From positions 145,650 to 209,649 of the forward strand of contig JAFZLD010000003.1 of NCBI GenBank assembly GCA_017553505.1: DNA of 64,000 nt. The letters run 5' to 3'. Position numbers and translations under genes: made by a program. Below are positions 1-64,000 of this stretch, piece after piece. The notes below the pieces were generated by a model that saw only the letters and a program-made list of their open reading frames with translations, ran no database searches and was not told the DNA's origin. The stretch comes from Lachnospiraceae bacterium (GTDB taxonomy: Bacteria; Bacillota; Clostridia; Lachnospirales; Lachnospiraceae). Position 1 is the first letter of the stretch; each line of letters starts with the position of its first letter.

Positions 1-1
1 A

Positions 2-316
2 GTTATGGTCAAGAACACCGGCAAGATGGCAGGTCGCGAGACAGTGCAGGCATACGTTAAGATTAATCCCGACGCATCCCTTAAGCACGTTCCCAACTTC
101 TCCCTTAAGGGCATCAAGAAACTTAACCTCGATCCCGGCGAAGAAAAGAAAGCAGTCATCCACCTTCCCAAAGAAGCATTTGCTCTCGCGGACGAGAACG
201 GTGAATTCGTAATCCACAAGGGCACCGCTACAATCTACGTAGGCGACAGCGCTCCGGATGCACGAAGCGTTGCACTTACAGGTAAGGCACCGCTTTCCGC
301 AGACATCACTTTATAA
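2..316 (+). CDS. GH3 beta-glucosidase, C-terminal fragment (cut by window edge)
   Basis: Only the last 104 residues are in the window; the reading frame is open at base 2, so the gene begins upstream. The fragment reads as the fibronectin-III-like domain that closes many glycoside hydrolase family 3 beta-glucosidases: a beta-rich stretch with the pattern GRETVQAYV, then LKGIKKLNLDPGE, then a VYVGDSA-like end. In the family this domain follows the catalytic barrel and sandwich domains, and the enzyme releases glucose or xylose from beta-linked oligosaccharides. The catalytic residues are not visible, so the substrate cannot be judged. The methionine at base 5 is internal to the domain and is not taken as a start. 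A hairpin terminator follows 7 bases after the stop. Confidence 0.85.
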   Translation, partial: VMVKNTGKMAGRETVQAYVKINPDASLKHVPNFSLKGIKKLNLDPGEEKKAVIHLPKEAFALADENGEFVIHKGTATIYVGDSAPDARSVALTGKAPLSADITL

Positions 317-323
317 TTAATAG

Positions 324-348
324 GCGCCGGTAATTTGCCGGCGCTTTT
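324..348 (+). terminator. Intrinsic terminator of the GH3 gene
   Basis: A 7-bp GC stem (GCGCCGG with CCGGCGC, loop of seven bases) is followed by a T run and lies directly after the GH3 stop codon. The rest of the gap up to 597 is AT-rich and holds no gene I can support. Confidence 0.8.
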
Positions 349-597
349 CTATGCCCTTTTTTATCCTAAAACGCCCCCACTATCACCATTAATTTGGCAA
401 CATAAGAGCCATTATTTTGCCATACATTCTGTATATTTCAGGCGCCGTAAGCCTTATTCTTTATACGAATGAAAACCGCATACGGGACATGAATTTCTGA
501 GAATAAAAAACACTTTTAAAATCATACAAAATAAGCTATATTAGAGATTCGGGTTTCTCGGAGTGGTTTCAATATATGGATAAAGAGAGGAAAGAGT

Positions 598-2007
598 ATG
601 AAAAAGAAAGCGGTTATTTGGGGATTAATCGTTGCCATGTGCTTAAGCGCATGCGGTAAGAGCGAGCCCGCGGGAACTGATGCGAAGAGTGAGGCATCCG
701 TTACATCGGCAGTATCTGCCAAGACATTGGTTTCTACCGAGACCGACGTAACCAATGATGTCGACACTGAAGCTTCCGTCGACACAGAGAAGAAAGAGGA
801 CAAGGCAGATTTTTTTGCTATTCGTCCCATCACAAGCGTTTCAAACGAAATGCCTGAAGGAATTTATACTCCCGGCGAGACATCCACATATTTGTCTGAT
901 GACCTCGCAAGATGCAAGAAGAACGGCTGTACCATGTTGGTGGATTCAGAAACGTGGCCTTCTTTGGACAGAGACTACTACAGAAAGACGTTCCCTCATT
1001 CTATCGTAGAGACCTGCGAAAGCACTAAGAAGGGCGAGACTTTCAGGGAAATGATAGAGCGCGTAAGCTACTCCCTTAAAGAGATGTTCTTAAAGGACGA
1101 CCTCTACGCAGGTCACGAGAACGAGCTTAGCAGCGTATGCTTTTCCGAGGACGGCAAGCGCGCCTGCCTCATGTATTATGAGGCCAAAGAAAAAGTTGCT
1201 TACGTCACCATCTTTAAGCACGTAGCGCACAAAGAAAGCAAAAAGGGCGAAGTAACCGATTACTACATGTATATCATTACCGGCGAGAAGTTATCTAACA
1301 TCGATGATGCGGACAAATTCTATGAAGAGGTTGCAACCCTCGGTGTGTATTTCGACGGAGAAGTTTCTGCGCAGGCGTCTGCAGAGCCCGAGAAGATTCC
1401 CGGAGGCGTTAAGGATATTTACGCTGTGGACAAATGGCGCGTAGACGGTACCGGCAAGGAATACTCGGCGACTGAATTGGTGCTTCACAATAGTGTCGGA
1501 CAGGCGTGGATCAACCGCAATTGCGAAGATACAGGGTTTGTAGATTACAGCAAGACCGAATTCAGAGGCGGAAACGGCCTCGGTACGGAAGACTTCACCA
1601 TTACCGACGATACCTGGCACGTTTTTGAGAATGAATTCACGCAGAAAATAGGCGGAGAGAAGATTGATAATCTTTCATACAACAATGAGTATTATTCATC
1701 CCTTGAAGATTTCTTTGCCTACTATCAGAGCTTGTTCTTTTACGATGGTAAGGATGCCCGCGGATACTATAAGTACCTTGTGTCCGAGGACGGCAAGAAC
1801 GGTATCTCAATTTTTAATACGAGCTATGCGGGAAGAAGCAACGATACTGAAGTAAACCTGTATCAGCAGGTAGGAACTTGCAAGAAATCAGGCTCTGAGG
1901 AAGAGCTTCCAGTTTACAGGATTGTGACATTCCACATGGGCGAAGGCGACAACTCCGACGTGTTTTATGCAAGACTGGAGATACTCGGAATACACTTTAA
2001 GAATTAA
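598..2007 (+). CDS. Lipoprotein of unknown function
   Basis: A 469-residue secreted protein. The N-terminus is a lipoprotein signal: KKK, a hydrophobic run, then the lipobox LSAC with the cysteine at about residue 19, so the mature protein should be anchored to the outer face of the membrane. Residues 20-75 are a low-complexity linker rich in Ser, Thr, Val, Glu and Asp. The remainder is a soluble mixed alpha/beta region with many aromatic and acidic residues and no motif I recognise. A purine-rich ribosome site (agagaggaaagag) lies just before the ATG. It stands alone between two terminators. The long gap in front has a possible TATATT box but no convincing -35 element. Function unknown. Confidence 0.8.
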   Translation: MKKKAVIWGLIVAMCLSACGKSEPAGTDAKSEASVTSAVSAKTLVSTETDVTNDVDTEASVDTEKKEDKADFFAIRPITSVSNEMPEGIYTPGETSTYLSDDLARCKKNGCTMLVDSETWPSLDRDYYRKTFPHSIVETCESTKKGETFREMIERVSYSLKEMFLKDDLYAGHENELSSVCFSEDGKRACLMYYEAKEKVAYVTIFKHVAHKESKKGEVTDYYMYIITGEKLSNIDDADKFYEEVATLGVYFDGEVSAQASAEPEKIPGGVKDIYAVDKWRVDGTGKEYSATELVLHNSVGQAWINRNCEDTGFVDYSKTEFRGGNGLGTEDFTITDDTWHVFENEFTQKIGGEKIDNLSYNNEYYSSLEDFFAYYQSLFFYDGKDARGYYKYLVSEDGKNGISIFNTSYAGRSNDTEVNLYQQVGTCKKSGSEEELPVYRIVTFHMGEGDNSDVFYARLEILGIHFKN

Positions 2008-2030
2008 TTTTCGGAATATCGGAATAACAA

Positions 2031-2060
2031 GAAAGGACAACCCTACGGGCTGTCCTTTTT
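2031..2060. terminator. Bidirectional terminator between convergent genes
   Basis: AAAGGACA pairs with TGTCCTTT, and CCC with GGG inside it, around a 3-base loop. There is a T run to the right and an A run to the left, so it can end transcription from both the lipoprotein gene (+) and the cstA operon (-). Confidence 0.8.
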
Positions 2061-2066
2061 AAATAC

Positions 2067-3077
2067 TTACTTATATTCCATAAGAGCGAACAGCGGCTTA
2101 ACCACCACTACTTCGTCATATTCTTTCTGACTTACTTTCACGGAAGGTCCGAGGGCCTTTAGGTCTTCTTTGACCACGGTAAGGGCTTCGTCGATCGTTA
2201 CCGCGCGACCCATTTTAATGGCGCGAATCAAGCGATCCATAACAATCGGATGTGCGTAGTACGCAGGCACCGGGAAACCGTTCTTGGACTCAACGTAGTC
2301 GGACTGAATCTTTAACGCTTTTTCCCATTCCTCCTCGCCGAACTTCTTGTTGCGCCGGCCCGAGGGCAATACGCGCGTTGCCATGGCAAAGAAGATAGCC
2401 GCGAAGCCGAAGAGTACGAAGTACACCGAACCGTTCATAAGATGATTAATCCACGCATATGCGCCCCACACAGCGGATGCGAGACCTGCCACGAGAATGA
2501 GCACCGCGAGGAGCTTATACGTAGGATTGATGGAATCCAGCGTCCGTTTCTGCTTGGCGCAGTACGCAAGATTGTCAGCCTGCCCTGCCCTCTGCAAAAG
2601 AAAGCTCTTGGCCTTCTCAAGTCTCTCAACGCTCTCCGAAGCTTCTGTAGACAACTCCTTAAGATACTTTTTCTTTTCCTCCTCCTCAGCCCTACGGAGG
2701 CGTTCCTCGGCCTCCACGCTGTGGGTGGGAATCTCGGGATGATCCTGCTCGATGCGACGTAAGAGTGCGTCCACATCGTCCTCTATCTTAAAGTTGCACT
2801 GTTTCTCACGACCGTTTTTAAGTTGTACCACGAGATAAGGGATTGAACCGAATATGCCTTTGCCGGAGAATCCGCCTTTGCTCATGGCTACCCGCTTGAA
2901 CACGCGGGCTATATCTTCATACTTAACGTAGAATATTCTGTCTATGTAGAAACTGTTTAAATACAGCGCCTTTTCACCGATTCCGCAAGGACCGGCGTGG
3001 AGGCATTTTCTTTTGTCCAAAGAAAGTGCCTCGCGGTCCATTGTGTTCTCAGTAAGCGCCTTAGGTGCTATTAACAT
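2067..3077 (-). CDS. Membrane protein with PH-like N-terminal domain, downstream of cstA
   Basis: A 336-residue protein I cannot name. Residues about 35-115 look like a small beta-rich domain that resembles bacterial PH-like domains (a run of short strands, YVKYEDIARVFKR, then IPYLVVQLKNGREK, then a helix). Residues about 120-175 are charged and probably form a coiled coil. Two adjacent hydrophobic segments at about 188-208 and 214-234 should form a membrane hairpin, followed by a soluble C-terminal region. It begins 15 bases after the cstA stop on the same strand, so the two genes are probably one operon. A role near the transporter is only inferred from that position. The ribosome site in front of the ATG is weak; the methionine twelve codons later is an alternative start. 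Confidence 0.75.
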   Translation of the reverse strand: MLIAPKALTENTMDREALSLDKRKCLHAGPCGIGEKALYLNSFYIDRIFYVKYEDIARVFKRVAMSKGGFSGKGIFGSIPYLVVQLKNGREKQCNFKIEDDVDALLRRIEQDHPEIPTHSVEAEERLRRAEEEEKKKYLKELSTEASESVERLEKAKSFLLQRAGQADNLAYCAKQKRTLDSINPTYKLLAVLILVAGLASAVWGAYAWINHLMNGSVYFVLFGFAAIFFAMATRVLPSGRRNKKFGEEEWEKALKIQSDYVESKNGFPVPAYYAHPIVMDRLIRAIKMGRAVTIDEALTVVKEDLKALGPSVKVSQKEYDEVVVVKPLFALMEYK

Positions 3078-3092
3078 TTAGGCTCTCACTTT

Positions 3093-4562
3093 TTAGTTTT
3101 CTTTTTTAGCTCTCTTTGTAGCAAGAAGGAATAATACAAGGAAAAGAATAGCTACGATGATACCGCCGGGATAAGCGATAGTCGTATTCTGCTTGAAGTA
3201 CGGAATGAGGCCGAGGCACTCGGGTGCCATCAGGAAGTATGTAGCCGATACCGCACTCATGAAGGTTGCGGGAACTACGGTTACCCAGTAGTTCTTCTTA
3301 TTTTTGAAGAGATACATGGATGCTGCCCAAAGAACGATCATAGCAAGCGTCTGGTTGGTCCAGCTGAAGTATCTCCAGATGATTGAGTAATCGATGAATC
3401 CGAGGGTGTTGCCGTATCCGAGGATAGCGCCTACGCCGAGTACGGGGATACAGAGTTTAAGACGATTGGACATCTTAGCCTGGTCGAGATCCATCCAGTC
3501 TGCAAGAGTAAGACGAGCGGAACGGAAAGCCGTATCACCGGAAGTGATAGGACAAGCGATAACGCCGAGCATCGCAAGAACGATACCAATGCCGCCCATG
3601 GTCTTTGTGCAGATTTCGTAAACGCTTGTTGCGTTACCGCCACCTACCTCAACGAGCTTCTCACCGCCGTAAACAGCACAGCCTGCAGCTGCCCATACAA
3701 GAGCTATAATACCTTCGGCTACCATTGCGCCGTAGAATACGAAGCGACCCTGCTTCTCACTCTTTAAGCATCTTGCCATAATAGGGCTCTGAGTTGAGTG
3801 GAAACCGGAGATAGCGCCGCATGCAACGGTGATGAACATGAAGGACCAGATAGGGGTTGCCTTCGGATGCATGTTCTTAAAGTTGCTCCAGATTTCGGGC
3901 ATCACATATTCACCCTTAGCGGTACCGATGATTGTACCTGCAGCGACACCGATTGCCATGATAATAAGGCAGATGCCGAATACGGGATAAATACGTCCGA
4001 TAACCTTGTCAACGGAGATGAATGTTGCGATGAAGTAGTAGACCAGAATGATGGTCAGCCAGAACACGGGATTAACTAAAATACCGGTAACACCGTTGTT
4101 GGCAAAAAGAGTTTTTAACAAGCCGGCAGGACCTACCGCAAAAACGGTACCTACCATAACCAAAAGGATTACGGCGAAGACTCTCATTACATTCTTCATA
4201 CCCTTGCCAAGGTATACACCTGTAACTTCGGAAATAGAATCGCCGTTGTTTCTCTCGGAAAGCATTCCGGAGAAATAGTCGTGTACAGCACCTGCAAAGA
4301 TGGTACCGAATGTAATCCAAAGGAATACAACGGGACCCCATTCAGCACCTGTCAACGCACCGAAGATCGGTCCGAGACCTGCTATGTTTAAAAGCTGTAC
4401 AAGGAATAATTTCCACTGAGGCAGTACAACGTAGTCAACGCCGTCATTGATAGCCACAGCGGGTGTTTCTCTGTCATCAGGTCCGAGCGTGCTCTCTACG
4501 AACTTACCGTAGGTAAAGTAGCCGATAATCAGAACCGCAAGACATAAAAAGAAACTGATCAT
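3093..4562 (-). CDS. cstA: CstA-family carbon starvation transporter
   Basis: A 489-residue polytopic membrane protein with about a dozen hydrophobic segments. The N-terminal stretch (GYFTYGKFVESTLGPDD, then DYVVLPQWKLFLVQLLNIAGLGPIFGA in pieces) is typical of CstA. Family members import peptides, or pyruvate under nutrient stress. This is the shorter form common in Firmicutes rather than the roughly 700-residue enterobacterial form. The ATG is preceded by an AGGAGGG ribosome site ten bases away. The leader holds a GC hairpin at 4591-4613. An uncharacterised membrane protein gene follows 15 bases downstream. The family assignment is firm; the substrate is not determined from sequence. Confidence 0.93.
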   Translation of the reverse strand: MISFFLCLAVLIIGYFTYGKFVESTLGPDDRETPAVAINDGVDYVVLPQWKLFLVQLLNIAGLGPIFGALTGAEWGPVVFLWITFGTIFAGAVHDYFSGMLSERNNGDSISEVTGVYLGKGMKNVMRVFAVILLVMVGTVFAVGPAGLLKTLFANNGVTGILVNPVFWLTIILVYYFIATFISVDKVIGRIYPVFGICLIIMAIGVAAGTIIGTAKGEYVMPEIWSNFKNMHPKATPIWSFMFITVACGAISGFHSTQSPIMARCLKSEKQGRFVFYGAMVAEGIIALVWAAAGCAVYGGEKLVEVGGGNATSVYEICTKTMGGIGIVLAMLGVIACPITSGDTAFRSARLTLADWMDLDQAKMSNRLKLCIPVLGVGAILGYGNTLGFIDYSIIWRYFSWTNQTLAMIVLWAASMYLFKNKKNYWVTVVPATFMSAVSATYFLMAPECLGLIPYFKQNTTIAYPGGIIVAILFLVLFLLATKRAKKEN

Positions 4563-4590
4563 AATCTAAAACCCTCCTCTTCACTATATG

Positions 4591-4613
4591 TGTGGGGCTT
4601 ATACCCCCCCACA
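4591..4613 (-). promoter_or_regulatory. GC hairpin in the cstA leader
   Basis: TGTGGGG and CCCCACA can pair across a 9-base loop, about 30 bases upstream of the cstA start and next to its ribosome site. It has no T run on the transcribed strand, so an mRNA-stability or translational role is more likely than termination. Its function is inferred from position only. Confidence 0.4.
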
Positions 4614-4755
4614 ACGAGAGGAAACATAACCCCATCCAAGAATAATTTTATGGCCGGGACAATTGTTAATCAATTTGTATTTTCACGGAAAATTAATAGA
4701 ATTTTTGTGCAATTTTAATGTAGTCGGTTTTATGCGCTCAAATGCCCGAAAATCC

Positions 4756-4784
4756 TTTACTTCAGCGCTTTAATGTGTTATAAA
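4756..4784 (+). promoter_or_regulatory. Probable promoter of the thrH-like gene
   Basis: TTTACT and TATAAA separated by exactly 17 bases, 31 bases upstream of the GTG start. It fits a housekeeping sigma factor. Confidence 0.55.
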
Positions 4785-4815
4785 ATATTAGACAGATTTT
4801 ACGGAGGAACTAATT

Positions 4816-5421
4816 GTGAATATAGTATGTTTGGACCTTGAAGGCGTATTGGTGCCTGAGATTTGGATTGCTTTTTCCAAAGCAAGCGGAATAGATGAGT
4901 TAAAAAGAACCACGAGAGACGAGCCCGACTACGATAAGCTCATGAAATGGAGAATCGGAATCTTAAAGGAGCACGGCCTCGGACTTAAGGAAATTCAGGA
5001 CACGATTGCCACAATCGATCCCCTTCCCGGAGCCAAGGAATTCCTTGATAAGCTTCGTGAGAAGACTGAGGTTATTATTATAAGTGATACCTTTACTCAG
5101 TTTGCGAAGCCCCTTATGAAGAAGTTAGGCTTCCCCACAATCTTCTGTAATACGCTTGAAGTAGCGGAGAGCGGCGAGATTACGGGCTTTAAGATGCGAA
5201 TCGAGCAGTCCAAGCTTTCTACCGTTAAGGCGCTTCAGTCTATCGGATATGACACGATTGCAGCCGGCGACAGCTATAATGACCTTGGCATGATTCAGGC
5301 TTCCAAGGCAGGTTTTCTTTTCAGAACAACAGATAAGATTAAGGCCGATTACCCTAATCTTCCCGCGTTTGAGACTTACGACGAGTTCTACGATGCAATC
5401 GTCAATGCACTTGATGAATAA
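4816..5421 (+). CDS. thrH: ThrH-type HAD phosphatase (phosphoserine phosphatase / homoserine phosphotransferase)
   Basis: A 201-residue HAD-superfamily hydrolase. Motif I is VCLDLEGVL with Glu at the second position (D-x-E), the hallmark of the ThrH branch rather than SerB. The second motif is IIISDTF, and the last is AAGDSYNDLGM with the metal-binding aspartates. ThrH enzymes dephosphorylate phosphoserine and can pass the phosphate to homoserine, so a role in serine or threonine biosynthesis follows from the family. The start is GTG, chosen because GGAGG lies eight bases upstream. The gene stands alone with its own promoter and a strong terminator. Confidence 0.9.
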   Translation: MNIVCLDLEGVLVPEIWIAFSKASGIDELKRTTRDEPDYDKLMKWRIGILKEHGLGLKEIQDTIATIDPLPGAKEFLDKLREKTEVIIISDTFTQFAKPLMKKLGFPTIFCNTLEVAESGEITGFKMRIEQSKLSTVKALQSIGYDTIAAGDSYNDLGMIQASKAGFLFRTTDKIKADYPNLPAFETYDEFYDAIVNALDE

Positions 5422-5436
5422 TGATTAAGAACCCCC

Positions 5437-5464
5437 AAGGGTGTGCGAAAAGCACACCCTTTTT
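5437..5464 (+). terminator. Intrinsic terminator of the thrH-like gene
   Basis: A perfect 10-bp stem (AAGGGTGTGC with GCACACCCTT) closes a 5-base loop and runs into a T tract. Confidence 0.88.
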
Positions 5465-5549
5465 AATTTTATGCTATTAAAATTCCCTTTTACAAAACGT
5501 TAATTATCAGACTTTATGATAAATTTATCTATATTAGGGGGACGTGTAT

Positions 5550-7034
5550 ATGGATTTTCAGAAAGTTGCTGACAGCCTCGGCGCAATGACATGTGTAGTT
5601 TCTGTAGATAAGATTGGTGAAGACGATTACGGCACAATACGCATCGTTGCAGGCAATAAACCTTATGTGGATTCAATAGAGCATCCTGTGGGCGGCGTGG
5701 AAATGCTTACGAGGAAATTTGAGCCCAATCAGGAATACACAAAGTATCTTACGAAGGACTTAAACTTCGAGGATGCATGTTATCGTGCTGCGGTTAAAAA
5801 GAAAGTAATTCATTCATACGCACACCCCGAAAGATTCGAAGTGTGGTTTAACATGGTATTCATGCCCCTTATGTATGAAGACGGCGATACATGTTACTGC
5901 ACTTACACCATGGAAATCAACTTTGAGCCCGATGCCGAGACCATGTCCAACGTCTCAAGCGACATCGCGACTCAGGTTCTTAATACCTGTATTAAATTAA
6001 GAGGCGCGGAGGATTTACGTTATGTCATGAAAGACGTAATCAAGGACATCCGCGCGATTTGTGCTGCAGAAAGCTGTAAGATAATGCTTCTTGACACAAT
6101 CAAGCGTCAGTGTGACGTGTTGTGTGAAGATATCGACCCGAACGCTCCCCTTCTTCCCATGCAGGAATATATAGACAACGATGAAGATATGTACGGACTT
6201 GCGCTTTCCTGGGAGAAGACAATCAGCGGAAGTAACTGTATTATTGCCAACGACAAGCACAGTTTTGATGTAATCAAAGAAAGAAACCCGAGATGGTATA
6301 AGTCTCTTAAGAGCGCAGCGGTTGAGAACATCGTTCTTTTCCCGCTCAAGGCAAGAGGCGAGATCCTAGGTTATATCTGGGCGGTTAACTTCGACCCCGA
6401 AAAGGCTCCCAAGATTAAGGAAGCCCTCGAACTTACCACCTTTATTTTAGGTTCAGAAATCGGTAACTACCTGCTTCTTGACAGGTTAAAGATATTAAGC
6501 TCCATCGATATGCTTACAGGCGTATTAAACCGTAACGAGATGAACAATCTTGTTGATTCACTCTGCACGGGCAAGCGCGCCAAAGGCAAGTCGGTCGGAG
6601 TTGCTTTTGCCGACTTAAACGGACTTAAGACCGTTAACGATGAAGAAGGCCACGAAGCGGGCGACGCACTTCTTAAGAGAGCATCCGCGGCACTGCGCTC
6701 CGTATTCGGCGATGACGAAATCTTCAGAGCAGGCGGCGACGAGTTCTCTATTATCGTTACCGATACCACGGAAGAAGAACTGGCTAAGAAAGTGGAACAG
6801 TTAAGAGAAAACTCCAAAGAATACGATAAGGTAAGCTTTGCAATAGGCTTCAGCGTTGAAGCAAGTGCCAAGAATGTGCGCAAAGCATTAAGAAAAGCCG
6901 ACGAGAACATGTACGAAGACAAGCGCATATTCTATGAGAATCATCCGGAAAAAGTAAGAAGAACCACCAATAAAGATGACTTTGCATTTCAGGTAGAGGG
7001 AAAAGGAAAAAAGGGAAAGAAGACAGATGCTTAA
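5550..7034 (+). CDS. GAF-GGDEF diguanylate cyclase, cytosolic
   Basis: A 494-residue protein without membrane segments. An N-terminal PAS-like sensory region (about 1-140) leads to a GAF-like region (about 150-310, with CAAESCKIMLLD and a closing strand set), then the GGDEF domain. The active-site signature RAGGDEF is intact, with GGDEF at residues 395-399, and the preceding helix carries DLNGLK. It should make cyclic di-GMP from two GTP. I chose the ATG at 5550 because the AGGGGGA ribosome site lies eight bases before it; a GTG six bases upstream would sit too close. The next cyclase gene overlaps it by eight bases, so the two are translated together. Confidence 0.9.
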   Translation: MDFQKVADSLGAMTCVVSVDKIGEDDYGTIRIVAGNKPYVDSIEHPVGGVEMLTRKFEPNQEYTKYLTKDLNFEDACYRAAVKKKVIHSYAHPERFEVWFNMVFMPLMYEDGDTCYCTYTMEINFEPDAETMSNVSSDIATQVLNTCIKLRGAEDLRYVMKDVIKDIRAICAAESCKIMLLDTIKRQCDVLCEDIDPNAPLLPMQEYIDNDEDMYGLALSWEKTISGSNCIIANDKHSFDVIKERNPRWYKSLKSAAVENIVLFPLKARGEILGYIWAVNFDPEKAPKIKEALELTTFILGSEIGNYLLLDRLKILSSIDMLTGVLNRNEMNNLVDSLCTGKRAKGKSVGVAFADLNGLKTVNDEEGHEAGDALLKRASAALRSVFGDDEIFRAGGDEFSIIVTDTTEEELAKKVEQLRENSKEYDKVSFAIGFSVEASAKNVRKALRKADENMYEDKRIFYENHPEKVRRTTNKDDFAFQVEGKGKKGKKTDA

Positions 7035-8499
7035 CCTTGCAGGGGCACCGGAAAAATCATATAAGAATCCTTTAAGCAGGCGCGCCTTCGGGGTGTGCCT
7101 GGTTTTCACGCTCATCCTTTGCTTTATTATGGGAACAATAGGCTATATCGTGTTCAGAAAGAGCATGATGAAGCAGTACGAAATGAACCTCTCCGACATA
7201 ATAGAGCTTACCTGCGAAAGAATAGATCCCGACGATATCGAGAAGTGTTTTAAGACCAACGAACGTTCCGAAAAGTTCGAAGAGCTCAGCACTTTTATGA
7301 ACCAGATAAGAGAGACCTACGCTCTCGACCACATCGCCCTCACCAGACCAATCAAAGAAGGCGATTCTTATGACGTTATTCAGATAATGTCCGGCCTTAC
7401 CGAAATGGAGAAGCAGGGCGGCGGTACCATAGACGCACCCATTCCGTATCTGGGCGACAGGATTGGCTTTGTATTCCCGCCGGAAATGCTACCGGGGATT
7501 TATCAGGAGTTTATGTACTCCGATAAGATTTCTTTTATAACCACAAAGACCGATTACGGCAACACCTACAGGGGCGCCGTAACTGTTCGTAAGAATAACG
7601 GCGAGCCCGTGGGGCTCTTAACCGCAGGGTTATCCCTTGAATTTATTGAAAATACCGAGACGCAGTATCTGCAGATTGTTTTGATAGCTACAATTCTTTT
7701 GGGTATTGTATTTATTTCGTTCATGATTCTTTGGCTGAGAGCGAGAGTTATTAAGCCCCTTAGCCGTATTGAGAATGCGGCAAGTGATTTCGAGTCAAGA
7801 AGCCGCAACCAAAAGAACCCGGATGTTCTGGTTATGGACCTTCCGCCCCTTCATACGGGTGATGAACTTGAATCCCTGTCGGACGCGCTTAATTCCATGT
7901 CGGTCAGCATGAAAAGTTATGTTGAGGACTTAATGAAGTCTGCTCAGACGGTAGACAGCCTGCGACAGGACCTTGTGGTTACCAAGAAGCAGGCGATGCA
8001 GTTTAGCGAACTTGCGGTTAAGGACGCTCTTACCGGTATCCGCAACAAAGCGGGCTACGACAAAGAAGTCGAGAAGATTGCCAAGGAATTCGAAGAAGGC
8101 AAAACAAGATTTGGCATTGCAATGATAGACCTTAACTATCTTAAGAAGATAAACGACGAATACGGACACGAAAAAGGAAACATAGCAATTCAGAATCTGT
8201 GCAGACTCGTGTGTACCATATTTGCCCACTCGCCTGTATTCAGAATCGGCGGTGATGAGTTCGTGGCAGTGTTAAGAAATAACGACTACGACCATATTGA
8301 CGATTTGATCGACGAGTTTAATGACGCTATCGCGAGCACCGGCAACGATATAAACTTAGAGCCGTGGGAGCGCACTTCCGCAGCGATAGGATATGCCCTG
8401 TACACCGAAGGCCTCGACCTTTCCGTCAACGACGTATTCAGACGCGCCGACGAAGCGATGTATGAGCGAAAGAAAGAAATGAAAGCAGCAAGAGAATAA
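7027..8499 (+). CDS. Membrane-bound HAMP-GGDEF diguanylate cyclase
   Basis: A 490-residue protein with one membrane helix near residues 20-42, an extracytoplasmic sensory region of about 170 residues, a second helix near 213-236, a HAMP-like linker (RARVIKPLSRIENAASDFES) and a C-terminal GGDEF domain. The signature RIGGDEF is intact, with GGDEF at residues 408-412. It should synthesise cyclic di-GMP in response to an external signal. The ATG overlaps the end of the upstream cyclase gene by eight bases, so the pair forms one operon. No EAL or HD-GYP hydrolase domain is present in either protein, nor elsewhere in the window. Confidence 0.9.
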   Translation: MLNLAGAPEKSYKNPLSRRAFGVCLVFTLILCFIMGTIGYIVFRKSMMKQYEMNLSDIIELTCERIDPDDIEKCFKTNERSEKFEELSTFMNQIRETYALDHIALTRPIKEGDSYDVIQIMSGLTEMEKQGGGTIDAPIPYLGDRIGFVFPPEMLPGIYQEFMYSDKISFITTKTDYGNTYRGAVTVRKNNGEPVGLLTAGLSLEFIENTETQYLQIVLIATILLGIVFISFMILWLRARVIKPLSRIENAASDFESRSRNQKNPDVLVMDLPPLHTGDELESLSDALNSMSVSMKSYVEDLMKSAQTVDSLRQDLVVTKKQAMQFSELAVKDALTGIRNKAGYDKEVEKIAKEFEEGKTRFGIAMIDLNYLKKINDEYGHEKGNIAIQNLCRLVCTIFAHSPVFRIGGDEFVAVLRNNDYDHIDDLIDEFNDAIASTGNDINLEPWERTSAAIGYALYTEGLDLSVNDVFRRADEAMYERKKEMKAARE

Positions 8500-8546
8500 C
8501 AACAAACAAAGAGGATGATTACATTGTCCCAATCGCTACAATTTGC

Positions 8547-8575
8547 TTGCATGCCGATAGAATCAAGAGTAAACT
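8547..8575 (+). promoter_or_regulatory. Promoter of tRNA-Gly(CCC)
   Basis: TTGCAT and TAAACT with exactly 17 bases between them; the -10 box ends 12 bases before the tRNA. No terminator separates the tRNA from the kinase gene behind it, so this promoter may serve both. Confidence 0.6.
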
Positions 8576-8587
8576 GTTTCTTGTGAT

Positions 8588-8658
8588 GCAGATATAGTTC
8601 ATCGGTAGAATGCGAGCTTCCCAAGCTTGAGAGGCGGGTTCGATTCCCGTTATCTGCT
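8588..8658 (+). tRNA. tRNA-Gly (anticodon CCC)
   Basis: A complete cloverleaf can be drawn: acceptor stem GCAGATA with TATCTGC, D-arm GTTC/GAAT, anticodon stem CGAGC/GCTTG around the loop TTCCCAA, and T-arm GCGGG/CCCGT with loop TTCGATT. The loop places CCC at positions 34-36, which reads GGG glycine codons. The CCA end is not encoded. The histidine kinase start codon is 60 bases downstream, with no terminator between them. Confidence 0.93.
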
Positions 8659-8717
8659 TCTTTTATATGCTTGGTTGGAACCGTGGGTTATGCAATGGGA
8701 CGGACGGAAGGACGACT

Positions 8718-10943
8718 ATGTATTACGTATTGATCGGAGTTCAGCTTTTAGCTATAGCGTTTTCTATATTCAGTACCATTCTTTTGATAAGGCTGCAAAG
8801 CTCTTTGGAGAACAGGTACCTGTTTATCTGTGCAATCAGCATCGACATTTACGCGGTCGGATATCTTCAGGAGATGCTTATTCATACGGAGGACGGCATT
8901 CGTATAGCGTTGTCGTTTGAGTATTGCGGTCTTGCATTTACCGCGTTGGCGTACGCTCTCTTTATTTTCAAGTATTGCAACGTTAAAGAAATACCGAGAT
9001 GGATACCCAAGCTTATGTTTGCGTACTGTCTTTTGGTAATGCTTTCCGTTCAGGCAGGCCCGCTTACGAAACTGTATTACAGCAGCTTCTGGGTTTCCGA
9101 TGAAGGCGTATTCCCGCATGCGGCCACTACCAAGACGCCCCTGTATTATTCTTTCGCTGTATTCCAGGCCGGATTGATAATAGCAAGTGCTGCGGCTATT
9201 CAGATAAGACGCAGGAGAACGCGGAATGCGGGTGAAAAGCGTAAGCTGATGATTCTCTTTATCGAAAGCCTTGTGCCCCTTATCGGCCTTGCGGGAACGG
9301 TTACGCTTAACTTGGGCGGATGGGATCCAAGTCCGTTACTGCTTAGCTTGCTTGTTACGTCGGTAAGCTTAACGCTTCGTGGCGGTCAGTTCTACGATAC
9401 GGTTTCTTTTGCCGTACAGAATCTGTTCCAGAATGTCGGAAGCCCGGTCATTATTGCGGATATTTCCAAGAACTATTTAAGCAGCAACAAGGCCTGCGAC
9501 AGAGTATTTCCCGAGCTTAAGAACTGGAGAGGCGGACACAGCCTTTCAGACCTCGGCGTAGACCTTTTCGCCGACTCGTCCAATGCAGACTTTGAGAGAG
9601 CCGGACGTTATTACAAGAGTTCTTTTACCAAGCTTATCGAGCGCGGAAGACATATAGGCTACACCATAGTTATTACGGATAATACCGATGACAAGGTTGC
9701 GGTTGAGAGCATGAGACACCTCATGGAGGCAGCAGATGCGGCCAATGAAGCAAAGAGTACCTTCCTTGCCAACATGAGCCATGAGATTCGTACTCCTCTT
9801 AACGCGATAATCGGTATGTCGGAGCTTTCGGAGCGAGAAGTTTCGGAGAGTGTTATCCGTGAGTACAACGGTCAGATTAAGGCCGCCGGCAAGATGCTTC
9901 TTGAGATAGTTAACGACGTGCTTGACTTCTCGAAGGCCGAGTCCAACAAGCTTGAGCTGGTGCCTGTGGAGTTTGATACCGCTGACTTCCTCGACAGCAT
10001 TATTAACGTCATCAATTCGCGTATCGGGGACAAGCCCATCGACTTTCTGGTGGACATTAATCCCAACATTCCGAAGACGCTTTACGGCGACGATGTACAT
10101 ATCAGGCAGATTATCATGAATCTTCTCTCCAATGCCGAGAAGTTCACCAATACGGGCCACATCAAGTTTACGCTGGATTCCGACAGCGATGGTATTATCG
10201 TTAGACTTAAGGGTTCGGTTGAGGACACCGGTATCGGTATCAGGGAAGAAGATAAAAAGAAACTGTTCACCGCTTTCCAGCAGCTTGACGGTAAGAAGAA
10301 CCGTCGTACCGAGGGCAGCGGTCTCGGACTTGCTATTTTTGCCCAGCTTGTAACGCTTATGAACGGTACTTACAGGCTCGAGAGCGAGTATGGCAAGGGA
10401 AGTACTTTCTTTTTCGAAATCGATGTGGGATGCATCAATTCGGCTCCTTTTGCGAACTCTGTACGAGAGTGCGTGAATGTGCGTAAGATGCCTGCGTTCT
10501 CGCTTTACAAGACAAAGACGGACGATGAGGAAGAGGCGAAGGATACGATACCTTCGGTAATTCCCGACTATTCCTCTTACAATATTCTCGTGGTGGATGA
10601 CAACAAGGTTAACGTTAAGGTGCTGTCGGCATTCCTCAAGCACTTTAAGGTTACGGCGGATTCCGCATTATCAGGCGCCGAGGCCCTTGAGAAGGTTAAG
10701 CAAAAGAAATATGACCTTATCTTTATGGACCACATGATGCCCGATATGGACGGTGTCGAGACGACTAAGCGCATTAGGGCGATGGATGATATGTATTATC
10801 ATGACGCTCCGATTATCGCTTGTACCGCCAATGTTGTGAAGGGTGTTGAGGAGATATTCCTTGAAGCGGGAATGAACGATTTTGTGCCCAAGCCTATCCA
10901 GCTTGAAGTGTTACAGGAGAAGATGGCGAGATTTCTTAAGTAG
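8718..10943 (+). CDS. Hybrid histidine kinase with 7TM sensor and receiver domain
   Basis: A 741-residue protein. The N-terminal third holds about seven hydrophobic helices, as in the 7TM sensor region of histidine kinases. A linker follows, then the dimerisation domain with the H-box NMSHEIRTPLN (phosphorylated His at residue 355). The ATPase domain has NLLSNAEKFT, DTGIGI and GSGLGLAI. A C-terminal receiver domain holds the acceptor Asp in FMDHMMPDMDG (residue 671). There is no output or Hpt domain, so a separate phosphotransfer partner is expected. I chose the ATG at 8718 because GGAAGGA sits five bases before it; the open frame extends 17 codons further up, almost to the tRNA. It probably belongs to the signalling block with the two cyclases. 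Confidence 0.92.
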   Translation: MYYVLIGVQLLAIAFSIFSTILLIRLQSSLENRYLFICAISIDIYAVGYLQEMLIHTEDGIRIALSFEYCGLAFTALAYALFIFKYCNVKEIPRWIPKLMFAYCLLVMLSVQAGPLTKLYYSSFWVSDEGVFPHAATTKTPLYYSFAVFQAGLIIASAAAIQIRRRRTRNAGEKRKLMILFIESLVPLIGLAGTVTLNLGGWDPSPLLLSLLVTSVSLTLRGGQFYDTVSFAVQNLFQNVGSPVIIADISKNYLSSNKACDRVFPELKNWRGGHSLSDLGVDLFADSSNADFERAGRYYKSSFTKLIERGRHIGYTIVITDNTDDKVAVESMRHLMEAADAANEAKSTFLANMSHEIRTPLNAIIGMSELSEREVSESVIREYNGQIKAAGKMLLEIVNDVLDFSKAESNKLELVPVEFDTADFLDSIINVINSRIGDKPIDFLVDINPNIPKTLYGDDVHIRQIIMNLLSNAEKFTNTGHIKFTLDSDSDGIIVRLKGSVEDTGIGIREEDKKKLFTAFQQLDGKKNRRTEGSGLGLAIFAQLVTLMNGTYRLESEYGKGSTFFFEIDVGCINSAPFANSVRECVNVRKMPAFSLYKTKTDDEEEAKDTIPSVIPDYSSYNILVVDDNKVNVKVLSAFLKHFKVTADSALSGAEALEKVKQKKYDLIFMDHMMPDMDGVETTKRIRAMDDMYYHDAPIIACTANVVKGVEEIFLEAGMNDFVPKPIQLEVLQEKMARFLK

Positions 10944-10964
10944 TTGATTTATGGTATAATTAAG

Positions 10965-10990
10965 GGCGCGACAGTGAGTCGCGCCTTTTT
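10965..10990 (+). terminator. Intrinsic terminator after the hybrid kinase
   Basis: A perfect 8-bp stem, GGCGCGAC with GTCGCGCC, closes a 5-base loop and is followed by five T. It stands between the kinase and the ROK kinase gene. Confidence 0.88.
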
Positions 10991-11019
10991 ATTATTGCTG
11001 GCGATTTTGGAGGGTTAAC

Positions 11020-11880
11020 ATGAGAATAGGAGCTTTGGAAGCCGGCGGCACCAAGATGGTGTGCGCTGTTGGCGATGAACTCGGGAATATATATGACAAG
11101 GTAACAATACCGACAGAGACGCCGGACGAGACCATGCCCAAGATGATTGAGTATTTTAAGAATGCTCACGTTGATGCACTTGGAATCGGTTGCTTCGGAC
11201 CGGTGTGTCTTGATAAGGCGGACGCACATTACGGATATATTACATCCACACCTAAGATTGCGTGGCGCAGTTACGATATAGTGGGAGCGTTTGAAGCATC
11301 GCTCGGCGTGCCTGTGGGCTTCGATACCGACGTGAATGCGGCATGTCTCGGCGAGGTCAGCTTCGGAAGTGCTTCGGGGCTTTCGGACGTTTTGTATCTT
11401 ACCGTCGGCACAGGTATCGGCCTCGGTATTTACTCGGGCGGTAAGCTGCTGCATGGCAATCTGCATCCGGAAGCGGGGCATATTCTTTTGCGACGTCATC
11501 CGTCGGATACGTATGCGGGTAAGTGCCCTTATCACAAGGATTGCTTTGAAGGACTTGCAGCAGGACCTGCGATTGAAGAAAGGTATGGTGTGCCGGCCCG
11601 TGAGTTGTCTGATGCCAAGGCCTGGGACATTGAAGCATATTATATAGCGCAGGCGCTGGTGTCTTATATATTGATTCTTGCTCCGCAGAAGATAATTCTC
11701 GGTGGTGGCGTAATGCATAAGACCGAGCTGTTCCCGATGATACGTGAGCATGTAGAGAAGCTTTTGAACGGGTATATTGTTACGCGTGAACTCAAGGACT
11801 TGGAGGATTATATCGTACCGGCGAGCCTTAATGATGAGCAGGGAATTAAGGGGTGTTTGGTACTGGGAAGAGATGCATAA
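11020..11880 (+). CDS. scrK: ROK-family sugar kinase, fructokinase type
   Basis: A 286-residue ROK-family kinase. The N-terminal phosphate loop is ALEAGGTKMVCAV, and the catalytic aspartate lies in GFDTDVNAA. The second glycine-rich motif is TVGTGIGLGIY. The zinc-binding region (GHILLRRHPSD with CPYHKDCFEG) is complete, as in fructokinases of the ScrK/GmuE branch, which turn fructose into fructose 6-phosphate in the cytosol. The gene has a GGAGG ribosome site and a hairpin after the stop. Fructose is the likely substrate by family; mannose cannot be excluded. It could serve the GH13_18 phosphorylase encoded 15 kb away if that enzyme acts on sucrose, but this is inference. Confidence 0.85.
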   Translation: MRIGALEAGGTKMVCAVGDELGNIYDKVTIPTETPDETMPKMIEYFKNAHVDALGIGCFGPVCLDKADAHYGYITSTPKIAWRSYDIVGAFEASLGVPVGFDTDVNAACLGEVSFGSASGLSDVLYLTVGTGIGLGIYSGGKLLHGNLHPEAGHILLRRHPSDTYAGKCPYHKDCFEGLAAGPAIEERYGVPARELSDAKAWDIEAYYIAQALVSYILILAPQKIILGGGVMHKTELFPMIREHVEKLLNGYIVTRELKDLEDYIVPASLNDEQGIKGCLVLGRDA

Positions 11881-11891
11881 GAATAAAAAGA

Positions 11892-11920
11892 GCCCGCGCT
11901 GTATGGCGCGGGCGAATTTG
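11892..11920 (+). terminator. Probable terminator of the ROK kinase gene
   Basis: A strong 8-bp stem (GCCCGCGC with GCGCGGGC) closes a 6-base loop, but the T tract after it is short. Confidence 0.6.
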
Positions 11921-11955
11921 ATATGCGTAGTTAGTCTATTTTGTATAAGTGTTTG

Positions 11956-11984
11956 TTGCAGTTAAAACGTTTATCCTGTATAAT
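11956..11984 (+). promoter_or_regulatory. mazEF promoter
   Basis: TTGCAG and TATAAT are separated by exactly 17 bases. The -10 box lies inside the left half of the palindromic operator, so a bound antitoxin complex would block the polymerase. Confidence 0.75.
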
Positions 11985-12003
11985 GTATATACATTATACA
12001 GGA
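11974..12003 (+). promoter_or_regulatory. 30-bp perfect palindrome, mazEF autoregulatory operator
   Basis: All fifteen base pairs of the inverted repeat match around a centre between 11988 and 11989. It covers the -10 box and reaches into the ribosome site GGAGG (12001-12005), nine bases before the antitoxin ATG. MazE-type antitoxins with their toxin bind palindromes in their own promoters; that this palindrome is that site is inferred from its position. Confidence 0.75.
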
Positions 12004-12011
12004 GGTGCCAT

Positions 12012-12254
12012 ATGAAGGAAGTTGCTATAAGATCTTGGGGAAACAGTCTTGGTATCAGAATTCCCAAAGAAATTCTTGATACTTTGCAGTTAAAGATGTC
12101 TGACATGTTGAACATCAGTGTTGAAAATGATGCTATTGTACTCAGAAAACAATTTACGCATAAGACTTTTGAAGAGAGACTTGCAGAATATAATGGCGAA
12201 ATATCCTTTTGTGAATTCGACTGGGGAGAACCGAAAGGAAGAGAGATGCTATGA
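12012..12254 (+). CDS. mazE: MazE-family antitoxin
   Basis: An 80-residue protein that begins with the AbrB-like swapped-hairpin fold of MazE antitoxins: KEVAIRSWGNSLGIRIPKEIL, read in pieces, is the typical DNA-binding strand and loop pattern. The acidic C-terminus (EISFCEFDWGEPKGRE) is the part that in MazE binds and inhibits the toxin. I chose the ATG at 12012 because GGAGG is seven bases before it; the open frame continues 21 codons upstream through the promoter. It overlaps the toxin gene by four bases (ATGA), the usual arrangement for coupled translation. The protein should repress its own operon through the palindrome at 11974-12003. Confidence 0.9.
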   Translation: MKEVAIRSWGNSLGIRIPKEILDTLQLKMSDMLNISVENDAIVLRKQFTHKTFEERLAEYNGEISFCEFDWGEPKGREML

Positions 12255-12562
12255 AAGATTTTTCGCAAGGAGACATAATACGTATAGAAGGATTTAAAAA
12301 GCAATTATTCATTATAGTCAGCAAGAATGCTTTTATTAAAGCTATGGGAGTATTTCATGTTTGCCCTATAATCCCCAATATTCCGGATGGGCCTATTCAT
12401 ATTAAAGTTCAAGGAAAGAACGGCGAAAACGGAACTGTGATTTGTGAACAGGTTAAAGTAATCGATCCGATTGCCAGAAGCTGTAATAGGGTGGACTCGT
12501 TAGCCTATGAAGATATAATGAATATTTCTGATGCTGTGCAAGGCATGTTTGAATATGACTAA
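12251..12562 (+). CDS. mazF: MazF/PemK-family mRNA interferase toxin
   Basis: A 103-residue protein with the MazF/PemK-type beginning FSQGDIIRIEGFKKQLFIIVSKNAF and a matching middle (VCPIIPNIPDGPIHIKV, then GTVICEQVKVIDP). Family members cut single-stranded RNA at short motifs and stop growth when the antitoxin is lost. The usual GDI/V-x-x-V start and the QVK-x-ID segment are present. The consensus PRP/PVL strand is changed, so the recognition sequence cannot be guessed. It starts inside the antitoxin gene (four-base overlap). Both genes are more AT-rich than the sugar genes around them, which fits an acquired module. Confidence 0.88.
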   Translation: MKDFSQGDIIRIEGFKKQLFIIVSKNAFIKAMGVFHVCPIIPNIPDGPIHIKVQGKNGENGTVICEQVKVIDPIARSCNRVDSLAYEDIMNISDAVQGMFEYD

Positions 12563-12577
12563 ATGAGGTACATGAGA

Positions 12578-13333
12578 ATGGGAAGTTTGTATAATCGCGC
12601 CGAAATCTATGATTTGTTTGACAACGAGAAAAGATATGAGGCGTACAAGAAACATTGGGAGGCAATATTCGCGGGCAAGGATATTAAGTCGATGCTTGAT
12701 GTGAGCATCGGTTCGGGAAGTGTGACCTTGCCGGTTATTGACCTTGGGGTTAAGTTGAGTGGCTCCGATTTGAGCGAGGAAATGCTTAAGAACTGCGGTG
12801 CGAAGGCGTCAAAGAAAGGTGCTGACGTTACGCTTAAGTGGAGCGACTTTCGTGGACTTGACTGCTGGGGCGATGAGAAATTCGACCTTGTGGCAAGTAC
12901 GGGTAATTCGCTGGCATATGTGAGCAACGATGATGTTGCGAAGACACTTGAAGAGATGGATAAGCATGTGAAGGTCGGCGGATATCTTTATTTTGACTCC
13001 AGAAACTGGGAGAAGATTCTTAAAGATCATCAGAGATTCTACACTTATGATCCGATGTTTGTCGGCGAGACCCGTGTGAATCTTGTGCAGCTCTGGGACT
13101 ACAATGATGACGGTTCAATGGTGTTCAATCTTCTTTATACGTTTGAGCGGGACAATCACGCGGTGCAGAAGGAGATATTTGAGGAGCACTACAATCCGTT
13201 TCCGAAGGCGCTTGCTATCGATAAGTTAAAGGCTATGGGCTACGAGGATATAGAGCTTAAGTGCTTTCCGGCTCAGTTTGAGATGCCTTCTTTTGAAAAA
13301 GTGGAATGGTATAGCGTGGTGGCTAAAAAGTGA
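12578..13333 (+). CDS. Class I SAM-dependent methyltransferase
   Basis: About 251 residues. Motif I of Rossmann-type methyltransferases is MLDVSIGSGSVTLPV (residues about 40-54), followed by an acidic turn (SGSDLSEEML) that binds the adenosine ribose. Next come FDLVASTGNSLAYV and GGYLYFDSRN. The acceptor is not identifiable. The ATG at 12578 has GAGG nine bases before it; ATGs at 12563 and 12572 are possible alternatives, the first directly abutting the mazF stop. The gene may be read through from mazEF, since no terminator separates them, but its codon use looks like the core genes rather than the AT-rich toxin pair. Confidence 0.82.
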   Translation: MGSLYNRAEIYDLFDNEKRYEAYKKHWEAIFAGKDIKSMLDVSIGSGSVTLPVIDLGVKLSGSDLSEEMLKNCGAKASKKGADVTLKWSDFRGLDCWGDEKFDLVASTGNSLAYVSNDDVAKTLEEMDKHVKVGGYLYFDSRNWEKILKDHQRFYTYDPMFVGETRVNLVQLWDYNDDGSMVFNLLYTFERDNHAVQKEIFEEHYNPFPKALAIDKLKAMGYEDIELKCFPAQFEMPSFEKVEWYSVVAKK

Positions 13334-13415
13334 CCACACTTTCTTCTATAGCAAAAATATCTATTGCGAATGCGCGATTACATAGCAAAACTGCCATAAT
13401 GGCGCTTAAATGATA

Positions 13416-13444
13416 TTGACATGCACCAAACATCATGCTATTCT
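13416..13444 (+). promoter_or_regulatory. Promoter of the small secreted protein gene
   Basis: TTGACA and TATTCT with a 17-base spacer, 40 bases before the start codon. A second TATAAT at 13458 has no good -35 partner. Confidence 0.6.
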
Positions 13445-13484
13445 CGATTATGCAACATATAATGTGTATTAATTGGGAGGTATC

Positions 13485-13805
13485 ATGAAAAAGGGTAAAA
13501 TTAGAATTATAGCAATTATTGCTGTGATTGCGCTTACAATACTCCCTGTGGCGTATGCTATAGGAAAGTCAAATACTTGCAATCACAACTATGAATGGGT
13601 GGCAGATGGCCAAATTCAGAGACAGGTTGGCACGCATACTGAACGAAAACCGAGAGCCTTTGGACCTGGTTATAATGAGTATCCATGCGTAATGTTTCAA
13701 ATGCATAATATTATGAGATACAAATGTACAAAATGTGGAACTATAGCAACGACTGATTATGCTCCGGATCCGTATTCTCCGGTGATTCACACTCCTGCAT
13801 ACTAG
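13485..13805 (+). CDS. Small exported protein with a CxxC pair
   Basis: 106 residues. An N-terminal signal or membrane anchor (KKGKIR, then about 20 hydrophobic residues ending near VAYA) is followed by a short soluble domain. That domain holds one early cysteine/histidine group (CNHNYEW) and a late CTKCG pair in MRYKCTKCGTIATTDY, together resembling a small zinc ribbon or a disulfide-bonded knob. The ATG is taken at 13485 because GGGAGG lies just before it. It has its own promoter and a terminator, so it is probably a single-gene unit. I do not recognise the family; function unknown. Confidence 0.65.
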   Translation: MKKGKIRIIAIIAVIALTILPVAYAIGKSNTCNHNYEWVADGQIQRQVGTHTERKPRAFGPGYNEYPCVMFQMHNIMRYKCTKCGTIATTDYAPDPYSPVIHTPAY

Positions 13806-13833
13806 TTTTGCTACTGTTTTAAGAAATTATTCA

Positions 13834-13863
13834 AAGGCTGGCTTATTTGAGGCCGGCCTTTTG
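13834..13863 (+). terminator. Intrinsic terminator of the small exported protein gene
   Basis: A 9-bp stem (AAGGCTGGC with GCCGGCCTT, one T-G pair) closes a 9-base loop and ends in a short T run. Confidence 0.75.
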
Positions 13864-13885
13864 GCTGTTATAAGAGGTGTGTAAG

Positions 13886-16099
13886 ATGAAGGCTGTAAGA
13901 GTATTGTTTTTTGCTCTTGGTATTGTGTTATTTTTATCGGGTTGTAATAGAAAAACGATAGTAGAAAGCGCGGAGAAAGACGTAAATTCCGAGAATGCTT
14001 ATACATGTGTTTTATACAAAGAACTCAACTTTGAAACACCGGGTGAGGAACAGGATAGTTGCATTGATTGTTCGGCAAGCGGAGCACTAAAATACAAAAT
14101 CTGTCTTTTAGACGAAGACAAACACGCAGAGGTGCTGACTGCGTCTTCCACAGGCAGTTTGCAGTCTGCTGTTATATCGTGTGACGATGAACATATGATA
14201 TTGGGAGTCGGCGCTTTGCCTGATGATTCCGGTTTTGTAACTATCAGCTCAAATTCGCTGACATCAGAGGTGTCAATTGAAACCAGAGACAAAAAAGGTG
14301 AACTGTCAGAGCATACCGTGATTGATGATTATGCTATGACAGGGCTCAGTATGCCATTGATTATAACGGTTGATGCGCAGGGAAATATTCATGTGGATGA
14401 CAGAAACGGATATAAACCAGGTAACGAGAAGATAAATTATTGCATTTTTTCACCAAATGGAAAACTTTTAAAAAGAAAAACATTCGATAAAAATGAATTG
14501 TATGATATCTTTCTTCTTACTGATGGCAGAGTGGCCTATGATATTTGTGATGAGGTTCTTGATGAAAATCATATGCGTCAGGGGAGCAATCATACCATAG
14601 CATGTGTGGATATTGATGCTGATAAAGAAGAAACAGTCTGTGAGTACAAAGAAATCAAACAGTCAGATGAATTATCAATGTATGCGGTAGGAATATTTGA
14701 TGAAAATGAACTCGTATACATGAATGAAGACGGCGTTTTTTTATCTGATTATTCTATGCAGACAAGCAGTAAGATTTTTGACTGGAAAGCTGCAGGAATA
14801 GAAGTTTCGCGCCCGTTTATGAAGCAATATAAGATATGTGCTGATAAAGAAGGTACTATTTACTTGCAGGCAGGATATCAAAAAGATTATTTTATGGTGC
14901 TCAAGCCGACACCGAACAATGTTAAAACAATAAGACTTGCAATACCTAAGAATTCCAAGGCCTATCTGAAGGCAGTTGCAGAATTTAACATGCTTTATCC
15001 GGAATACAGGGTATATGTAGAAGAATATGATTATGACAATCGCACACAGCTTTTAACTGAGTTAGTGGCCGGAGACGGACCGCTTCTTTTGGATGCCGAT
15101 TTGGTACCTTTCAGAGAAAAGAAGGAATACTGGGAACCGTTAGATAATGTTGTAGACAAAGAAGATCTTGAAAATTTAAACGAGTTTGCAACCAAAATGG
15201 GGCAAATAGATGATAGGCTTTATGGACTTGCCGTTGCATTCAATATTGATACTATAGTCTCATACGAAGATATTGGCGATTGGAGCTATGATACTTGTGT
15301 TGATATAATCGAGGATTCAGATAAACTTGATGTTCTTATCGGAATGCGCTTTTTTGAAAATATGCAGGAAACGATTCTGGCATCTTACTTTTTTAATGCG
15401 GGAATTGATGATTCTTATTATTTATCTACCGATGATTTAAATAATGTGGTGGATTCAGAAAAGATGAAAAGAGTTCTGAAAATTGTAAAAGAACATCCGT
15501 CAGATTCGATTCCTACAGATGAGGCGATAAATGCATTGAAAAATGGCCGGATATTGGGAATAAGAGAGTCTGTTGGCTACGCGCATTCTTTTTGTGAATT
15601 GTATACCCTTTATGGGGAAGACATCAAAATTATAGGTTATCCGGGAAAAGATGGAGCTAAGAGCTATATTCAGAGTAACGGTATGCTTCTGATAAACAGA
15701 AGTTATTCCGAGGAAGAAAAAGAAATTGCAGCTAAGTTTATTAAAGTATTGCTGTCATATGATGTTCAGAAGTACGTAACTACAAGCGGAAATCCGGCTT
15801 TCAGTACAAGAAAGGATGTATTGGATGAGCAGTTGGAAATGACTAAACTGGAAGAAGGTATGGAATTTGGCGATGGAGAAAATTGGTATCAAATAGGGAA
15901 AATAGATGTTTCCAGAGTCAAAGAAGATATGTATAAGCTTCTTAAGCAATGCGTGGTAAGAAATGAAGAGGATGAGTTATATCAGGATATCATAATGGAA
16001 GAAGTGGATTTATTCTTTGAGGGTGCAATAAACGAAGAAGAACTGGTTAGTAGGCTGAATAAGAGATTAGGACTGTTTTTTAAGGAGAGAAGTCATTAG
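13886..16099 (+). CDS. Large lipoprotein: propeller-like N-terminus plus solute-binding C-terminus
   Basis: 737 residues. A lipoprotein signal (MKAVRVLFFALGIVLFLSGC) anchors it outside the membrane. Residues about 40-350 contain short repeated beta motifs with alternating read-out loops (for example GNIHVDDRNGY, DGRVAYDI, EGTIYLQAGY), which suggests a beta-propeller-like platform. Residues about 360-735 resemble a type-1 extracellular solute-binding protein: KAVAEFNMLYPEYRV, then a hinge strand and GRILGIRESV, then the late helices. This two-part layout differs from the plain sugar-binding lipoproteins elsewhere in the window. No transporter gene adjoins it. The gene is clearly AT-rich, unlike its neighbours downstream. 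Function is inferred only as ligand binding at the cell surface. Confidence 0.72.
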   Translation: MKAVRVLFFALGIVLFLSGCNRKTIVESAEKDVNSENAYTCVLYKELNFETPGEEQDSCIDCSASGALKYKICLLDEDKHAEVLTASSTGSLQSAVISCDDEHMILGVGALPDDSGFVTISSNSLTSEVSIETRDKKGELSEHTVIDDYAMTGLSMPLIITVDAQGNIHVDDRNGYKPGNEKINYCIFSPNGKLLKRKTFDKNELYDIFLLTDGRVAYDICDEVLDENHMRQGSNHTIACVDIDADKEETVCEYKEIKQSDELSMYAVGIFDENELVYMNEDGVFLSDYSMQTSSKIFDWKAAGIEVSRPFMKQYKICADKEGTIYLQAGYQKDYFMVLKPTPNNVKTIRLAIPKNSKAYLKAVAEFNMLYPEYRVYVEEYDYDNRTQLLTELVAGDGPLLLDADLVPFREKKEYWEPLDNVVDKEDLENLNEFATKMGQIDDRLYGLAVAFNIDTIVSYEDIGDWSYDTCVDIIEDSDKLDVLIGMRFFENMQETILASYFFNAGIDDSYYLSTDDLNNVVDSEKMKRVLKIVKEHPSDSIPTDEAINALKNGRILGIRESVGYAHSFCELYTLYGEDIKIIGYPGKDGAKSYIQSNGMLLINRSYSEEEKEIAAKFIKVLLSYDVQKYVTTSGNPAFSTRKDVLDEQLEMTKLEEGMEFGDGENWYQIGKIDVSRVKEDMYKLLKQCVVRNEEDELYQDIIMEEVDLFFEGAINEEELVSRLNKRLGLFFKERSH

Positions 16100-16252
16100 C
16101 ATTGTTATCTTTAAAGAGTAGAAGACGGCCGATTCACTAATAAACAAAAAGCATAGATTACATTTGTGCAAAAAGTATGTACATTTTGTATTACATTCTT
16201 TAATCCAATGGGTATATCATATATTCAGTGAAAATGGATTAGGAGAAGAGAT

Positions 16253-18004
16253 ATGAGTGTAATCAAGAAACTGGCGCCCAAGATCGATGGGTACCGAAAA
16301 GAGACGATACTCACTCCTACGTTTATGCTGGGAGAAGTAGCGCTCGAATGTATTATTCCTTATGTTATGGCCACGCTCATCGATGAGATGACCGGCGTTT
16401 CGCTGACACCCGTGCTCAAATACGGAGCAATCTTAGTGGTGTTGGCATGTTTTTCTTTGTTCTGCGGTATGAATTCCGCGAAGTTTGCGGCGACTGCTTC
16501 GGCAGGCTTTGCCAAGAATCTGCGCAGGGATTTGTTCTACAGGACGCTTGATTTTTCTTTTGAGGACATAGACAAGTTCTCGTCCTCATCGCTTGTTACA
16601 AGACTTACGAATGATGTGACACAGCTTCAGATGGCCTTCCAGATGCTTATCAGAATGGCGGTTCGTACACCGCTTATGCTGATATTCTCTGTGTGCATGG
16701 CTTTCTCCATCAACAATAAGATGGCTTGGATTTTTGTGGGCATCATTCCTTTTCTGGGAATCGCTTTATATTCGATTTTCCGCGTTGCGCACCCTATATT
16801 TAAAAGAATATTCAAGAAGTACGACGCGCTTAACAACTCCGTGCAGGAGAACGTTGCGGGCATCCGCGTAGTTAAGGCATTTGTACGAGAAGACTATGAG
16901 CAAAAGAAATTCAACGCGGCATCCGAGGAAGTTCGCAAAGACTTCACTCACGCCGAGAAGATTCTTGCTCTCAACAACCCTTGCATGCTCTTCAGTATCA
17001 AGGTGACTGTGCTTCTCGTATGCTGGATCGGCGCCAAGATCATTATCGGCACCAATGCGACGGAGCTTACAACCGGTCAGCTGTCATCACTTATTGCTTA
17101 CGGTGTGCAGATTCTTTCGTCACTTATGATGCTTTCGATGGTATTCATTCAGATGACTTTTTCGGCTGAGGCGGGTAACCGTGTGTGTGAAGTGCTCGAC
17201 CATGAATCGGCTCTTAAGTCACCCGAAGGCGGTTTGACGGAAGTTAAGGACGGAAGCATTGAGTTCGACCATGTTTCCTTCAAATACAGACCCAATTCAA
17301 GGCGTACGGCGCTTACCGATATCAATCTTAAGATTGAGTCGGGTCAGACCATCGGTATTATCGGTTCCACCGGTTCCTCGAAGACTACGCTTATTCAGCT
17401 TATTTCAAGACTTTACGACGCTACGGAAGGCGTGGTACGCGTAGGCGGCAGAGATGTGCGCGAGTACGATTTGACAGCACTTCGCGACCAGGTGGCTGTG
17501 GTACTTCAGAAGAACATTCTTTTCTCCGGAACGGTCAAAGAAAATCTCCGCTGGGGTAACAAAGAAGCTTCCGACGAAGAACTGGTACGCGTATGCAAGC
17601 TTGCCCATGCGGACGAGTTCGTACAGCAGATGCCCGAGAAATACGACACTATGCTAAGCCAGGGCGGTACCAACGTATCCGGTGGACAGAAGCAGAGACT
17701 TTGTATCGCAAGAGCACTTCTTAAGAAGCCTAAGATTCTGATTCTCGATGACTCCACCAGCGCAGTCGACACCAAGACCGATGCGCTTATCAGACGCGCC
17801 CTCAAGGACGAGATACCCGCTACCACCAAGCTTATTATTGCGCAGCGTGTAAGCTCCATTGAGGACAGTGACGTAATTATAGTTCTCGACGGCGGTAAGA
17901 TTTCCGAGATGGGAACCCACGCAGAACTCATGCAGCACGGAGGTATCTACAGAGAAATCTACGATACCCAGACTTCCGGAAAGGAGGTGGCTGCCAATGC
18001 CTAG
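16253..18004 (+). CDS. ABC exporter half-transporter with degenerate nucleotide site
   Basis: 583 residues: six membrane helices (about 20-310), then an ATPase domain. The Walker A is GSTGSSKTT (near 370), with Ser in place of the third Gly. The signature is VSGGQKQRL, intact. The Walker B ends ILILDDSTS, so the catalytic glutamate is replaced by aspartate. These changes are typical of the member with the non-hydrolytic site in heterodimeric exporters such as TM287/288. The gene overlaps the next one, which has a canonical Walker B, by eight bases; together they should form one multidrug or lipid exporter. The cargo is unknown. The ATG has AGGAGA in front. Confidence 0.93.
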   Translation: MSVIKKLAPKIDGYRKETILTPTFMLGEVALECIIPYVMATLIDEMTGVSLTPVLKYGAILVVLACFSLFCGMNSAKFAATASAGFAKNLRRDLFYRTLDFSFEDIDKFSSSSLVTRLTNDVTQLQMAFQMLIRMAVRTPLMLIFSVCMAFSINNKMAWIFVGIIPFLGIALYSIFRVAHPIFKRIFKKYDALNNSVQENVAGIRVVKAFVREDYEQKKFNAASEEVRKDFTHAEKILALNNPCMLFSIKVTVLLVCWIGAKIIIGTNATELTTGQLSSLIAYGVQILSSLMMLSMVFIQMTFSAEAGNRVCEVLDHESALKSPEGGLTEVKDGSIEFDHVSFKYRPNSRRTALTDINLKIESGQTIGIIGSTGSSKTTLIQLISRLYDATEGVVRVGGRDVREYDLTALRDQVAVVLQKNILFSGTVKENLRWGNKEASDEELVRVCKLAHADEFVQQMPEKYDTMLSQGGTNVSGGQKQRLCIARALLKKPKILILDDSTSAVDTKTDALIRRALKDEIPATTKLIIAQRVSSIEDSDVIIVLDGGKISEMGTHAELMQHGGIYREIYDTQTSGKEVAANA

Positions 18005-19916
18005 ACCCATGCGAGTAGTTACCGACAAGAAAATTGACATGAAGTCCCTTAAGAGACTCATGGCATATGTATTCAAGAAGTACGGAAAGAGCCTGATTAC
18101 GGTGGTCATCTGCATCATTATCAGCGCCGTTTCCACAGTTATAGTTAACATGTTTATGGCCAAGCTCATCGACGGCGTAATCGTTCCCGGCTTATCGACC
18201 GGCTTCGATGCGGTTAAGGCTAAGCTTGTACATATCATTGAACTCATGATTCTCTTCGATGTGCTGGGAATTGTGGCGGCCATTATTTATCCGCGCATCA
18301 TGGCAACCGTAGGACAGGGCACCATCAAGTCCCTTCGTGACGATATGTTTGACAATATGGAGACGTTGCCGATTCGCTACTTTGACTCCAGAACTCACGG
18401 CGAAATAATGTCTTCCTACACGAACGACGTTGACACCATCCGTATGTTGGTCGGACAGAGTATCCCCTCCGCGGTATCGTCGATTATGACCGTAACCGTT
18501 ATTTTCCTGACAATGCTCAGATACAGCTTCTGGCTTACCTTCGGAATCATTCTTTTTATAGTACTCATGTTTAAGGTGACCAAGAAGTACGGCGGCAAGA
18601 GCGCCCGCTTCATGAAAGCCCAGCAGAAGTCAATTGCCAAGGAAGAGGGCTTCATCGAGGAAATGATGGAAGGCATGAAGGTTGTTAAGGTCTTCACCCA
18701 CGAGGACGAGGCCAAAGAACAATTCGATGCGTTAAACGAGCAGTTATTTAACGATGTTAAGACAGCGAACGCCGCAGCAAATACACTGATGCCGGTGCTC
18801 GGTAACATCGGTAACCTGATGTATGTTGTGATTGCTATTCTCGGCGGACTTATTGCTGTACTTAATATTCCCAACGTATACTTAATCGGTATAGGAACGC
18901 TTACTATCGGTGTTATTATTTCTTTCTTAAGCCTTTCAAGACAGCTGTCCCAGACGATTGCGCAGATTTCCATGCAGGTATCGTCCATCGCCATGGCACT
19001 TGCCGGAAGCGACAGAGTATTTGCTCTTATTGATGAACAGAGCGAGACCGATGAAGGCTATGTAACACTTGTAAATGCCAAAGAAACCATAGCTGAAGGC
19101 CTCACCGAGTGCGAGGAGTTCACAGGCAAGTGGGCTTGGAAGCACTTCCACAAGGCTGACGGCACCACCACTTATGTGGAGCTTAAGGGCAACATCGAAA
19201 TGGTGGACGTAGACTTCGGTTACGAGCCTGATAAGCAGGTTCTTCACGATGTAACGCTTTATGCCAAGCCCGGTCAGAAGATAGCCTTTGTAGGCGCTAC
19301 AGGCGCAGGTAAGACCACTATCACAAACCTTATTAACCGTTTCTACGACATACCCGACGGTAAGATTCGTTACGACGGTATCAATATTACGAAGATTAAG
19401 AAGGACGACTTGCGTAGGTCCCTCGGTATGGTACTTCAGGACGTTAACCTCTTTACAGGTACCATCATGGACAACATCCGCTACGGTAAGCTCGATGCCA
19501 CCGATGAAGAGTGTATCAACGCAGCTAAGCTTGCCAACGCCCACGATTTCATCATGGGACTTCCGAATGGCTACGAGACAGAGCTTTCCGGTAACGGCTC
19601 ACAGCTTTCACAGGGTCAGAGACAGCTTCTTTCGATAGCAAGAGCTGCGGTAGCTAATCCTCCTGTAATGATCCTAGACGAGGCAACATCCTCAATCGAT
19701 ACCCGTACCGAAGCCATCGTACAGCGCGGTATGGACAACCTCATGGAAGGCAGAACCGTATTCGTAATCGCTCACAGGCTTTCGACGGTACGTAACGCCA
19801 ATGCCATCATGGTACTCGACCACGGCCGCATCATAGAGCGCGGCACACACGACGAACTGATAGCTCAGAAAGGTACGTATTACCAGTTGTATACGGGTGC
19901 ATTCGAACTTGAATAA
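17997..19916 (+). CDS. ABC exporter half-transporter with catalytic nucleotide site
   Basis: 639 residues: six membrane helices (about 25-330), an inserted segment of about 40 residues between the membrane and ATPase domains (around residues 355-395, holding ECEEFTGKWAWKHFHKADGT), then the ATPase domain. The Walker A is GATGAGKTT (near 433), the signature LSQGQRQLL, and the Walker B VMILDEATSSID with the catalytic Glu. The partner encoded upstream has the degenerate site, so the pair matches the asymmetric heterodimeric exporter plan. The start overlaps the end of the partner gene by eight bases, with AAGGAGG eight to nine bases ahead. The insert is seen in other Clostridia members as I recall; its role is not known. 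Confidence 0.93.
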   Translation: MPRPMRVVTDKKIDMKSLKRLMAYVFKKYGKSLITVVICIIISAVSTVIVNMFMAKLIDGVIVPGLSTGFDAVKAKLVHIIELMILFDVLGIVAAIIYPRIMATVGQGTIKSLRDDMFDNMETLPIRYFDSRTHGEIMSSYTNDVDTIRMLVGQSIPSAVSSIMTVTVIFLTMLRYSFWLTFGIILFIVLMFKVTKKYGGKSARFMKAQQKSIAKEEGFIEEMMEGMKVVKVFTHEDEAKEQFDALNEQLFNDVKTANAAANTLMPVLGNIGNLMYVVIAILGGLIAVLNIPNVYLIGIGTLTIGVIISFLSLSRQLSQTIAQISMQVSSIAMALAGSDRVFALIDEQSETDEGYVTLVNAKETIAEGLTECEEFTGKWAWKHFHKADGTTTYVELKGNIEMVDVDFGYEPDKQVLHDVTLYAKPGQKIAFVGATGAGKTTITNLINRFYDIPDGKIRYDGINITKIKKDDLRRSLGMVLQDVNLFTGTIMDNIRYGKLDATDEECINAAKLANAHDFIMGLPNGYETELSGNGSQLSQGQRQLLSIARAAVANPPVMILDEATSSIDTRTEAIVQRGMDNLMEGRTVFVIAHRLSTVRNANAIMVLDHGRIIERGTHDELIAQKGTYYQLYTGAFELE

Positions 19917-19928
19917 ATGCAAAAGAAA

Positions 19929-19956
19929 GGGCAGAGCCAATTGGCTCTGCCCTATT
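19929..19956. terminator. Bidirectional terminator between convergent genes
   Basis: A perfect 12-bp palindrome (GGGCAGAGCCAA with TTGGCTCTGCCC), flanked by A-rich and T-rich sequence, lies between the exporter genes (+) and the esterase gene (-). Confidence 0.8.
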
Positions 19957-19967
19957 TCGTATATTTT

Positions 19968-20939
19968 TTAAATCCTGTTAAGCCAGTTTACACACAGCTC
20001 TGCCCACTGAGCAACGCTCGGGATATCCATTGCGAGGTCGTTGTGACCGTCCGCAAGAGCGAGTCCGTGGACGCCTTCGGGGAAGAGGTGCATCTCGAAG
20101 GGAACGCCCATAGCCGTAAGAGCCTGACCCATTGCGAAGGAATTGCGGGGGTCGTCGCTGTTGGTCTGCCAGATAAAGAAAGGCGGTGTCTCGCGGGAAA
20201 TATTAACCTCGGGCGAGTAGTAGATAAGCTCTTCTTTGTCCGCAAAGAAGGGATTACGAATCTGGTCGCTGAAAGGATCCACGAAGAATCCACCGGGTAA
20301 CGCCGCAAAAGAAAATGCTCCGTATCCGAGCACTGCACCGTCGGGGCGACATGACTCACGCTCTATCGGATCTTCCGCTGAAGGATTACCTGCATCGAAA
20401 TGCGTAGCTGCGTTGCCGGAGAGCATTCCGCCGGCGGAGAAGCCCATGCAGATGACCTTGTCTGATACGCCAAATTCGTCCTTGCGGGCGCGGATAAGGC
20501 GGATGGCGCGCTGAATATCAAGAAGCGCGTCCTTTCGGCCGTAGGGCTGAAGCCTGTAGGTGAGAATGGCGGTATTGAAGCCGTGAGCGGCAAAATACTC
20601 GGCTACGTTGAAGCCTTCGCAGCCGGTGCGGGTAAGAAAGCCGCCGCCGCAGGCTACGATGATTGTGCCGCGCTTCTCATCGGAAGCGGGAGCGCCCTGC
20701 GCGGGCACAAACACAATCGAAGGCTCCGGCTGGAGCGGAGCCCTGTCGTCGTAGCCGGGGGTCTTACCCTCGGGCCACAACGGGGTTACTATGGGAAAGC
20801 TCTTAATAGCGTCATTCCAGGTCTTAAGATTGGTCTCCACATCCATCGAGCCGTCGGGCTTACGATGCTTGGAAACGTTAATGATTACGCCGTCTTTATC
20901 GACGATTTCTTTTAACTTAATGTAATTATCCTGATACAT
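19968..20939 (-). CDS. Alpha/beta-hydrolase esterase, acetyl-xylan-esterase-like
   Basis: About 323 residues with the alpha/beta-hydrolase order: oxyanion strand IIVACGGGFLTRTG, nucleophile elbow GFSAGGMLSG, an acidic turn (NSDDPR) and a late GVHGLAL that should hold the catalytic histidine. No signal peptide, so it acts in the cytosol, probably on acetylated oligosaccharides after import; this substrate is inferred from the family and from the many carbohydrate genes around. I place the start at the second methionine (20939), which has a GGGGGA ribosome site; the methionine four codons upstream has none. It lies 18 bases after the stop of the MsmX-type ATPase gene on the same strand, so the two are co-transcribed. 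Confidence 0.82.
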   Translation of the reverse strand: MYQDNYIKLKEIVDKDGVIINVSKHRKPDGSMDVETNLKTWNDAIKSFPIVTPLWPEGKTPGYDDRAPLQPEPSIVFVPAQGAPASDEKRGTIIVACGGGFLTRTGCEGFNVAEYFAAHGFNTAILTYRLQPYGRKDALLDIQRAIRLIRARKDEFGVSDKVICMGFSAGGMLSGNAATHFDAGNPSAEDPIERESCRPDGAVLGYGAFSFAALPGGFFVDPFSDQIRNPFFADKEELIYYSPEVNISRETPPFFIWQTNSDDPRNSFAMGQALTAMGVPFEMHLFPEGVHGLALADGHNDLAMDIPSVAQWAELCVNWLNRI

Positions 20940-20957
20940 TTGGTCCCCCATAAATTC

Positions 20958-22157
20958 TTAGATAAGGTTCTCGCCCGTAGTCTGGTCGAATACGTGGATG
21001 AGCTTGGGATTAAAGTTAAATGTTAAGTCCTTGCCGATGGACACAAGGTTAAGGTCCAAATCTGCGGTAGGAATAACAGCCACGATATCGTCGCCGTTAA
21101 GATTGATGTGAAGATGAACTTCGCTACCCATCATTTCGGATACTTCAATCTTACCGCTGAAGCCTTCATCAGCCATGGAAATGTGAACGGGTCTTACACC
21201 TACCGTAACGTCGCAAGTCTGCTGACCTTTAGCCTTAAGAGGTGCCTGATGCTTCTCATCGAGGCGAATCTTGCGCCCCTGAATTGTAATATAGTATTCA
21301 CCGCCTTCTACACTGAGAGGAACGTTGTGGAAGAAGTTAATCTGAGGTGTTCCTATAAATCCTGCCACAAAGGTGTTAACGGGGTGATTGAATACTTCCT
21401 GAGGAGTGCCTACCTGCTGAATGAAGCCGTCCTTCATAACCACGATACGGTCACCGAGGGTCATAGCCTCCACCTGATCGTGTGTTACATATACGAAAGT
21501 GGTATCAATCTTCTGACGAAGTCTGATAATTTCTGAACGCATCTGTCCGCGAAGCTTAGCATCAAGGTTACTGAGAGGCTCGTCCATAAGGATTACCTGA
21601 GGGTTACGCACAATCGCACGACCGATAGCCACACGCTGCCTCTGACCGCCTGACAAAGCCTTGGGAAGACGGTCGAGAATCTGTGTGATTTCAAGGGTTC
21701 TTGCTGCTTCCTGTACTTTTTCCAAAATGGTTTCTTTGCCCACTTTGGCAAGTCTTAATGAAAAGTCCATGTTCTCGGAAACCGTCATGTGAGGGTACAA
21801 AGAATAGTTCTGGAATACCATCGCAATGTTACGGTCTCTCGGTGCGATTGAGTTACTTAAGGTATCTCCTATATAAAGTTCGCCGTCCGTAATCTCTTCA
21901 AGACCCGCTATCATACGAAGCGTTGTGGACTTACCGCAACCGGAGGGTCCTACGAGTACCACGAATTCTTTATCCTTAATTTCAAGGTTAAAGTCCTGAA
22001 CCGCTACAACACCTTCATCGGTAATCTGAAGATTCGGCACGAAGCCGTCGGCGGGAACGGGAGGCATGGCTGCCTTTTTAAGTTTCTTCTTTTTCTTCTT
22101 AATGTCATCCGCGATGGGATAAACTTTTCGGATTCCTTTTAAGGTAATGCTTGACAT
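20958..22157 (-). CDS. msmX: MsmX/UgpC-type ABC ATPase for sugar import
   Basis: 399 residues. ATPase core: Walker A GPSGCGKST, Q-loop MVFQNYSLYPHMTV, signature ALSGGQRQRVAIGRA, Walker B ILMDEPLSNLD, and H-loop VYVTHDQVEAMTLGDR. A C-terminal OB/TOBE region of about 130 residues closes the protein, as in full-length MsmK/MsmX/UgpC. Such ATPases power several sugar importers whose operons lack their own ATPase. Both importer loci in this window (30-37 kb and 52-55 kb) lack a full-length one, so this protein may serve them. There is an inserted Lys-rich stretch near residue 20. The ATG at 22157 has AAGGAG six bases before it. Confidence 0.92.
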   Translation of the reverse strand: MSSITLKGIRKVYPIADDIKKKKKKLKKAAMPPVPADGFVPNLQITDEGVVAVQDFNLEIKDKEFVVLVGPSGCGKSTTLRMIAGLEEITDGELYIGDTLSNSIAPRDRNIAMVFQNYSLYPHMTVSENMDFSLRLAKVGKETILEKVQEAARTLEITQILDRLPKALSGGQRQRVAIGRAIVRNPQVILMDEPLSNLDAKLRGQMRSEIIRLRQKIDTTFVYVTHDQVEAMTLGDRIVVMKDGFIQQVGTPQEVFNHPVNTFVAGFIGTPQINFFHNVPLSVEGGEYYITIQGRKIRLDEKHQAPLKAKGQQTCDVTVGVRPVHISMADEGFSGKIEVSEMMGSEVHLHINLNGDDIVAVIPTADLDLNLVSIGKDLTFNFNPKLIHVFDQTTGENLI

Positions 22158-22368
22158 ACTGACTCCTTCTAACCCCAAGCGGGTTACGTCTATTTTATGC
22201 TACCATTATTGCATCTTTCTTTTTCCGTGCCTTGCAAATATGTAATCTCGATTTGTAAAAAAAACGAAAAGAGAATTTTTAAAGTCAATGAGTTTTTTTT
22301 AAGAGTATTGTCCCTTTCGATTTTGTATGATAGGTGCATGAGAATGTAAAAGAAAGGACATTGGTATT

Positions 22369-23904
22369 ATGAAACTTCAACCTGCATTGATATTCGGCGA
22401 GCATATGGTGCTCCAGAGAGATAAGGAAATAAAGGTGTTCGGAACGTCTGCGGCGGGCGACACCGTAACCGTAACTTTGTGCGGCGAGAGCGTATCCGCG
22501 GTGGCAGAGGACGGCGTATGGGAAGTTACCTTAAGTAAAAAGAACGCGTGCGACAAGACCACGATGACCATTTCTTCCAAAGTGACGGAAGAAGTTATTG
22601 AGTTTAAAGATGTGGCTATCGGAGAAGTGTGGCTTGCCGGCGGACAGTCGAATATGGAGTTTCTTATGAAGTTTGATTACGACTTCGAAGAGACGGTTAA
22701 GTTACCCGATGATAATAAATTAAGGTACTTTTGCTATCCTCAGACCGCTTTTAAGGGATTCCTTGAGACAGAAAATAACTGCCCGAACTGGGGATTCTGG
22801 AGAAAGTGGGACGATGTTGAGAATAGGAAACAGTTTTCGGCGGTAGCTACTTACGCAGCTATGATACTTCGTAAGAAGCTTGATGTGCCTGTGGGAATCG
22901 TAGCCTGCAACTGGGGCGGAACGCCTGCGTCTGCTTGGACCAAGAGAGAAGACCTCGAGGCCAATCCCGCATTGAAGCCCATTTTAGACTGGCATGAGTC
23001 GGAGCTTGAGAAGATTAACTGGAGCAAGTACATTACCGCAAGCGATAAGAAAGCGGCTCCTCAGGATCCCAAGATGCAGGAAATGTTCGAGCGTATGATG
23101 ATGGGCGAAGATATGTCCGATTTCTTTAAGAACTTCGACCCTTCGGTATTCATGCAGGCTGACTTTGTACCTTTCATGCCCGGCCCGCGCTCTACGGTGC
23201 GCCCTTCGGGACTTTATGAAAACATGCTTACCAAGGTAGCGCCTTACACCATCCGCGGTGTCGTATGGTACCAGGGCGAGGACGATGACGCCAGAGACTG
23301 GGCGGAGTTCTACGATGAAAGCATGAAGACAATGATTAAGAGCTGGCGTGCGCTTTGGGGCTATGAGTTCCCCTTCTATCAGGTGGAGCTTGCTCCCTTC
23401 AAAGGCGTAGGCCCTACAGCTGCCAAGAAATATCCGCTTATAAGACATCAGCAGGCCAAGGCCGTTGCCGAAACCGAAGATGCTTACGATATCTGTATTC
23501 TTGATGCGGGAGAAGAGCTTAATATTCATCCTCGCCACAAGAAAATCGTGGGCGAGCGCCTCGGAAGAGTAGTGATGAAGCACACTTACGGCGACAATTC
23601 GCTGGTGGCCGACTGCCCGAGAGTTATAGGTATTTCCAAAGAACCTGAAGCGATAGTTATTTCTTTTGCCAATGCCGCAGGAGGAATTGAAGTACGTGAG
23701 GGACTCGGCGAAGTGCTTAAGATTAACCAGGGCGGAATGAATAAGTCTTATATTGCGGAGACGGACGGCGACAAGCTTGTTCTTTTACTCAGATATGAGG
23801 CTCATAAGCCCGTGGAAATAAAGTATTGCGAAGAGAATTTCTGTAACGCGGCGCTTTTCAATTCGGAAGGCAATCCCGTGTACGGATTTGAGTTTGAGGC
23901 ATAG
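22369..23904 (+). CDS. Sialate-O-acetylesterase / acetylxylan esterase-type SGNH enzyme
   Basis: 511 residues. The start GEHMVLQRDKEIKVFGTSAAGDTVTV is the N-terminal beta domain of the sialate O-acetylesterase (SASA) family. The SGNH block I is GEVWLAGGQSNMEF, with the nucleophile Ser94. Later come WGGTPASAW and VVWYQGEDDD, and HPRHKKIVGERL should hold the catalytic His. Lacking a signal peptide, it likely removes acetyl groups from sugars after uptake; whether the substrate is sialic acid or plant glycan is not visible. It is the first gene of a four-gene operon with another esterase, a kinase and a GH13 enzyme. The upstream gap (22158-22368) is divergent with the MsmX-type gene and presumably holds both promoters. 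Confidence 0.85.
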   Translation: MKLQPALIFGEHMVLQRDKEIKVFGTSAAGDTVTVTLCGESVSAVAEDGVWEVTLSKKNACDKTTMTISSKVTEEVIEFKDVAIGEVWLAGGQSNMEFLMKFDYDFEETVKLPDDNKLRYFCYPQTAFKGFLETENNCPNWGFWRKWDDVENRKQFSAVATYAAMILRKKLDVPVGIVACNWGGTPASAWTKREDLEANPALKPILDWHESELEKINWSKYITASDKKAAPQDPKMQEMFERMMMGEDMSDFFKNFDPSVFMQADFVPFMPGPRSTVRPSGLYENMLTKVAPYTIRGVVWYQGEDDDARDWAEFYDESMKTMIKSWRALWGYEFPFYQVELAPFKGVGPTAAKKYPLIRHQQAKAVAETEDAYDICILDAGEELNIHPRHKKIVGERLGRVVMKHTYGDNSLVADCPRVIGISKEPEAIVISFANAAGGIEVREGLGEVLKINQGGMNKSYIAETDGDKLVLLLRYEAHKPVEIKYCEENFCNAALFNSEGNPVYGFEFEA

Positions 23905-23917
23905 GAGGAATTAAGAG

Positions 23918-25018
23918 ATGCTGATTAAGGAAGTGTTGCCGAAGGTTCAGACCCACGGCAGAGTGTTTTATGATGAAGAAAGAAAGGCTTTCTTTTGCAA
24001 CTGGAGTTGCTCGGGCTTTTCTGTATTGATAAAGGGTAAGAGCCTGAAGGTGAAGGTGCAGTCCTGGTCGGATCAGATTCAGGGAATGCCCGGCATGCCT
24101 ACGCCTCCGCCGGACTGGCCGTGTATCGGAACCCTGGTCGAGGATGAACTCGTATATCGCCATGAGTGCAAGGAACTTCCAGAGGAAGGCGAGTGGTTGA
24201 CTCTGTGGGAAAGTGACAAGGAAGTCGAAAAGGTAATCCGTGTGATTAAAATATCCGAGAATTCACGAGGTAAGTTGGGAATTCTTGAGGTTGAAGTCGA
24301 TGGAGAAATCCTCGAATACAAGCCCGAGAAGCGCCCCACAATCGAGATTGTGGGCGACTCAATCACCTGCGGATTCGGTAATGAAGCGCCCGACAATGCT
24401 TTTGAATTTAAGACTGTCGAGGAGAACGGCTGGGAAGCATACGGTGCCAGAGCCGCAAGAGAACTTGGATACGAGTTCTCGGTTATCAGTGAGTCCGGCA
24501 TCAGCGCGGCCAAGCCCGAGCATCCGATGTTCCCCATGCATGCGATGGAGGATATCTACGGACTTCGCGACGAGCTCTGCGACAAAAAGTTTAATAAAGA
24601 ACCTGTACAATGGAATTTCAAGGAACACAAAAATGACATTGTAGTCATCAACCTCGGTACCAACGATGCCAACCCCATCAGATTCTACAGAGAATTCGGC
24701 GAGATTGAGGGTATGGAGCTGTGGTTTAAGGCGCGCTACAAGGAATTCATCAAGCAGGTGCGCGCTTGCAATGGCCCCGACACATATATTTGCTGCACTC
24801 TCGGCCCCATGGATCAGTACCTGTACTACATCATCAGGGAAGCGGTTTCCGAGCTTGTGGCTGAGACCGGCGATGTTCGCCTCATCACCTTCCAGTACGT
24901 TTCCATTAACGTCATGACAGAAGGCTACGGCGCCGCAGGTCACCCTTCACTTAAGACTCACACCCGCATGGGTAAAGAACTTGCAGCCTACATCAGAAAG
25001 TACATAGGAGAACTGTAA
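23918..25018 (+). CDS. CE2-type SGNH acetylesterase
   Basis: 366 residues. The N-terminal 130 residues are beta-rich, as in the jelly-roll domain that fronts carbohydrate esterase family 2. Then comes the SGNH domain: TIEIVGDSITCGFGNE with the nucleophile Ser148, a middle block VVINLGTND, and a C-terminal AAGHPSLKTHTRMGKEL with the catalytic His. CE2 enzymes remove acetyl groups from xylan, mannan or gluco-oligosaccharides. It has no signal peptide, so it acts inside the cell. Its stop overlaps the start of the kinase gene by one base (TAATG), and it begins 13 bases after the first esterase. Confidence 0.85.
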   Translation: MLIKEVLPKVQTHGRVFYDEERKAFFCNWSCSGFSVLIKGKSLKVKVQSWSDQIQGMPGMPTPPPDWPCIGTLVEDELVYRHECKELPEEGEWLTLWESDKEVEKVIRVIKISENSRGKLGILEVEVDGEILEYKPEKRPTIEIVGDSITCGFGNEAPDNAFEFKTVEENGWEAYGARAARELGYEFSVISESGISAAKPEHPMFPMHAMEDIYGLRDELCDKKFNKEPVQWNFKEHKNDIVVINLGTNDANPIRFYREFGEIEGMELWFKARYKEFIKQVRACNGPDTYICCTLGPMDQYLYYIIREAVSELVAETGDVRLITFQYVSINVMTEGYGAAGHPSLKTHTRMGKELAAYIRKYIGEL

Positions 25019-25938
25019 TGTTAAAAGAAAAAGCAAACGCTATTTATGAAAACATCGCAAGCTGGCAGGCGCCCGCAGTAACGGATGACATGCCTAAAGG
25101 CGACATGCCCGGCGACAAGATAGCCATCGGCGAAGACCACATCAGAAAGGCTTCGAAGATATTCCCTAAGCTGATTAAGCTTATCACCGACGTCGATTCG
25201 GAAAAGGTTGTAGTGTCTGTATTCGGTGGCTCCGGTGTGGGAAAGAGCGAGACTGCATCGCTTCTTGCTCACTACCTCAAGGCAGCAGGCGTAGGAGTAT
25301 ATGTACTCTCGGGCGATAACTATCCGAGACGAATTCCTCTTTACAATGACGCGGAGAGATTGTCGGTATTTCGCAGCGCCGGCTTAAAAGGAGTCGTAAG
25401 TTCAGGCTGTTATAACGATTATGTCAAAGAAGAACTTTCGAAGCTCTGGGCGGCTGAGACCGACGCAGATCCCAAGGAAGCGGCTTCCCGTGAATGGCTG
25501 TTCAGCTATCAGGCGGCAGGCAGACGCGCACTTCGTGGCTACCTCGGAACTCCAGCCGAGCAGGATTATGACGAAATAAACGCTATTATCGAAGCTTTCA
25601 AGCGTGGCGATAAAGATATTTTCTTAAAGCGCATGGGTCGTACCGAAGACGAGCGCTGGTACGATAAGGTTTCTTTTGCCGACACTAATGTCTTAATTAT
25701 AGAGTGGACTCACGGCGGTAACGAGAACCTCCGCGGTGTGGATGTGCCGGTTCTTCTGAACTCAACGCCGGAAGAGACGAGAGAGCACAGGAGACTGAGA
25801 GCCAGAGACGGTAAGACCGATTCTGCTTTTACCACCATGGTGCTTGAGATTGAGCAGGAAGAGCTTGACCGAGTAGGCAAGCAGGCCAAGATTATTATGG
25901 CCAAGAGTGGCGATTTTATCGACCCCGCGACGTTTTAG
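25018..25938 (+). CDS. P-loop kinase of unknown substrate, between CE2 esterase and GH13_18 genes
   Basis: 306 residues. The phosphate-binding loop FGGSGVGKSE is at residues 69-78, followed by a strand and the stretch VYVLSGDNYPRRIP. That arrangement resembles the uridine kinase/phosphoribulokinase/adenylylsulfate kinase group, where an Asp after the second strand positions the acceptor. A later block (VLIIEWTHGGNENLRGVD) looks like the kinase Walker B and lid region, and HRRLRARDGK supplies the basic lid residues. The acceptor is unknown. Because it is translationally coupled to a CE2 esterase and precedes a GH13_18 phosphorylase, a small product of these enzymes (a sugar or glycerate-like compound) is a reasonable guess, not a finding. 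Confidence 0.75.
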   Translation: MLKEKANAIYENIASWQAPAVTDDMPKGDMPGDKIAIGEDHIRKASKIFPKLIKLITDVDSEKVVVSVFGGSGVGKSETASLLAHYLKAAGVGVYVLSGDNYPRRIPLYNDAERLSVFRSAGLKGVVSSGCYNDYVKEELSKLWAAETDADPKEAASREWLFSYQAAGRRALRGYLGTPAEQDYDEINAIIEAFKRGDKDIFLKRMGRTEDERWYDKVSFADTNVLIIEWTHGGNENLRGVDVPVLLNSTPEETREHRRLRARDGKTDSAFTTMVLEIEQEELDRVGKQAKIIMAKSGDFIDPATF

Positions 25939-25947
25939 GAGGATAGC

Positions 25948-27606
25948 ATGCAGAGCAAAAAAATGAGTATCGGAGTGATGCTTAACGCTTACCCCGACAG
26001 TATCGGCGGCAGATTATCTGATATCGTGGACCTTCTTGATGATGAGAAGTTTAAAGATGTGTTCCGCTCGATTTATCTGCTTCCGAGCGTATTCAATACA
26101 GATCTTGACAGAGGGTTCTCACTTATCAATTACGAGATAAGCGAGACGCTTGCTTCAAAGCGCGACATTGAGAGGCTTCATGAGATAAACATCGACCTTA
26201 CGATGGATTTTATACTTAACCATATATCCGTTCTTTCGCCGCAATTCCAGGATATTATTAAGAACGGTGAGAAGTCTGAGTACAAGGACTTCTTCATCAA
26301 CTGGAACAGATTCTGGGAAGGCTGCGGTAAGATGACCGACAAGGGTTACATTCAGCCGGACGAGAAGTACATTAAGAACATGTTCTTCCGCAAGGAGGGG
26401 CTACCGATTCTGATGGTGCGCTTCCCCGACGGAACCGATGTGCCTTACTGGAATACGTTTTATCAGAAAGTGATTTATAACGCTGTCGACCCGCTTAAAC
26501 TGGTGCGCGAGTGCGGACTTCAGTATGAGACGGCTGTGAGAGTGAGCGAGATTATCAATGCGGCCGTGGAAGAGGGTAAGGCTCCCGAGGATATTGATTT
26601 TGCAGGCTTTGAAGAGTATGCGGATAAGCTTCGTGATTACCTTCAGGCGAACCGCAGCTACTTAGGTCAGATGGATTTAAACATCAAGTCTCCGCTGGTG
26701 TGGGACTATTACAAGGACACACTTAAGAAACTCTCGGATTACGGGGTATCGATTGTCAGACTTGATGCTTTTGCATATGCGCCCAAGGAACCGGGGCTTA
26801 GGAATTTCTTGAATGACCCGGGTACATGGGACCTGCTTCAGAAGATAGACGATATTGCTTCCGGGCACGCGCTGACGCTCCTTCCCGAGATTCATGCAAG
26901 CTACGGCGAGGGCACTTACAAGGTGCTTTCCGACAAGGGCTACATGGTATACGATTTCTTCCTTCCCGGACTTTTGATTGATGCTTTCATCAGAAAGAAC
27001 GGTAGCTACCTAAAGAAGTGGGGCGACGAGGTCATCGATAATAACATCATGACCGTTAACATGCTCGGTTGTCACGACGGTATACCGCTTCTCGATCTTA
27101 AGGGACTTCTTCCCGAGGAAGATATTCAGAACCTTATAGACACGGTAGTTAAGCGTGGCGGTTACGTGAAAGATCTTCATGGCGCCAAGAACGTTTATTA
27201 TCAGGTCAATGCGACCTACTTCAGTGCTCTCGGCGAGAGTGAGCAGCGCATGCTCATGGCAAGAGCCATTCAGCTCTTCATACCCGGCAAGCCTCAGATC
27301 TGGTACTTAGACCTTTTCACAGGCAAGAACGACTACGAAGCCATGAAGCGCGCAGGCGCCGGCGGTCACAAGGAAATCAACCGCACGAACCTTTCTTTGA
27401 CTGAGGCTCGAGAATTACTCGATAAGCCTGTGGTTCAGAAACAGCTCGAGATGCTCCGTTACAGAAATACCTGTCCTGCATTTACTGAGGACGCGAAGGT
27501 GACGATTGAGTGTAACGGTTCTGAGATGAGCATTATATGGGTTAATGATAAGGCTAAGGCTTGTTTGAAAGTGGACTTTGAGAAAGAAACTTACGAGATA
27601 AAGTAG
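25948..27606 (+). CDS. GH13 subfamily 18 phosphorylase (sucrose/glucosylglycerate phosphorylase type)
   Basis: 552 residues. The GH13 conserved regions are present: MDFILNHIS, then VRLDAFAYA with the nucleophile Asp273, LLPEIHASYG with the acid/base Glu314, and the transition-state pair in LGCHDGIPLLD. The opening (GVMLNAYPDSIGG) and the length match subfamily GH13_18, whose members phosphorolyse sucrose, sucrose 6-phosphate, glucosylglycerate or related alpha-glucosides to glucose 1-phosphate. It lacks a signal peptide. It is the last gene of the operon, with a GGAGG ribosome site. The exact substrate depends on loops I cannot model; the coupled kinase may hint at it. No clear terminator follows; the palindromic array begins 79 bases on. 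Confidence 0.88.
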   Translation: MQSKKMSIGVMLNAYPDSIGGRLSDIVDLLDDEKFKDVFRSIYLLPSVFNTDLDRGFSLINYEISETLASKRDIERLHEINIDLTMDFILNHISVLSPQFQDIIKNGEKSEYKDFFINWNRFWEGCGKMTDKGYIQPDEKYIKNMFFRKEGLPILMVRFPDGTDVPYWNTFYQKVIYNAVDPLKLVRECGLQYETAVRVSEIINAAVEEGKAPEDIDFAGFEEYADKLRDYLQANRSYLGQMDLNIKSPLVWDYYKDTLKKLSDYGVSIVRLDAFAYAPKEPGLRNFLNDPGTWDLLQKIDDIASGHALTLLPEIHASYGEGTYKVLSDKGYMVYDFFLPGLLIDAFIRKNGSYLKKWGDEVIDNNIMTVNMLGCHDGIPLLDLKGLLPEEDIQNLIDTVVKRGGYVKDLHGAKNVYYQVNATYFSALGESEQRMLMARAIQLFIPGKPQIWYLDLFTGKNDYEAMKRAGAGGHKEINRTNLSLTEARELLDKPVVQKQLEMLRYRNTCPAFTEDAKVTIECNGSEMSIIWVNDKAKACLKVDFEKETYEIK

Positions 27607-27684
27607 TGAGTATGGCTAAGATGGCAAATTGTTGCCGTATTAGTGAGTCTGCCTGCGCTGTGGCTCCTTTTTGAGGTCGCTATT

Positions 27685-28038
27685 CCTACAAAATTAGAAA
27701 TTGGGCCGATTTGTAGGTGCCACGAAGCGGGAGTGGATGGCATTTTACCTACAAAAAGTTAGTAACACTGACGTTTGTAGGCTGTTTTTTATCACGAACC
27801 GAGGCAGATGCCTACAAAAATTATTATCAACATGAATTTGTAGGTACACGAGCCACGCTTTGGGCGTAGGAATACCTACAAAACTAAGAAATAAAGAAGA
27901 ATTGTAGGAATCAGATGCGAGCGACAGTAAGAAATGTACCTACAAAAATGTATAATGCGAAGAAAAGTAGGAATTTCAGAGCTTTTCATTTGTTTTTCGA
28001 CCTTCAAAGATGCATATTGCTTAGAAATGTAGGTCGAA
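27685..28038. repeat. Tandem array of six palindromic repeat units, period 62-64 bp
   Basis: The gap 27607-28202 contains no gene. It holds the box CCTACAAAA at 27685, 27748, 27811, 27875 and 27939, and a decayed copy (CCTTCAAAG) at 28001. Each box is followed about 25 bases later by the reverse complement TTTGTAGG or a variant. The arms can also pair across the longer spacer, and there the stem grows with matched changes: GGT/ACC at 27716/27747, GGC/GCC at 27780/27810, GGTA/TACC at 27843/27873. The last unit makes a different 8-bp stem (TTCGACCT with AGGTCGAA). Spacers share a loose CACGAnnCnnG core. There are no cas genes, and the repeats are far too short and variable for CRISPR. Nature unknown. 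Confidence 0.8.
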
Positions 28039-28146
28039 GAGCACTTGGGGCGGGAAGAGCATCGAGGTGAAGGGTAAGAAGCGCTTGGTATATAGCGAAT
28101 CAGCAGACTGAAAGTAAATTTCGAGAGTAACACAATAGGCGATAAT

Positions 28147-28181
28147 AAAAGAGTGAGACGATATTGCTGTCTCACTCTTTT
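28147..28181. terminator. Bidirectional terminator
   Basis: A perfect 13-bp stem (AAAAGAGTGAGAC with GTCTCACTCTTTT) closes a 9-base loop. It ends the carboxylesterase gene on the minus strand and any transcript leaving the repeat array on the plus strand. Confidence 0.85.
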
Positions 28182-28202
28182 CGTTGTAGGAAAAATTAGG
28201 AA

Positions 28203-29798
28203 TTATTTGTTTTTAGGTGTGAATCTAGGTGCTCCGAACAGGGTGATTACGAAATCGTTACTCTGAAGCTTGTCGTAGTAGTAATTGTATTTCGCCTGCT
28301 CGGAAGCGGGAATCATCGCGGTGTTGTTATTCAGGTTGATGATGTCGAACTTGTCCGCATATTTCTTCCAGGCGGGTCTTCCGTCGCCATTGGGATCGCC
28401 GGTGGCTGCAAAAGAATACCAGTAGCCCTGAATGAGTTCCATGAAGTCGTAGTCGGCGCCTACCCAGTGGTAGGGGAAGAAAGGATTTCTTTCGCCGGAA
28501 TCTACACGGCCGAATACGTAAGGCATTTCGGCACAGTGAGGGGAACCTTCGTTGCGTCCGCGCTCGGTTTCGTTTTCTTTGCTCATGAGCCAGATGTAAG
28601 CGTTTCTGCCGCGTCCTGCGCAGAGCTCACCGATCTTGGCGCTGCCAAGGAGCATGATGTCGGAAGCGATGGTGGATACCTGCTTGGCGGCTTCGATACC
28701 ATTGGTTGCGGGGTACCATTTCTTCATGTTATCGGCGTTGTCGGGGAAGGCTTCCTCGAGGTATTTGTGAAACTCTTCAACAGAGTACTTGGAAGCGTCA
28801 ACTGCGGGGAATTCTTGTGCACAGGAGCCCATAAGTACGTCGAAGTCGTTGAATTCGCCGGCATCCATAATCTCTGAGTAAGGCTTGGGAATGAATTCGC
28901 CGTCTACGCAGAAGGTGAAGCCGAAGCCCATGGGATCGATACCCTTTGAACGCTGGAACTCTTCGTACTTGTCGAAAAGTTCCCAGGTGTCGCGGGTACG
29001 AAGCTCTGCGATGCTCTTGCATCCGATGTATTCCATGTATTCAACACCGAGCTTTTCCATGTTCTCGCGGGGACCGGGCTGCATGAAGCCCCAGTAAATG
29101 GGACCGCTTTCGATGGATACGCGGTTGATAATACCTTTCATTAAAGGTGAAGCGTGTAAAGCGCCTGTTCCCGCAGCACCGCCGGACTGGCCCGCAACGG
29201 TGATTCTGTCGGGGTCGCCACCGAATGCGGCGATGTTTTCTTTGACCCACTGACAGGCTTTTCTCATATCATATAATGCGTAGTTACCGCTGGTTCCGCC
29301 TGCCTCGGCTGTTAAGTCGGGATGGGCAAAGAAACCGTAGAAGCCGAGTCTGTAGTTAATGGTAACAACCACAATATCTTTTCTCTTCGCAAACCCGATA
29401 CCGTCACATACCACTTCGCAACCACTTCCGGCTACCATTCCGCCGCCGTGAATCCATACAAATACGGGAAGCTTGGCATCGGGCTCAGCTGCGGGTGTCC
29501 ATACATTAAGGTAAAGACAATCTTCCTCGTACTGAGAAGGTGCCATAAATTGAGGTACTCCGTGAACGTTGGCAGGCATGTCGGCCATTTCCATAACGTG
29601 CTGAACGGCAGCTGCGCTGTACTGAGTAGCTTTTCTTACTCCACGCCAGCACTCGGGATCTTCGGGCTTTTTAAAACGACGCGCGCCTACGGGAGGAGCG
29701 GCGTAAGGGATACCCTTGAAAATCTTAACGTTTTCTTCGGCATAGCCCTGAAGCCAGCCCTGTTTAACCTTGACCTTGGCGTTTTCAAAATCTGTCAT
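28203..29798 (-). CDS. Type-B carboxylesterase (para-nitrobenzyl esterase family)
   Basis: 531 residues with the type-B carboxylesterase layout: KGIPYAAPPVGARRF near the start, EDCLYLNVWTP, the oxyanion loop VWIHGGGMVAGSG, the nucleophile elbow GQSGGAAG, and the late GSPHCAEMPYVFG with the catalytic His. The elbow usually reads GESAG; here Gln and Gly replace Glu and Ala next to the serine, an uncommon variant but with the Ser kept. No signal peptide is present. Family members hydrolyse many esters, and in plant-degrading bacteria some cut feruloyl or acetyl groups; the substrate is not visible. It has an AAAGGAGAG ribosome site and stands alone, divergent from the sugar uptake locus. Confidence 0.88.
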   Translation of the reverse strand: MTDFENAKVKVKQGWLQGYAEENVKIFKGIPYAAPPVGARRFKKPEDPECWRGVRKATQYSAAAVQHVMEMADMPANVHGVPQFMAPSQYEEDCLYLNVWTPAAEPDAKLPVFVWIHGGGMVAGSGCEVVCDGIGFAKRKDIVVVTINYRLGFYGFFAHPDLTAEAGGTSGNYALYDMRKACQWVKENIAAFGGDPDRITVAGQSGGAAGTGALHASPLMKGIINRVSIESGPIYWGFMQPGPRENMEKLGVEYMEYIGCKSIAELRTRDTWELFDKYEEFQRSKGIDPMGFGFTFCVDGEFIPKPYSEIMDAGEFNDFDVLMGSCAQEFPAVDASKYSVEEFHKYLEEAFPDNADNMKKWYPATNGIEAAKQVSTIASDIMLLGSAKIGELCAGRGRNAYIWLMSKENETERGRNEGSPHCAEMPYVFGRVDSGERNPFFPYHWVGADYDFMELIQGYWYSFAATGDPNGDGRPAWKKYADKFDIINLNNNTAMIPASEQAKYNYYYDKLQSNDFVITLFGAPRFTPKNK

Positions 29799-29936
29799 AG
29801 TATCTCTCCTTTATTCAATTAATAATGTGCTAAGTGTTTCTTTTTACATTTTAATATGAGGGGTAAGGGCAAAAGTATTAAAAAAGTGCTGTCGATTTTT
29901 GATTTTACTCATAAAGAGAATTTATTTAGAAATCGA

Positions 29937-29970
29937 TGTGACATTTTTGAAAGTATACTTTTTTTGAATA
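29937..29970 (+). promoter_or_regulatory. Candidate regulator site upstream of the binding-protein gene
   Basis: Two directly repeated half-sites, GTGACATTTTTGAA (29938) and GTATACTTTTTTTGAA (29953), lie 40-70 bases before the start codon. A closely related pair stands before the permease genes at 35655-35698. The AraC-type regulator encoded between the two is the natural candidate protein, but this is inference. Confidence 0.5.
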
Positions 29971-30007
29971 TGTTTTAATGGAGTTACTAAAGGAGGAGGT
30001 AGACTCT

Positions 30008-31552
30008 ATGAAAAAGAAAATTTTAGCATTGGTTCTTACTATGGCTCTTGCTCTCACAATGATAGCCGGCTGCGGTAAGGAAACATCTAACGGAGGCGGC
30101 ACTTCTACAAGCAGCAAGTCAGGTTCAGGTACAGCCACTACTGCAGAGCCTTCCGTAATCACACTCGACATGTCTACATTATTTATCGTACCTTCACTTG
30201 AGGCAACTCAGAAGGTCGAAGACGTAATCAACGATTACCTCAAGAACACACTTCATGAAGAGGGTTACAAGATTCACTTAAAGATTACTTCTATCGGTGA
30301 TTATCTTCAGAAGATTCCCATGGAGCTTGCAAGCGGCGGCGACGAAGCACCCGACATCGTTCAGGTATTCTCACTTTCCGACTGGGCTAACCAGGGTTAC
30401 ATCATTCCCCTTGATGAGTACACAGGTACAGAACTTAAGCCTACACTCGACTTAATCGGCAACATCGTAGGCAGCGGTAAGTTATCCGGACACCTTTACA
30501 TGGTTCCCAGATACTTCGGTACTGTTCTTGACTGGAAGTTTATCTATGATAAGAAAATTGTTGACGAAAGCGGCGTTGATATCTCCAAGGTTAAGGATCT
30601 TGATTCCCTCGGCGATGCACTTGCACAGCTTAAGGCCAAGTATCCCGACGAGAGATTCCTCGTATACTGCGACCAGTTCAACATGCTTTACAACTCATAC
30701 ACCAAGACATCCCAGGTTGGTACTTACACCGCAACAGTCGGCGAAAGCACACAGCTTATCAACTACTACGAGTCAGACGCATACAAGAACGCTATTTATA
30801 AAGCATACGAATTCCGTCAGAAGGGTTACGCAGATCCCGAAGGTTCAGCTAACACCTTATCTCATGACGCAGTTGTTATGAGCGGTTCTTCCAAGGGCGT
30901 TATCATGGGACACTCTGCAGATGTTGACGCAATTGCAAAGATGTTTACAGAGCAGAACACTTACGGCGCAGAGTACGGCGCAATTTCAATCGGTATCGAC
31001 AACCTTGCAACAGATACACTCGGTATCGGTATTTCACACTCCTGTAAGGATCCTGCCGCAGCAGCAAGATTCATTAACCTTCTTTACACAGATGAATTCA
31101 TCTGGGATACACTTATCTACGGTGCGGAAGGTCAGGACTATGAGTGGAACGAAGACCACACCAAGGCTCACTATCCCGACGGACTTGACTTTAACTCAAT
31201 TCCTTACAACTGCTTATACTCCTGCGGTATGATCGGTAACGGTTTCCAGGGTATCGAATTCGAAGGCAACTCCGCAAACAGCGGTTCCGACAACGAATAC
31301 GGTAAGGAACTTATGGCCAAGGCTTGGTGTCCTCCGCTTTACGGCTTCACACCTTCCACCATCAACGTAATGAACGAAGTTACTGCAGTTTCCAACGTGG
31401 TTGAGCAGTACAACAAGGTTCTTACCTACGGTGACGTTAATCCCGATGTTGAGTATCCTAAGTTCCTTCAGGCTCTTAAGGATGCAGGTATCGACAAGAT
31501 CTTAGAGGATTACCAGAAGCAGGCTGACGAATGGGTAGCAGCCAATAAATAA
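30008..31552 (+). CDS. Sugar ABC transporter substrate-binding lipoprotein
   Basis: 514 residues. Lipoprotein signal KKKILALVLTMALALTMIAGC, then a Gly/Ser/Thr linker and a two-lobed solute-binding fold (KVEDVINDYLKNTLHEEGYKIHLKI, then GGDEAPDIVQVFSLSDWANQ, and later NEVTAVSNVVEQYNKVLTYG, read in pieces). The size and the LplA-like ending fit the binding proteins that pair with LplB/YtcP-type permeases for large oligosaccharides. The matching permeases are at 35743-37641, after the regulator genes. The start at 30008 has a strong AGGAGGAGG site; ten codons upstream another methionine is in frame but lacks one. A terminator-like hairpin follows, so the binding protein can be made in excess of the rest. 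Confidence 0.92.
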   Translation: MKKKILALVLTMALALTMIAGCGKETSNGGGTSTSSKSGSGTATTAEPSVITLDMSTLFIVPSLEATQKVEDVINDYLKNTLHEEGYKIHLKITSIGDYLQKIPMELASGGDEAPDIVQVFSLSDWANQGYIIPLDEYTGTELKPTLDLIGNIVGSGKLSGHLYMVPRYFGTVLDWKFIYDKKIVDESGVDISKVKDLDSLGDALAQLKAKYPDERFLVYCDQFNMLYNSYTKTSQVGTYTATVGESTQLINYYESDAYKNAIYKAYEFRQKGYADPEGSANTLSHDAVVMSGSSKGVIMGHSADVDAIAKMFTEQNTYGAEYGAISIGIDNLATDTLGIGISHSCKDPAAAARFINLLYTDEFIWDTLIYGAEGQDYEWNEDHTKAHYPDGLDFNSIPYNCLYSCGMIGNGFQGIEFEGNSANSGSDNEYGKELMAKAWCPPLYGFTPSTINVMNEVTAVSNVVEQYNKVLTYGDVNPDVEYPKFLQALKDAGIDKILEDYQKQADEWVAANK

Positions 31553-31591
31553 TCACTAAGTGTTTGCCCATTAAGACTAAATAACACACAC

Positions 31592-31623
31592 GGCGCGGGC
31601 AGGATGACTGTCCGCGTCTTTTA
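31592..31623 (+). terminator. Terminator after the binding-protein gene
   Basis: A 9-bp stem (CGCGGGCAG with CTGTCCGCG, one G-T pair) closes a 5-base loop and runs into TCTTTT. Confidence 0.75.
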
Positions 31624-31725
31624 TGGATATTTTCCGGCCAAAGAAAACGTTATATTTATAGGCGGTTTCGCACTTTGGGGTATAATTAAGGGTAGTGAAT
31701 TTTTAGCGGTACGGAGTTAAGTACA

Positions 31726-33438
31726 ATGAAGAAATCCTGGATTAGCAGGGTAATGCTTTTGCTTGGAGGAACACTTATTACGTCCCTTCTTTTTCTGGCT
31801 GTGATATCGGTTACATACAGCTCTTTCTACAAGCAAAGCGTACTCGGCACCAACAACGGAATAGCGCAGAACTGGGCAACCTCCGTAGACAGCAGGCTCA
31901 ACACCATTTATGAGCATGTCTACGATCTTGCGTCGACCATTTTTAAGAAAACAGAGGTAAGGCGCGACTCTGCGGCTATGAATTACACTATCCAGACCGA
32001 ACTTCAGGAATCCATGACTTTTAAAGTTATGGCGTCATCGGATGTTACGATGTTCTTTATCCTCGATACTGAAGAAGACATTTTTGTCAACGCGACCTCG
32101 CGAGTAGTAACATCTTCCGTCAATGCCGGACTTAAAGCGTTTCTGAAAGAATACGCGCCCACCGATGCTGACTCCGTTTCCAATAAGAAATGGTCGGTTG
32201 TGAATATTATGGGTAAGCCTTATTACTACAAGGGCTTAAGCTTAGGCAGATACGTGATAGGCGCAGTGAGCGAGTGCGCTACTTTCGCGCCCGAACCCTA
32301 TGGTGACAACGCTACGGGCAAAAGAACCTGTTATGTACAGTACGAAGGAGATAACTTCTGCGTAATCGGTGACAACAGCACAGCGGAATTTGTGAACTTT
32401 GACAAGAGAGGCGATTACTTTGTCAAAGGATATGCGGTTTCGACTTCAAGACTTTCGGACTCGGATGTGGGACTGATTTTTATTACCAAGCCCCAGGGTC
32501 TGACCATTTCGGGAAGAATTGCGTCGCTGTTTCTTATCGTAGACAGCGCACTTTGCGTAATACTTATAGGACTTCTGGTAGTTAACCTCGATAAGAAAGT
32601 ACGTATTCCAATCAAAGAACTTGTAATCGCCAATGAAGAGCTTTCCGACGGCGACCTTGACTACAGACTGGACGTTAGCGACGCCGGCAGCAGCGAGTTT
32701 GAGGAACTCTACGGAAGCTTTAACGCGATGAGTGAGAAGATAGGTAATCTTACCATCGAATCCTACGATTTAAAGATTAAGAGAGAACAGAACCGTCTTA
32801 AGATGTTACGCGCTCAGATGCAGCCGCACACATTTTTAAACGGTATTACCACTATCAGCAACATGACTTACAATAAGGCGCCGGAGGAGATCAGAAAGTA
32901 CATCTCCGACTTCGCGGCCTTTACAAGATATATGCTTCACACCGCAACCGACTGGACTACGGTGGAAGAAGAGTTAAAACATATAGACAATTACGTGGAC
33001 ATGCAGAAATTGAGGTTCCCCAACAGCATCGAGCTTTCTTACGATGTGCCCGAGGAAGTTCAGGCATCGAAGATTCCGTACCTGATTCTTTTTTCACTTG
33101 TGGAGAATTCCTTCAAGCATGCTATGACACTTGTAAATACAATGTTTGTTAAGATTTCGGGCGAGGTGTATGAAGAGCCCGGATTCAAGGGTATTAGGCT
33201 TACCGAGGAGGACAACGGAAACGGTTTCTCCGCCGAAATCCTTGAGAAGATTAACAATCCCGAGAACGACGAAATGTTTACCAAAGAACATCTGGGTCTT
33301 ACCAATGTTCGCTACAGTTTGAAACTTATTTTTAACAGGGATGACCTCTTACGTCTTTCCAACAGAGAAGACGGCGGCGCCCACGTTGAGTTATTGATTC
33401 CTTTCGGAGAATACGAAGATGAAACTTTTGGTATGTGA
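31726..33438 (+). CDS. YesM-type sensor histidine kinase
   Basis: 570 residues. One membrane helix near residues 10-35, a large extracytoplasmic sensor domain, a second helix near 265-287 (IASLFLIVDSALCVILIGLLV, read in pieces), a HAMP-like linker, then the His_kinase domain of the YesM group. The H-box reads AQMQPHTFLNGITTIS; the usual form is QINPHFLYN, so the phenylalanine-leucine pair is shifted, but the His is kept. The ATPase lobe has VENSFKHAM and TEEDNGNGFS. In the family these kinases respond to extracellular sugars or their binding proteins. Its last 20 bases overlap the AraC-type regulator gene, so the two are a pair and one operon. Confidence 0.9.
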   Translation: MKKSWISRVMLLLGGTLITSLLFLAVISVTYSSFYKQSVLGTNNGIAQNWATSVDSRLNTIYEHVYDLASTIFKKTEVRRDSAAMNYTIQTELQESMTFKVMASSDVTMFFILDTEEDIFVNATSRVVTSSVNAGLKAFLKEYAPTDADSVSNKKWSVVNIMGKPYYYKGLSLGRYVIGAVSECATFAPEPYGDNATGKRTCYVQYEGDNFCVIGDNSTAEFVNFDKRGDYFVKGYAVSTSRLSDSDVGLIFITKPQGLTISGRIASLFLIVDSALCVILIGLLVVNLDKKVRIPIKELVIANEELSDGDLDYRLDVSDAGSSEFEELYGSFNAMSEKIGNLTIESYDLKIKREQNRLKMLRAQMQPHTFLNGITTISNMTYNKAPEEIRKYISDFAAFTRYMLHTATDWTTVEEELKHIDNYVDMQKLRFPNSIELSYDVPEEVQASKIPYLILFSLVENSFKHAMTLVNTMFVKISGEVYEEPGFKGIRLTEEDNGNGFSAEILEKINNPENDEMFTKEHLGLTNVRYSLKLIFNRDDLLRLSNREDGGAHVELLIPFGEYEDETFGM

Positions 33439-34984
33439 TGATGACATTTCCACAATTGACGTGCTTCAGAGCAACCTCGACTGCGTAGAGCTCGGAATTT
33501 CCAAGATTTTACGCGCTTACAACGGCGAGATGGCCAAGCAGATAATTGACGAAGAAAAACCCGAGCTCATTATCTGCGACATCGGCATGCCCATCTGCAA
33601 CGGTCTCGAGGTACTTAAGTATGTCTCCGACCAAGGCTTAAACAGCGAGTTTACTTTTCTTACCTGTTATGAAAAGTTCGAGTACGCCCAGATGGCTATC
33701 GAGTACGGCGTAACGGCGTATCTTACCAAGCCTTTCGACCTTGATGAGGTTAAGAACTGCCTGGTTAAGATGATAGACAATCATAAAAAGAAAGAGGACA
33801 AAGAAGAAGTCCAGAGCCGTAAGGATTCCCTCATGACCTCAGTCTTCAAGCAGGCCTGCGACGGGATGCTCGGCACCAACAAAGAAATGGTGGACACCGG
33901 CCTTAAGATTAACGGCATGGGCTTTACCGCCGACAGTATCTGGCGCATCGTATATACCCGCGCCGACATCGTGGATGCCATCAAGAACGGCTGGAACAAG
34001 GAGCTTCTTCTTTTTACAATAAATCGTCTGCATGATGAGGTACTTACGAATTATGTGGGGTCAGCGCATACGGTTGTGAACTCGGACGACAGGTTTATAT
34101 GGAGCTTCTGCTTTGTTAAGGATGCGCCCGAGGGAGAGCTTCTTAAGCAGCGTTGTGCGGCGCTTGGGGACTTCTGTGTGAACCACATGCACCTTAATCC
34201 TGTGACGCTTATCAGTGAGCCGTTCTGCTTCTATGAGACGACCTTCGTGGTGGCTAGGCTTTATGACCAGATGCGTAAGGCGAAGTTCTATCCCGGCGAG
34301 ATTTTCTTTGAAAAAGAAGAATCCGGCACCGTCGGCCAGGAGGACATTGCCCTCAGCGAGAATCAGGTATTCTGGTATCTTAAGAACCGCGACGAGGAAG
34401 GTTACAGCGACTACATCGACTCGGTGCTTGAGAAGACCTACTGCACCAAGGGCAACCTCGACCAGATACGCAAGGAGATTACCAACCTGTTTATCACGTA
34501 CTTTCGCGATAACGGTATGAGTATTAATAACATTTTCACCGATCAGGAGATTAACAAGCTCGACGAAAGAGCCGGTGAAAACAGAAATGCACTCAAGGAA
34601 TATGCGCTGGCGCTTTTTGAAATGCAGCAGACCAAGGCCAAAGAAGCCTTTGATTCCGAGGACATCATTGCAAGAGCGAAGCGTTACATAGACGAGCACT
34701 TCAGAGACGATATCGACAGAAACGATGTGGCGGCGGTTATATTTGTTACGCCCAATTACCTCTCGAAATTATTTAAAAACAACATGAACATGAATCTTCG
34801 AGAGTACATCAATCAGTTAAGAATCGAGGAGTCGAAACGCCTTCTTTTGTCGACAGATCTGTCTGTCAGTGAGATTGCGACGCAGGTGGGATATTGCAAT
34901 ATTTCGTACTTCTCCACCGTGTTCCACAAGCTTATGGGCGTGGGTCCCTTTGAATGGAGAAGCGCCAAGGAAGAAACCAAATGA
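33419..34984 (+). CDS. YesN-type response regulator with AraC DNA-binding domain
   Basis: 521 residues. The receiver domain starts MKLLVCDDDIST and has the phospho-acceptor Asp54 in LIICDIGMPICNG; the threonine (FLTCYEKFEYA) and lysine (YLTKPFD) motifs follow. A middle region of about 270 residues has no named domain. The C-terminal AraC-type helix-turn-helix pair reads DVAAVIFVTPNYLSKLFK and SVSEIATQVGYCNISYFSTVFHKLMG. It should activate transcription of the uptake genes once phosphorylated by the kinase encoded upstream, with which it overlaps by 20 bases. Likely targets are the related motifs at 29937-29970 and 35655-35698. The next gene overlaps it by four bases (ATGA). Confidence 0.92.
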   Translation: MKLLVCDDDISTIDVLQSNLDCVELGISKILRAYNGEMAKQIIDEEKPELIICDIGMPICNGLEVLKYVSDQGLNSEFTFLTCYEKFEYAQMAIEYGVTAYLTKPFDLDEVKNCLVKMIDNHKKKEDKEEVQSRKDSLMTSVFKQACDGMLGTNKEMVDTGLKINGMGFTADSIWRIVYTRADIVDAIKNGWNKELLLFTINRLHDEVLTNYVGSAHTVVNSDDRFIWSFCFVKDAPEGELLKQRCAALGDFCVNHMHLNPVTLISEPFCFYETTFVVARLYDQMRKAKFYPGEIFFEKEESGTVGQEDIALSENQVFWYLKNRDEEGYSDYIDSVLEKTYCTKGNLDQIRKEITNLFITYFRDNGMSINNIFTDQEINKLDERAGENRNALKEYALALFEMQQTKAKEAFDSEDIIARAKRYIDEHFRDDIDRNDVAAVIFVTPNYLSKLFKNNMNMNLREYINQLRIEESKRLLLSTDLSVSEIATQVGYCNISYFSTVFHKLMGVGPFEWRSAKEETK

Positions 34985-35652
34985 ATTTAAAAGAACAACT
35001 TAAAGTTGATATAGAAAGATATAAAGGTCTTAAGTCACGAGGCGAGAAAGCTGCATTTGTGTGGGATTATTACAAGTATCCCATCATTGCAATCGGCACC
35101 GCGCTTGTGATTCTGATACTGGTGCTTCTTAACAATATCGGGCGCGTCAAGACTTCCATGTACATGGTGATGGTTAATTCCGACGCGGCCTATGTGGAGT
35201 GCGACGACAGCGGCATTCAGGATATTCTGGAGCGTTCGGACTTCGAGACCGGTGGGAAGAAGATAGAGATTAACGCTTCCTACACTATCGGTTCATCGGG
35301 CAGCACTACTTCAGACCTTGAGACCATTCAGGTGCTGAATGCGCTATTTACTATCAGCGACATGGATATTTACATCGCCGACCGCACATACTTCGATTAC
35401 TTTGCGGGACAGGACGCCTATGCAGACTTGAGTCTTCTTATTGACAAGGAACTTTTGGAAAAGTGGGAAGACAATCTTTATTATGTGGATAACAGCTCGG
35501 GTCAGAGGATACTTGCGGGGATAATTATCCCTGAGGATTCGGTCTTTCATAAGGCCGGATACTACCATGACGAGGCGATTCTCGGAGTGGTGGGGCAGGC
35601 AGGCAATCTCGAGGCTGCAGTTCAGTTTGTGACTACTTTTTTAAAAGATTGA
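34981..35652 (+). CDS. Membrane-tethered protein of unknown function in the uptake locus
   Basis: 223 residues: a short cytoplasmic head (LKEQLKVDIERYKGLKSRGEKAAFVWDYYKYP), one membrane helix near residues 35-58, and an extracytoplasmic domain of about 165 residues. That domain has a strand-helix pattern (IYIADRTYFDYFAGQDAYADLSLLIDKELLEKW, read in pieces) like one lobe of a type-2 solute-binding protein; it is not a full binding protein, and the resemblance is by eye only. It is translationally coupled to the regulator gene (ATGA overlap) and precedes the permease genes. A role in signalling to the kinase or helping the transporter is a guess from position. I do not know the family. Confidence 0.7.
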   Translation: MNLKEQLKVDIERYKGLKSRGEKAAFVWDYYKYPIIAIGTALVILILVLLNNIGRVKTSMYMVMVNSDAAYVECDDSGIQDILERSDFETGGKKIEINASYTIGSSGSTTSDLETIQVLNALFTISDMDIYIADRTYFDYFAGQDAYADLSLLIDKELLEKWEDNLYYVDNSSGQRILAGIIIPEDSVFHKAGYYHDEAILGVVGQAGNLEAAVQFVTTFLKD

Positions 35653-35654
35653 AA

Positions 35655-35698
35655 TTGAAAGTCGAGTGTACTTTTTTTAATGTGACAGCTTCTTTAAG
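35655..35698 (+). promoter_or_regulatory. Candidate regulator site upstream of the permease genes
   Basis: TGAAAGT, GTGTACTTTTTTT and TGTGACAGCTTCTTTAA lie in a row 45-90 bases before the first permease start. They share the GAAAGT, TACTTTTTTT and TGTGACA blocks with the site at 29937-29970. Binding by the AraC-type regulator of this locus is inferred. Confidence 0.5.
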
Positions 35699-35742
35699 CA
35701 GTTAAGATAGTATCATCAGATGGATTGCAAAGGAGTGGGTTT

Positions 35743-36711
35743 ATGTCACCGACTAAAAATAAGAGCGCATCGGAATTTGACAACGTCTTAAAACAGCAAA
35801 AGAAGAGCGCGCGCAAAGCAAGATTCAAAACAGATCTTCCGCTATATCTAATGATGGCGCCGGGTTTGATTTATCTTATCGCCAATAACTACATACCGAT
35901 GTTCGGTATATTGCTGGCGTTTAAGAGAATCAATTATTCGGTGGGCATTCTTAAAAGTCCCTGGGTTGCGTTCGACAACTTCGAATACCTTTTCAAAACC
36001 AAGGATGCTTTCATAATGATCCGTAACACACTTTGCTACAATGCGGTGTGGATTGTGATGGATATTGTGATTGCGGTATTTATCGCTATTTGCATGAACG
36101 AAATAGCGCAAAGAAGAGTGGCGAAGGTGATTCAGCCCATTATCTGCTTCCCTTCAATGGTTTCGGCGGTTATTCTTTCGTTCCTCGTATACGCTTTCTT
36201 AAGCCAGAGCTACGGATATTTGAACGCCACAATCTTTAAGGACAACCCCATAGCGTGGTATACCACAGCTTCATATTGGCCGATTATTCTTACTATAGTT
36301 CACATATGGCAGAGCGCAGGTCAGAGTTCGGTAATTTACATGGCAAGTATCGGCGGTATCGACAAGGGCTTGTATGAGTCCGCAAGAATCGACGGTGCCA
36401 CCAAGAGAGAGCAGATCAAGTACATTACGCTTCCTCTCTTAAAGCCTATGATTATCATGCTTTTGCTCCTTTCAATCGGACGAATTTTCAACTCGGACTT
36501 TGGTCTGTTCTATCAGGTACCTCTCGGAAACGGTATGTTATACGAGACCACTCAGACCATCGATACATTCGTATACCGAGCATTGATACAGAGCAACAAC
36601 GTAGGACAGTCATCCGCAGCCAGCGTATTCCAGGCTGTAATCGGCTTCGTACTCGTTCTTTTGTCCAATGCACTTGTTCGTAAAATAAATCCGGAGAACT
36701 CATTGTTCTAA
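35743..36711 (+). CDS. LplB-type sugar ABC permease
   Basis: 322 residues with six predicted membrane helices. The segment LYLMMAPGLIYLIANNYIPMFGILLAFKRINYSVG (read in pieces) is typical of LplB permeases for polysaccharide-derived oligosaccharides. The cytoplasmic EAA loop is present as YESARIDGATKREQIKYITLPLL, which docks to the ATPase. The ATG at 35743 has an AGGAG site eight bases ahead; an upstream in-frame TTG is not needed. It pairs with the YtcP-type permease 12 bases downstream, and both serve the binding protein at 30008. Confidence 0.92.
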   Translation: MSPTKNKSASEFDNVLKQQKKSARKARFKTDLPLYLMMAPGLIYLIANNYIPMFGILLAFKRINYSVGILKSPWVAFDNFEYLFKTKDAFIMIRNTLCYNAVWIVMDIVIAVFIAICMNEIAQRRVAKVIQPIICFPSMVSAVILSFLVYAFLSQSYGYLNATIFKDNPIAWYTTASYWPIILTIVHIWQSAGQSSVIYMASIGGIDKGLYESARIDGATKREQIKYITLPLLKPMIIMLLLLSIGRIFNSDFGLFYQVPLGNGMLYETTQTIDTFVYRALIQSNNVGQSSAASVFQAVIGFVLVLLSNALVRKINPENSLF

Positions 36712-36723
36712 GGGAGGACTACT

Positions 36724-37641
36724 GTGAAAAAGAAAAATAACAACAAAATTAAGTTAATGAAGGGTGAGCGCGGATTCCATTATATGGCTCTTGTAATCAT
36801 GATTCTAATGATGCTCTTCTGCGTGATACCGTTAATCCTTATGTTCTCGGTTTCTTTGTCCAGTGAGAATTCCCTGGTACACGGCTACAGATTCATACCG
36901 GATGAGTGGTCGCTTAACGCTTATCAGTATCTGTGGGCGAAGAGAGTTACCATAGCAAGAGCATATGGACTTACGATTTTAGTTACCGTTGTAGGTACTG
37001 TTGCAAGCTTGATTATGACTTCAATGTTTGCTTATCCGTTGTCACGTAAAGACTTTAAGCCTCGTAATATATTTGCTTTTATTCTTTTCTTTACGATGCT
37101 TTTCAACGGTGGTATGACAGCTTCCTACATGGTATGGACGAGACTGTTCCACATTAAGGATACTATCTGGGCATATCTTCTTCCCGGCGGCCTTATGGGC
37201 GGTATGAACGTTATGCTTGTAAGAAACTACTTTAATGCAAATATCCCTTACTCCATTATCGAGGCGGGACGTTTAGACGGCGCAAGAGACTGGACCATTT
37301 ATTCAAAGATTATGGTGCCGCTTTCTAAGCCTATTATGACCACAATCGGCCTTTTTGCCGCACTCGGTTATTGGAACAACTGGACCAACGGTCTTTATTA
37401 CATCGGTAACCCTAAGCTGTATACAATCCAGGTATACCTTAAAAAGCTTATGGACAGCATACAGTTCTTAAAAACAACGGACCTTTCCAACGAAGCGGTT
37501 ATGCTTGCGCAACGTAACCTGCCTACGGAATCTGCCAGAATGGCGGTTGCGATTATTGCTTTGATTCCTGTACTTGCGATTTATCCTTTCATTCAGAAAG
37601 AACTTATCAAGGGTATGGTTATCGGCGGTGTAAAGGGTTAA
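36724..37641 (+). CDS. YtcP-type sugar ABC permease
   Basis: 305 residues and six predicted membrane helices. The EAA loop reads SIIEAGRLDGARDWTIYSKIMVPLSKPI, and the C-terminus (FIQKELIKGMVIGGVKG) is the usual end of the second permease of this importer type. The start codon is GTG, supported by GGGAGG seven bases upstream. Twelve bases separate it from the first permease. No ATPase gene follows directly; the short MsmX-like gene at 39900 or the full-length one at 20958 should energise it. Confidence 0.92.
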   Translation: MKKKNNNKIKLMKGERGFHYMALVIMILMMLFCVIPLILMFSVSLSSENSLVHGYRFIPDEWSLNAYQYLWAKRVTIARAYGLTILVTVVGTVASLIMTSMFAYPLSRKDFKPRNIFAFILFFTMLFNGGMTASYMVWTRLFHIKDTIWAYLLPGGLMGGMNVMLVRNYFNANIPYSIIEAGRLDGARDWTIYSKIMVPLSKPIMTTIGLFAALGYWNNWTNGLYYIGNPKLYTIQVYLKKLMDSIQFLKTTDLSNEAVMLAQRNLPTESARMAVAIIALIPVLAIYPFIQKELIKGMVIGGVKG

Positions 37642-37663
37642 TGCAAAGAACAGGAGAGTTACG

Positions 37664-39163
37664 ATGAGAGAAAGAAAACCTTTTGAAACTGCTCGACCTG
37701 AAGAAGTGGGTATCAGCAGTAAACTGATTCTTGAATATATCGAGAACCTTGAAAAAAGTCAGACAGAGATGCACGGTCTTATGATTATGCGTCATAACAA
37801 ACTGGTTACGGAAGGATGGTGGGCTCCTTTCGGACCCAACGTTCGTCACGGGCAGCAGAGCCACACCAAGACCTATGCGGCTACCGCTGTAGGTATCGCT
37901 TACACTGAAGGCTTACTCAAGCTTGATGAGAGATTAATCGATATCTTCCCCGATGAATCACCCGAGAACCCCAGCGAGAACTTAAAGCTCTTGACAGTCA
38001 GAGATGTTCTTTGTATGGGATGCGGTATGGATACCATGCCTTTTAACTCGGAGCACTGGATTAAAGACTTCATGCATACACCGGTCAATCACAAGCCCGG
38101 TACCACATACATGTACAATTCCACAGGTTCTACGCTTCTTGGCGCCATCGTGCGTAAGAAGACAGGCCTCGGACTTCACGAGTATCTGACCCCCAGGCTC
38201 TTTAACAAGATCGGTATCAATCCCGACAACCTTCGCTGGATGTGCATGGCTGACGGTATGGAAGTAGGTGGCGGCGGATTGTTCTGCACTACCGAAGATA
38301 ACTTCAGACTTATGAAATTATACGCCGACGGCGGTGTATGGGAAGGCGAAAGAATCCTTGCAGAGGATTACGTTAAGCTTGCTACCACCAATCAGAACGA
38401 TTCGGCTACAGAGTCCATCAATAACCCCGAGGCTTCCGATAACTTCTTGGGATACGGCTTCCAGATCTGGATGTGTAAGCCTAAGAACGCTTACCGTGCC
38501 GACGGTGCGATGGGACAGTTCTCAATCGTGCTTCCCGATCAGGATATGGAGATTTCCATTACAGAGACCGCAGTGGGCGCTCACTGGGCACAGAGCACAT
38601 TGAATATTACATGGGACTTCATTGAGAAGATTACGGCGGAAGGCTCGCTTCCTGCGGATGATGAAGCTTTCGACGCTTTACAGAGAAAGTTGTCCCGCTT
38701 GAACATCGGCAATCCCGAATGCCAGCCTTTCAGCCCTACGGTTGAGAAGATTTCGGGCAAGAAATTTAAGCTCGACAGCGGAGTATTTACTCCTTTTGCC
38801 GGCAACTTTATGATAGGCACCAAAGCAGACGGAATCACAGATTTCTCCCTCGATTTCGATGATTATGGTCTGGTATGGAATTTTGTTACCGCATCGGGCA
38901 GGGCGGAGAGGATACGCTTTGCTACGAGCGGAACAAGATTCACGAACCTTCTCGGCAAGCCTTCGGACTTAACCCAGTTGTATCTCGGCGACGCATTCTG
39001 GAAAGAAGAGAATGTACTTGTGATGCACGGAAGATGGCTTGAGACGTGTCTTGAAGATGTCTACACCTTGACGTTTGAGGGAAATAAAGTCACAATAGAA
39101 GCAGATAACAATTCAGCTTGGAAGTTCGGTGAACCGGAGCCTATTGTGGCACATATGCTCTAA
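37664..39163 (+). CDS. Beta-lactamase-fold serine hydrolase
   Basis: 499 residues of the serine beta-lactamase-like (class C/esterase EstB) family. The S-x-x-K motif is SHTKTYAA, near residue 65, and a tyrosine motif follows in TYMYNSTGSTLLGAI. A third block near VGGGGLFCTTEDN and a long C-terminal beta-rich domain (about 340-499) complete it. Members act as peptidases or as esterases on glycan side chains. No signal peptide is seen, so it acts in the cytosol, which fits an esterase that trims imported oligosaccharides better than a cell-wall peptidase. It lies 22 bases after the permease genes and ends at a terminator. Confidence 0.83.
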   Translation: MRERKPFETARPEEVGISSKLILEYIENLEKSQTEMHGLMIMRHNKLVTEGWWAPFGPNVRHGQQSHTKTYAATAVGIAYTEGLLKLDERLIDIFPDESPENPSENLKLLTVRDVLCMGCGMDTMPFNSEHWIKDFMHTPVNHKPGTTYMYNSTGSTLLGAIVRKKTGLGLHEYLTPRLFNKIGINPDNLRWMCMADGMEVGGGGLFCTTEDNFRLMKLYADGGVWEGERILAEDYVKLATTNQNDSATESINNPEASDNFLGYGFQIWMCKPKNAYRADGAMGQFSIVLPDQDMEISITETAVGAHWAQSTLNITWDFIEKITAEGSLPADDEAFDALQRKLSRLNIGNPECQPFSPTVEKISGKKFKLDSGVFTPFAGNFMIGTKADGITDFSLDFDDYGLVWNFVTASGRAERIRFATSGTRFTNLLGKPSDLTQLYLGDAFWKEENVLVMHGRWLETCLEDVYTLTFEGNKVTIEADNNSAWKFGEPEPIVAHML

Positions 39164-39177
39164 AAATTGACAGTGGC

Positions 39178-39210
39178 GGCCCACCCCTGATTGCGGTGGG
39201 TCGTTTCTTT
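39178..39210 (+). terminator. Terminator between the serine hydrolase and yesL-like genes
   Basis: An 8-bp stem (GGCCCACC with GGTGGGTC, one G-T pair) closes a 9-base loop and is followed by a T-rich stretch. The next gene starts 16 bases on, so it may act as a partial terminator inside the locus. Confidence 0.6.
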
Positions 39211-39225
39211 TACCGGGAGACAGGA

Positions 39226-39900
39226 ATGCAGTACAACAGCCCTTTTGTTAAGATACTTGAGACAATTGCAAATATGCTCATCGTGAGCTTCTTTTGGATA
39301 ATTTTCTCGATACCGATTGTGACGATTGTTCCGTCGACGGCTGCGCTTTATCATACTACGAATAAAGTGATATTCGGGCCGGGACGCGGCAACGGTGTGT
39401 TTAAGTGCTTTTGGGACACATTCAGGGAGAATTTGAAGAAGGGGCTTCTTTTGTCGCTCATTATTGTGGTGGCGCTTGCTTTTATTGCAGAGGGGCTTTG
39501 GACCGGATATCAGCTGTTCAGGGGAAATATTTTCGGCATGCTGTATATGATTCTCGGAGTGCTGATTACGATAGCGATTGTGCCGGCGATGACATATGTG
39601 CCGGTTATGCTGTCGAGGTTTGATGCGCCGGTGTCGACGATTATCAGGCTGGCGTTGTATTTTTCTTTGAAGAAGCCGTTGATGAATGTGCTTAGTATCG
39701 TGTTGATCGGTTTCTTTGCGTTGTGCCTTGAGCTGTTTCCGCTGTCGATTATGATTACGCCTGCGCTGTATGCGGATTTCTTGAGACCGTTTATGGAGAA
39801 GAGCCTTAAGAAGTTTATTGAAGAGAATGTGGATATGGGCAAGGACGAGGCGGCTGACGAGGATGTGGTCGGCGACGTTGCTGAGAAGGAGGAAGAGTGA
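39226..39900 (+). CDS. YesL-family (DUF624) membrane protein
   Basis: 224 residues with about five membrane helices: MLIVSFFWIIFSIPIVTIVPSTAALYHTT (read in pieces), LLLSLIIVVALAFIAEGLW, YMILGVLITIAIVPAMTY, and two later ones. This pattern and the SxPxxTxxPSTAAxxY signature mark the YesL/DUF624 family, whose members sit near sugar-uptake operons and whose job is not settled. The C-terminal 25 residues are acidic. The ATG at 39226 has a GGGAGA site; an upstream in-frame GTG lies in the terminator stem. Its stop codon overlaps the ATPase gene start by one base (TGATG). Confidence 0.85.
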   Translation: MQYNSPFVKILETIANMLIVSFFWIIFSIPIVTIVPSTAALYHTTNKVIFGPGRGNGVFKCFWDTFRENLKKGLLLSLIIVVALAFIAEGLWTGYQLFRGNIFGMLYMILGVLITIAIVPAMTYVPVMLSRFDAPVSTIIRLALYFSLKKPLMNVLSIVLIGFFALCLELFPLSIMITPALYADFLRPFMEKSLKKFIEENVDMGKDEAADEDVVGDVAEKEEE

Positions 39901-40703
39901 TGGCAGATATCAGACTTGAAGATGTTACCGTGATTTATCCTTTTCAGAAGGTGTCCGGAATATTCGGGCGCAAGCGTAAGAAGGAGATTCTTGCACGTCA
40001 GAAGGCGATGCCTTACACGTCCAATGAAGGTGTGGTGGCTGTGCAGCATTGTTCTTTTGCGGTCAAAGAAGGCGAACTTCTGGGAATCCTGGGACCGTCG
40101 GGTTCGGGCAAGAGTACTATTCTGCGAGTGATTGCGGGGCTTGAGGTACCGCCACTCGGAAGTGTGTATTTCGGAGACAAGGACTGCACGGATATGAAGC
40201 CGGAGGACAGGGATGTGGCGATGGTGTTCCAGAACTATGCGCTTTATCCGAATCAGACGGTGTTTAAGAATATTGCTTTTCCGCTGGAGGTTAAGCATAT
40301 TCCGCGAGAAGAGATTAAGGAGAAGGTTGAGAAGCTTAGCGTGCTTCTTGAGATAGATGATAAGCTGGAGAGCCTTCCGCAGGAGCTGTCGGGAGGAGAG
40401 AGGCAGCGTGTGGCGATTGGGCGTGCGCTTATCAGGGAGCCGCAGGTGCTTCTTTTGGATGAGCCGTTTTCGAATCTTGACCCGCAGATGAGGGAGAAGC
40501 TTCGCACGTGGCTTAAGAAGCTGCACGGGTCGATTAATACGACGATTGTGTATGTTACGCACGATCAGTATGATGCGATGGCACTGTCGGACAGAATTAT
40601 TGTGATAAAAGACGGTATTATTATGATGGATGATACGCCGATTAATGTGTACAATAATCCTGCCAATGAATTTGTGGCGGAGTTTTTCAGAACTAACAGT
40701 TAG
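39900..40703 (+). CDS. Short MsmX-like sugar ABC ATPase lacking the TOBE domain
   Basis: 267 residues: Walker A GPSGSGKST, Q-loop MVFQNYALYPNQTV, signature ELSGGERQRVAIGRA, Walker B LLLDEPFSNLD and H-loop VYVTHDQYDAMAL. It stops soon after FVAEFFRTNS, so the C-terminal regulatory OB/TOBE domain found in the 399-residue homologue at 20958 is absent. An insertion after DVTVIYPFQK (about residues 15-45, basic) resembles that of the longer protein. It probably drives the importer of this locus. The ATG overlaps the yesL-like stop and has GGAGGAAG ahead; GTG at 39897 is an alternative. Confidence 0.9.
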   Translation: MADIRLEDVTVIYPFQKVSGIFGRKRKKEILARQKAMPYTSNEGVVAVQHCSFAVKEGELLGILGPSGSGKSTILRVIAGLEVPPLGSVYFGDKDCTDMKPEDRDVAMVFQNYALYPNQTVFKNIAFPLEVKHIPREEIKEKVEKLSVLLEIDDKLESLPQELSGGERQRVAIGRALIREPQVLLLDEPFSNLDPQMREKLRTWLKKLHGSINTTIVYVTHDQYDAMALSDRIIVIKDGIIMMDDTPINVYNNPANEFVAEFFRTNS

Positions 40704-40719
40704 GTTGGAGGGTATAGTT

Positions 40720-41772
40720 ATGAACAGACCATTACAGATTAAGGGGCTTACTATCAGGAACCGTATTGCGGTGCCGCCGATGGTTTGCTTTTACTGGACG
40801 GATGACAACGGATACGTATGTGACAAGAACATTGAGCACTATCGGGCGCTTGCCGAGGGCGGAGTGGGCCTTATTATTGTGGAGGCTACCGCTATTACAA
40901 AGCGTTCACGTCTTGCGGATACTGAGCTTGGTATCTGGGAAGACGGACAGATTGGAGGACTTAAGAAGATTGTCGATGTAATTCACGCAGGCGGAGCGAA
41001 GGCTTTTATTCAGCTTCTTCACGCAGGCGGCAACGGTATCGATAAGGAAGCCGATGCGCCCAGCGATATGGTATATCGCAAGGTCAACAACGCTCACGAG
41101 ATGAGCAAGGAGCGCATCCGCGAGACCATAGATGATTTTGTGGCAGCAGCACTTCGTGCCGAGAAAGCGGGCTTTGACGGTGTTGAGCTTCACGGATGTC
41201 ACGGATATTTGATTTCACAGTTCTGCAACAGCAGATTTAATTTCAGAACCGATGAATACGGTAAGAATAAGGCATTGTTTGCCCGCGAGACTTTGGAGGC
41301 TATCAAGGCGGCTTGCAGCGATGATTTTGTGGTAGGTATCAGACTCGGTGCGTTCGAGCCGACTTTGGAGGACGGTCTCGAGAATGCTCGCTTCATCGCA
41401 GACTGCTGCGATTTCATCGATGCTTCGTATGGCGGCGACTGCGATGCGTTCGCACCTGAGGGCTTCAAGTGCTCCGGTGCGGTATATGGCGCTTCGGAGA
41501 TTAAGAGAATTCTTCCCGATATGCCGGTCTTCGGTGTTCATAACATCAACAGCAAGGAGGACATCGAGAACGCCCTCGCCACCGGCATCGACATGGTCGA
41601 CTTAGGCAAAGCTCATCTCGTGGATCCTGCTTTTGCCAATCATGTTCTTAACGGCGAGCCCTACGGTCAGTGCCTGCACTGCAAGGACTACTGCCGCTGG
41701 AATCCCTGGGAAATGGCAGACCCAAATAAGAAATGCCCCGGCGCGCTTAAGTTCGCCCGCTCGCAGCAATAG
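40720..41772 (+). CDS. Old-yellow-enzyme family NADH:flavin oxidoreductase
   Basis: 350 residues that form a single OYE-type TIM barrel: IRNRIAVPPMVCF at the start, GVGLIIVEATAI, HAGGNGIDKEAD, the active-site pattern GVELHGCHGYLISQFCN with the conserved histidines, and the FMN phosphate site near FGVHNINSKEDIENALATG. The barrel is followed by a short cysteine-rich tail (CLHCKDYCRWNP and later KKCPG) rather than by the second flavin domain of 2,4-dienoyl-CoA reductases, so it is a stand-alone reductase, perhaps with an iron-sulfur or structural metal site. The substrate is an activated double bond by family rule. The ATG at 40720 has TTGGAGGG upstream. Confidence 0.88.
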   Translation: MNRPLQIKGLTIRNRIAVPPMVCFYWTDDNGYVCDKNIEHYRALAEGGVGLIIVEATAITKRSRLADTELGIWEDGQIGGLKKIVDVIHAGGAKAFIQLLHAGGNGIDKEADAPSDMVYRKVNNAHEMSKERIRETIDDFVAAALRAEKAGFDGVELHGCHGYLISQFCNSRFNFRTDEYGKNKALFARETLEAIKAACSDDFVVGIRLGAFEPTLEDGLENARFIADCCDFIDASYGGDCDAFAPEGFKCSGAVYGASEIKRILPDMPVFGVHNINSKEDIENALATGIDMVDLGKAHLVDPAFANHVLNGEPYGQCLHCKDYCRWNPWEMADPNKKCPGALKFARSQQ

Positions 41773-41777
41773 AATCA

Positions 41778-41805
41778 AAGCCTCGGCTGAGCCGAGGCTT
41801 TTTTT
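41778..41805 (+). terminator. Strong terminator of the uptake locus
   Basis: A perfect 10-bp stem (AAGCCTCGGC with GCCGAGGCTT) closes a 3-base loop and is followed by T7. It ends 18 bases before palindromic element 1. Confidence 0.92.
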
Positions 41806-41822
41806 GTGATATCCAAATAATT

Positions 41823-42070
41823 GCGGCCCGGCGCGGGCAAAAGTCTTTCCCCAAAACCCTCTCCCGCTTCAATCTCACGTAGCGGCCGGTCAGACGCTCC
41901 GTTAAGACTACGGTCTGCCCTACGCAAAAAGTGGTGCTTGAGGGATAGCACAGCCCTTTTTTGCAACTCAAACAGAAGTGTTTTCGTGCATAAGCGGCTT
42001 GAAATACAGCCGCTAAGCGCCGACGCTCCGATAGAGTTTTGGTTAAAGACTTTTGCCCGCGCCGGGCCGC
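41823..42070. repeat. Long palindromic element, copy 1
   Basis: The gap 41773-42079 holds a strong terminator and this 248-base element, no gene. Its ends (41823-41848 and 42045-42070) are perfect 26-bp inverted repeats. The stem continues inward as CCAAAAC with GTTTTGG, a C/A mismatch, then CT/AG; outside, CCAAATA (41813) pairs with TATTTGG (42073). The interior holds several hairpins, for example GCGGCT/AGCCGC at 41993-42013 and a GCG-CCGA-CGC hairpin near 42018. A second copy lies at 46738-46927. Together they behave as a structured family. It lies between convergent genes (OYE, + and GH2, -). Confidence 0.85.
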
Positions 42071-42079
42071 TGTATTTGG

Positions 42080-44548
42080 CTATTTGACTTCGAGGGTTAC
42101 CTCGGCGGAGCCGAGGGCGTCGGAGGAGATGCGGAGGGTGACGGGGCCGGAGGCGTAGCCGGAGCGGAGGACGGCGGTGGCGTGACCTTCATAGGTCACG
42201 GTGCGCTCGTCGGTGTAGAGCTCCTCGGTCACGGGGTTGCCGGTGCCGAAGCCTGCGAGGGCGGCGGGACCGGTGACGGTTGCCGTAAGGGCCACGGAGG
42301 CGTCGGGTACGACGCGTCCTGCGGCGTCTACGACGTCGATGCCTACGAAGGCACAATCGTGACCGTCGGCGGCGAGAGCGGCCTTCTCGGGCGCGAGACG
42401 CAGCGAGACGGCAGGACCGGAGGTCTCAAGCGAGTCGCGACTGACTTCGCGGCCGGCCTTGTAGCATACGACCTCGAGCTTGCCGGGCGCATACGCCGTC
42501 TCGAAGCGAACAGAGTTCGGGTACGGGCGCTCAAGCGACACGGCCTTCCGGCCGACGCTCGCGCCGTTTAAGAACAGCTCCGCCTCCTCGGCACGCGTGA
42601 ATACCACTATCTCCACGGGCTTACCTTCGTAACCCGCATAATTCCACGATTTATACAATTCGGGGAATCCCCACATACTGGTCATTTCAACCTTGCCGAA
42701 GCGCGAAGGATGATATGTATACAAATGTGCCTGCTCACTTCCGAACACTACGCTGCGATAGTCACCCTGCGGACGACGGCGACCCGTAATATCGAAGTCG
42801 GCGTCATTGGCAGTGCGCCAAGGGTACGGCGAAGTGCGGTCGGGCATAATGTCCCAAGGATGCTCGGGGGCATTGGGGTCGCCGGGCTCGGAATACACAG
42901 CCTTGCCGAGTCCCGCCTCGCCGATATAGTCCCACGCAGTCCAAGTGAACTCGCCGATTACGTAAGGAAGCTTCTCCACAAGCGGCCATCTGAAGCCGAT
43001 TTCCTTGGGAAAGTTCTCCGACCCGAGTATCACGCGCTCGGGGAACATCTCATGATCCTTCTCGTACAAATCTTCCATGTAGTTATAACCTACAATATCA
43101 AGCCCATTCGTGAACGGCTCTGTGCAATCCTCCCACACATTCTGAGAGGCGTCGTCGGCAGCATTCTGTGCGCCGTTCTTGCCGGAAGCCATATAATCAT
43201 CAAGCCCGCTCCAGAAGGAACAAATACCGTTGCTGACAGGTCTCGACGGATCCAGCGCCTTAACGGTCGAGGCCAGCTCAGTCGCAACCTTATATCCGTT
43301 GCCAAGTCCGCCACGCTCGGGAATCTCATTGCCCGTAGACCATATAATCACCGAAGGATGCTTCCTGTCGCGCACGACAAAAGAAGTCAGCTCGTCCTTC
43401 CAATGTGCATCGAAGTATTCACTGAAATCGCCGCGCCTCTTCGCAATATTCCAAGCGTCAAACGCCTCATCAAACACATACATACCCACGCGGTCGCACG
43501 CCTCAATAAGCGCCGACGACATAGGATTGTGAGTGGTGCGAATAGCGTTGAAGCCAAGCTCCTTTAACTTCTTAACCTTTCGTAGCTCGCATTCGTACAA
43601 AGAAACCGCGCCGAGCAACCCGTTATCGTGATGCAAGCATCCGCCTTTAAGCTTCACAACCTTACCGTTAATTCTGAGCCCGTGCACAGCATCTGCCGTA
43701 ATGGTACGCACGCCGAAAAGCACAGAGTCTTCATCAACCGACTGTTCCGAAGCCTTCTCAAAGTGCGTCCGATACTCGCCCAAATCGGTGACAACCGCCT
43801 TAACCCTGTATAAATTGGGCGATTCGGCATCCCACAGCGCAGGATTCTTCAGATTCACAACCATGTAAGCTGTCTCGCAGTCACGCGGATTGACCTGAAT
43901 CACACGCGAAACGATAGCATCGGCAACACCGGCCTCTGAACCTTCTTTGAAGAAGCTCAGTGACACCCGCACCAGTCTGTTCGAAATCGTTTCATTTGCC
44001 ACATCAACGCGTGCCTCAAGAAACGCATAACCGTCAGAAATTTCACGAGTATACACAAACACACCGTCAGGCTTAATATGAACCCGGGGAGAGTGGCACA
44101 GATTCACTCCCCTGAAAAGTCCGTTACCCGTATACCAGCGCGACCCCGGACGCTCCTCGGTACTTGTATTTATAGTAATTCTGTTTTCTTCGCCAAAAGA
44201 AACATAATTCGTCAAATCCACATAAAAAGGCGTATATCCGTAATGGTGCGTAGCCACCCTGCAACCGTTCACATCAACCGTCGCATTCATCATGGCCCCG
44301 TCAAGATACAGCCCCACGCATTCGTCCTTCCATTCCGCGGGAATCGTCACAAACTTCGTGTAATTTACCATTCCGCCCACGAAATAACCGCTGTCCACGC
44401 TCGCCGGCGCATCGGGACGCACCTTCGTGGAAATCATCCCGTCATGCGGCAGATTGACCACCTCGCCCGCATCCGCATTCATCATTCCAAGCGAATCCAG
44501 ATACCCTCTTCTGAAAGTCCAGCTTTCGTCAATACATATTTTTCTCAT
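42080..44548 (-). CDS. GH2 glycoside hydrolase (beta-galactosidase/beta-glucuronidase type)
   Basis: 822 residues: N-terminal sugar-binding jelly roll, an Ig-like domain, then a TIM barrel. The acid/base Glu is in IWSTGNEIPERGG, and the nucleophile Glu in YVIGEFTWTAWDYIGEAG. The later HAEELFLNGASVGRK-like part and the last 100 residues form Ig-like beta domains typical of GH2 enzymes with the DUF4982 type of tail. No signal peptide, so it acts in the cytosol. The exact linkage (beta-galactoside, glucuronide or mannoside) is not resolved by eye. I chose the ATG at 44548 because GGGAGAG lies seven bases before it; the frame stays open for 45 further codons. The C-terminal 170 codons are strikingly GC-rich compared with the rest of the gene. 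Confidence 0.9.
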   Translation of the reverse strand: MRKICIDESWTFRRGYLDSLGMMNADAGEVVNLPHDGMISTKVRPDAPASVDSGYFVGGMVNYTKFVTIPAEWKDECVGLYLDGAMMNATVDVNGCRVATHHYGYTPFYVDLTNYVSFGEENRITINTSTEERPGSRWYTGNGLFRGVNLCHSPRVHIKPDGVFVYTREISDGYAFLEARVDVANETISNRLVRVSLSFFKEGSEAGVADAIVSRVIQVNPRDCETAYMVVNLKNPALWDAESPNLYRVKAVVTDLGEYRTHFEKASEQSVDEDSVLFGVRTITADAVHGLRINGKVVKLKGGCLHHDNGLLGAVSLYECELRKVKKLKELGFNAIRTTHNPMSSALIEACDRVGMYVFDEAFDAWNIAKRRGDFSEYFDAHWKDELTSFVVRDRKHPSVIIWSTGNEIPERGGLGNGYKVATELASTVKALDPSRPVSNGICSFWSGLDDYMASGKNGAQNAADDASQNVWEDCTEPFTNGLDIVGYNYMEDLYEKDHEMFPERVILGSENFPKEIGFRWPLVEKLPYVIGEFTWTAWDYIGEAGLGKAVYSEPGDPNAPEHPWDIMPDRTSPYPWRTANDADFDITGRRRPQGDYRSVVFGSEQAHLYTYHPSRFGKVEMTSMWGFPELYKSWNYAGYEGKPVEIVVFTRAEEAELFLNGASVGRKAVSLERPYPNSVRFETAYAPGKLEVVCYKAGREVSRDSLETSGPAVSLRLAPEKAALAADGHDCAFVGIDVVDAAGRVVPDASVALTATVTGPAALAGFGTGNPVTEELYTDERTVTYEGHATAVLRSGYASGPVTLRISSDALGSAEVTLEVK

Positions 44549-44594
44549 AACACTCTCCCATAAAAAGAAAATCCTATAAAACGATTTACTAAGC

Positions 44595-44623
44595 ATTATA
44601 GAGCCATTTGCGGCTATTTGCAA
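44595..44623 (-). promoter_or_regulatory. Promoter of the GH2 gene
   Basis: On the minus strand TTGCAA and TATAAT are separated by exactly 17 bases, 46 bases before the start. The spacer contains GCAAATAGC followed by GCAAATGGC, a direct repeat that could be an operator. Confidence 0.7.
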
Positions 44624-44824
44624 CATCATAAATCCGACATAAATTCTCTTACCGAGGCAAGTACGCGAAAGGAGGCGATTCATGCTTTTTTTAATAATAG
44701 TTTCGTAATTAAGTTAAACGATTAAGTTGTACTTATGATATAATGAACATGGGTTAATCTTCGAAATTTTACAGTTAATTGGGGTTTGGTACACTTAAAA
44801 GGTGTTAAAGAAGGGAATATTGTT

Positions 44825-46477
44825 TTGCTGGAAAGTAAAAAATTCAAGAGAAGAGTGGCGGCAGCCATTATCCTCATAATGCTTGCCCTTTCCGCATATG
44901 TTTTTGCGGGAGGCAATTATGAGAACACCAGAATCATACATGAGAAAACAAGCGACGGCGGCATTACCTGGTTTACCGAGGATGGCGCTGTGGTTGACTT
45001 TCCGCTTTCCGTTAAGGGTAAGAAGGGTCAGCCCTTCAGCATAAGGAGCACGCTCCCCACTCATATCCCCGAGGAATGGGCGATGGAGTTTCTTTCGCTG
45101 TATGCGGCTTGCGAGGTTGAGGTAGGAGGAGAGATTATCAATTCCTACGCGCAGGAACTGCCACTTCCGTACGGTCAGTTAACCGGCAATATACGCGTTA
45201 TTACCGGGCTTAATCCGTCCATGGCGGGCAAGGACATCACGATTACATATATCCCCTATTACAACATCCACATGGATATTTCGGGAGTGAACTTCGGCAG
45301 CATCGCGGCTGTCAAATACCACATTGCAACGAGCAATATGGTGCGAATGGTTGTCGTAGTAAGCCTCATAATCATATTGTTAATCGGTATCGGACTTACC
45401 GTTTACCAAGCGCGGGAAAAGAACGAGGCAGGCTTCTCGCTTTTCTCCAACTTCTGTTTTTTCACCATGATAGTAATACTATGGGTAATCTGCAGCTCGG
45501 ATATGCCCCAGTTCTACACGAATGCCAATGAAGGCGTGGCGTTAATATCTTTCTTAAGCCTCGCATCCGTGGGCATTCCTTACCTCGGATTCTGTGCGCA
45601 GGTACTTAAGCGCGGCTCCGGAATCTGCGAGGTGCTGGGCATCGCCGGATGGATTCTCCCGGTCATCAACATAATCGGCTTCTGCGCCAATATCTACGAC
45701 CCGCTTGAGGTACTTGTCCTCTCGCACGTATACATAGGCGTTGCGGCAGTTCTTACGCTGGTACTTGCGTTCCTCAATCACAGAGGCGGCGCCGAGGCCA
45801 AAATCCTGCTTACGGCCACAATCATCATTTCGCTCGGTTTCTTTGTCGGCGTCGGCTTCTATTACGTAGCTCCTTCTCAGGGCTATGCCGGAACCGTTGT
45901 GGGACTTGCGATGGTTGCTTTTGTCGCCACCCTTTTCGTGCTCGTCCTCAACCGTCAGATTACCTATGTTCGCGAAAGAAAATACCTCGACACCTACAAA
46001 GAACTTGCATATCGCGACATGCTCACGGGTCTTAACAACCGTGCCGCATTCGATAAACTTTTCAACGAACTTCCCGATAAATATGATGAGGGTACCGAAG
46101 TAACTCTCTTCATGTTCGATCTTAACAACTTAAAACGTGTCAACGACGAGCTGGGTCACATCGAAGGCGACCGCCTCATCAAAGACATGTCCGACTGCCT
46201 CGACAAGACCTTCAAAAACGTAGGTACAGCCTACCGCCTCGGCGGCGACGAATTCGCAGCCGTCGTAATCGGCTCCCGCAAGAACCCCGACAAGCTCTTA
46301 CGCGAATTTGAAAGCAATGTCGAATACTGCAACATTATTAACAAAGGGAAATTATCCGCTGCCAAAGGATATTATCAGAAGCCTCTTATCAACAACGCTT
46401 CTTTTGCCCGTGACCTCTACCGCTACGCGGACCAGGCCATGTACGCCGACAAGCAGCGCAAAAACTATAAATCTTGA
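44825..46477 (+). CDS. Membrane-bound diguanylate cyclase with 7TM-type sensor
   Basis: About 550 residues. A signal-anchor (RRVAAAIILIMLALSAYVFAGG), an extracytoplasmic beta-rich domain of about 150 residues, then seven membrane helices (about 180-390) and a C-terminal GGDEF domain. This order is that of the 7TMR-DISM sensors fused to a cyclase. The signature YRLGGDEF is intact (GGDEF about residues 473-477), with DLNNLK in the preceding block. It should make cyclic di-GMP. The start is uncertain: TTG at 44825 has GAAGGG nine bases ahead; other non-ATG codons upstream (44786) are possible. The gene has no hydrolase domain and is followed 15 bases on by a small conserved gene. Confidence 0.85.
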   Translation: MLESKKFKRRVAAAIILIMLALSAYVFAGGNYENTRIIHEKTSDGGITWFTEDGAVVDFPLSVKGKKGQPFSIRSTLPTHIPEEWAMEFLSLYAACEVEVGGEIINSYAQELPLPYGQLTGNIRVITGLNPSMAGKDITITYIPYYNIHMDISGVNFGSIAAVKYHIATSNMVRMVVVVSLIIILLIGIGLTVYQAREKNEAGFSLFSNFCFFTMIVILWVICSSDMPQFYTNANEGVALISFLSLASVGIPYLGFCAQVLKRGSGICEVLGIAGWILPVINIIGFCANIYDPLEVLVLSHVYIGVAAVLTLVLAFLNHRGGAEAKILLTATIIISLGFFVGVGFYYVAPSQGYAGTVVGLAMVAFVATLFVLVLNRQITYVRERKYLDTYKELAYRDMLTGLNNRAAFDKLFNELPDKYDEGTEVTLFMFDLNNLKRVNDELGHIEGDRLIKDMSDCLDKTFKNVGTAYRLGGDEFAAVVIGSRKNPDKLLREFESNVEYCNIINKGKLSAAKGYYQKPLINNASFARDLYRYADQAMYADKQRKNYKS

Positions 46478-46492
46478 GAATGGAGTACCACT

Positions 46493-46720
46493 ATGCCTAA
46501 TCCCGCAGACATCATGAAATTGATGGGCATGAAGAATAAATTCGAATCATCCCATCCTAAATTTGTATCCTTTATCAAGGACGTAGCCGCCCGTGGAATC
46601 ACAGAGGGAGATATCCTTGAAGTTACAATAACCCGCGCAACAGGTGAAAAAACCACCGCCAACCTCCGCGTCACCGCCGACGATGTCCAAATGGTTGAAG
46701 ACATCAAAAACCTCCGCTAG
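46493..46720 (+). CDS. Small conserved hypothetical protein
   Basis: 75 residues. It has a Met-rich amphipathic start (MPNPADIMKLMGMKNKFESSHP), then KFVSFIKDVAARGITEGDILEVTITRATGE and a short beta ending. I recall similar short proteins in other Lachnospiraceae, but no function. It is soluble and has no signal. It begins 15 bases after the cyclase stop, so the two share a transcript. Palindromic element 2 starts 17 bases after its stop codon. Confidence 0.75.
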   Translation: MPNPADIMKLMGMKNKFESSHPKFVSFIKDVAARGITEGDILEVTITRATGEKTTANLRVTADDVQMVEDIKNLR

Positions 46721-46737
46721 AAATAGGCTACTTTGAC

Positions 46738-46927
46738 GCGGTTCGCCCCGGGCAAAAGGCTTTCCCCAAAACCCTCTCCCGCTTCGATCTCGTGTAGCGG
46801 CTAAGGTGCCGACACTGCGATAGAGCCGGAATAAGACAAAGAGCCTTATTCGAAGGCGACCGATAATAAAGCACGCAGTGGTTTATTATAGAGTTTTGGC
46901 GAAAGCCTTTTGCCCGGGGCGAACCGC
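46738..46927. repeat. Long palindromic element, copy 2
   Basis: A 190-base element with perfect 26-bp inverted ends (46738-46763 and 46902-46927). Copy 1 and copy 2 share the sequence around CCCAAAACCCTCTCCCGCTT and GTAGCGGC, and the tail CGATAGAG, in the same orientation. The outer arms differ at five positions between the copies, and every one is matched by a compensating change on the opposite arm. The inner C/A mismatch (46773/46892) occurs at the same place in both. The interior adds its own hairpins (GAATAAG/CTTATTC, ATAATAAA/TTTATTAT) at places where copy 1 has different ones. Confidence 0.85.
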
Positions 46928-46978
46928 TGTTTATTGGATATAGCGAATGTTTTTGATGATTCTTGGCGAGCCATATAT

Positions 46979-47179
46979 AAGCCCGGCGGAGAAATATAAA
47001 GGCAGGGGGCGTATGGTCGGCGGAAGCAAATAAAAAACCATAGACTTCGCGCATGAAGTTTAAGCGGTAGCGGTTCGGGCGGCCTCGTCTTTATAGCCCG
47101 AATAAACAAGATGCCCGTAAAACTTTCTTTTGCGTGAGTCCGGCCTAGAACAATGCCTTTATATTTCTTCGCCGGGCTT
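46979..47179. repeat. Third long palindrome (unrelated arm sequence)
   Basis: The gap 46721-47288 has no gene; after copy 2 it holds this 201-base structure. Arms 46979-47004 and 47154-47179 pair over 26 bp, with one deviation (G46989 against T47169) that is a G-U pair only in an RNA of the plus strand. Inside are at least three hairpins: TATGGT/ACCATA (47012/47037), ACTTC/GAAGT and TTCGGGC/GCCCGAA. A long A/T-rich stretch with T7 follows. The flagellar promoter lies 36 bases beyond. Confidence 0.75.
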
Positions 47180-47214
47180 TGGTGTAAAAAATAAAAATTT
47201 TTTTCAAAAAAGAC

Positions 47215-47241
47215 TAAAGTATATAAAAATATAGCCGATAA
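47215..47241 (+). promoter_or_regulatory. Sigma-28 promoter of the flgM operon
   Basis: TAAA-N15-GCCGATAA, matching the sigma-28/SigD consensus in all twelve conserved bases and the spacing. It lies 47 bases before the flgM start. Confidence 0.88.
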
Positions 47242-47288
47242 AGTTAGTAGAGAATTAGAAAAAGCATGTAAATGCGAAGGAGGAACTT

Positions 47289-47564
47289 ATGCGTATAGAA
47301 GCGTATACACAGGTTCAGCAACTCTATAATTCCGCTAAGGTACAGAAGGATGCAAACGTAGCTAAGAAAGGACAGACCGACCAGGTTCAGATTTCTTCAA
47401 TGGGTCTTAACATCCAGGCTGCAAAGGCTGCTGTTAAATCTGCTGAGGACATCAGATTTGATAAGGTTAATCCTATTAAGGAAGCTATCGCCAACGGTAC
47501 CTATAACGTGAGTGCCGAGTCATTTGCTGACAAATTATTAGAGAAATATGAGTCATTGCGTTAG
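47289..47564 (+). CDS. flgM: Anti-sigma-28 factor FlgM
   Basis: 91 residues. The N-terminal half is disordered, and the C-terminal half fits FlgM: VQISSMGLNIQAAKAAVKSAEDIRFDKVNPIKEAIANGTYNVSAESFADKLLEKY, read in pieces, with the R-x-x-K/D-V-x-x-I/L-K-x-x-I-x-x-G-x-Y core. FlgM holds sigma-28 until the hook is complete and is then exported. Being first behind a sigma-28 promoter, it provides feedback on its own operon. An AGGAGG site precedes the ATG; flgN follows 10 bases later. Confidence 0.92.
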   Translation: MRIEAYTQVQQLYNSAKVQKDANVAKKGQTDQVQISSMGLNIQAAKAAVKSAEDIRFDKVNPIKEAIANGTYNVSAESFADKLLEKYESLR

Positions 47565-47574
47565 GGAGGAATAA

Positions 47575-48093
47575 GTGGCAAGTCTTATTGATACTCTTAC
47601 AGAAGTTCTAAATGGGGAAGACAAAGAATATCAGAAGCTGCTCGACCTCTCTAAGAGCAAGACCGATGTCATTGTACGAGGTGACCTTAACGCACTTTCT
47701 GTGATTACGGATAAGGAGCAGGAAGTAGTCGCTAAGATCCAGGCGTTGGAACATGAACGTACTCGGACCATGACGGAAATCGCTAAAATCCTAAACACGG
47801 ACGTTTCGGGACTTAAGCTTGATGTACTTATTGATTTACTGAAAAAGAAACCCAAAGAACAAAAAGCTTTAGCGCTGATTCATGACAAGCTTCATGTAAC
47901 GCTTTATGAGATGAGACTCTTAAATGAGCGAAACGATGAACTTATTAAGAGCGCCATTGAAATGACGAACTTTAATTTGAATCTCTTACAGTCGGCGCGT
48001 AAAGCACCTGAAACAGCCAATTACAACAGAGGAGCATATAATGCCGGGGACGTTCTCGGTGTGGAATCGGGCTCCTTTGATGCGAAACAATAA
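47575..48093 (+). CDS. flgN: FlgN, chaperone of the hook-filament junction proteins
   Basis: 172 residues, mostly helical and charged, with the FlgN-type pattern: LTEVLNGEDKEYQKLLDLSKSKTDVIVRGDLNALSVITDKEQEVVAKIQALE, read in pieces, and a long C-terminal helix ending in a flexible tail. It should bind the C-termini of FlgK and FlgL before export. The start is GTG with GGAGG upstream. It stands between flgM and the first flgK gene, the normal order in Firmicutes. Confidence 0.88.
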   Translation: MASLIDTLTEVLNGEDKEYQKLLDLSKSKTDVIVRGDLNALSVITDKEQEVVAKIQALEHERTRTMTEIAKILNTDVSGLKLDVLIDLLKKKPKEQKALALIHDKLHVTLYEMRLLNERNDELIKSAIEMTNFNLNLLQSARKAPETANYNRGAYNAGDVLGVESGSFDAKQ

Positions 48094-48099
48094 ATATCC

Positions 48100-48150
48100 C
48101 ATCCGCCACCCCGTGGCGGATGATTTGCACAAGGGGGTAATCCCCGGTGC
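48100..48150 (+). promoter_or_regulatory. Two strong hairpins between flgN and flgK
   Basis: CATCCGCCAC pairs perfectly with GTGGCGGATG (48100-48122, loop of three C). GCAC/GTGC with GGGG/CCCC forms a second hairpin (48127-48150). There is no T run, so they probably act in mRNA stability or translation of flgK; the role is inferred. Confidence 0.6.
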
Positions 48151-48177
48151 AGTCGCAACAGTCGGAGGATTTAAGCA

Positions 48178-49965
48178 ATGCCGTTAATGGGAAGCGTTTA
48201 TGTGGGAACCTCAGGATTACAGACATCCCAGAATTCTCTTAACACAACTGCACATAACCTGTCCAACCTTGGTACCACAGGATTCGTACGTCAGCAGGTA
48301 TTGCTTGGTGACAGACTTTACAATACCCTCAAAAAGGGATCGGTCAACGTATCGTCCCAGCAGGTGGGTCTTGGTGTTACGTACGAAAAAGTAAGACAGG
48401 TTAGAGACTATTTCCTTGACCAGTCGTACCGTAAAGAAAACGGTAGGGCTTCTTTCTATTCGACCCAATATGAGGCTATGAACGAAGTCGAAGACCTCTT
48501 AAACGAGCTTAACGACGACGCAAGCTTCAATCACGCCATGACCAATTTCTGGTCTACTCTTCAAGAGTTAGCCAAGACACCCGATGATACCACAGTACAG
48601 AGAATGCTCATTCAGAACGCACAGAGCTTTCTTACCAATGCTCAGCAGGTATATCAGGGTCTCATTGATTACCAGAACGAATTAAATACACATATCAAAG
48701 AAAAAGTCGACCGCATCAATGAACTCGGTAAGACCATCATGAATCTCAACGACGAAATCCGTAAGGTTGAGGTAGGCGGCATCGAGAGCGCGAACGACTA
48801 CAGAGACGCAAGAAACCAGGCTCTGGATGAACTTTCCGGCCTTGTTAACATAGAATACAGCGAAGACGTTTATCACACCGTAAGCGTAAGAGTAGAAGGT
48901 ATGGAGTTCATCAATGCGGACATTATGAACACGATGGAAGTTTATACCGACGCAAAGACAGGCTTCTACACACCTTACTGGAAGTTAAATGCAGTTAAAC
49001 GCCTTGATGAAAAGGGTGACGAGTATCTCGATTTAAGCCGTGCTTTCGTATACAATACCGAGAAAATTGTTTCTTCGGAGAATGATACCGATATCGGACA
49101 GCTTCGCTCGATGCTTTACATCAGAGGCGATAAGGTAGCCGATTACACAGATATTCCCGTTAAGCCGGAGCCTCCGGATGCCGACGATTATCCTCTCGGT
49201 ACCGCAGATCCCGACTATGCGACAGCAGTTAATGCGTATCAGAAAGAATTCGAGAAATATACTCAGAAGGTTGATTACTACAACCACACGGTTGCTCAGT
49301 CCGTCTGCATGAACGTTCAGGCCGAGTTCGACCAGTTAATCCACAACGTGGTAACAGCGGTTAACGCAGTGCTTAAGGATGCCTATGATAATGCCGCACA
49401 AGAAGGCAAGGTATACATGGCAGACGATGACGGTTCGCCTCTTGAAATCTTCATGAGAAAAGAATGCACCGACTACACATGGAACTCTACCACCAATAAG
49501 TGGGATTACACCGAAGAGAACATAGAGGACGACTATCACACCGAGACACTTTACTCGATTCAGAACCTTATTATCAACCCTCACCTCTTAAGAGAAGCGG
49601 GTAAGATGAAGTTCAGACTCGATGACAAGACCGTAGACTACGAGACAGCCAAGGCTCTTATAGATGCTTTTGACGCCGACATCTACGCTCTTAACCCCAA
49701 CGTAACCACCAGATGCTCCCTCAATACCTACTATACGAACCTCGTATCTCAGGTGGCCAATTCCGGAAGCGTCTACAAGAATATAACGGAAGCCCAGACC
49801 ATTACGATGAGCAGTATCGACGCAGCAAGAGAGCAGATTCTCGGCGTATCGTCTGACGAAGAGCTTTCCAACATGATTAAGTTCCAGAATGCTTTCAACG
49901 CAGCCAGCCGATACATCAACGTAATCGACACACTGCTTGATAACATCATCAACAACTTAGGATAA
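48178..49965 (+). CDS. flgK: Hook-filament junction protein FlgK, first copy
   Basis: 595 residues. The N-terminal rod/hook motif is complete (SVYVGTSGLQTSQNSLNTTAHNLSNLGTTGFVRQQV, in pieces), and the C-terminal helix ends IKFQNAFNAASRYINVIDTLLDNIINNLG. FlgK is exported through the flagellar channel and forms the first junction layer between hook and filament. A central variable region (about 290-480) includes a Pro/Asp-rich stretch. The start has a CGGAGG site eight bases ahead. A second, divergent FlgK follows 48 bases downstream, so this one may have a distinct position or may be needed in a hybrid junction. Confidence 0.9.
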   Translation: MPLMGSVYVGTSGLQTSQNSLNTTAHNLSNLGTTGFVRQQVLLGDRLYNTLKKGSVNVSSQQVGLGVTYEKVRQVRDYFLDQSYRKENGRASFYSTQYEAMNEVEDLLNELNDDASFNHAMTNFWSTLQELAKTPDDTTVQRMLIQNAQSFLTNAQQVYQGLIDYQNELNTHIKEKVDRINELGKTIMNLNDEIRKVEVGGIESANDYRDARNQALDELSGLVNIEYSEDVYHTVSVRVEGMEFINADIMNTMEVYTDAKTGFYTPYWKLNAVKRLDEKGDEYLDLSRAFVYNTEKIVSSENDTDIGQLRSMLYIRGDKVADYTDIPVKPEPPDADDYPLGTADPDYATAVNAYQKEFEKYTQKVDYYNHTVAQSVCMNVQAEFDQLIHNVVTAVNAVLKDAYDNAAQEGKVYMADDDGSPLEIFMRKECTDYTWNSTTNKWDYTEENIEDDYHTETLYSIQNLIINPHLLREAGKMKFRLDDKTVDYETAKALIDAFDADIYALNPNVTTRCSLNTYYTNLVSQVANSGSVYKNITEAQTITMSSIDAAREQILGVSSDEELSNMIKFQNAFNAASRYINVIDTLLDNIINNLG

Positions 49966-50013
49966 CGTAGCCCGAGAGATTCGCTTCTTTGGCGGGTCTG
50001 AAAGGAGACATAT

Positions 50014-51909
50014 ATGCCTTCACAATTTTTTGGATTAAATACTTCATATACCGGACTTCTTGCAGCCAATGCAGGCCTTAACACCACAGCCAATAACATC
50101 TCCAATTCCGAGACCAAGGGCTACAGCCGTCAGGAAGCTATTCAGGAAGCCAACCGTGCACTTCGTACTTACACCACTTACGGTTCTGCCGGCGCAGGTG
50201 TAGATACGGTTGCAATCGAGAGAATCCGTGACGAGTTCTATGACTCCAAGTACTGGGACAACAACACCAGACTCGGCGGTGCAGACATTAAGGCTTACTA
50301 CACCAAGTCCATCGAGAATTATTTCCAGGACACCGATACAATCGCAGGCTTCAACACCGCCTACAACCTTATGTTTGACGCACTCGAAGAGCTGCAAAAG
50401 AACGCGGGCAACGCATCCGCCAAGTCGCAGTTTGTAATGTACTCTCAGTCACTTTGCGACTACTTTAACGGTGTTGCGGGACAGTTATCCGAACTTCAGA
50501 AGGACATTAACCAGGAAATTAAGGATACGGTTTCACAGATTAACTCTATCGCAGAGCGAATCGCCACACTTAATAAGCAGATTAACGTAATCGAGCTTAC
50601 CGGCGCGCATGCCAATGAACTTCGAGATAAGAGAGCGCTTCTTATAGATGAGCTTTCGGAGTATGTATCAGTTAAGACTACAGAGCAGCCTATCAGGGAT
50701 ACCACTAATAACCTTGACACAGGCGCTACAAGATATATCGTTGAAATCGCAGGCAATCAGCTTCTTGTAGATAACAACGACTACAGATCTCTTTCCTGCA
50801 CAGCAAGAGAATTAAATGAAACGGTTAACCAGAGTGACGTTGAAGGTCTCTACGTAATCGAGTGGAACGACAGCGTACGCTTCGATCTTTACAACCCTCT
50901 TATCGGCGGTAAGCTTCAGGGCCTTATCGAACTTCGTGACGGTAACAACACCGAGAACTTCCGCGGAACGGTTTCTGAGGTCAGAGTAGCAGACAACTAC
51001 GTAAAGGTTAATGTAACCGAGGATTATCTTTTAGACCTTGATAAATGTACACTTTCTTCACACGGCGGAAAGATTAGCCTTGGTTCGGAAGAGTTCTATT
51101 ACTCCGATTGGACTTACAACTACAATGAGAGCACCGGCGAGTGCTATTATGAGTTTACAATCGACCCCAACTACGGCGAAAATACCCTTTCACCTTCAAG
51201 AGTGGGCAAAGAAGCCGAGGTAGGACCCAGCATCGATTATCAGGGAATTCCCTATTACCAGGAACAGCTTAACGAGTTCGTAAGACTCTTCGCCAGAACC
51301 TTTAATGAGATTCTTACCAAGGACGGCGCTGTTGACGGTTACAGTAAAGATGCAACCGATAAGACCAAGAATGCGCTTTTCAGGGGAACGGACCCTGCCG
51401 GCGGACAGATTACATACGATGATTACTATGCATCACTTAACGACGCAGATCCTTTTACAACAGTTTCTGCAGCTTCGACTTCATACTATCGTCTGACGGC
51501 TGCTAACTTTGCCATCAATCATGACATTGCTATGGATCCTAAGCTTCTTGCTACAAGAACCGGCGCGACCGACGGTGAATCCAAGTGCGATATAGTAGAT
51601 GAACTCTTAACCATTAAGAACGACAAGGATGTATTCTCCTTCAGAGGCGGCTCCTCAAGCGAGTTCCTTCAGGCAGTACTTTCCGACGCCGCACTTAATG
51701 CAGCAAGAGCCAACAGCTCCGTTAAGTACTACACCACCATGAACAACGTAATCAACAACCAGCGAATTTCCGTATTCGGCGTTGATTCAGACGAAGAAGC
51801 TGTAAGCCTTGTTAAGTACCAGAACGCTTACAACCTCGCTTCCAAGATGATTCAGACGTTCACGGAAATCTACGACCGACTTATTCTTGAGACCGGCGTG
51901 GGCAGATAA
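50014..51909 (+). CDS. flgK: Hook-filament junction protein FlgK, second copy
   Basis: 631 residues. The N-terminus again carries the rod/hook signature (TSYTGLLAANAGLNTTANNISNSETKGYSRQEAI, in pieces), and the C-terminus ends VKYQNAYNLASKMIQTFTEIYDRLILETGVGR, as in canonical FlgK. The middle (about 270-520) differs strongly from the first copy, so the pair is an old duplication. Its N-terminal signature (NNISN-S-TKGYSRQ) is closer to the textbook form than copy 1 (HNLSN-GTTGFVRQ), so this may be the true FlgK. AAGGAGA precedes the ATG. A bidirectional terminator follows. Confidence 0.9.
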   Translation: MPSQFFGLNTSYTGLLAANAGLNTTANNISNSETKGYSRQEAIQEANRALRTYTTYGSAGAGVDTVAIERIRDEFYDSKYWDNNTRLGGADIKAYYTKSIENYFQDTDTIAGFNTAYNLMFDALEELQKNAGNASAKSQFVMYSQSLCDYFNGVAGQLSELQKDINQEIKDTVSQINSIAERIATLNKQINVIELTGAHANELRDKRALLIDELSEYVSVKTTEQPIRDTTNNLDTGATRYIVEIAGNQLLVDNNDYRSLSCTARELNETVNQSDVEGLYVIEWNDSVRFDLYNPLIGGKLQGLIELRDGNNTENFRGTVSEVRVADNYVKVNVTEDYLLDLDKCTLSSHGGKISLGSEEFYYSDWTYNYNESTGECYYEFTIDPNYGENTLSPSRVGKEAEVGPSIDYQGIPYYQEQLNEFVRLFARTFNEILTKDGAVDGYSKDATDKTKNALFRGTDPAGGQITYDDYYASLNDADPFTTVSAASTSYYRLTAANFAINHDIAMDPKLLATRTGATDGESKCDIVDELLTIKNDKDVFSFRGGSSSEFLQAVLSDAALNAARANSSVKYYTTMNNVINNQRISVFGVDSDEEAVSLVKYQNAYNLASKMIQTFTEIYDRLILETGVGR

Positions 51910-51925
51910 ATAAAGAGATAATAAT

Positions 51926-51965
51926 AAAAGGACTGTCACCTCATATAGAAGTGACAGTCCTTTTT
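51926..51965. terminator. Bidirectional terminator between flgK2 and the sugar importer
   Basis: A perfect 14-bp stem (AAAAGGACTGTCAC with GTGACAGTCCTTTT) closes an 11-base loop and has T-rich flanks in both directions. The genes on either side converge on it. Confidence 0.9.
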
Positions 51966-52000
51966 GTTGTAGGAACTATTAAATGAATTTGAGATCTTTA

Positions 52001-52885
52001 TTAACCCTTAACACTACCTTCGGATACGCCTCTGATAATGAACTTGGATAAGAGCAGGTATACCACGATAACGGGAAGGATGGAAAGAAGAATCAGCATG
52101 TAAAGCTGTCCCATATCGAACTTGGCGTAATCCGCACTTCTTAAGTCTGAAATCATGATAGGCACTGTCTTAAGATTGGGCTTATCGATAATCATACCGG
52201 GAATAAAGAAGTTATTCCAGGATGCTACGAAGGAGAAAATCATCTGAACCGCAATCGCGGGACCCATGATCGGAATGACGATTCTGTTAAAGGTGTAGAA
52301 TTCCGAAGCTCCGTCAACTCTTGCTGCCTCAACAATCTCAAGCGGAAGGATACTCTCCATATACTGTTTCATGAAGAAGAATACAACCGGCGCTGCGATT
52401 GAAGGAAGAATCAGCGGAAGGTAGTTATTGGTAAGATTAAGTGTGTTACAAAGCTTAACGAAACCAACTGCGGAAATCTGTGAAGGAATCATCATTACCA
52501 CAAGGATAAAGGTGAATGCAGCCTTCTTAAGTTTGAAATCATAGCAGTGAATGCCGAATGCGGTCAAAGCTGAGAAGTAAGTGGTAAGCAATGCCGACGA
52601 GAAAGCAATCACGAATGAGTTAAGCATTCCGCGAGGAATGTTGGTTGAATCGTCCGTCCACGCATTCTTTAAGTTCTCAAGAGCGTGGGTTGAAGGCATA
52701 AGTGTGAAGCCTCCGAACAATTCGCCGTGTGAACGGGTTGAGTTAACAAAAAGCAGGTAGAAGAAGAACAAACATAAAAATGTGAGTGCAGCAAGAATAG
52801 TGTAAACAAATATTCTTGAGATAAGTAACATTGTGCGACCTTTTACGGAAAGGTAGTCATTGGCTTTTACTTTATTACGACTCAT
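52001..52885 (-). CDS. Sugar ABC permease (MalG-type)
   Basis: 294 residues, six membrane helices. The EAA loop is LEIVEAARVDGASEFYTFNRIVIPIMGPAI, and the C-terminus LLSKFIIRGVSEGSVKG is the usual end of MalG/LacG-type permeases. It starts inside the end of the upstream permease gene (four-base overlap), so the two are translated as a unit. It is the last gene of a three-gene minus-strand importer operon that lacks its own ATPase and probably uses the shared MsmX-type protein. Confidence 0.92.
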   Translation of the reverse strand: MSRNKVKANDYLSVKGRTMLLISRIFVYTILAALTFLCLFFFYLLFVNSTRSHGELFGGFTLMPSTHALENLKNAWTDDSTNIPRGMLNSFVIAFSSALLTTYFSALTAFGIHCYDFKLKKAAFTFILVVMMIPSQISAVGFVKLCNTLNLTNNYLPLILPSIAAPVVFFFMKQYMESILPLEIVEAARVDGASEFYTFNRIVIPIMGPAIAVQMIFSFVASWNNFFIPGMIIDKPNLKTVPIMISDLRSADYAKFDMGQLYMLILLSILPVIVVYLLLSKFIIRGVSEGSVKG

Positions 52886-53868
52886 TTTCTTTTACCTCCT
52901 TTCTTGGTGTGATCCTTCATTCCGTCTTTGGAAATGAAGAACTTGAAAACTATAAGGCTAAGTATAGCCGAGAATATGAATACAAGAACCGATGCGGCGC
53001 CTGCGGAACCGTAGTCCTTGGAGGGACCGAGCAGTCTTTGTATGAACATAATAAGTGTCGTAGTTGTGTTATTGGGTGTTCCGTTACCCTTCGAAAGAAT
53101 GTAAGGAACATCATACATGTTGATACCACCGATGAGTGAAGTGATAACCGCATAGGTAAGTATCGGCATAAGAAGCGGAAGAGTAATCTTAAAGAAGACC
53201 TTCCTGGAGTTGGCGCCGTCGATAAGAGCGGCCTCAAAAAGTGAGTTGTCGATTCCCATAATACCTGCCATAAGAACTATGGTGGTGTTACCGAACCACA
53301 TGAGGAAGTTGATACCCGCAACCAGGCCTCTTGCCCATGTTACGCTAAAGAATAAGTCGTATTCTTTGCTGACTAAGTTCGCATTCTCCAAAATCATGTG
53401 TACGGGACCGGTAGGATTGAATACAGTCCAGATTAACATTGAAAAGGCGGATGCCATGATAAGGTTGGGCATGTAGATTACTGTTTTGAAAAAGCCCTGA
53501 CCTTTAATGTTAAGTCTTAAATTGGTGAACCATACAGCAAGAAGAAGTGCTATCAAGAACTGAGGAACAGCACCGAGGATCCACATAATCATAGTATTTC
53601 CGGCGTAGAGCAGGATAGTCGGAGTCTTGCTGTCACCAATTGTCTTGGTGAACAAATCTGCGTAGTTGCCAAAACCGATAAATTCCGGAGCAACTTCGTT
53701 CAGACCTTCGGTATATACCTTAAAGAAGCTGTATACGAAGGTGAGAACCTGGGGAAGAAATGACCATATAAAATAAGTTATAAAAAACGGGAGTATGAAA
53801 ATGTAACCCCACTTTGCGTAACTTATGCCCCCCTTTTTCTTTTTGACCTTTTTCTCTTTGTTTTGCAC
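52882..53868 (-). CDS. Sugar ABC permease (MalF-type)
   Basis: 328 residues: a Lys-rich cytoplasmic start (NKEKKVKKKKGGISYAKWG), then six membrane helices and an EAA loop (LFEAALIDGANSRKVFFKITLPLLMP). This is the first permease of a two-permease carbohydrate importer. It ends with a basic tail (DGMKDHTKKGGKRK) and overlaps the second permease gene by four bases. A GC hairpin with the binding-protein stop upstream sets it apart from the more highly expressed binding protein. AGGAG lies before the start. Confidence 0.92.
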   Translation of the reverse strand: MQNKEKKVKKKKGGISYAKWGYIFILPFFITYFIWSFLPQVLTFVYSFFKVYTEGLNEVAPEFIGFGNYADLFTKTIGDSKTPTILLYAGNTMIMWILGAVPQFLIALLLAVWFTNLRLNIKGQGFFKTVIYMPNLIMASAFSMLIWTVFNPTGPVHMILENANLVSKEYDLFFSVTWARGLVAGINFLMWFGNTTIVLMAGIMGIDNSLFEAALIDGANSRKVFFKITLPLLMPILTYAVITSLIGGINMYDVPYILSKGNGTPNNTTTTLIMFIQRLLGPSKDYGSAGAASVLVFIFSAILSLIVFKFFISKDGMKDHTKKGGKRK

Positions 53869-53909
53869 TTTTTTTCTCCTGTTGTGGATTAAACGAATAA
53901 TACAAAATC

Positions 53910-53938
53910 ATGCCGTGCCGGGTTATCCGGCACGGCAT
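53910..53938 (-). terminator. Hairpin between the binding-protein and permease genes
   Basis: A 12-bp perfect stem (ATGCCGTGCCGG with CCGGCACGGCAT) closes a 5-base loop. On the minus strand the run after it (GATTTTG) is short, so it is more likely a partial terminator or a 3' end stabiliser that keeps the binding protein in excess. Confidence 0.6.
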
Positions 53939-53985
53939 AACTCCGTTGCTTTAATTAACTTCTTAATCAGAAGTACGTATTCAAA

Positions 53986-55299
53986 TTACTTGTTGATTAC
54001 GATAGTCTTAAAGGTTTCTGAAACGTAGTTGTAGAAGTTGTTCATAGCTTCTTCCTTGCTTACAGCGCCCTTGTAGAACTCCTGAAGCTTGTTCTGAAGA
54101 CCTTCGTTAAGCTGCTGATCGTAAATTGTGTGGTTCTCCCACTTGATGTTGTCGGTCATAGCTGAGAATACTGCTACGTCGTTCTGGCCGCCAAGGAAAG
54201 CGTTGGAGAAGTTAGGATCTTCAGCGTACTTAGCTGCAATCTTCTTGTTGTTAGGATACTGACCTTCGATAGCAACAAGGTTAGATACGGTTTCTTCATC
54301 AACTGTGAATGCCTTCATGATGTCAGCTACGAGATCGGCGTTGTCTGTGCCGTTAGCTGCGAGCATCCATGTACCGCCCCAGAAGTGAGCCTGAGGTCCT
54401 TCGATAACTGCCCAGTCACCGGAGCATCCTTTTTCAGGATCCTGTGCGTTGCCCATGCAGAAGTTGAAGTACCAAGCGGGTCCGAAGAAGCACATTGTCT
54501 TACCTGTAGCATACATCTGGTCCTGCTTTTCAGCGTCCCAAACACCTGCTGTAAGAGTGTAACCGTTTTCGATGAACTTGTCTGTCTGAGCAATCCAAGC
54601 ATTGATCTGATCATCGAAGTGAAGCTCGTTCTTGGAGTTAACCCATGCAGATGTGCAGTTGTTGGAGAATACACGGTAGGTTTCAGCGAAAGAAGCTGTC
54701 ATGTAGTAGCCCTTTGCCTTAGCATCAGCTGCAACGCTTTCGAACTTGTCCCAGCTGTTAAGCTTTTCCTGAACCTGTGCGGGATCGTCGGTGCCAAGAA
54801 CGTCCTTAGCGATTGAACGACGATAGATAAGACCTGAAGGACAGCACTGGAAGGATACGCCCTTTACAACGCCCTTGCTGTCAGATGCAGCCTTAACGGT
54901 GTAGTCATACATGTTGCTGTAATCTGTAACGCCGATTGTGGAAATGTCAAGTGTGTAGCTGGAATCAGCGTACTTGGTGATGTAGTCAGCTTCTGCAAGG
55001 AAAAGGTCAACCTTGTCATTAGCAGATGCCTTGCTCTGTCCCTTGAGTGCTTCATCAAGCTTCTGCTGATAAAGACCGTTGTCGGATGCGTTGATGATCC
55101 AGTTAACGGTAACGTCTGCGGGAACCTTGCTTGCGTAGTACTTGTCGAAGAAGCCCTTGAACTCTTCGTTCCAAGCGTAAATGTTGAGTGTCTTACCTCC
55201 GTTAGAGGATTCACCCTTGCCCGAGCCCTTGCCACAGCCTGCAACCATGCAGAGAACCATTGCTGCAAGAACTACCAGTGTAACCAGTTTCTTTTTCAT
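53986..55299 (-). CDS. Sugar ABC transporter substrate-binding lipoprotein
   Basis: 437 residues. Lipoprotein signal MKKKLVTLVVLAAMVLCMVAGC, then a Gly/Ser linker and a solute-binding fold (TLNIYAWNEEFKGFFDKYY, DKVDLFLAEADYITKYADS, MYATGKTMCFFGPAWYFNF). It captures a sugar outside the cell and passes it to the two permeases encoded downstream. The ATG at 55299 is supported by GGGAGGAA; the frame is open for 71 more codons upstream but without a ribosome site. Promoter and palindromic operator lie at 55457-55506. Confidence 0.92.
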   Translation of the reverse strand: MKKKLVTLVVLAAMVLCMVAGCGKGSGKGESSNGGKTLNIYAWNEEFKGFFDKYYASKVPADVTVNWIINASDNGLYQQKLDEALKGQSKASANDKVDLFLAEADYITKYADSSYTLDISTIGVTDYSNMYDYTVKAASDSKGVVKGVSFQCCPSGLIYRRSIAKDVLGTDDPAQVQEKLNSWDKFESVAADAKAKGYYMTASFAETYRVFSNNCTSAWVNSKNELHFDDQINAWIAQTDKFIENGYTLTAGVWDAEKQDQMYATGKTMCFFGPAWYFNFCMGNAQDPEKGCSGDWAVIEGPQAHFWGGTWMLAANGTDNADLVADIMKAFTVDEETVSNLVAIEGQYPNNKKIAAKYAEDPNFSNAFLGGQNDVAVFSAMTDNIKWENHTIYDQQLNEGLQNKLQEFYKGAVSKEEAMNNFYNYVSETFKTIVINK

Positions 55300-55456
55300 T
55301 AAATGTTCCTCCCTAATAGTGAGTGATTTGTTATCACATCTCCCAACAAGATGCGTGTATATACAGGCCCCTGAGGCCGTAATACCGAACTTCCAATAAT
55401 AAATATGCTTTAGTGATAACATGAGTGCGAAACCTGTCTGCGTTACGAAAATGTTT

Positions 55457-55470
55457 CGAAATCGATTTCG
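55457..55470 (-). promoter_or_regulatory. 14-bp palindrome, LacI-type operator candidate
   Basis: CGAAATCGATTTCG is a perfect palindrome with a central CG, the half-site shape bound by many LacI/GalR repressors. It lies 7 bases downstream of the -10 box, over the expected start of transcription. No LacI-type gene is in the window, so the repressor is unknown. Confidence 0.6.
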
Positions 55471-55477
55471 CAAATTC

Positions 55478-55506
55478 AATATACAGCATATTTTATTTTT
55501 TTTCAA
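55478..55506 (-). promoter_or_regulatory. Promoter of the sugar-importer operon
   Basis: On the minus strand TTGAAA and TATATT are separated by exactly 17 bases. The 14-bp palindrome follows directly downstream. Confidence 0.65.
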
Positions 55507-55632
55507 GAGCACCTATAAAAAGTTTGTACAGAATGCACATATAATACTTTTAAAAGGGGTTTACGGGGCAAATTTTTTGGACAATTTCGCGAATATTTTC
55601 TCAATCGTTTTCGAAAAATTGCTATTTTGAAA

Positions 55633-55660
55633 CCCGCACGCCTAGCGAAAGCGGGCTTTT
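55633..55660 (+). terminator. Hairpin with T run in the gap before flgL
   Basis: CCCGC pairs with GCGGG, followed by CTTTT. The gap 55300-55812 holds, from left to right, the importer promoter, this hairpin, a 9-bp AT-rich hairpin at 55689-55710 (GATATTTTT with AAAAATATC) and the flgL promoter. No gene is visible; why a terminator is needed here is unclear. Confidence 0.45.
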
Positions 55661-55731
55661 ATGATGTTAATGTCATATGCCCGCGAAAGATATTTTTCGC
55701 AAAAAATATCAAAAAATTTTCAAAAAACTCT

Positions 55732-55758
55732 GTTGAAATTCAACCAAGCGTCCGATAT
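55732..55758 (+). promoter_or_regulatory. Sigma-28-like promoter of the flgL operon, with overlapping inverted repeat
   Basis: TCCGATAT is the -10 element, as before flaG. The -35 region is poor (GTTG at 15 bases), but it overlaps the perfect 13-base inverted repeat GTTGAA-A-TTCAAC (55732-55744). A second regulator may act here. Confidence 0.5.
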
Positions 55759-55812
55759 ATAACATGAAGCAGATTTTGCGCTTTGGGCTAAGCCCGGAAG
55801 GACTATTATTCT

Positions 55813-57264
55813 ATGAGAATTACCAACAAAATTATTCAGAACAATTCCCTTAATAACATCAACACCAATAAGCAGTTAGAGGATACCTTATCCACAATGC
55901 TTTCTTCCAATAAGAAGATAGCAAGACCGTCGGACGATCCGATTATCGCTCTTCGTTCTTTAAGACTCAGAACCAGCGTTAATCAGGTTACACAGTACGT
56001 AGAAAAGAACGTAGAAGACGCAAAGAGCTGGCTTACGGTTACGGAAAAAGCAATCGATACGCTTTCCGAAATCATTACCGATGTTCGCAAACAATACGTT
56101 AAGGGTACAAGTGATACACTTAAACCTGAGGACAGGACTATTATTACCGACAATCTTGAGGCTCTGGCAGCCGAAATCTACAACACTGGAAACGCAGATT
56201 TCGCCGGCAGAAGTGTTTTTGCGGGTTACAGAACCGATACCACAATCACTTTCCAGAAGCAGGAAAGCATTAATTATGAAATAACCGAGAAGTTTGACGA
56301 CGTTACCGTTGATTCAATTAAGTATGTTAATCAGGGCGCTGACGAGAACAGTACTTTTGAAACGGATATAGTAAGAATCAGACTTTCATATGATAAGATT
56401 GACAACCTGGATACCGATTCGCTGTCGATAACCTCCAAAATTGCAAGCGGAGGCTACACTATCGTGACAAGGTCATCTTCGGGCTCACCGGACCCTTACC
56501 AGACCGTAATTTCTCACGACAATGAGAACTATGCGGTATTCGTACCCGAGACCGGAGAACTGTTACTCAGCAAGAAGATGGCAGACAGCGCAGATGACAT
56601 CGCAGATTGCAGCGTTACTTATAACAGAAGCAAGTGGGCCAAAGGCGAGCTTCGCCCCGAGCACTACTTTAACTGCACGGCCACGGACCCTGTTACACAT
56701 GAAGTTAAAGAATATAAGTCACACGGCGGCGAAATACAGTATAATATAGGTGTTAACCAGTCTCTTCGTATCAACACCACAGCCGACGAGTGCTTCACCC
56801 ATAACATCGTAAGAGATTTGCAGGATGTTATAGAAGCCATCAAGGACGTAAACGATATCGAAGAAAGAATAAAGACTCTTCAGGGTAAGTATGACGAGCT
56901 TCCCGAGACCGACGTTACCGGAAGAGAAGCACTTCAGAAGGAAATCGATGCAGCCAACAAAGCATACACTTTCCTTAATAATAAGATGCACACCCTCTTC
57001 TCGAAGAGTATCACCAAGGCCGACAAGTACCTTGATAAGAACAACGTAGCACTTACCGACTGCGGTACCCGTTCAAAGCGTCTTGAGCTTATTGAGAACC
57101 GTCTCGACACTCAGCTTGAATCCTTAAAGGAACTTAAGAGTGAGAACGAAGACGCCGATCTTGCAGAGACCGCCATCCAGATGAAGAGCGCAGAGTATTC
57201 TTACAATGCATCGCTCATGGCTACATCGAAGATTTTGCAGGAAACATTACTTAACTACATTTAA
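55813..57264 (+). CDS. flgL: Hook-filament junction protein FlgL
   Basis: 483 residues. The N-terminus (MRITNKIIQNNSLNNINTNKQLEDTLSTMLSSNKKIARPSDDPIIALRSL, in pieces) is the flagellin-like D0/D1 signature of FlgL, and the C-terminus (ETAIQMKSAEYSYNASLMATSKILQETLLNYI) completes it. FlgL is the second junction layer, on which the filament starts. The middle holds a domain of about 190 residues (about 160-350) typical of longer FlgL proteins in Clostridia. GGAAGGA precedes the ATG. It heads flgL-fliW-csrA. Confidence 0.92.
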   Translation: MRITNKIIQNNSLNNINTNKQLEDTLSTMLSSNKKIARPSDDPIIALRSLRLRTSVNQVTQYVEKNVEDAKSWLTVTEKAIDTLSEIITDVRKQYVKGTSDTLKPEDRTIITDNLEALAAEIYNTGNADFAGRSVFAGYRTDTTITFQKQESINYEITEKFDDVTVDSIKYVNQGADENSTFETDIVRIRLSYDKIDNLDTDSLSITSKIASGGYTIVTRSSSGSPDPYQTVISHDNENYAVFVPETGELLLSKKMADSADDIADCSVTYNRSKWAKGELRPEHYFNCTATDPVTHEVKEYKSHGGEIQYNIGVNQSLRINTTADECFTHNIVRDLQDVIEAIKDVNDIEERIKTLQGKYDELPETDVTGREALQKEIDAANKAYTFLNNKMHTLFSKSITKADKYLDKNNVALTDCGTRSKRLELIENRLDTQLESLKELKSENEDADLAETAIQMKSAEYSYNASLMATSKILQETLLNYI

Positions 57265-57307
57265 GTGAGCATACAAAGACTATATATTGAGGAGGAGAGA
57301 TAAACAT

Positions 57308-57772
57308 ATGATTATTGAAACAAGAGTGTTCGGTGAAGTAGACATCGACCCCGCGAAGATTATTCATTTTGAGAACGGAATAGTGGGATTCCCCGATTTA
57401 CAGGACTTCGCACTTATTCACGACTCCGACCAGGGCGACAACGCCGGCATCAGATGGATGCAGTCCATCGAGGAGCCTGCTTTTGCCATGCCCGTTATGG
57501 ATCCTTTAACAGTTAAGCCCGATTACAATCCGGAAGTGGACGACGAAGTGTTAAAGCCCATCGGCAAGCTCGACCCTGAAGAAATCCTGGTACTTGTAAC
57601 CGTTACGGTTCCCAAGGACTTAAAGAAAATGAGTGTTAACTTAAGAGCCCCCATCATTATCAATGTCGGCGAAAGAAAGGCTGTCCAGATAATTTTTGAA
57701 GGCGACGAATACCAGATTAAATTCCCTATCTATGACATCATCGCTGATAGGAAGAAGGAGGGCGCATGTTAG
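57308..57772 (+). CDS. fliW: Flagellar assembly factor FliW
   Basis: 154 residues with the FliW pattern: ETRVFGEVDIDPAKIIHFENGIVGFPDLQDFALI, then WMQSIEEPAFAMPVMDP and LRAPIIINVGERKAVQII. FliW binds CsrA and, when flagellin is scarce, frees flagellin mRNA from repression; flagellin competes for the same site. The ATG at 57308 has AGGAGGAG 10 bases ahead. It overlaps csrA by seven bases, the usual pairing. Confidence 0.93.
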   Translation: MIIETRVFGEVDIDPAKIIHFENGIVGFPDLQDFALIHDSDQGDNAGIRWMQSIEEPAFAMPVMDPLTVKPDYNPEVDDEVLKPIGKLDPEEILVLVTVTVPKDLKKMSVNLRAPIIINVGERKAVQIIFEGDEYQIKFPIYDIIADRKKEGAC

Positions 57773-57984
57773 CATTATCGAGAAAAAAGGGCGAGGCTCT
57801 TGTAATTAACAACAATGTTGAAATCACCATCCTTGAAGTTAAGGGTGAGCAGGTTAAAATCGGTATCACCGCACCCAAGGAAGTGCCCGTATACCGTAAA
57901 GAATTATATGTCCAGATTCAGGAATCCAATAAGGAAGCCATGAATGAGGATGCTTTGGAAGGACTTAAAAATCTTTTCAAATAA
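57766..57984 (+). CDS. csrA: Carbon storage regulator CsrA
   Basis: 72 residues, starting MLALSRKKGEALVINNNVEITILEVKGEQVKIGITAPKEVPVYRKELYVQI (in pieces); the RNA-binding residues at the N-terminal strand (L4, R6, K7) and the VPVYRKE(L/I)Y part are intact. CsrA represses translation by binding GGA motifs in hairpin loops at ribosome sites. Such hairpins stand before flaG and both flagellin genes downstream. It starts inside the end of fliW. No terminator follows; a sigma-28 promoter for the next operon starts five bases after its stop. Confidence 0.95.
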   Translation: MLALSRKKGEALVINNNVEITILEVKGEQVKIGITAPKEVPVYRKELYVQIQESNKEAMNEDALEGLKNLFK

Positions 57985-57988
57985 CTGT

Positions 57989-58015
57989 TAACTTTTTAGT
58001 CAAGCGTTCCGATAT
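57989..58015 (+). promoter_or_regulatory. Sigma-28 promoter of the flaG-fliD-fliS operon
   Basis: TAAC-N15-TCCGATAT, near the sigma-28 consensus in sequence and exact in spacing, begins five bases after the csrA stop and lies 54 bases before flaG. Confidence 0.75.
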
Positions 58016-58038
58016 ATTACGTACAGGAACCTTTTGTT

Positions 58039-58054
58039 GCGGAACGGATTCCGC
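58039..58054 (+). promoter_or_regulatory. CsrA-type hairpin in the flaG leader
   Basis: A perfect 6-bp stem, GCGGAA with TTCCGC, presents CGGA in the loop, three bases before the AAAGGAG ribosome site. GGA in a hairpin loop at the ribosome site is the CsrA target shape. Confidence 0.7.
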
Positions 58055-58068
58055 GAAAGGAGAAAGAT

Positions 58069-58485
58069 ATGGCACTTGAACCTATTAACAGTATCATGAC
58101 CGTGCAGGCTCAGACTATCCAGCCTAAGCCCACAAGCACCAAGCCGTCAGTGGAATACACGGATGTATCTTTAGCGGCAGACACGCCCAAGGTTGATAAC
58201 ACCACGCGTGTAGTTGAGAATACCGGCGAAAAGTCGGATTCCAACAACAAAAAAGAAAAAGAACCCTCCAACGAGACGCTTCATAAGGCCATCGAGAAGA
58301 TCAACAAGCAGATGACCAATTCCGAAGCCATCTATGGATTCCACGACAAGACCAATCGCGTAACCATTAAGATTATCGACAAAGAGACCAAGGAAGTAAT
58401 CAAGGAATTACCTCCCGAGAAGACTCTCGATCTTATCGCGAAAGCTTGGGAACTTGCGGGTATCCTGGTAGACGAGAAGAGATAA
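58069..58485 (+). CDS. flaG: FlaG-family flagellar protein
   Basis: 138 residues. A variable, polar first half is followed by the FlaG domain: LHKAIEKINKQMTNSEAIYGFHDKTNRVTIKIIDKETKEVIKELPPEKTLDLIAKAWELAGILVD (in pieces). FlaG influences filament length and lies next to fliD in many bacteria. AAAGGAG lies eight bases before the ATG, and the CsrA-type hairpin directly ahead suggests translational control like that of flagellin. fliD follows 32 bases on. Confidence 0.92.
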   Translation: MALEPINSIMTVQAQTIQPKPTSTKPSVEYTDVSLAADTPKVDNTTRVVENTGEKSDSNNKKEKEPSNETLHKAIEKINKQMTNSEAIYGFHDKTNRVTIKIIDKETKEVIKELPPEKTLDLIAKAWELAGILVDEKR

Positions 58486-58517
58486 TACGTCTCCCTGCAA
58501 TTTAAGGAGGTAACTTT

Positions 58518-60320
58518 ATGCCCATGAGATTAACCGGAATGTACTCCGGACTTGACACAGACTCTGTCATCAAGGAATTGGTTAAGGCCAAATCCACCAA
58601 AGTTGACAAAGCCAAGAAATCAAAAACAAAAACAGAGTGGAAGCAGGAAGCGTGGACGGATTTAAACAAGAAGATCAAAAACCTCTTCTCCGGCACACTT
58701 TCCAATTTGCGTTTCTCCACTACTTATAAGAAGAAGACCACCAGCGTCAGCAACAGCTCTGCGGTATCCGTAATCACCGGCGATTCGGCCATGAACGGAG
58801 TTCAGAGTCTTTCGGTGACCGGTCTTGCCAAGTCAGGCTACCTTACAGGCGCAGTTCTTAAGACTCAGGACGGCACCAAGGTCAAAGAAGACACCAAGAT
58901 AAGCGACCTTAAGCACGGAACCCTTTCACTGGGTGAAGGTGATGCAGTGGGTGGTTCTTTTACCGTTACCGTTAACGGCAAGACTACCAATATCGATATC
59001 ACCGCCGACACTACCATTAAAGATGTAGTGGGCAAGCTTAACGATGCGGGCGTAAGCGCTAACTTCGATGAGAAGAACCAGCGTATCTTCATCGCCAGCG
59101 CACAGAGCGGTAAGGATTATGACTTCGCCATCACTGCCAATGAAGCAGGCGGCTTCGCAGCACTCAGCTTCCTTGGAATCAATACATCGCTTAGTGATGC
59201 AGAGAACGCCAAGACTAAGGCAGAGTATGATAGCCTCGTGGCACTTAAAGAAACGTTTGCCGGCAAGGTTGTATACAACAACGGCAATGAAGCAGACGGC
59301 ATCGACTACGAAGCTACAATGGCTAACATCGATGTTGACAGCGCCCTCTACAAGGCCATCAAGGCTAACATGCCTTCGGGCTCCGATGATGCATACTCAA
59401 CCGGTATCGATAATCTGTTAAGAAGAGCGGATTATGCGGAAGAAGTTCTTAGCTACAATGCAGCTTCTTTTAACTCGGGCTCCAGAATTGCGGCCGAGAA
59501 CGCAACCATCGTTCTTAATGGTGAAACATACGAATCCAACAACAATAACATAGAAGTAAACGGTCTTACCTTCACATGTTTAAGTAAGGCTAACGATATT
59601 ACAATCACCACTCAGGAAGATACCGACGGTATCTACGACCTCATCCGTGATTTCATAAAGCAGTACAACGAAATCATTAACCAGATGGACAAGCTCTACA
59701 ACGCAGACGCAGCAAAGGGCTACGAGCCTCTTACGGATGAAGAGAAAGAAGAAATGTCCGACAAGGAAGTAGAGAAGTGGGAGCAGAAGATCAAAGATTC
59801 CATTTTAAGAAAAGACTCCACTCTCGGAACACTTTCTTCGGCCATGAAAGAAGCTATGTTAAGCGGTTTCGAAGTTAACGGTAATAAGATGTTCTTATCC
59901 GACTTCGGTATCGAGACTCTCGGTTACTTCCTCGCTCCCGAGAATGAAAAGAACGCTTTCCACATCGCGGGCGATGACAAGGACAACGAGACTTCCGGCA
60001 AGGCCGACAAGCTTAAGAGCATGATAGCAACCGATTCCGATACGGTAGTAAGCTTCTTTACCCAGCTCGCAAGAGAAGTCTACGGTAAGATGGACAAGCT
60101 TAGTTCAAGCTCCGATTATACCACAAAGGGCTCTTTCTTCGAGGACAAGAAGTATAAGGCTGACATTACCGATTACGAATCTAAGATTAAAGAACTTGAA
60201 GCCAAGCTTGCAGACTACGAGGACAAGTACTATGCGAAGTTCTCTAAGATGGAAGTGGCGCTTTCCAAGCTTCAGAACTCCACCAACTCATTGATTTCAA
60301 TGTTCGGCGGCAGTCAGTAA
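58518..60320 (+). CDS. fliD: Flagellar filament cap protein FliD
   Basis: 600 residues. It opens with the FliD N-terminal motif RLTGMYSGLDTDSVIKELVKAKSTKVDK (in pieces), and has the FliD_C part (GIYDLIRDFIKQYNEIINQMDKLYNADAAKGYEPLTDEEKEEMSDKEVEKWEQKIK, in pieces) and a long C-terminal coiled coil. FliD caps the growing filament and folds exported flagellin. The variable middle (about 210-330) is probably the exposed domain. AAGGAGG precedes the ATG. The chaperone gene fliS comes next. Confidence 0.93.
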   Translation: MPMRLTGMYSGLDTDSVIKELVKAKSTKVDKAKKSKTKTEWKQEAWTDLNKKIKNLFSGTLSNLRFSTTYKKKTTSVSNSSAVSVITGDSAMNGVQSLSVTGLAKSGYLTGAVLKTQDGTKVKEDTKISDLKHGTLSLGEGDAVGGSFTVTVNGKTTNIDITADTTIKDVVGKLNDAGVSANFDEKNQRIFIASAQSGKDYDFAITANEAGGFAALSFLGINTSLSDAENAKTKAEYDSLVALKETFAGKVVYNNGNEADGIDYEATMANIDVDSALYKAIKANMPSGSDDAYSTGIDNLLRRADYAEEVLSYNAASFNSGSRIAAENATIVLNGETYESNNNNIEVNGLTFTCLSKANDITITTQEDTDGIYDLIRDFIKQYNEIINQMDKLYNADAAKGYEPLTDEEKEEMSDKEVEKWEQKIKDSILRKDSTLGTLSSAMKEAMLSGFEVNGNKMFLSDFGIETLGYFLAPENEKNAFHIAGDDKDNETSGKADKLKSMIATDSDTVVSFFTQLAREVYGKMDKLSSSSDYTTKGSFFEDKKYKADITDYESKIKELEAKLADYEDKYYAKFSKMEVALSKLQNSTNSLISMFGGSQ

Positions 60321-60346
60321 TTCAAGGATGATAAGGAGAAGACTTT

Positions 60347-60724
60347 ATGCCTTTACCTAACGCTTATGCGCAGTACAACAACAGTAAAATATTAACCGCG
60401 TCTCCTGCGGAGCTTACCCTTCTTTTATATGAAGGCGCTATTAAGTTTTGCAATATTGCAATTCTTAAGATAGAGCAAAATGACGTGGAAGGCGCTCACA
60501 ACAATATCGTGAGAGTCGAGAAGATTATAGATTACTTCCGCGAGACTCTGGACATGAAGTATCCGGTTGCAGAGGATTTCGAGCGAGTATACGTATACTT
60601 AACGAGAAGACTTCTTGAAGCCAATACTCACAAGGACAAAGAAATCGTGGAAGAAGTAGCTACACATTTACGTTCTATGCGCGACACATGGAAAGAAGTA
60701 ATGAAGCAGGCGAAGGTATCTTAA
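60347..60724 (+). CDS. fliS: Flagellin export chaperone FliS
   Basis: 125 residues, all helical, with the FliS signature NAYAQYNNSKILTASPAELTLLLYEGAIKF and the later DMKYPVAEDFERVYVYLTRRLLEANTHKD (in pieces). FliS binds the C-terminus of flagellin in the cytosol to keep it export-ready; two flagellin genes lie just downstream. AGGAGAAG precedes the ATG. The next gene starts directly after the stop. Confidence 0.94.
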   Translation: MPLPNAYAQYNNSKILTASPAELTLLLYEGAIKFCNIAILKIEQNDVEGAHNNIVRVEKIIDYFRETLDMKYPVAEDFERVYVYLTRRLLEANTHKDKEIVEEVATHLRSMRDTWKEVMKQAKVS

Positions 60725-61174
60725 ATGTCTAATACTTACGTAACGGCTCTTATCGAGAGCCTTGAAAAGAAAAACAAGGTTCTCGATGAGATACTTAAGA
60801 AAAATGAAGAGCAGGCTGCATTGTTGAAAGAATCGGAGTTTTCTTTTGACAAATTCGACAAGAGTACCGAAGAGAAGGGTGTCTTAATCTACAGACTCGA
60901 GAAGTTAGACGAAGGATTCGAGGCTTTCTACGAGAAGGTAAAGGCGGAACTTGATTCGGATCGCGAGAAATATAAGTCGTCGATACTAAAGATGCAGATG
61001 CTTATCACCGATATAACAGATAAGAGCAGCAAGATTCAGGCAGGTGAAGCCCGCAACAAAGCAGCGTTGGAAGCGTTCTTTAAAGGCGAGCGCGAGAAGC
61101 TCAAGGCCGGACGCTCCGGTGTCAATGCAGTCAAGAGCTACAACCGGGCCATGAACATGCTGAATAATAATTAA
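60725..61174 (+). CDS. FliT-like flagellar protein (putative chaperone)
   Basis: 149 residues, almost fully helical with heptads: ALIESLEKKNKVLDEILKKNEEQAALLKE, then KGVLIYRLEKLDEGFEAFYEKVKAEL and ARNKAALEAFFKGEREKLKAGRSGVNAVKSYNRAMNM (in pieces). It sits where fliT lies in many flagellar operons, with no gap to fliS (the stop is followed immediately by ATG). A FliT- or FlgN-like chaperone role for FliD or flagellin export is inferred from that position and the helical build; the sequence itself gives no clear motif. Confidence 0.75.
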   Translation: MSNTYVTALIESLEKKNKVLDEILKKNEEQAALLKESEFSFDKFDKSTEEKGVLIYRLEKLDEGFEAFYEKVKAELDSDREKYKSSILKMQMLITDITDKSSKIQAGEARNKAALEAFFKGEREKLKAGRSGVNAVKSYNRAMNMLNNN

Positions 61175-61196
61175 CCAAAAATTATCAAGTTTGGTG

Positions 61197-61223
61197 TTAA
61201 TTCGATGGCAATGCCGTCGATAT
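61197..61223 (+). promoter_or_regulatory. Sigma-28-like promoter of the flagellin genes
   Basis: TTAA-N15-GTCGATAT, with the shared extension CGATATATAA seen also before flaG and flgL. It lies 137 bases before the flagellin start, leaving a long leader that includes a GAGATG/CATCTC hairpin and the CsrA-type hairpin. Confidence 0.7.
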
Positions 61224-61311
61224 ATAATACACATGAGATGTAACATCTCGAAACTATGAACATGGTGGACTCTTAAGACGCACGGATTAAGCTCCATCGC
61301 ACAAACTTTAA

Positions 61312-61327
61312 GCGACAAGGATGTCGC
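61312..61327 (+). promoter_or_regulatory. CsrA-type hairpin in the first flagellin leader
   Basis: A perfect 6-bp stem, GCGACA with TGTCGC, presents AGGA in the loop. The stretch ACAAGGATGT equals the core of the known CsrA selection consensus (ACARGGAUGU). The ribosome site CAAGGAGG, a second GGA site, follows 17 bases on; two-site binding is the known mode at hag in Bacillus. Confidence 0.8.
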
Positions 61328-61359
61328 GCATTACACATATTTTCAAGGAGGAAAATAAT

Positions 61360-62607
61360 ATGGTAGTACAACACAATTTAACAGCGATGAACTCTAACAG
61401 AATGTTAGGCATCACATCCAAGTCACAGGCCAAGGCTACAGAGAAGCTTTCATCCGGTTACAAGATTAACCGAGCAGCTGACGATGCAGCAGGCTTATCT
61501 ATTTCCGAAAAAATGCGTAAGCAGATCAGAGGTCTTACACAGGCTTCCGCTAACGCTCAGGACGGTATCTCAGCAGTTCAGACAGCAGAAGGTGCACTTA
61601 CAGAAGTACACGATATGCTTCAGCGTATGAACGAACTTGCAGTTAAGGCTGCAAACGGCACTAACAGTAAAGACGACCGTGATTATATCCAGGCCGAAGT
61701 TGACCAGTTAGTAACCGAAATCGATCGTGTATCAACCACCACAAAGTTCAATGAAACATATTTGTTAAAGGGTACCAACGGTACTGAACCCGGTAAGCTT
61801 ACTTTCGCTACTGCTAAGACTGAACTTGGACTTGGTAATGCAGTAAACTTTGACAGCGACGGTATCGTTACCACAGATACTAAGTCAGCAGATCAGGGTT
61901 CAACAGGTGCTGCTACAACAGGTCAGATGGCAGTTAACACTGTAACTATTAATTCTGTTACATATGCTTATTTACATTCATTTGAAAAAGGCACAGCAGA
62001 TACCGGTCTTAAGACTGAAGATGAATTGGTAGACGCTTATAAGACTGCAAATGCTACAACAAAGACATTTACAGACATAAATAAGTTCGCAGCAGCAATT
62101 AAAGCTGATAACGGCAAGGCAGTTAAAGACGTTACAGCAAGCATCAATGATGATGATAAAATCGATCTTAAGCTTACTGCATTCTCAGACCTCAACAAGG
62201 GTCTTGATGTAAGCTTACACGTAGGCGCTGATTCTACTAAGGACAACAAGATTGGTCTTACAATCGAAATGATGTCCGCTAGAGGTCTCAACGTTAACGG
62301 TATCAGAGTTGACGGCGCAGACGATACCAATGCTACAAAGGCTATCGACACCATCAAGGCTGCAATCCAGAAGGTATCCGAGCAAAGATCTGCTCTCGGT
62401 GCTGTTCAGAACAGACTTGATCACACCATCAACAACCTTGACAACGTTGTAGAGAACACCACAAGTGCTGAATCTGCTATCCGTGATACAGATATGGCTA
62501 CTCAGATGGTAAGCTACTCTAACAACAACATCCTTGCACAGGCAGGACAGGCAATGCTTGCACAGGCTAACCAGTCTAACCAGGGCGTACTTAGCTTACT
62601 TGGTTAA
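61360..62607 (+). CDS. fliC: Flagellin, first copy
   Basis: 415 residues. The N-terminal D0/D1 region starts MVVQHNLTAMNSNRMLG and includes KLSSGYKINRAADDAAGLSISEKMRKQIRGL (in pieces). The C-terminal D1/D0 region ends RDTDMATQMVSYSNNNILAQAGQAMLAQANQSNQGVLSLL. The middle (about 150-310) is Thr- and Ala-rich and unlike the second copy, as expected of the exposed domain. The true start is the ATG at 61360 with CAAGGAGG eight bases ahead; an in-frame ATG 39 bases upstream lies before the ribosome site. FliS, FliW and CsrA genes lie upstream. Expression is likely set by sigma-28 and CsrA. Confidence 0.95.
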   Translation: MVVQHNLTAMNSNRMLGITSKSQAKATEKLSSGYKINRAADDAAGLSISEKMRKQIRGLTQASANAQDGISAVQTAEGALTEVHDMLQRMNELAVKAANGTNSKDDRDYIQAEVDQLVTEIDRVSTTTKFNETYLLKGTNGTEPGKLTFATAKTELGLGNAVNFDSDGIVTTDTKSADQGSTGAATTGQMAVNTVTINSVTYAYLHSFEKGTADTGLKTEDELVDAYKTANATTKTFTDINKFAAAIKADNGKAVKDVTASINDDDKIDLKLTAFSDLNKGLDVSLHVGADSTKDNKIGLTIEMMSARGLNVNGIRVDGADDTNATKAIDTIKAAIQKVSEQRSALGAVQNRLDHTINNLDNVVENTTSAESAIRDTDMATQMVSYSNNNILAQAGQAMLAQANQSNQGVLSLLG

Positions 62608-62634
62608 GTAAAAAGTTCTAACTTATGGTCCTAT

Positions 62635-62658
62635 CCGCCTCCTCTTCGGAGGGGGCGG
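62635..62658 (+). other. UUCG-capped hairpin after the first flagellin gene
   Basis: A 10-bp stem closes the stable C(UUCG)G tetraloop. The sequence after it (TTAATGGG) has no T run, so complete termination is doubtful; it may protect the 3' end of the flagellin mRNA while letting some transcripts read into the second copy. Confidence 0.65.
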
Positions 62659-62677
62659 TTAATGGGATAGATTTATC

Positions 62678-62726
62678 CCCTGCTATTACTAAGGCAGATA
62701 CCTTGAAGGCCTTAGTAATGGCAGGG
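62678..62726 (+). other. 18-bp stem-loop in the flagellin intergenic leader
   Basis: The arms 62678-62695 and 62709-62726 pair over 18 bp with one T-G (U-G) pair, around a 13-base loop. Together with the UUCG hairpin and the CsrA-type hairpin this makes the 226-base gap highly structured. No sigma-28 promoter is visible in it, so the second flagellin may be read from the first promoter. Confidence 0.6.
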
Positions 62727-62785
62727 AACATTTCCCGGCGAGGGGCGTGCGACTCTGGCCATTACAACTTAATACGGTAACAAAA

Positions 62786-62801
62786 GCGACATGGAAGTCG
62801 T
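62786..62801 (+). promoter_or_regulatory. CsrA-type hairpin in the second flagellin leader
   Basis: GCGAC pairs with GTCGT (one G-U pair) and presents ATGGAA in the loop. The following leader and ribosome site (CAAGGAGG) are the same as in the first flagellin gene. Confidence 0.65.
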
Positions 62802-62833
62802 GTAACACACATATTTTCAAGGAGGAAAATAAC

Positions 62834-64000
62834 ATGGTAGTACAACACAATTTAACAGCAATGAACTCCAACAGAATGTTGGGAATCACTTCAAAGTCAC
62901 AGGCTAAGGCAACAGAAAAGCTTTCATCCGGTTACAAGATTAACCGTGCAGCTGATGACGCAGCAGGCTTATCAATTTCCGAAAAGATGCGTAAGCAGAT
63001 CAGAGGTCTTACACAGGCTTCAGCTAACGCTCAGGACGGTATTTCAGCAGTACAGACAGCAGAAGGTGCACTCACAGAAGTACACGATATGCTTCAGAGA
63101 ATGAACGAGCTTGCAGTTAAGGCAGCTAACGGAACCAATTCTCAGGATGACCGTGATTACATCCAGGCAGAAGTTAACCAGCTTGTAACAGAAATCGATC
63201 GTGTATCCACAACAACCAAGTTCAACGAGACTTATTTGTTAAAGGGTACCAACGGAACCGAACCCGGTAAGCTTACCTATGTTAAGGCCGGCACAGTTGA
63301 TGGACTTTCTGAAGCAGGTCTTCTTGCAGGTGATGGCGTTGAGAAGATTACCGGCGATGATGGCGATTCTGTAACTGCAGCAGCAACAGGTCAGTATACT
63401 ACTAAGAAGATTGAGTTAGGTGGCAAGGAATTTCACTATGTTGATTCTTTCACAAAGGGAACAAATGCCGATGCTAAATCTTTACAGGATATCGTAGCTG
63501 ATCTTAACAAGAACAGCGGCACCACAAATAAGTTCTATGCTACCGATATGAGTAAGCTTGGCGAACTTATTAAGAGAGAGAACACTGCAGACGTTAAGAA
63601 TGCAAGTGTTGACCTTGAAGGTACAACGCTCGTTGCTAAAGTTTCTGCATTCGCAGATCTTAACAAGGGCCTTGATATGAGTCTCCATGTAGGTGCTGAC
63701 TCTACTAAGGATAACAAGATTGGTCTTACAATCGAGAACTTATCCGCAAGAGGTCTTGGCATTAACGGACTTGAAGTGAACGGCGCTGACGATAGCAAGG
63801 CAACAAAGGCTATCGACACCATCAAGGCTGCAATCCAGAAGGTATCCGAACAGCGTTCAGCTCTCGGTGCAGTTCAGAACAGACTTGATCACACTATCAA
63901 CAACCTTGACAACGTTGTAGAGAACACCACAAGTGCTGAATCTGCTATCCGTGATACAGATATGGCTACTCAGATGGTAAGCTACTCTAACAACAACATC
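62834..64000 (+). CDS. fliC: Flagellin, second copy (cut by window end)
   Basis: 389 residues are visible; the frame is open at the window edge. The first 150 residues are nearly identical to the first flagellin (same MVVQHNLTAMNSNRMLG start and the SGYKINRAADDAAGLS block), and the D1/D0 C-terminal part after about residue 330 is also nearly the same. The central region (about 155-320) is different, so the pair arose by duplication with divergence of the exposed domain or by conversion of the ends. The ATG has the same CAAGGAGG site, and a CsrA-type hairpin precedes it. The last few residues and the terminator lie outside. Confidence 0.95.
   Translation, partial: MVVQHNLTAMNSNRMLGITSKSQAKATEKLSSGYKINRAADDAAGLSISEKMRKQIRGLTQASANAQDGISAVQTAEGALTEVHDMLQRMNELAVKAANGTNSQDDRDYIQAEVNQLVTEIDRVSTTTKFNETYLLKGTNGTEPGKLTYVKAGTVDGLSEAGLLAGDGVEKITGDDGDSVTAAATGQYTTKKIELGGKEFHYVDSFTKGTNADAKSLQDIVADLNKNSGTTNKFYATDMSKLGELIKRENTADVKNASVDLEGTTLVAKVSAFADLNKGLDMSLHVGADSTKDNKIGLTIENLSARGLGINGLEVNGADDSKATKAIDTIKAAIQKVSEQRSALGAVQNRLDHTINNLDNVVENTTSAESAIRDTDMATQMVSYSNNNI

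Follow-up and report, generated by a model that had tools for sequence, protein, structure and literature searches.

A mobile, MITE-like element of Lachnospiraceae with a conserved RNA fold in its interior

Introduction

Among the closest described systems are the REP/BIME elements, which are dispersed intergenic palindromes present in many copies, and the HEARO (RF02033) and IS605-orfB-I (RF03065) RNAs, structured RNAs that are tied to mobile DNA. A third is TwoAYGGAY (RF01731), an RNA that has AYGGAY loops. TwoAYGGAY is given as a structured RNA of unknown function from the human gut, gamma-Proteobacteria and Clostridiales (PMC2864571), and as a proposed CsrA-binding sRNA, the stem of which has tandem GA pairs (PMC4333381).

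Here, we describe an element that occurs twice in a 64-kb window, i.e., the whole stretch of 64,000 nt that was analyzed, from the genome of a Lachnospiraceae bacterium (G000, 3.13 Mb). The element is mobile, and its interior core is kept across genera as one covarying RNA fold while its arms and ends vary. We believe that it is probably a MITE-like, non-coding and non-autonomous element of the Lachnospiraceae, which carries a conserved folded RNA and is moved in trans.

Results and discussion

The two copies in the window and their relatives

An initial annotation of the window had pointed out two long palindromes, and both of these are real. Copy 1 (41823-42070) has arms of 41 nt at 41823-41863 and 42030-42070 that are 90% complementary, and copy 2 (46738-46927) has arms of 38 nt at 46738-46775 and 46890-46927 that are 95% complementary. 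In each copy, the outer 26 nt pair perfectly, and the 5 positions at which the arms of the two copies differ (5, 6, 9, 11 and 22 from the outside) are all compensated in the opposite arm, as had been annotated. Chance palindromes are ruled out by the fold z-scores (-9.19 for copy 1 and -10.73 for copy 2, with 0 of 200 dinucleotide shuffles as good in either case), together with the covariation across 68 aligned rows relative to shuffled and slid controls (see below).

The core fold lies on the minus strand of the window, which we refer to as the RNA strand. It consists of a long stem P2 formed by the arms, a three-way junction, a stem P3 capped by the apical hairpin P4, whose loop is mostly GUAUUUU within a core CUUAG-GUAUUUU-CUUAUG, and a mini-hairpin P5 with the consensus AG-C/U-GNRA-G/A-CG on the RNA strand; this anatomy was made plain by compact relatives of about 141 nt. 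In copy 1, the 5' strand of P2 is the right arm (42030..42070, minus) and its 3' strand the left arm (41823..41863, minus). The conserved P4 with the top of P3 is found at 41986..42020 on the minus strand by our covariance model R1 (30.3 bits, E 1.8e-6). The GNRA loop of P5, which reads GGGA on the minus strand, is placed at 41862..41865 from the sequence and the alignments. An extra hairpin module (minus strand, 41884..41985, with approximate borders drawn by comparison with the compact relatives, from which it is missing) interrupts the 3' strand of P3, and is typical of the host genus. Based on the models and on sequence comparison, copy 2 (46738..46927, minus) is the same element, having lost P4 and gained a 70-bp repeat; the rebuilt model R2 matches its minus strand over the length of the copy (38.7 bits, E 1.1e-7), and its plus strand more weakly (25.9 bits, E 1.2e-4).

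The informative RNA strand is the opposite of the one on which the palindromes had originally been read, and two of the earlier details change with it. What had been taken for an inner C/A mismatch turns out to be a G.U pair when the RNA strand is read. The short covarying hairpin described as GCG-CCGA-CGC in copy 1 and GTG-CCGA-CAC in copy 2 is not conserved; in the family consensus, its bases are part of stem P3, their partners being on the side of the element that contains TAGCGGC (by inspection, GCGU/ACGU in copy 1 and GUGU/ACAC in copy 2).

Covariance-model searches found further copies in the host genome, its sister genomes and many other Lachnospiraceae. The element is present at 12 places in G000, copies 1 and 2 included, and a DNA-level search gave 22 matches in sister genome G013 and 5 in G002, the 3 genomes with such a match among the 18 of the genus. 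Model R2 fits at least 8 copies of these 3 genomes over its full length. Among the copies of G000, the matched core parts are 88-95% identical to copy 1. In these and in the copies read from G013 and G002, arms that are wholly different between copies (ATGAATGCTGAAAGTATTTT vs CAAGCGCCGGGGGCCGGCCGGCATTGT) still pair almost perfectly, in a count that left out copies without a second arm in reach (mostly owing to contig ends or long inserts). Hairpin repeats consisting of TTATCCCAATATGAAAAAA and its complement were also seen nested in or beside copies of the element (L114 2172-2400, L105 1651-1808, L103 5171-5401).

Covariation and strand

Covariation was assessed in two alignments. The 68-row alignment was fitted to the covariance model and thereby favours the model structure and G.U pairs, a bias of which the 18-row MAFFT alignment of compact relatives, made without structure, is free. 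The consensus structure of the 18-row alignment contains 43 pairs, 29 of which have changed on both sides; for the 68-row alignment, RNAalifold gives 52 pairs, 49 of them changed on both sides. Compensatory changes across the shared structure, as looked for in a structured RNA, are present in both. When the 43-pair model structure is applied to the 68-row alignment, 95.6% of cells are paired, compared with 63.4% in shuffled and 24-43% in slid controls, and the covariation score is 0.828, compared with 0.213 for shuffled and at most 0.139 for slid controls. One of 5 measures, the number of further pair types, was not above the shuffles, 69 of 500 of which reach the observed value.

Arms that change much and yet remain nearly perfect could also arise without any selection, if template-switch repair kept long palindromes perfect so that the arms changed together without function. 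We consider this extremely improbable, considering that mismatched internal loops and the GNRA loop have been conserved rather than repaired into a perfect palindrome, and that the core sequence is conserved across genera. In our reading, the arms covary because selection keeps the helices and not the letters.

The loop of P5 is a GNRA tetraloop in all 67 rows of the 68-row alignment that have letters there (one row is gapped), with 6 different sequences (GAGA 33, GAAA 16, GCAA 9, GCGA 6, GGGA 2, GGAA 1). On the RNA strand, this alignment contains 90 G.U cells versus 21 A.C cells when one near-constant G.U pair is left out; we prefer this count to an earlier one on the strand of the initial annotation (A.C 37 vs G.U 19 distinct contexts), the alignments behind which were polluted by flanking sequence. 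Model R1 likewise prefers the RNA strand, with scores of up to 155 bits versus at most 36 bits on the other strand. Long palindromes and mobility would also suit a hairpin at the DNA level, in which a folded single DNA strand is recognized by a recombinase (HUH/Y1, integron-type or other), and strand-specific folding of single-stranded DNA would be expected to favour G.T over A.C as well. We nevertheless hold such a role to be decidedly unlikely: the GNRA rule and the conserved internal loops are RNA signatures, the G.U excess does not point toward a DNA-level role, and the divergent pairs described below put the folds on opposite strands.

Distribution

At an E-value of 0.001, model R1 matches 125 of 299 Lachnospiraceae genomes (101 of the 246 good ones), representing 124 of 298 genera, and at least 10 matches are found in 36 of these 125. 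In a sample of 398 genomes from the phylum, 6 are matched, 4 of which belong to the Lachnospiraceae; the 2 matches outside the family are weaker (E 2.8e-8 and 4e-4). Both searches used stricter filters, by which weak matches are lost.

A separate search with the core pattern gave 42 stretches. Eight of these were set aside as unrelated after reading (4 from Raoultella, 2 from Enterobacter, 1 from Psychromonas and 1 from a Prevotellaceae MAG), and 34 were kept, including a partial one (L143). Matches come from Lachnospiraceae bacterium YSD2013, the MAGs RGIG6987 (rumen), RUG335, RUG170 and RGIG8260, Lactobacillus rogosae ATCC 27753, several Clostridia MAGs, and Mediterraneibacter agrestimuris (the partial match). 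The M. agrestimuris stretch (L143 5880-6105) has two P4-like hairpins in a spacer, the genes on either side of which are, by reading, secY-like and adk-like. The exact core pattern was found in 0 stretches of viral_contigs, and a phage-borne element is not backed by this set.

With a simple ORF caller, 66 of the 68 aligned copies fall outside ORFs, and their orientation to the neighbouring genes is mixed, which does not favour a cis-regulatory leader.

Mobility and ends of the element

The orthologous site in G013 is empty: the sequences that flank copy 1 in G000 adjoin each other there. The junction reads GTGC-TA-TTTGAC in G013 and GTGA-TA-[TCCAAATA...TATTTGGC]-TA-TTTGAC in G000, one base beside the TA being different. 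This comparison, the one place at which a clean empty site was read, indicates that the element brought its arms with it, and fits a duplication of TA (41810-41811 and 42081-42082); it also rules out, for copy 1, that the arms derive from a pre-existing target hairpin, as the empty site has no such hairpin. The entire inserted element extends over about 41812..42080, with its RNA on the minus strand, so that the borders originally annotated for copy 1 were too narrow, and its terminal inverted repeats are short (7/8 bp). At the C7 locus, clean empty sites were not found in 6 further genomes of the genus.

Similar copies at different sites are also seen in another genus. In G070, a closely similar element occurs at 7 sites (L240-L245, L247), 6 of which have it as part of a composite about 0.5 kb long, and the copies at L240 and L242 are virtually identical in different surroundings. 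A terminal repeat, GGNNATTGCGAAAC, which forms an outer stem P1, is common to several genera and was seen in copies from G070, G093, G129 and G186. Of 65 distinct cores, 23 have the repeat at both ends. A TA lies to the left of 13 of these 23 elements and to the right of 17, and 11 have it at both ends; the other 12 lack TA at one end or both. At copy 1, a TA duplication fits. Short inverted pairs with the same repeats at their ends, some with one mismatch, were seen as well; they span 55-76 bp and leave no room for the RNA core (G129 C5:10022-10083, C27:18075-18132 and C1:11862-11937; G206 C24:14713-14788; G093 C24:19662-19716).

Taken together, the empty site, the closely similar composites at different sites and the inverted repeats, often with TA beside them, show that the element is mobile. 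The initial annotation had offered a structured RNA and a non-autonomous mobile element as separate options; the covariation and GNRA loops back the former, the empty site and the similar copies at different sites back the latter, and our results support that the two hold together, the RNA being inside the element.

As for what moves the element, an IS630-type transposase is not backed, since PF13358 (DDE_3) was found in 0 of 7 carrier genomes; of 14 control genomes, 3 gave a match to it. No inward-facing pair of terminal repeats at the spacing of a transposon was noticed among the listed matches of G093 and G129, whose genomes are in pieces. Movement through an RNA intermediate would be in keeping with this absence of DDE_3, and also with an interior that is conserved across genera while the arms and outer ends vary: in such a bacterial SINE-like system, a reverse transcriptase would copy the RNA, the copy would be inserted at TA, and the terminal repeat would simply be stem P1, by which the RNA is closed. 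Even so, several genera share a conserved GGNNATTGCGAAAC, which is also found at the ends of the 55-76-bp pairs, as expected of a DNA transposase, and we regard the SINE-like route as very unlikely. For the MITE-like element that we favour, the repeats and TA flanks suggest that a TA-duplicating enzyme moves it in trans.

Neighbouring elements

Matches that lie within 1 kb of each other are arranged divergently at 10 loci (G041/L211, G141 (two), G090/L214, G202 (two), G070 (once as a composite, and at L246), G295/L261 and G304), directly at 3 (G145/L255, G186/L259 and G304) and convergently at 0, among the matches listed. The pair in the window follows the divergent pattern, with the element described so far (element A) on the minus strand, and a companion, element B (46979..47179), on the plus strand. 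Element B, which follows copy 2 in the plus-strand direction, has covarying arms of its own and a GC-GGAA-GC motif on the plus strand; GC-GNRA-GC is found on the plus strand of 7 of 10 copies. It is missing at the copy-2 site in G013 and G002, although the junction is not clean. Rfam gave no match over element B in the window or the scanned loci, and model R1 does not back the idea that element B is simply another copy of element A.

Element B is about 200 nt long with a very conserved core, and adjoins element A at several sites; further copies lie at L006 1759-1961, L118 1782-1984, and L119 1970-2169 and 6056-6258. The A-B composite of G000 (L006 1494-1961) is opposite in orientation to those of G013 and G002 (L111 2074-2442, L119 1970-2430). 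At this locus, the upstream flank is 96-98% identical and the arms are different, which may reflect an inversion in place or separate insertions.

The 70-bp repeat within copy 2 (repeat C, 46820..46893, no strand assigned) was recognized from its sequence matches in the rest of the genome. It has the form GAGCCGGAATAAG..CTTATTCGAAGGCGACCGATAATAAA..TTTATTATA, contains two compensated hairpins, is bordered in copy 2 by a repeated ATAGAG, and is dispersed, being in tandem in one place; copies in G000 include C20:52850, C5:41270, C18:59203 and 59272, C17:32766 and others. Elsewhere in the window, near its end (61310-63929), 300-nt blocks occur in two pairs, with identities of 92% and 84% and a spacing of about 1.47 kb; they are perhaps duplicated genes.

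TwoAYGGAY is found divergent to the new RNA in two genera, at a distance of 147-243 nt: in G070 (L234 1092-1258, E 2.5e-17), and in G075 (L210 1788-1881), where the match is weak (E 0.013 and 0.07) and cut off by the end of the locus. In the scanned loci, RF01731 matches beside the element and not on the element itself.

The presence of a proposed CsrA-binding sRNA in this position would suit a regulatory RNA that is useful to the host, e.g., by sequestering an RNA-binding protein, and that is spread by MITEs, the element being only its vehicle. This overlaps with our preferred explanation, the difference being whom the RNA serves. The copy-2 site, at which all 3 species (G000, G013 and G002) have element A, also speaks for it. 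The arms are identical between G000 and G013, with a different interior in G013, and G002 differs from both at 6 of 16 positions of the outer arm, 5 of which are compensated, suggesting selection in place; the compensation originally noted between copies 1 and 2 extends to nearly all arm changes in further copies, apart from one uncompensated change in G002. On the other side, the RNA has no fixed relation to genes or strand, and its presence varies, with 15 of 18 genomes of the genus lacking a DNA-level match (the RNA model does match one of the 15, G017, at 4 places) and 174 of 299 genomes of the family lacking a model match. We therefore judge a host-serving RNA to be somewhat unlikely, and retain the non-autonomous element with an RNA inside it as the preferred explanation.

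Proposed role of the RNA

The RNA fold has persisted from genus to genus, although arms and ends drift, which suggests that something binds it. The binding partner may be a protein, either a transposase or a host factor, and its binding would help the element to persist or spread. Within the fold, the GNRA loop of P5 may dock into the conserved internal loop UUA/UUAU between P3 and P4, which resembles known tetraloop receptors.

A bolder version, which we consider unlikely, is that the folded RNA itself is needed for mobility. Here, outward-facing RNAs with GNRA loops (A with A', B or TwoAYGGAY) would recruit a transposase or reverse transcriptase, and what is conserved and defines the element in more than 100 genera would be the fold rather than the terminal repeats. 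Genomes like G070, with their closely similar copies, provide a ready system to ask whether the mobility of a DNA element needs an RNA fold.

A fold that is present in 124 of 298 sampled Lachnospiraceae genera, in at least 10 copies in many genomes, and that has no match above threshold in Rfam 15, means that the RNA annotation of major bacteria of the gut and rumen has a large gap. The element also reverses the usual logic of MITEs, in that the ends vary between lineages and the folded interior is kept, and it places the orphan RNA TwoAYGGAY beside mobile DNA.

Comparison with known families

The initial annotation had matched the palindromes to no known family, and this holds for Rfam 15: at gathering score, the 64-kb window yields one tRNA only and no match over the element. 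At relaxed E-values, Spy1186876 (0.063), SNORA21 (0.62), mir-71 (1.3) and GlsR17 (1.6) overlap copies in the scanned loci, and two further scans gave none over the copies; we take these weak matches as chance, and as all of them are far below gathering score, a known Rfam family is ruled out at threshold. No description of the element came up in literature listings or in the accessible parts of PMC11701678, PMC2864571, PMC4333381 and PMC8040213, although it may be an unnamed entry among the 3161 candidate RNAs in the supplement of the last.

The element is MITE-like in that it is short and gene-free, has terminal inverted repeats, often has TA on both sides, occurs in several copies and has an empty site. 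It differs from MITEs of the Tc1/mariner-IS630 type in that its interior, and not its ends, is conserved across genera and folds as RNA, and in that DDE_3 is absent from the 7 carriers. With REP/BIME it shares being palindromic, dispersed between genes and present in many copies, but it is longer, has terminal repeats, and combines a strand-specific fold and GNRA loop with stem covariation throughout the family. TwoAYGGAY differs by the tandem GA pairs described for its stem, which are not a feature of the new RNA, and by its AYGGAY loops, which the new RNA does not have. Like HEARO and IS605-orfB-I, the element ties a structured RNA to mobile DNA; it is set apart from these by the lack of an Rfam match at threshold, by its terminal inverted repeats and divergent pairs, and by the fact that no associated gene was noticed in the loci that were read. 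In light of these comparisons, the element appears to represent a class of mobile structured RNA that has not been recorded before.
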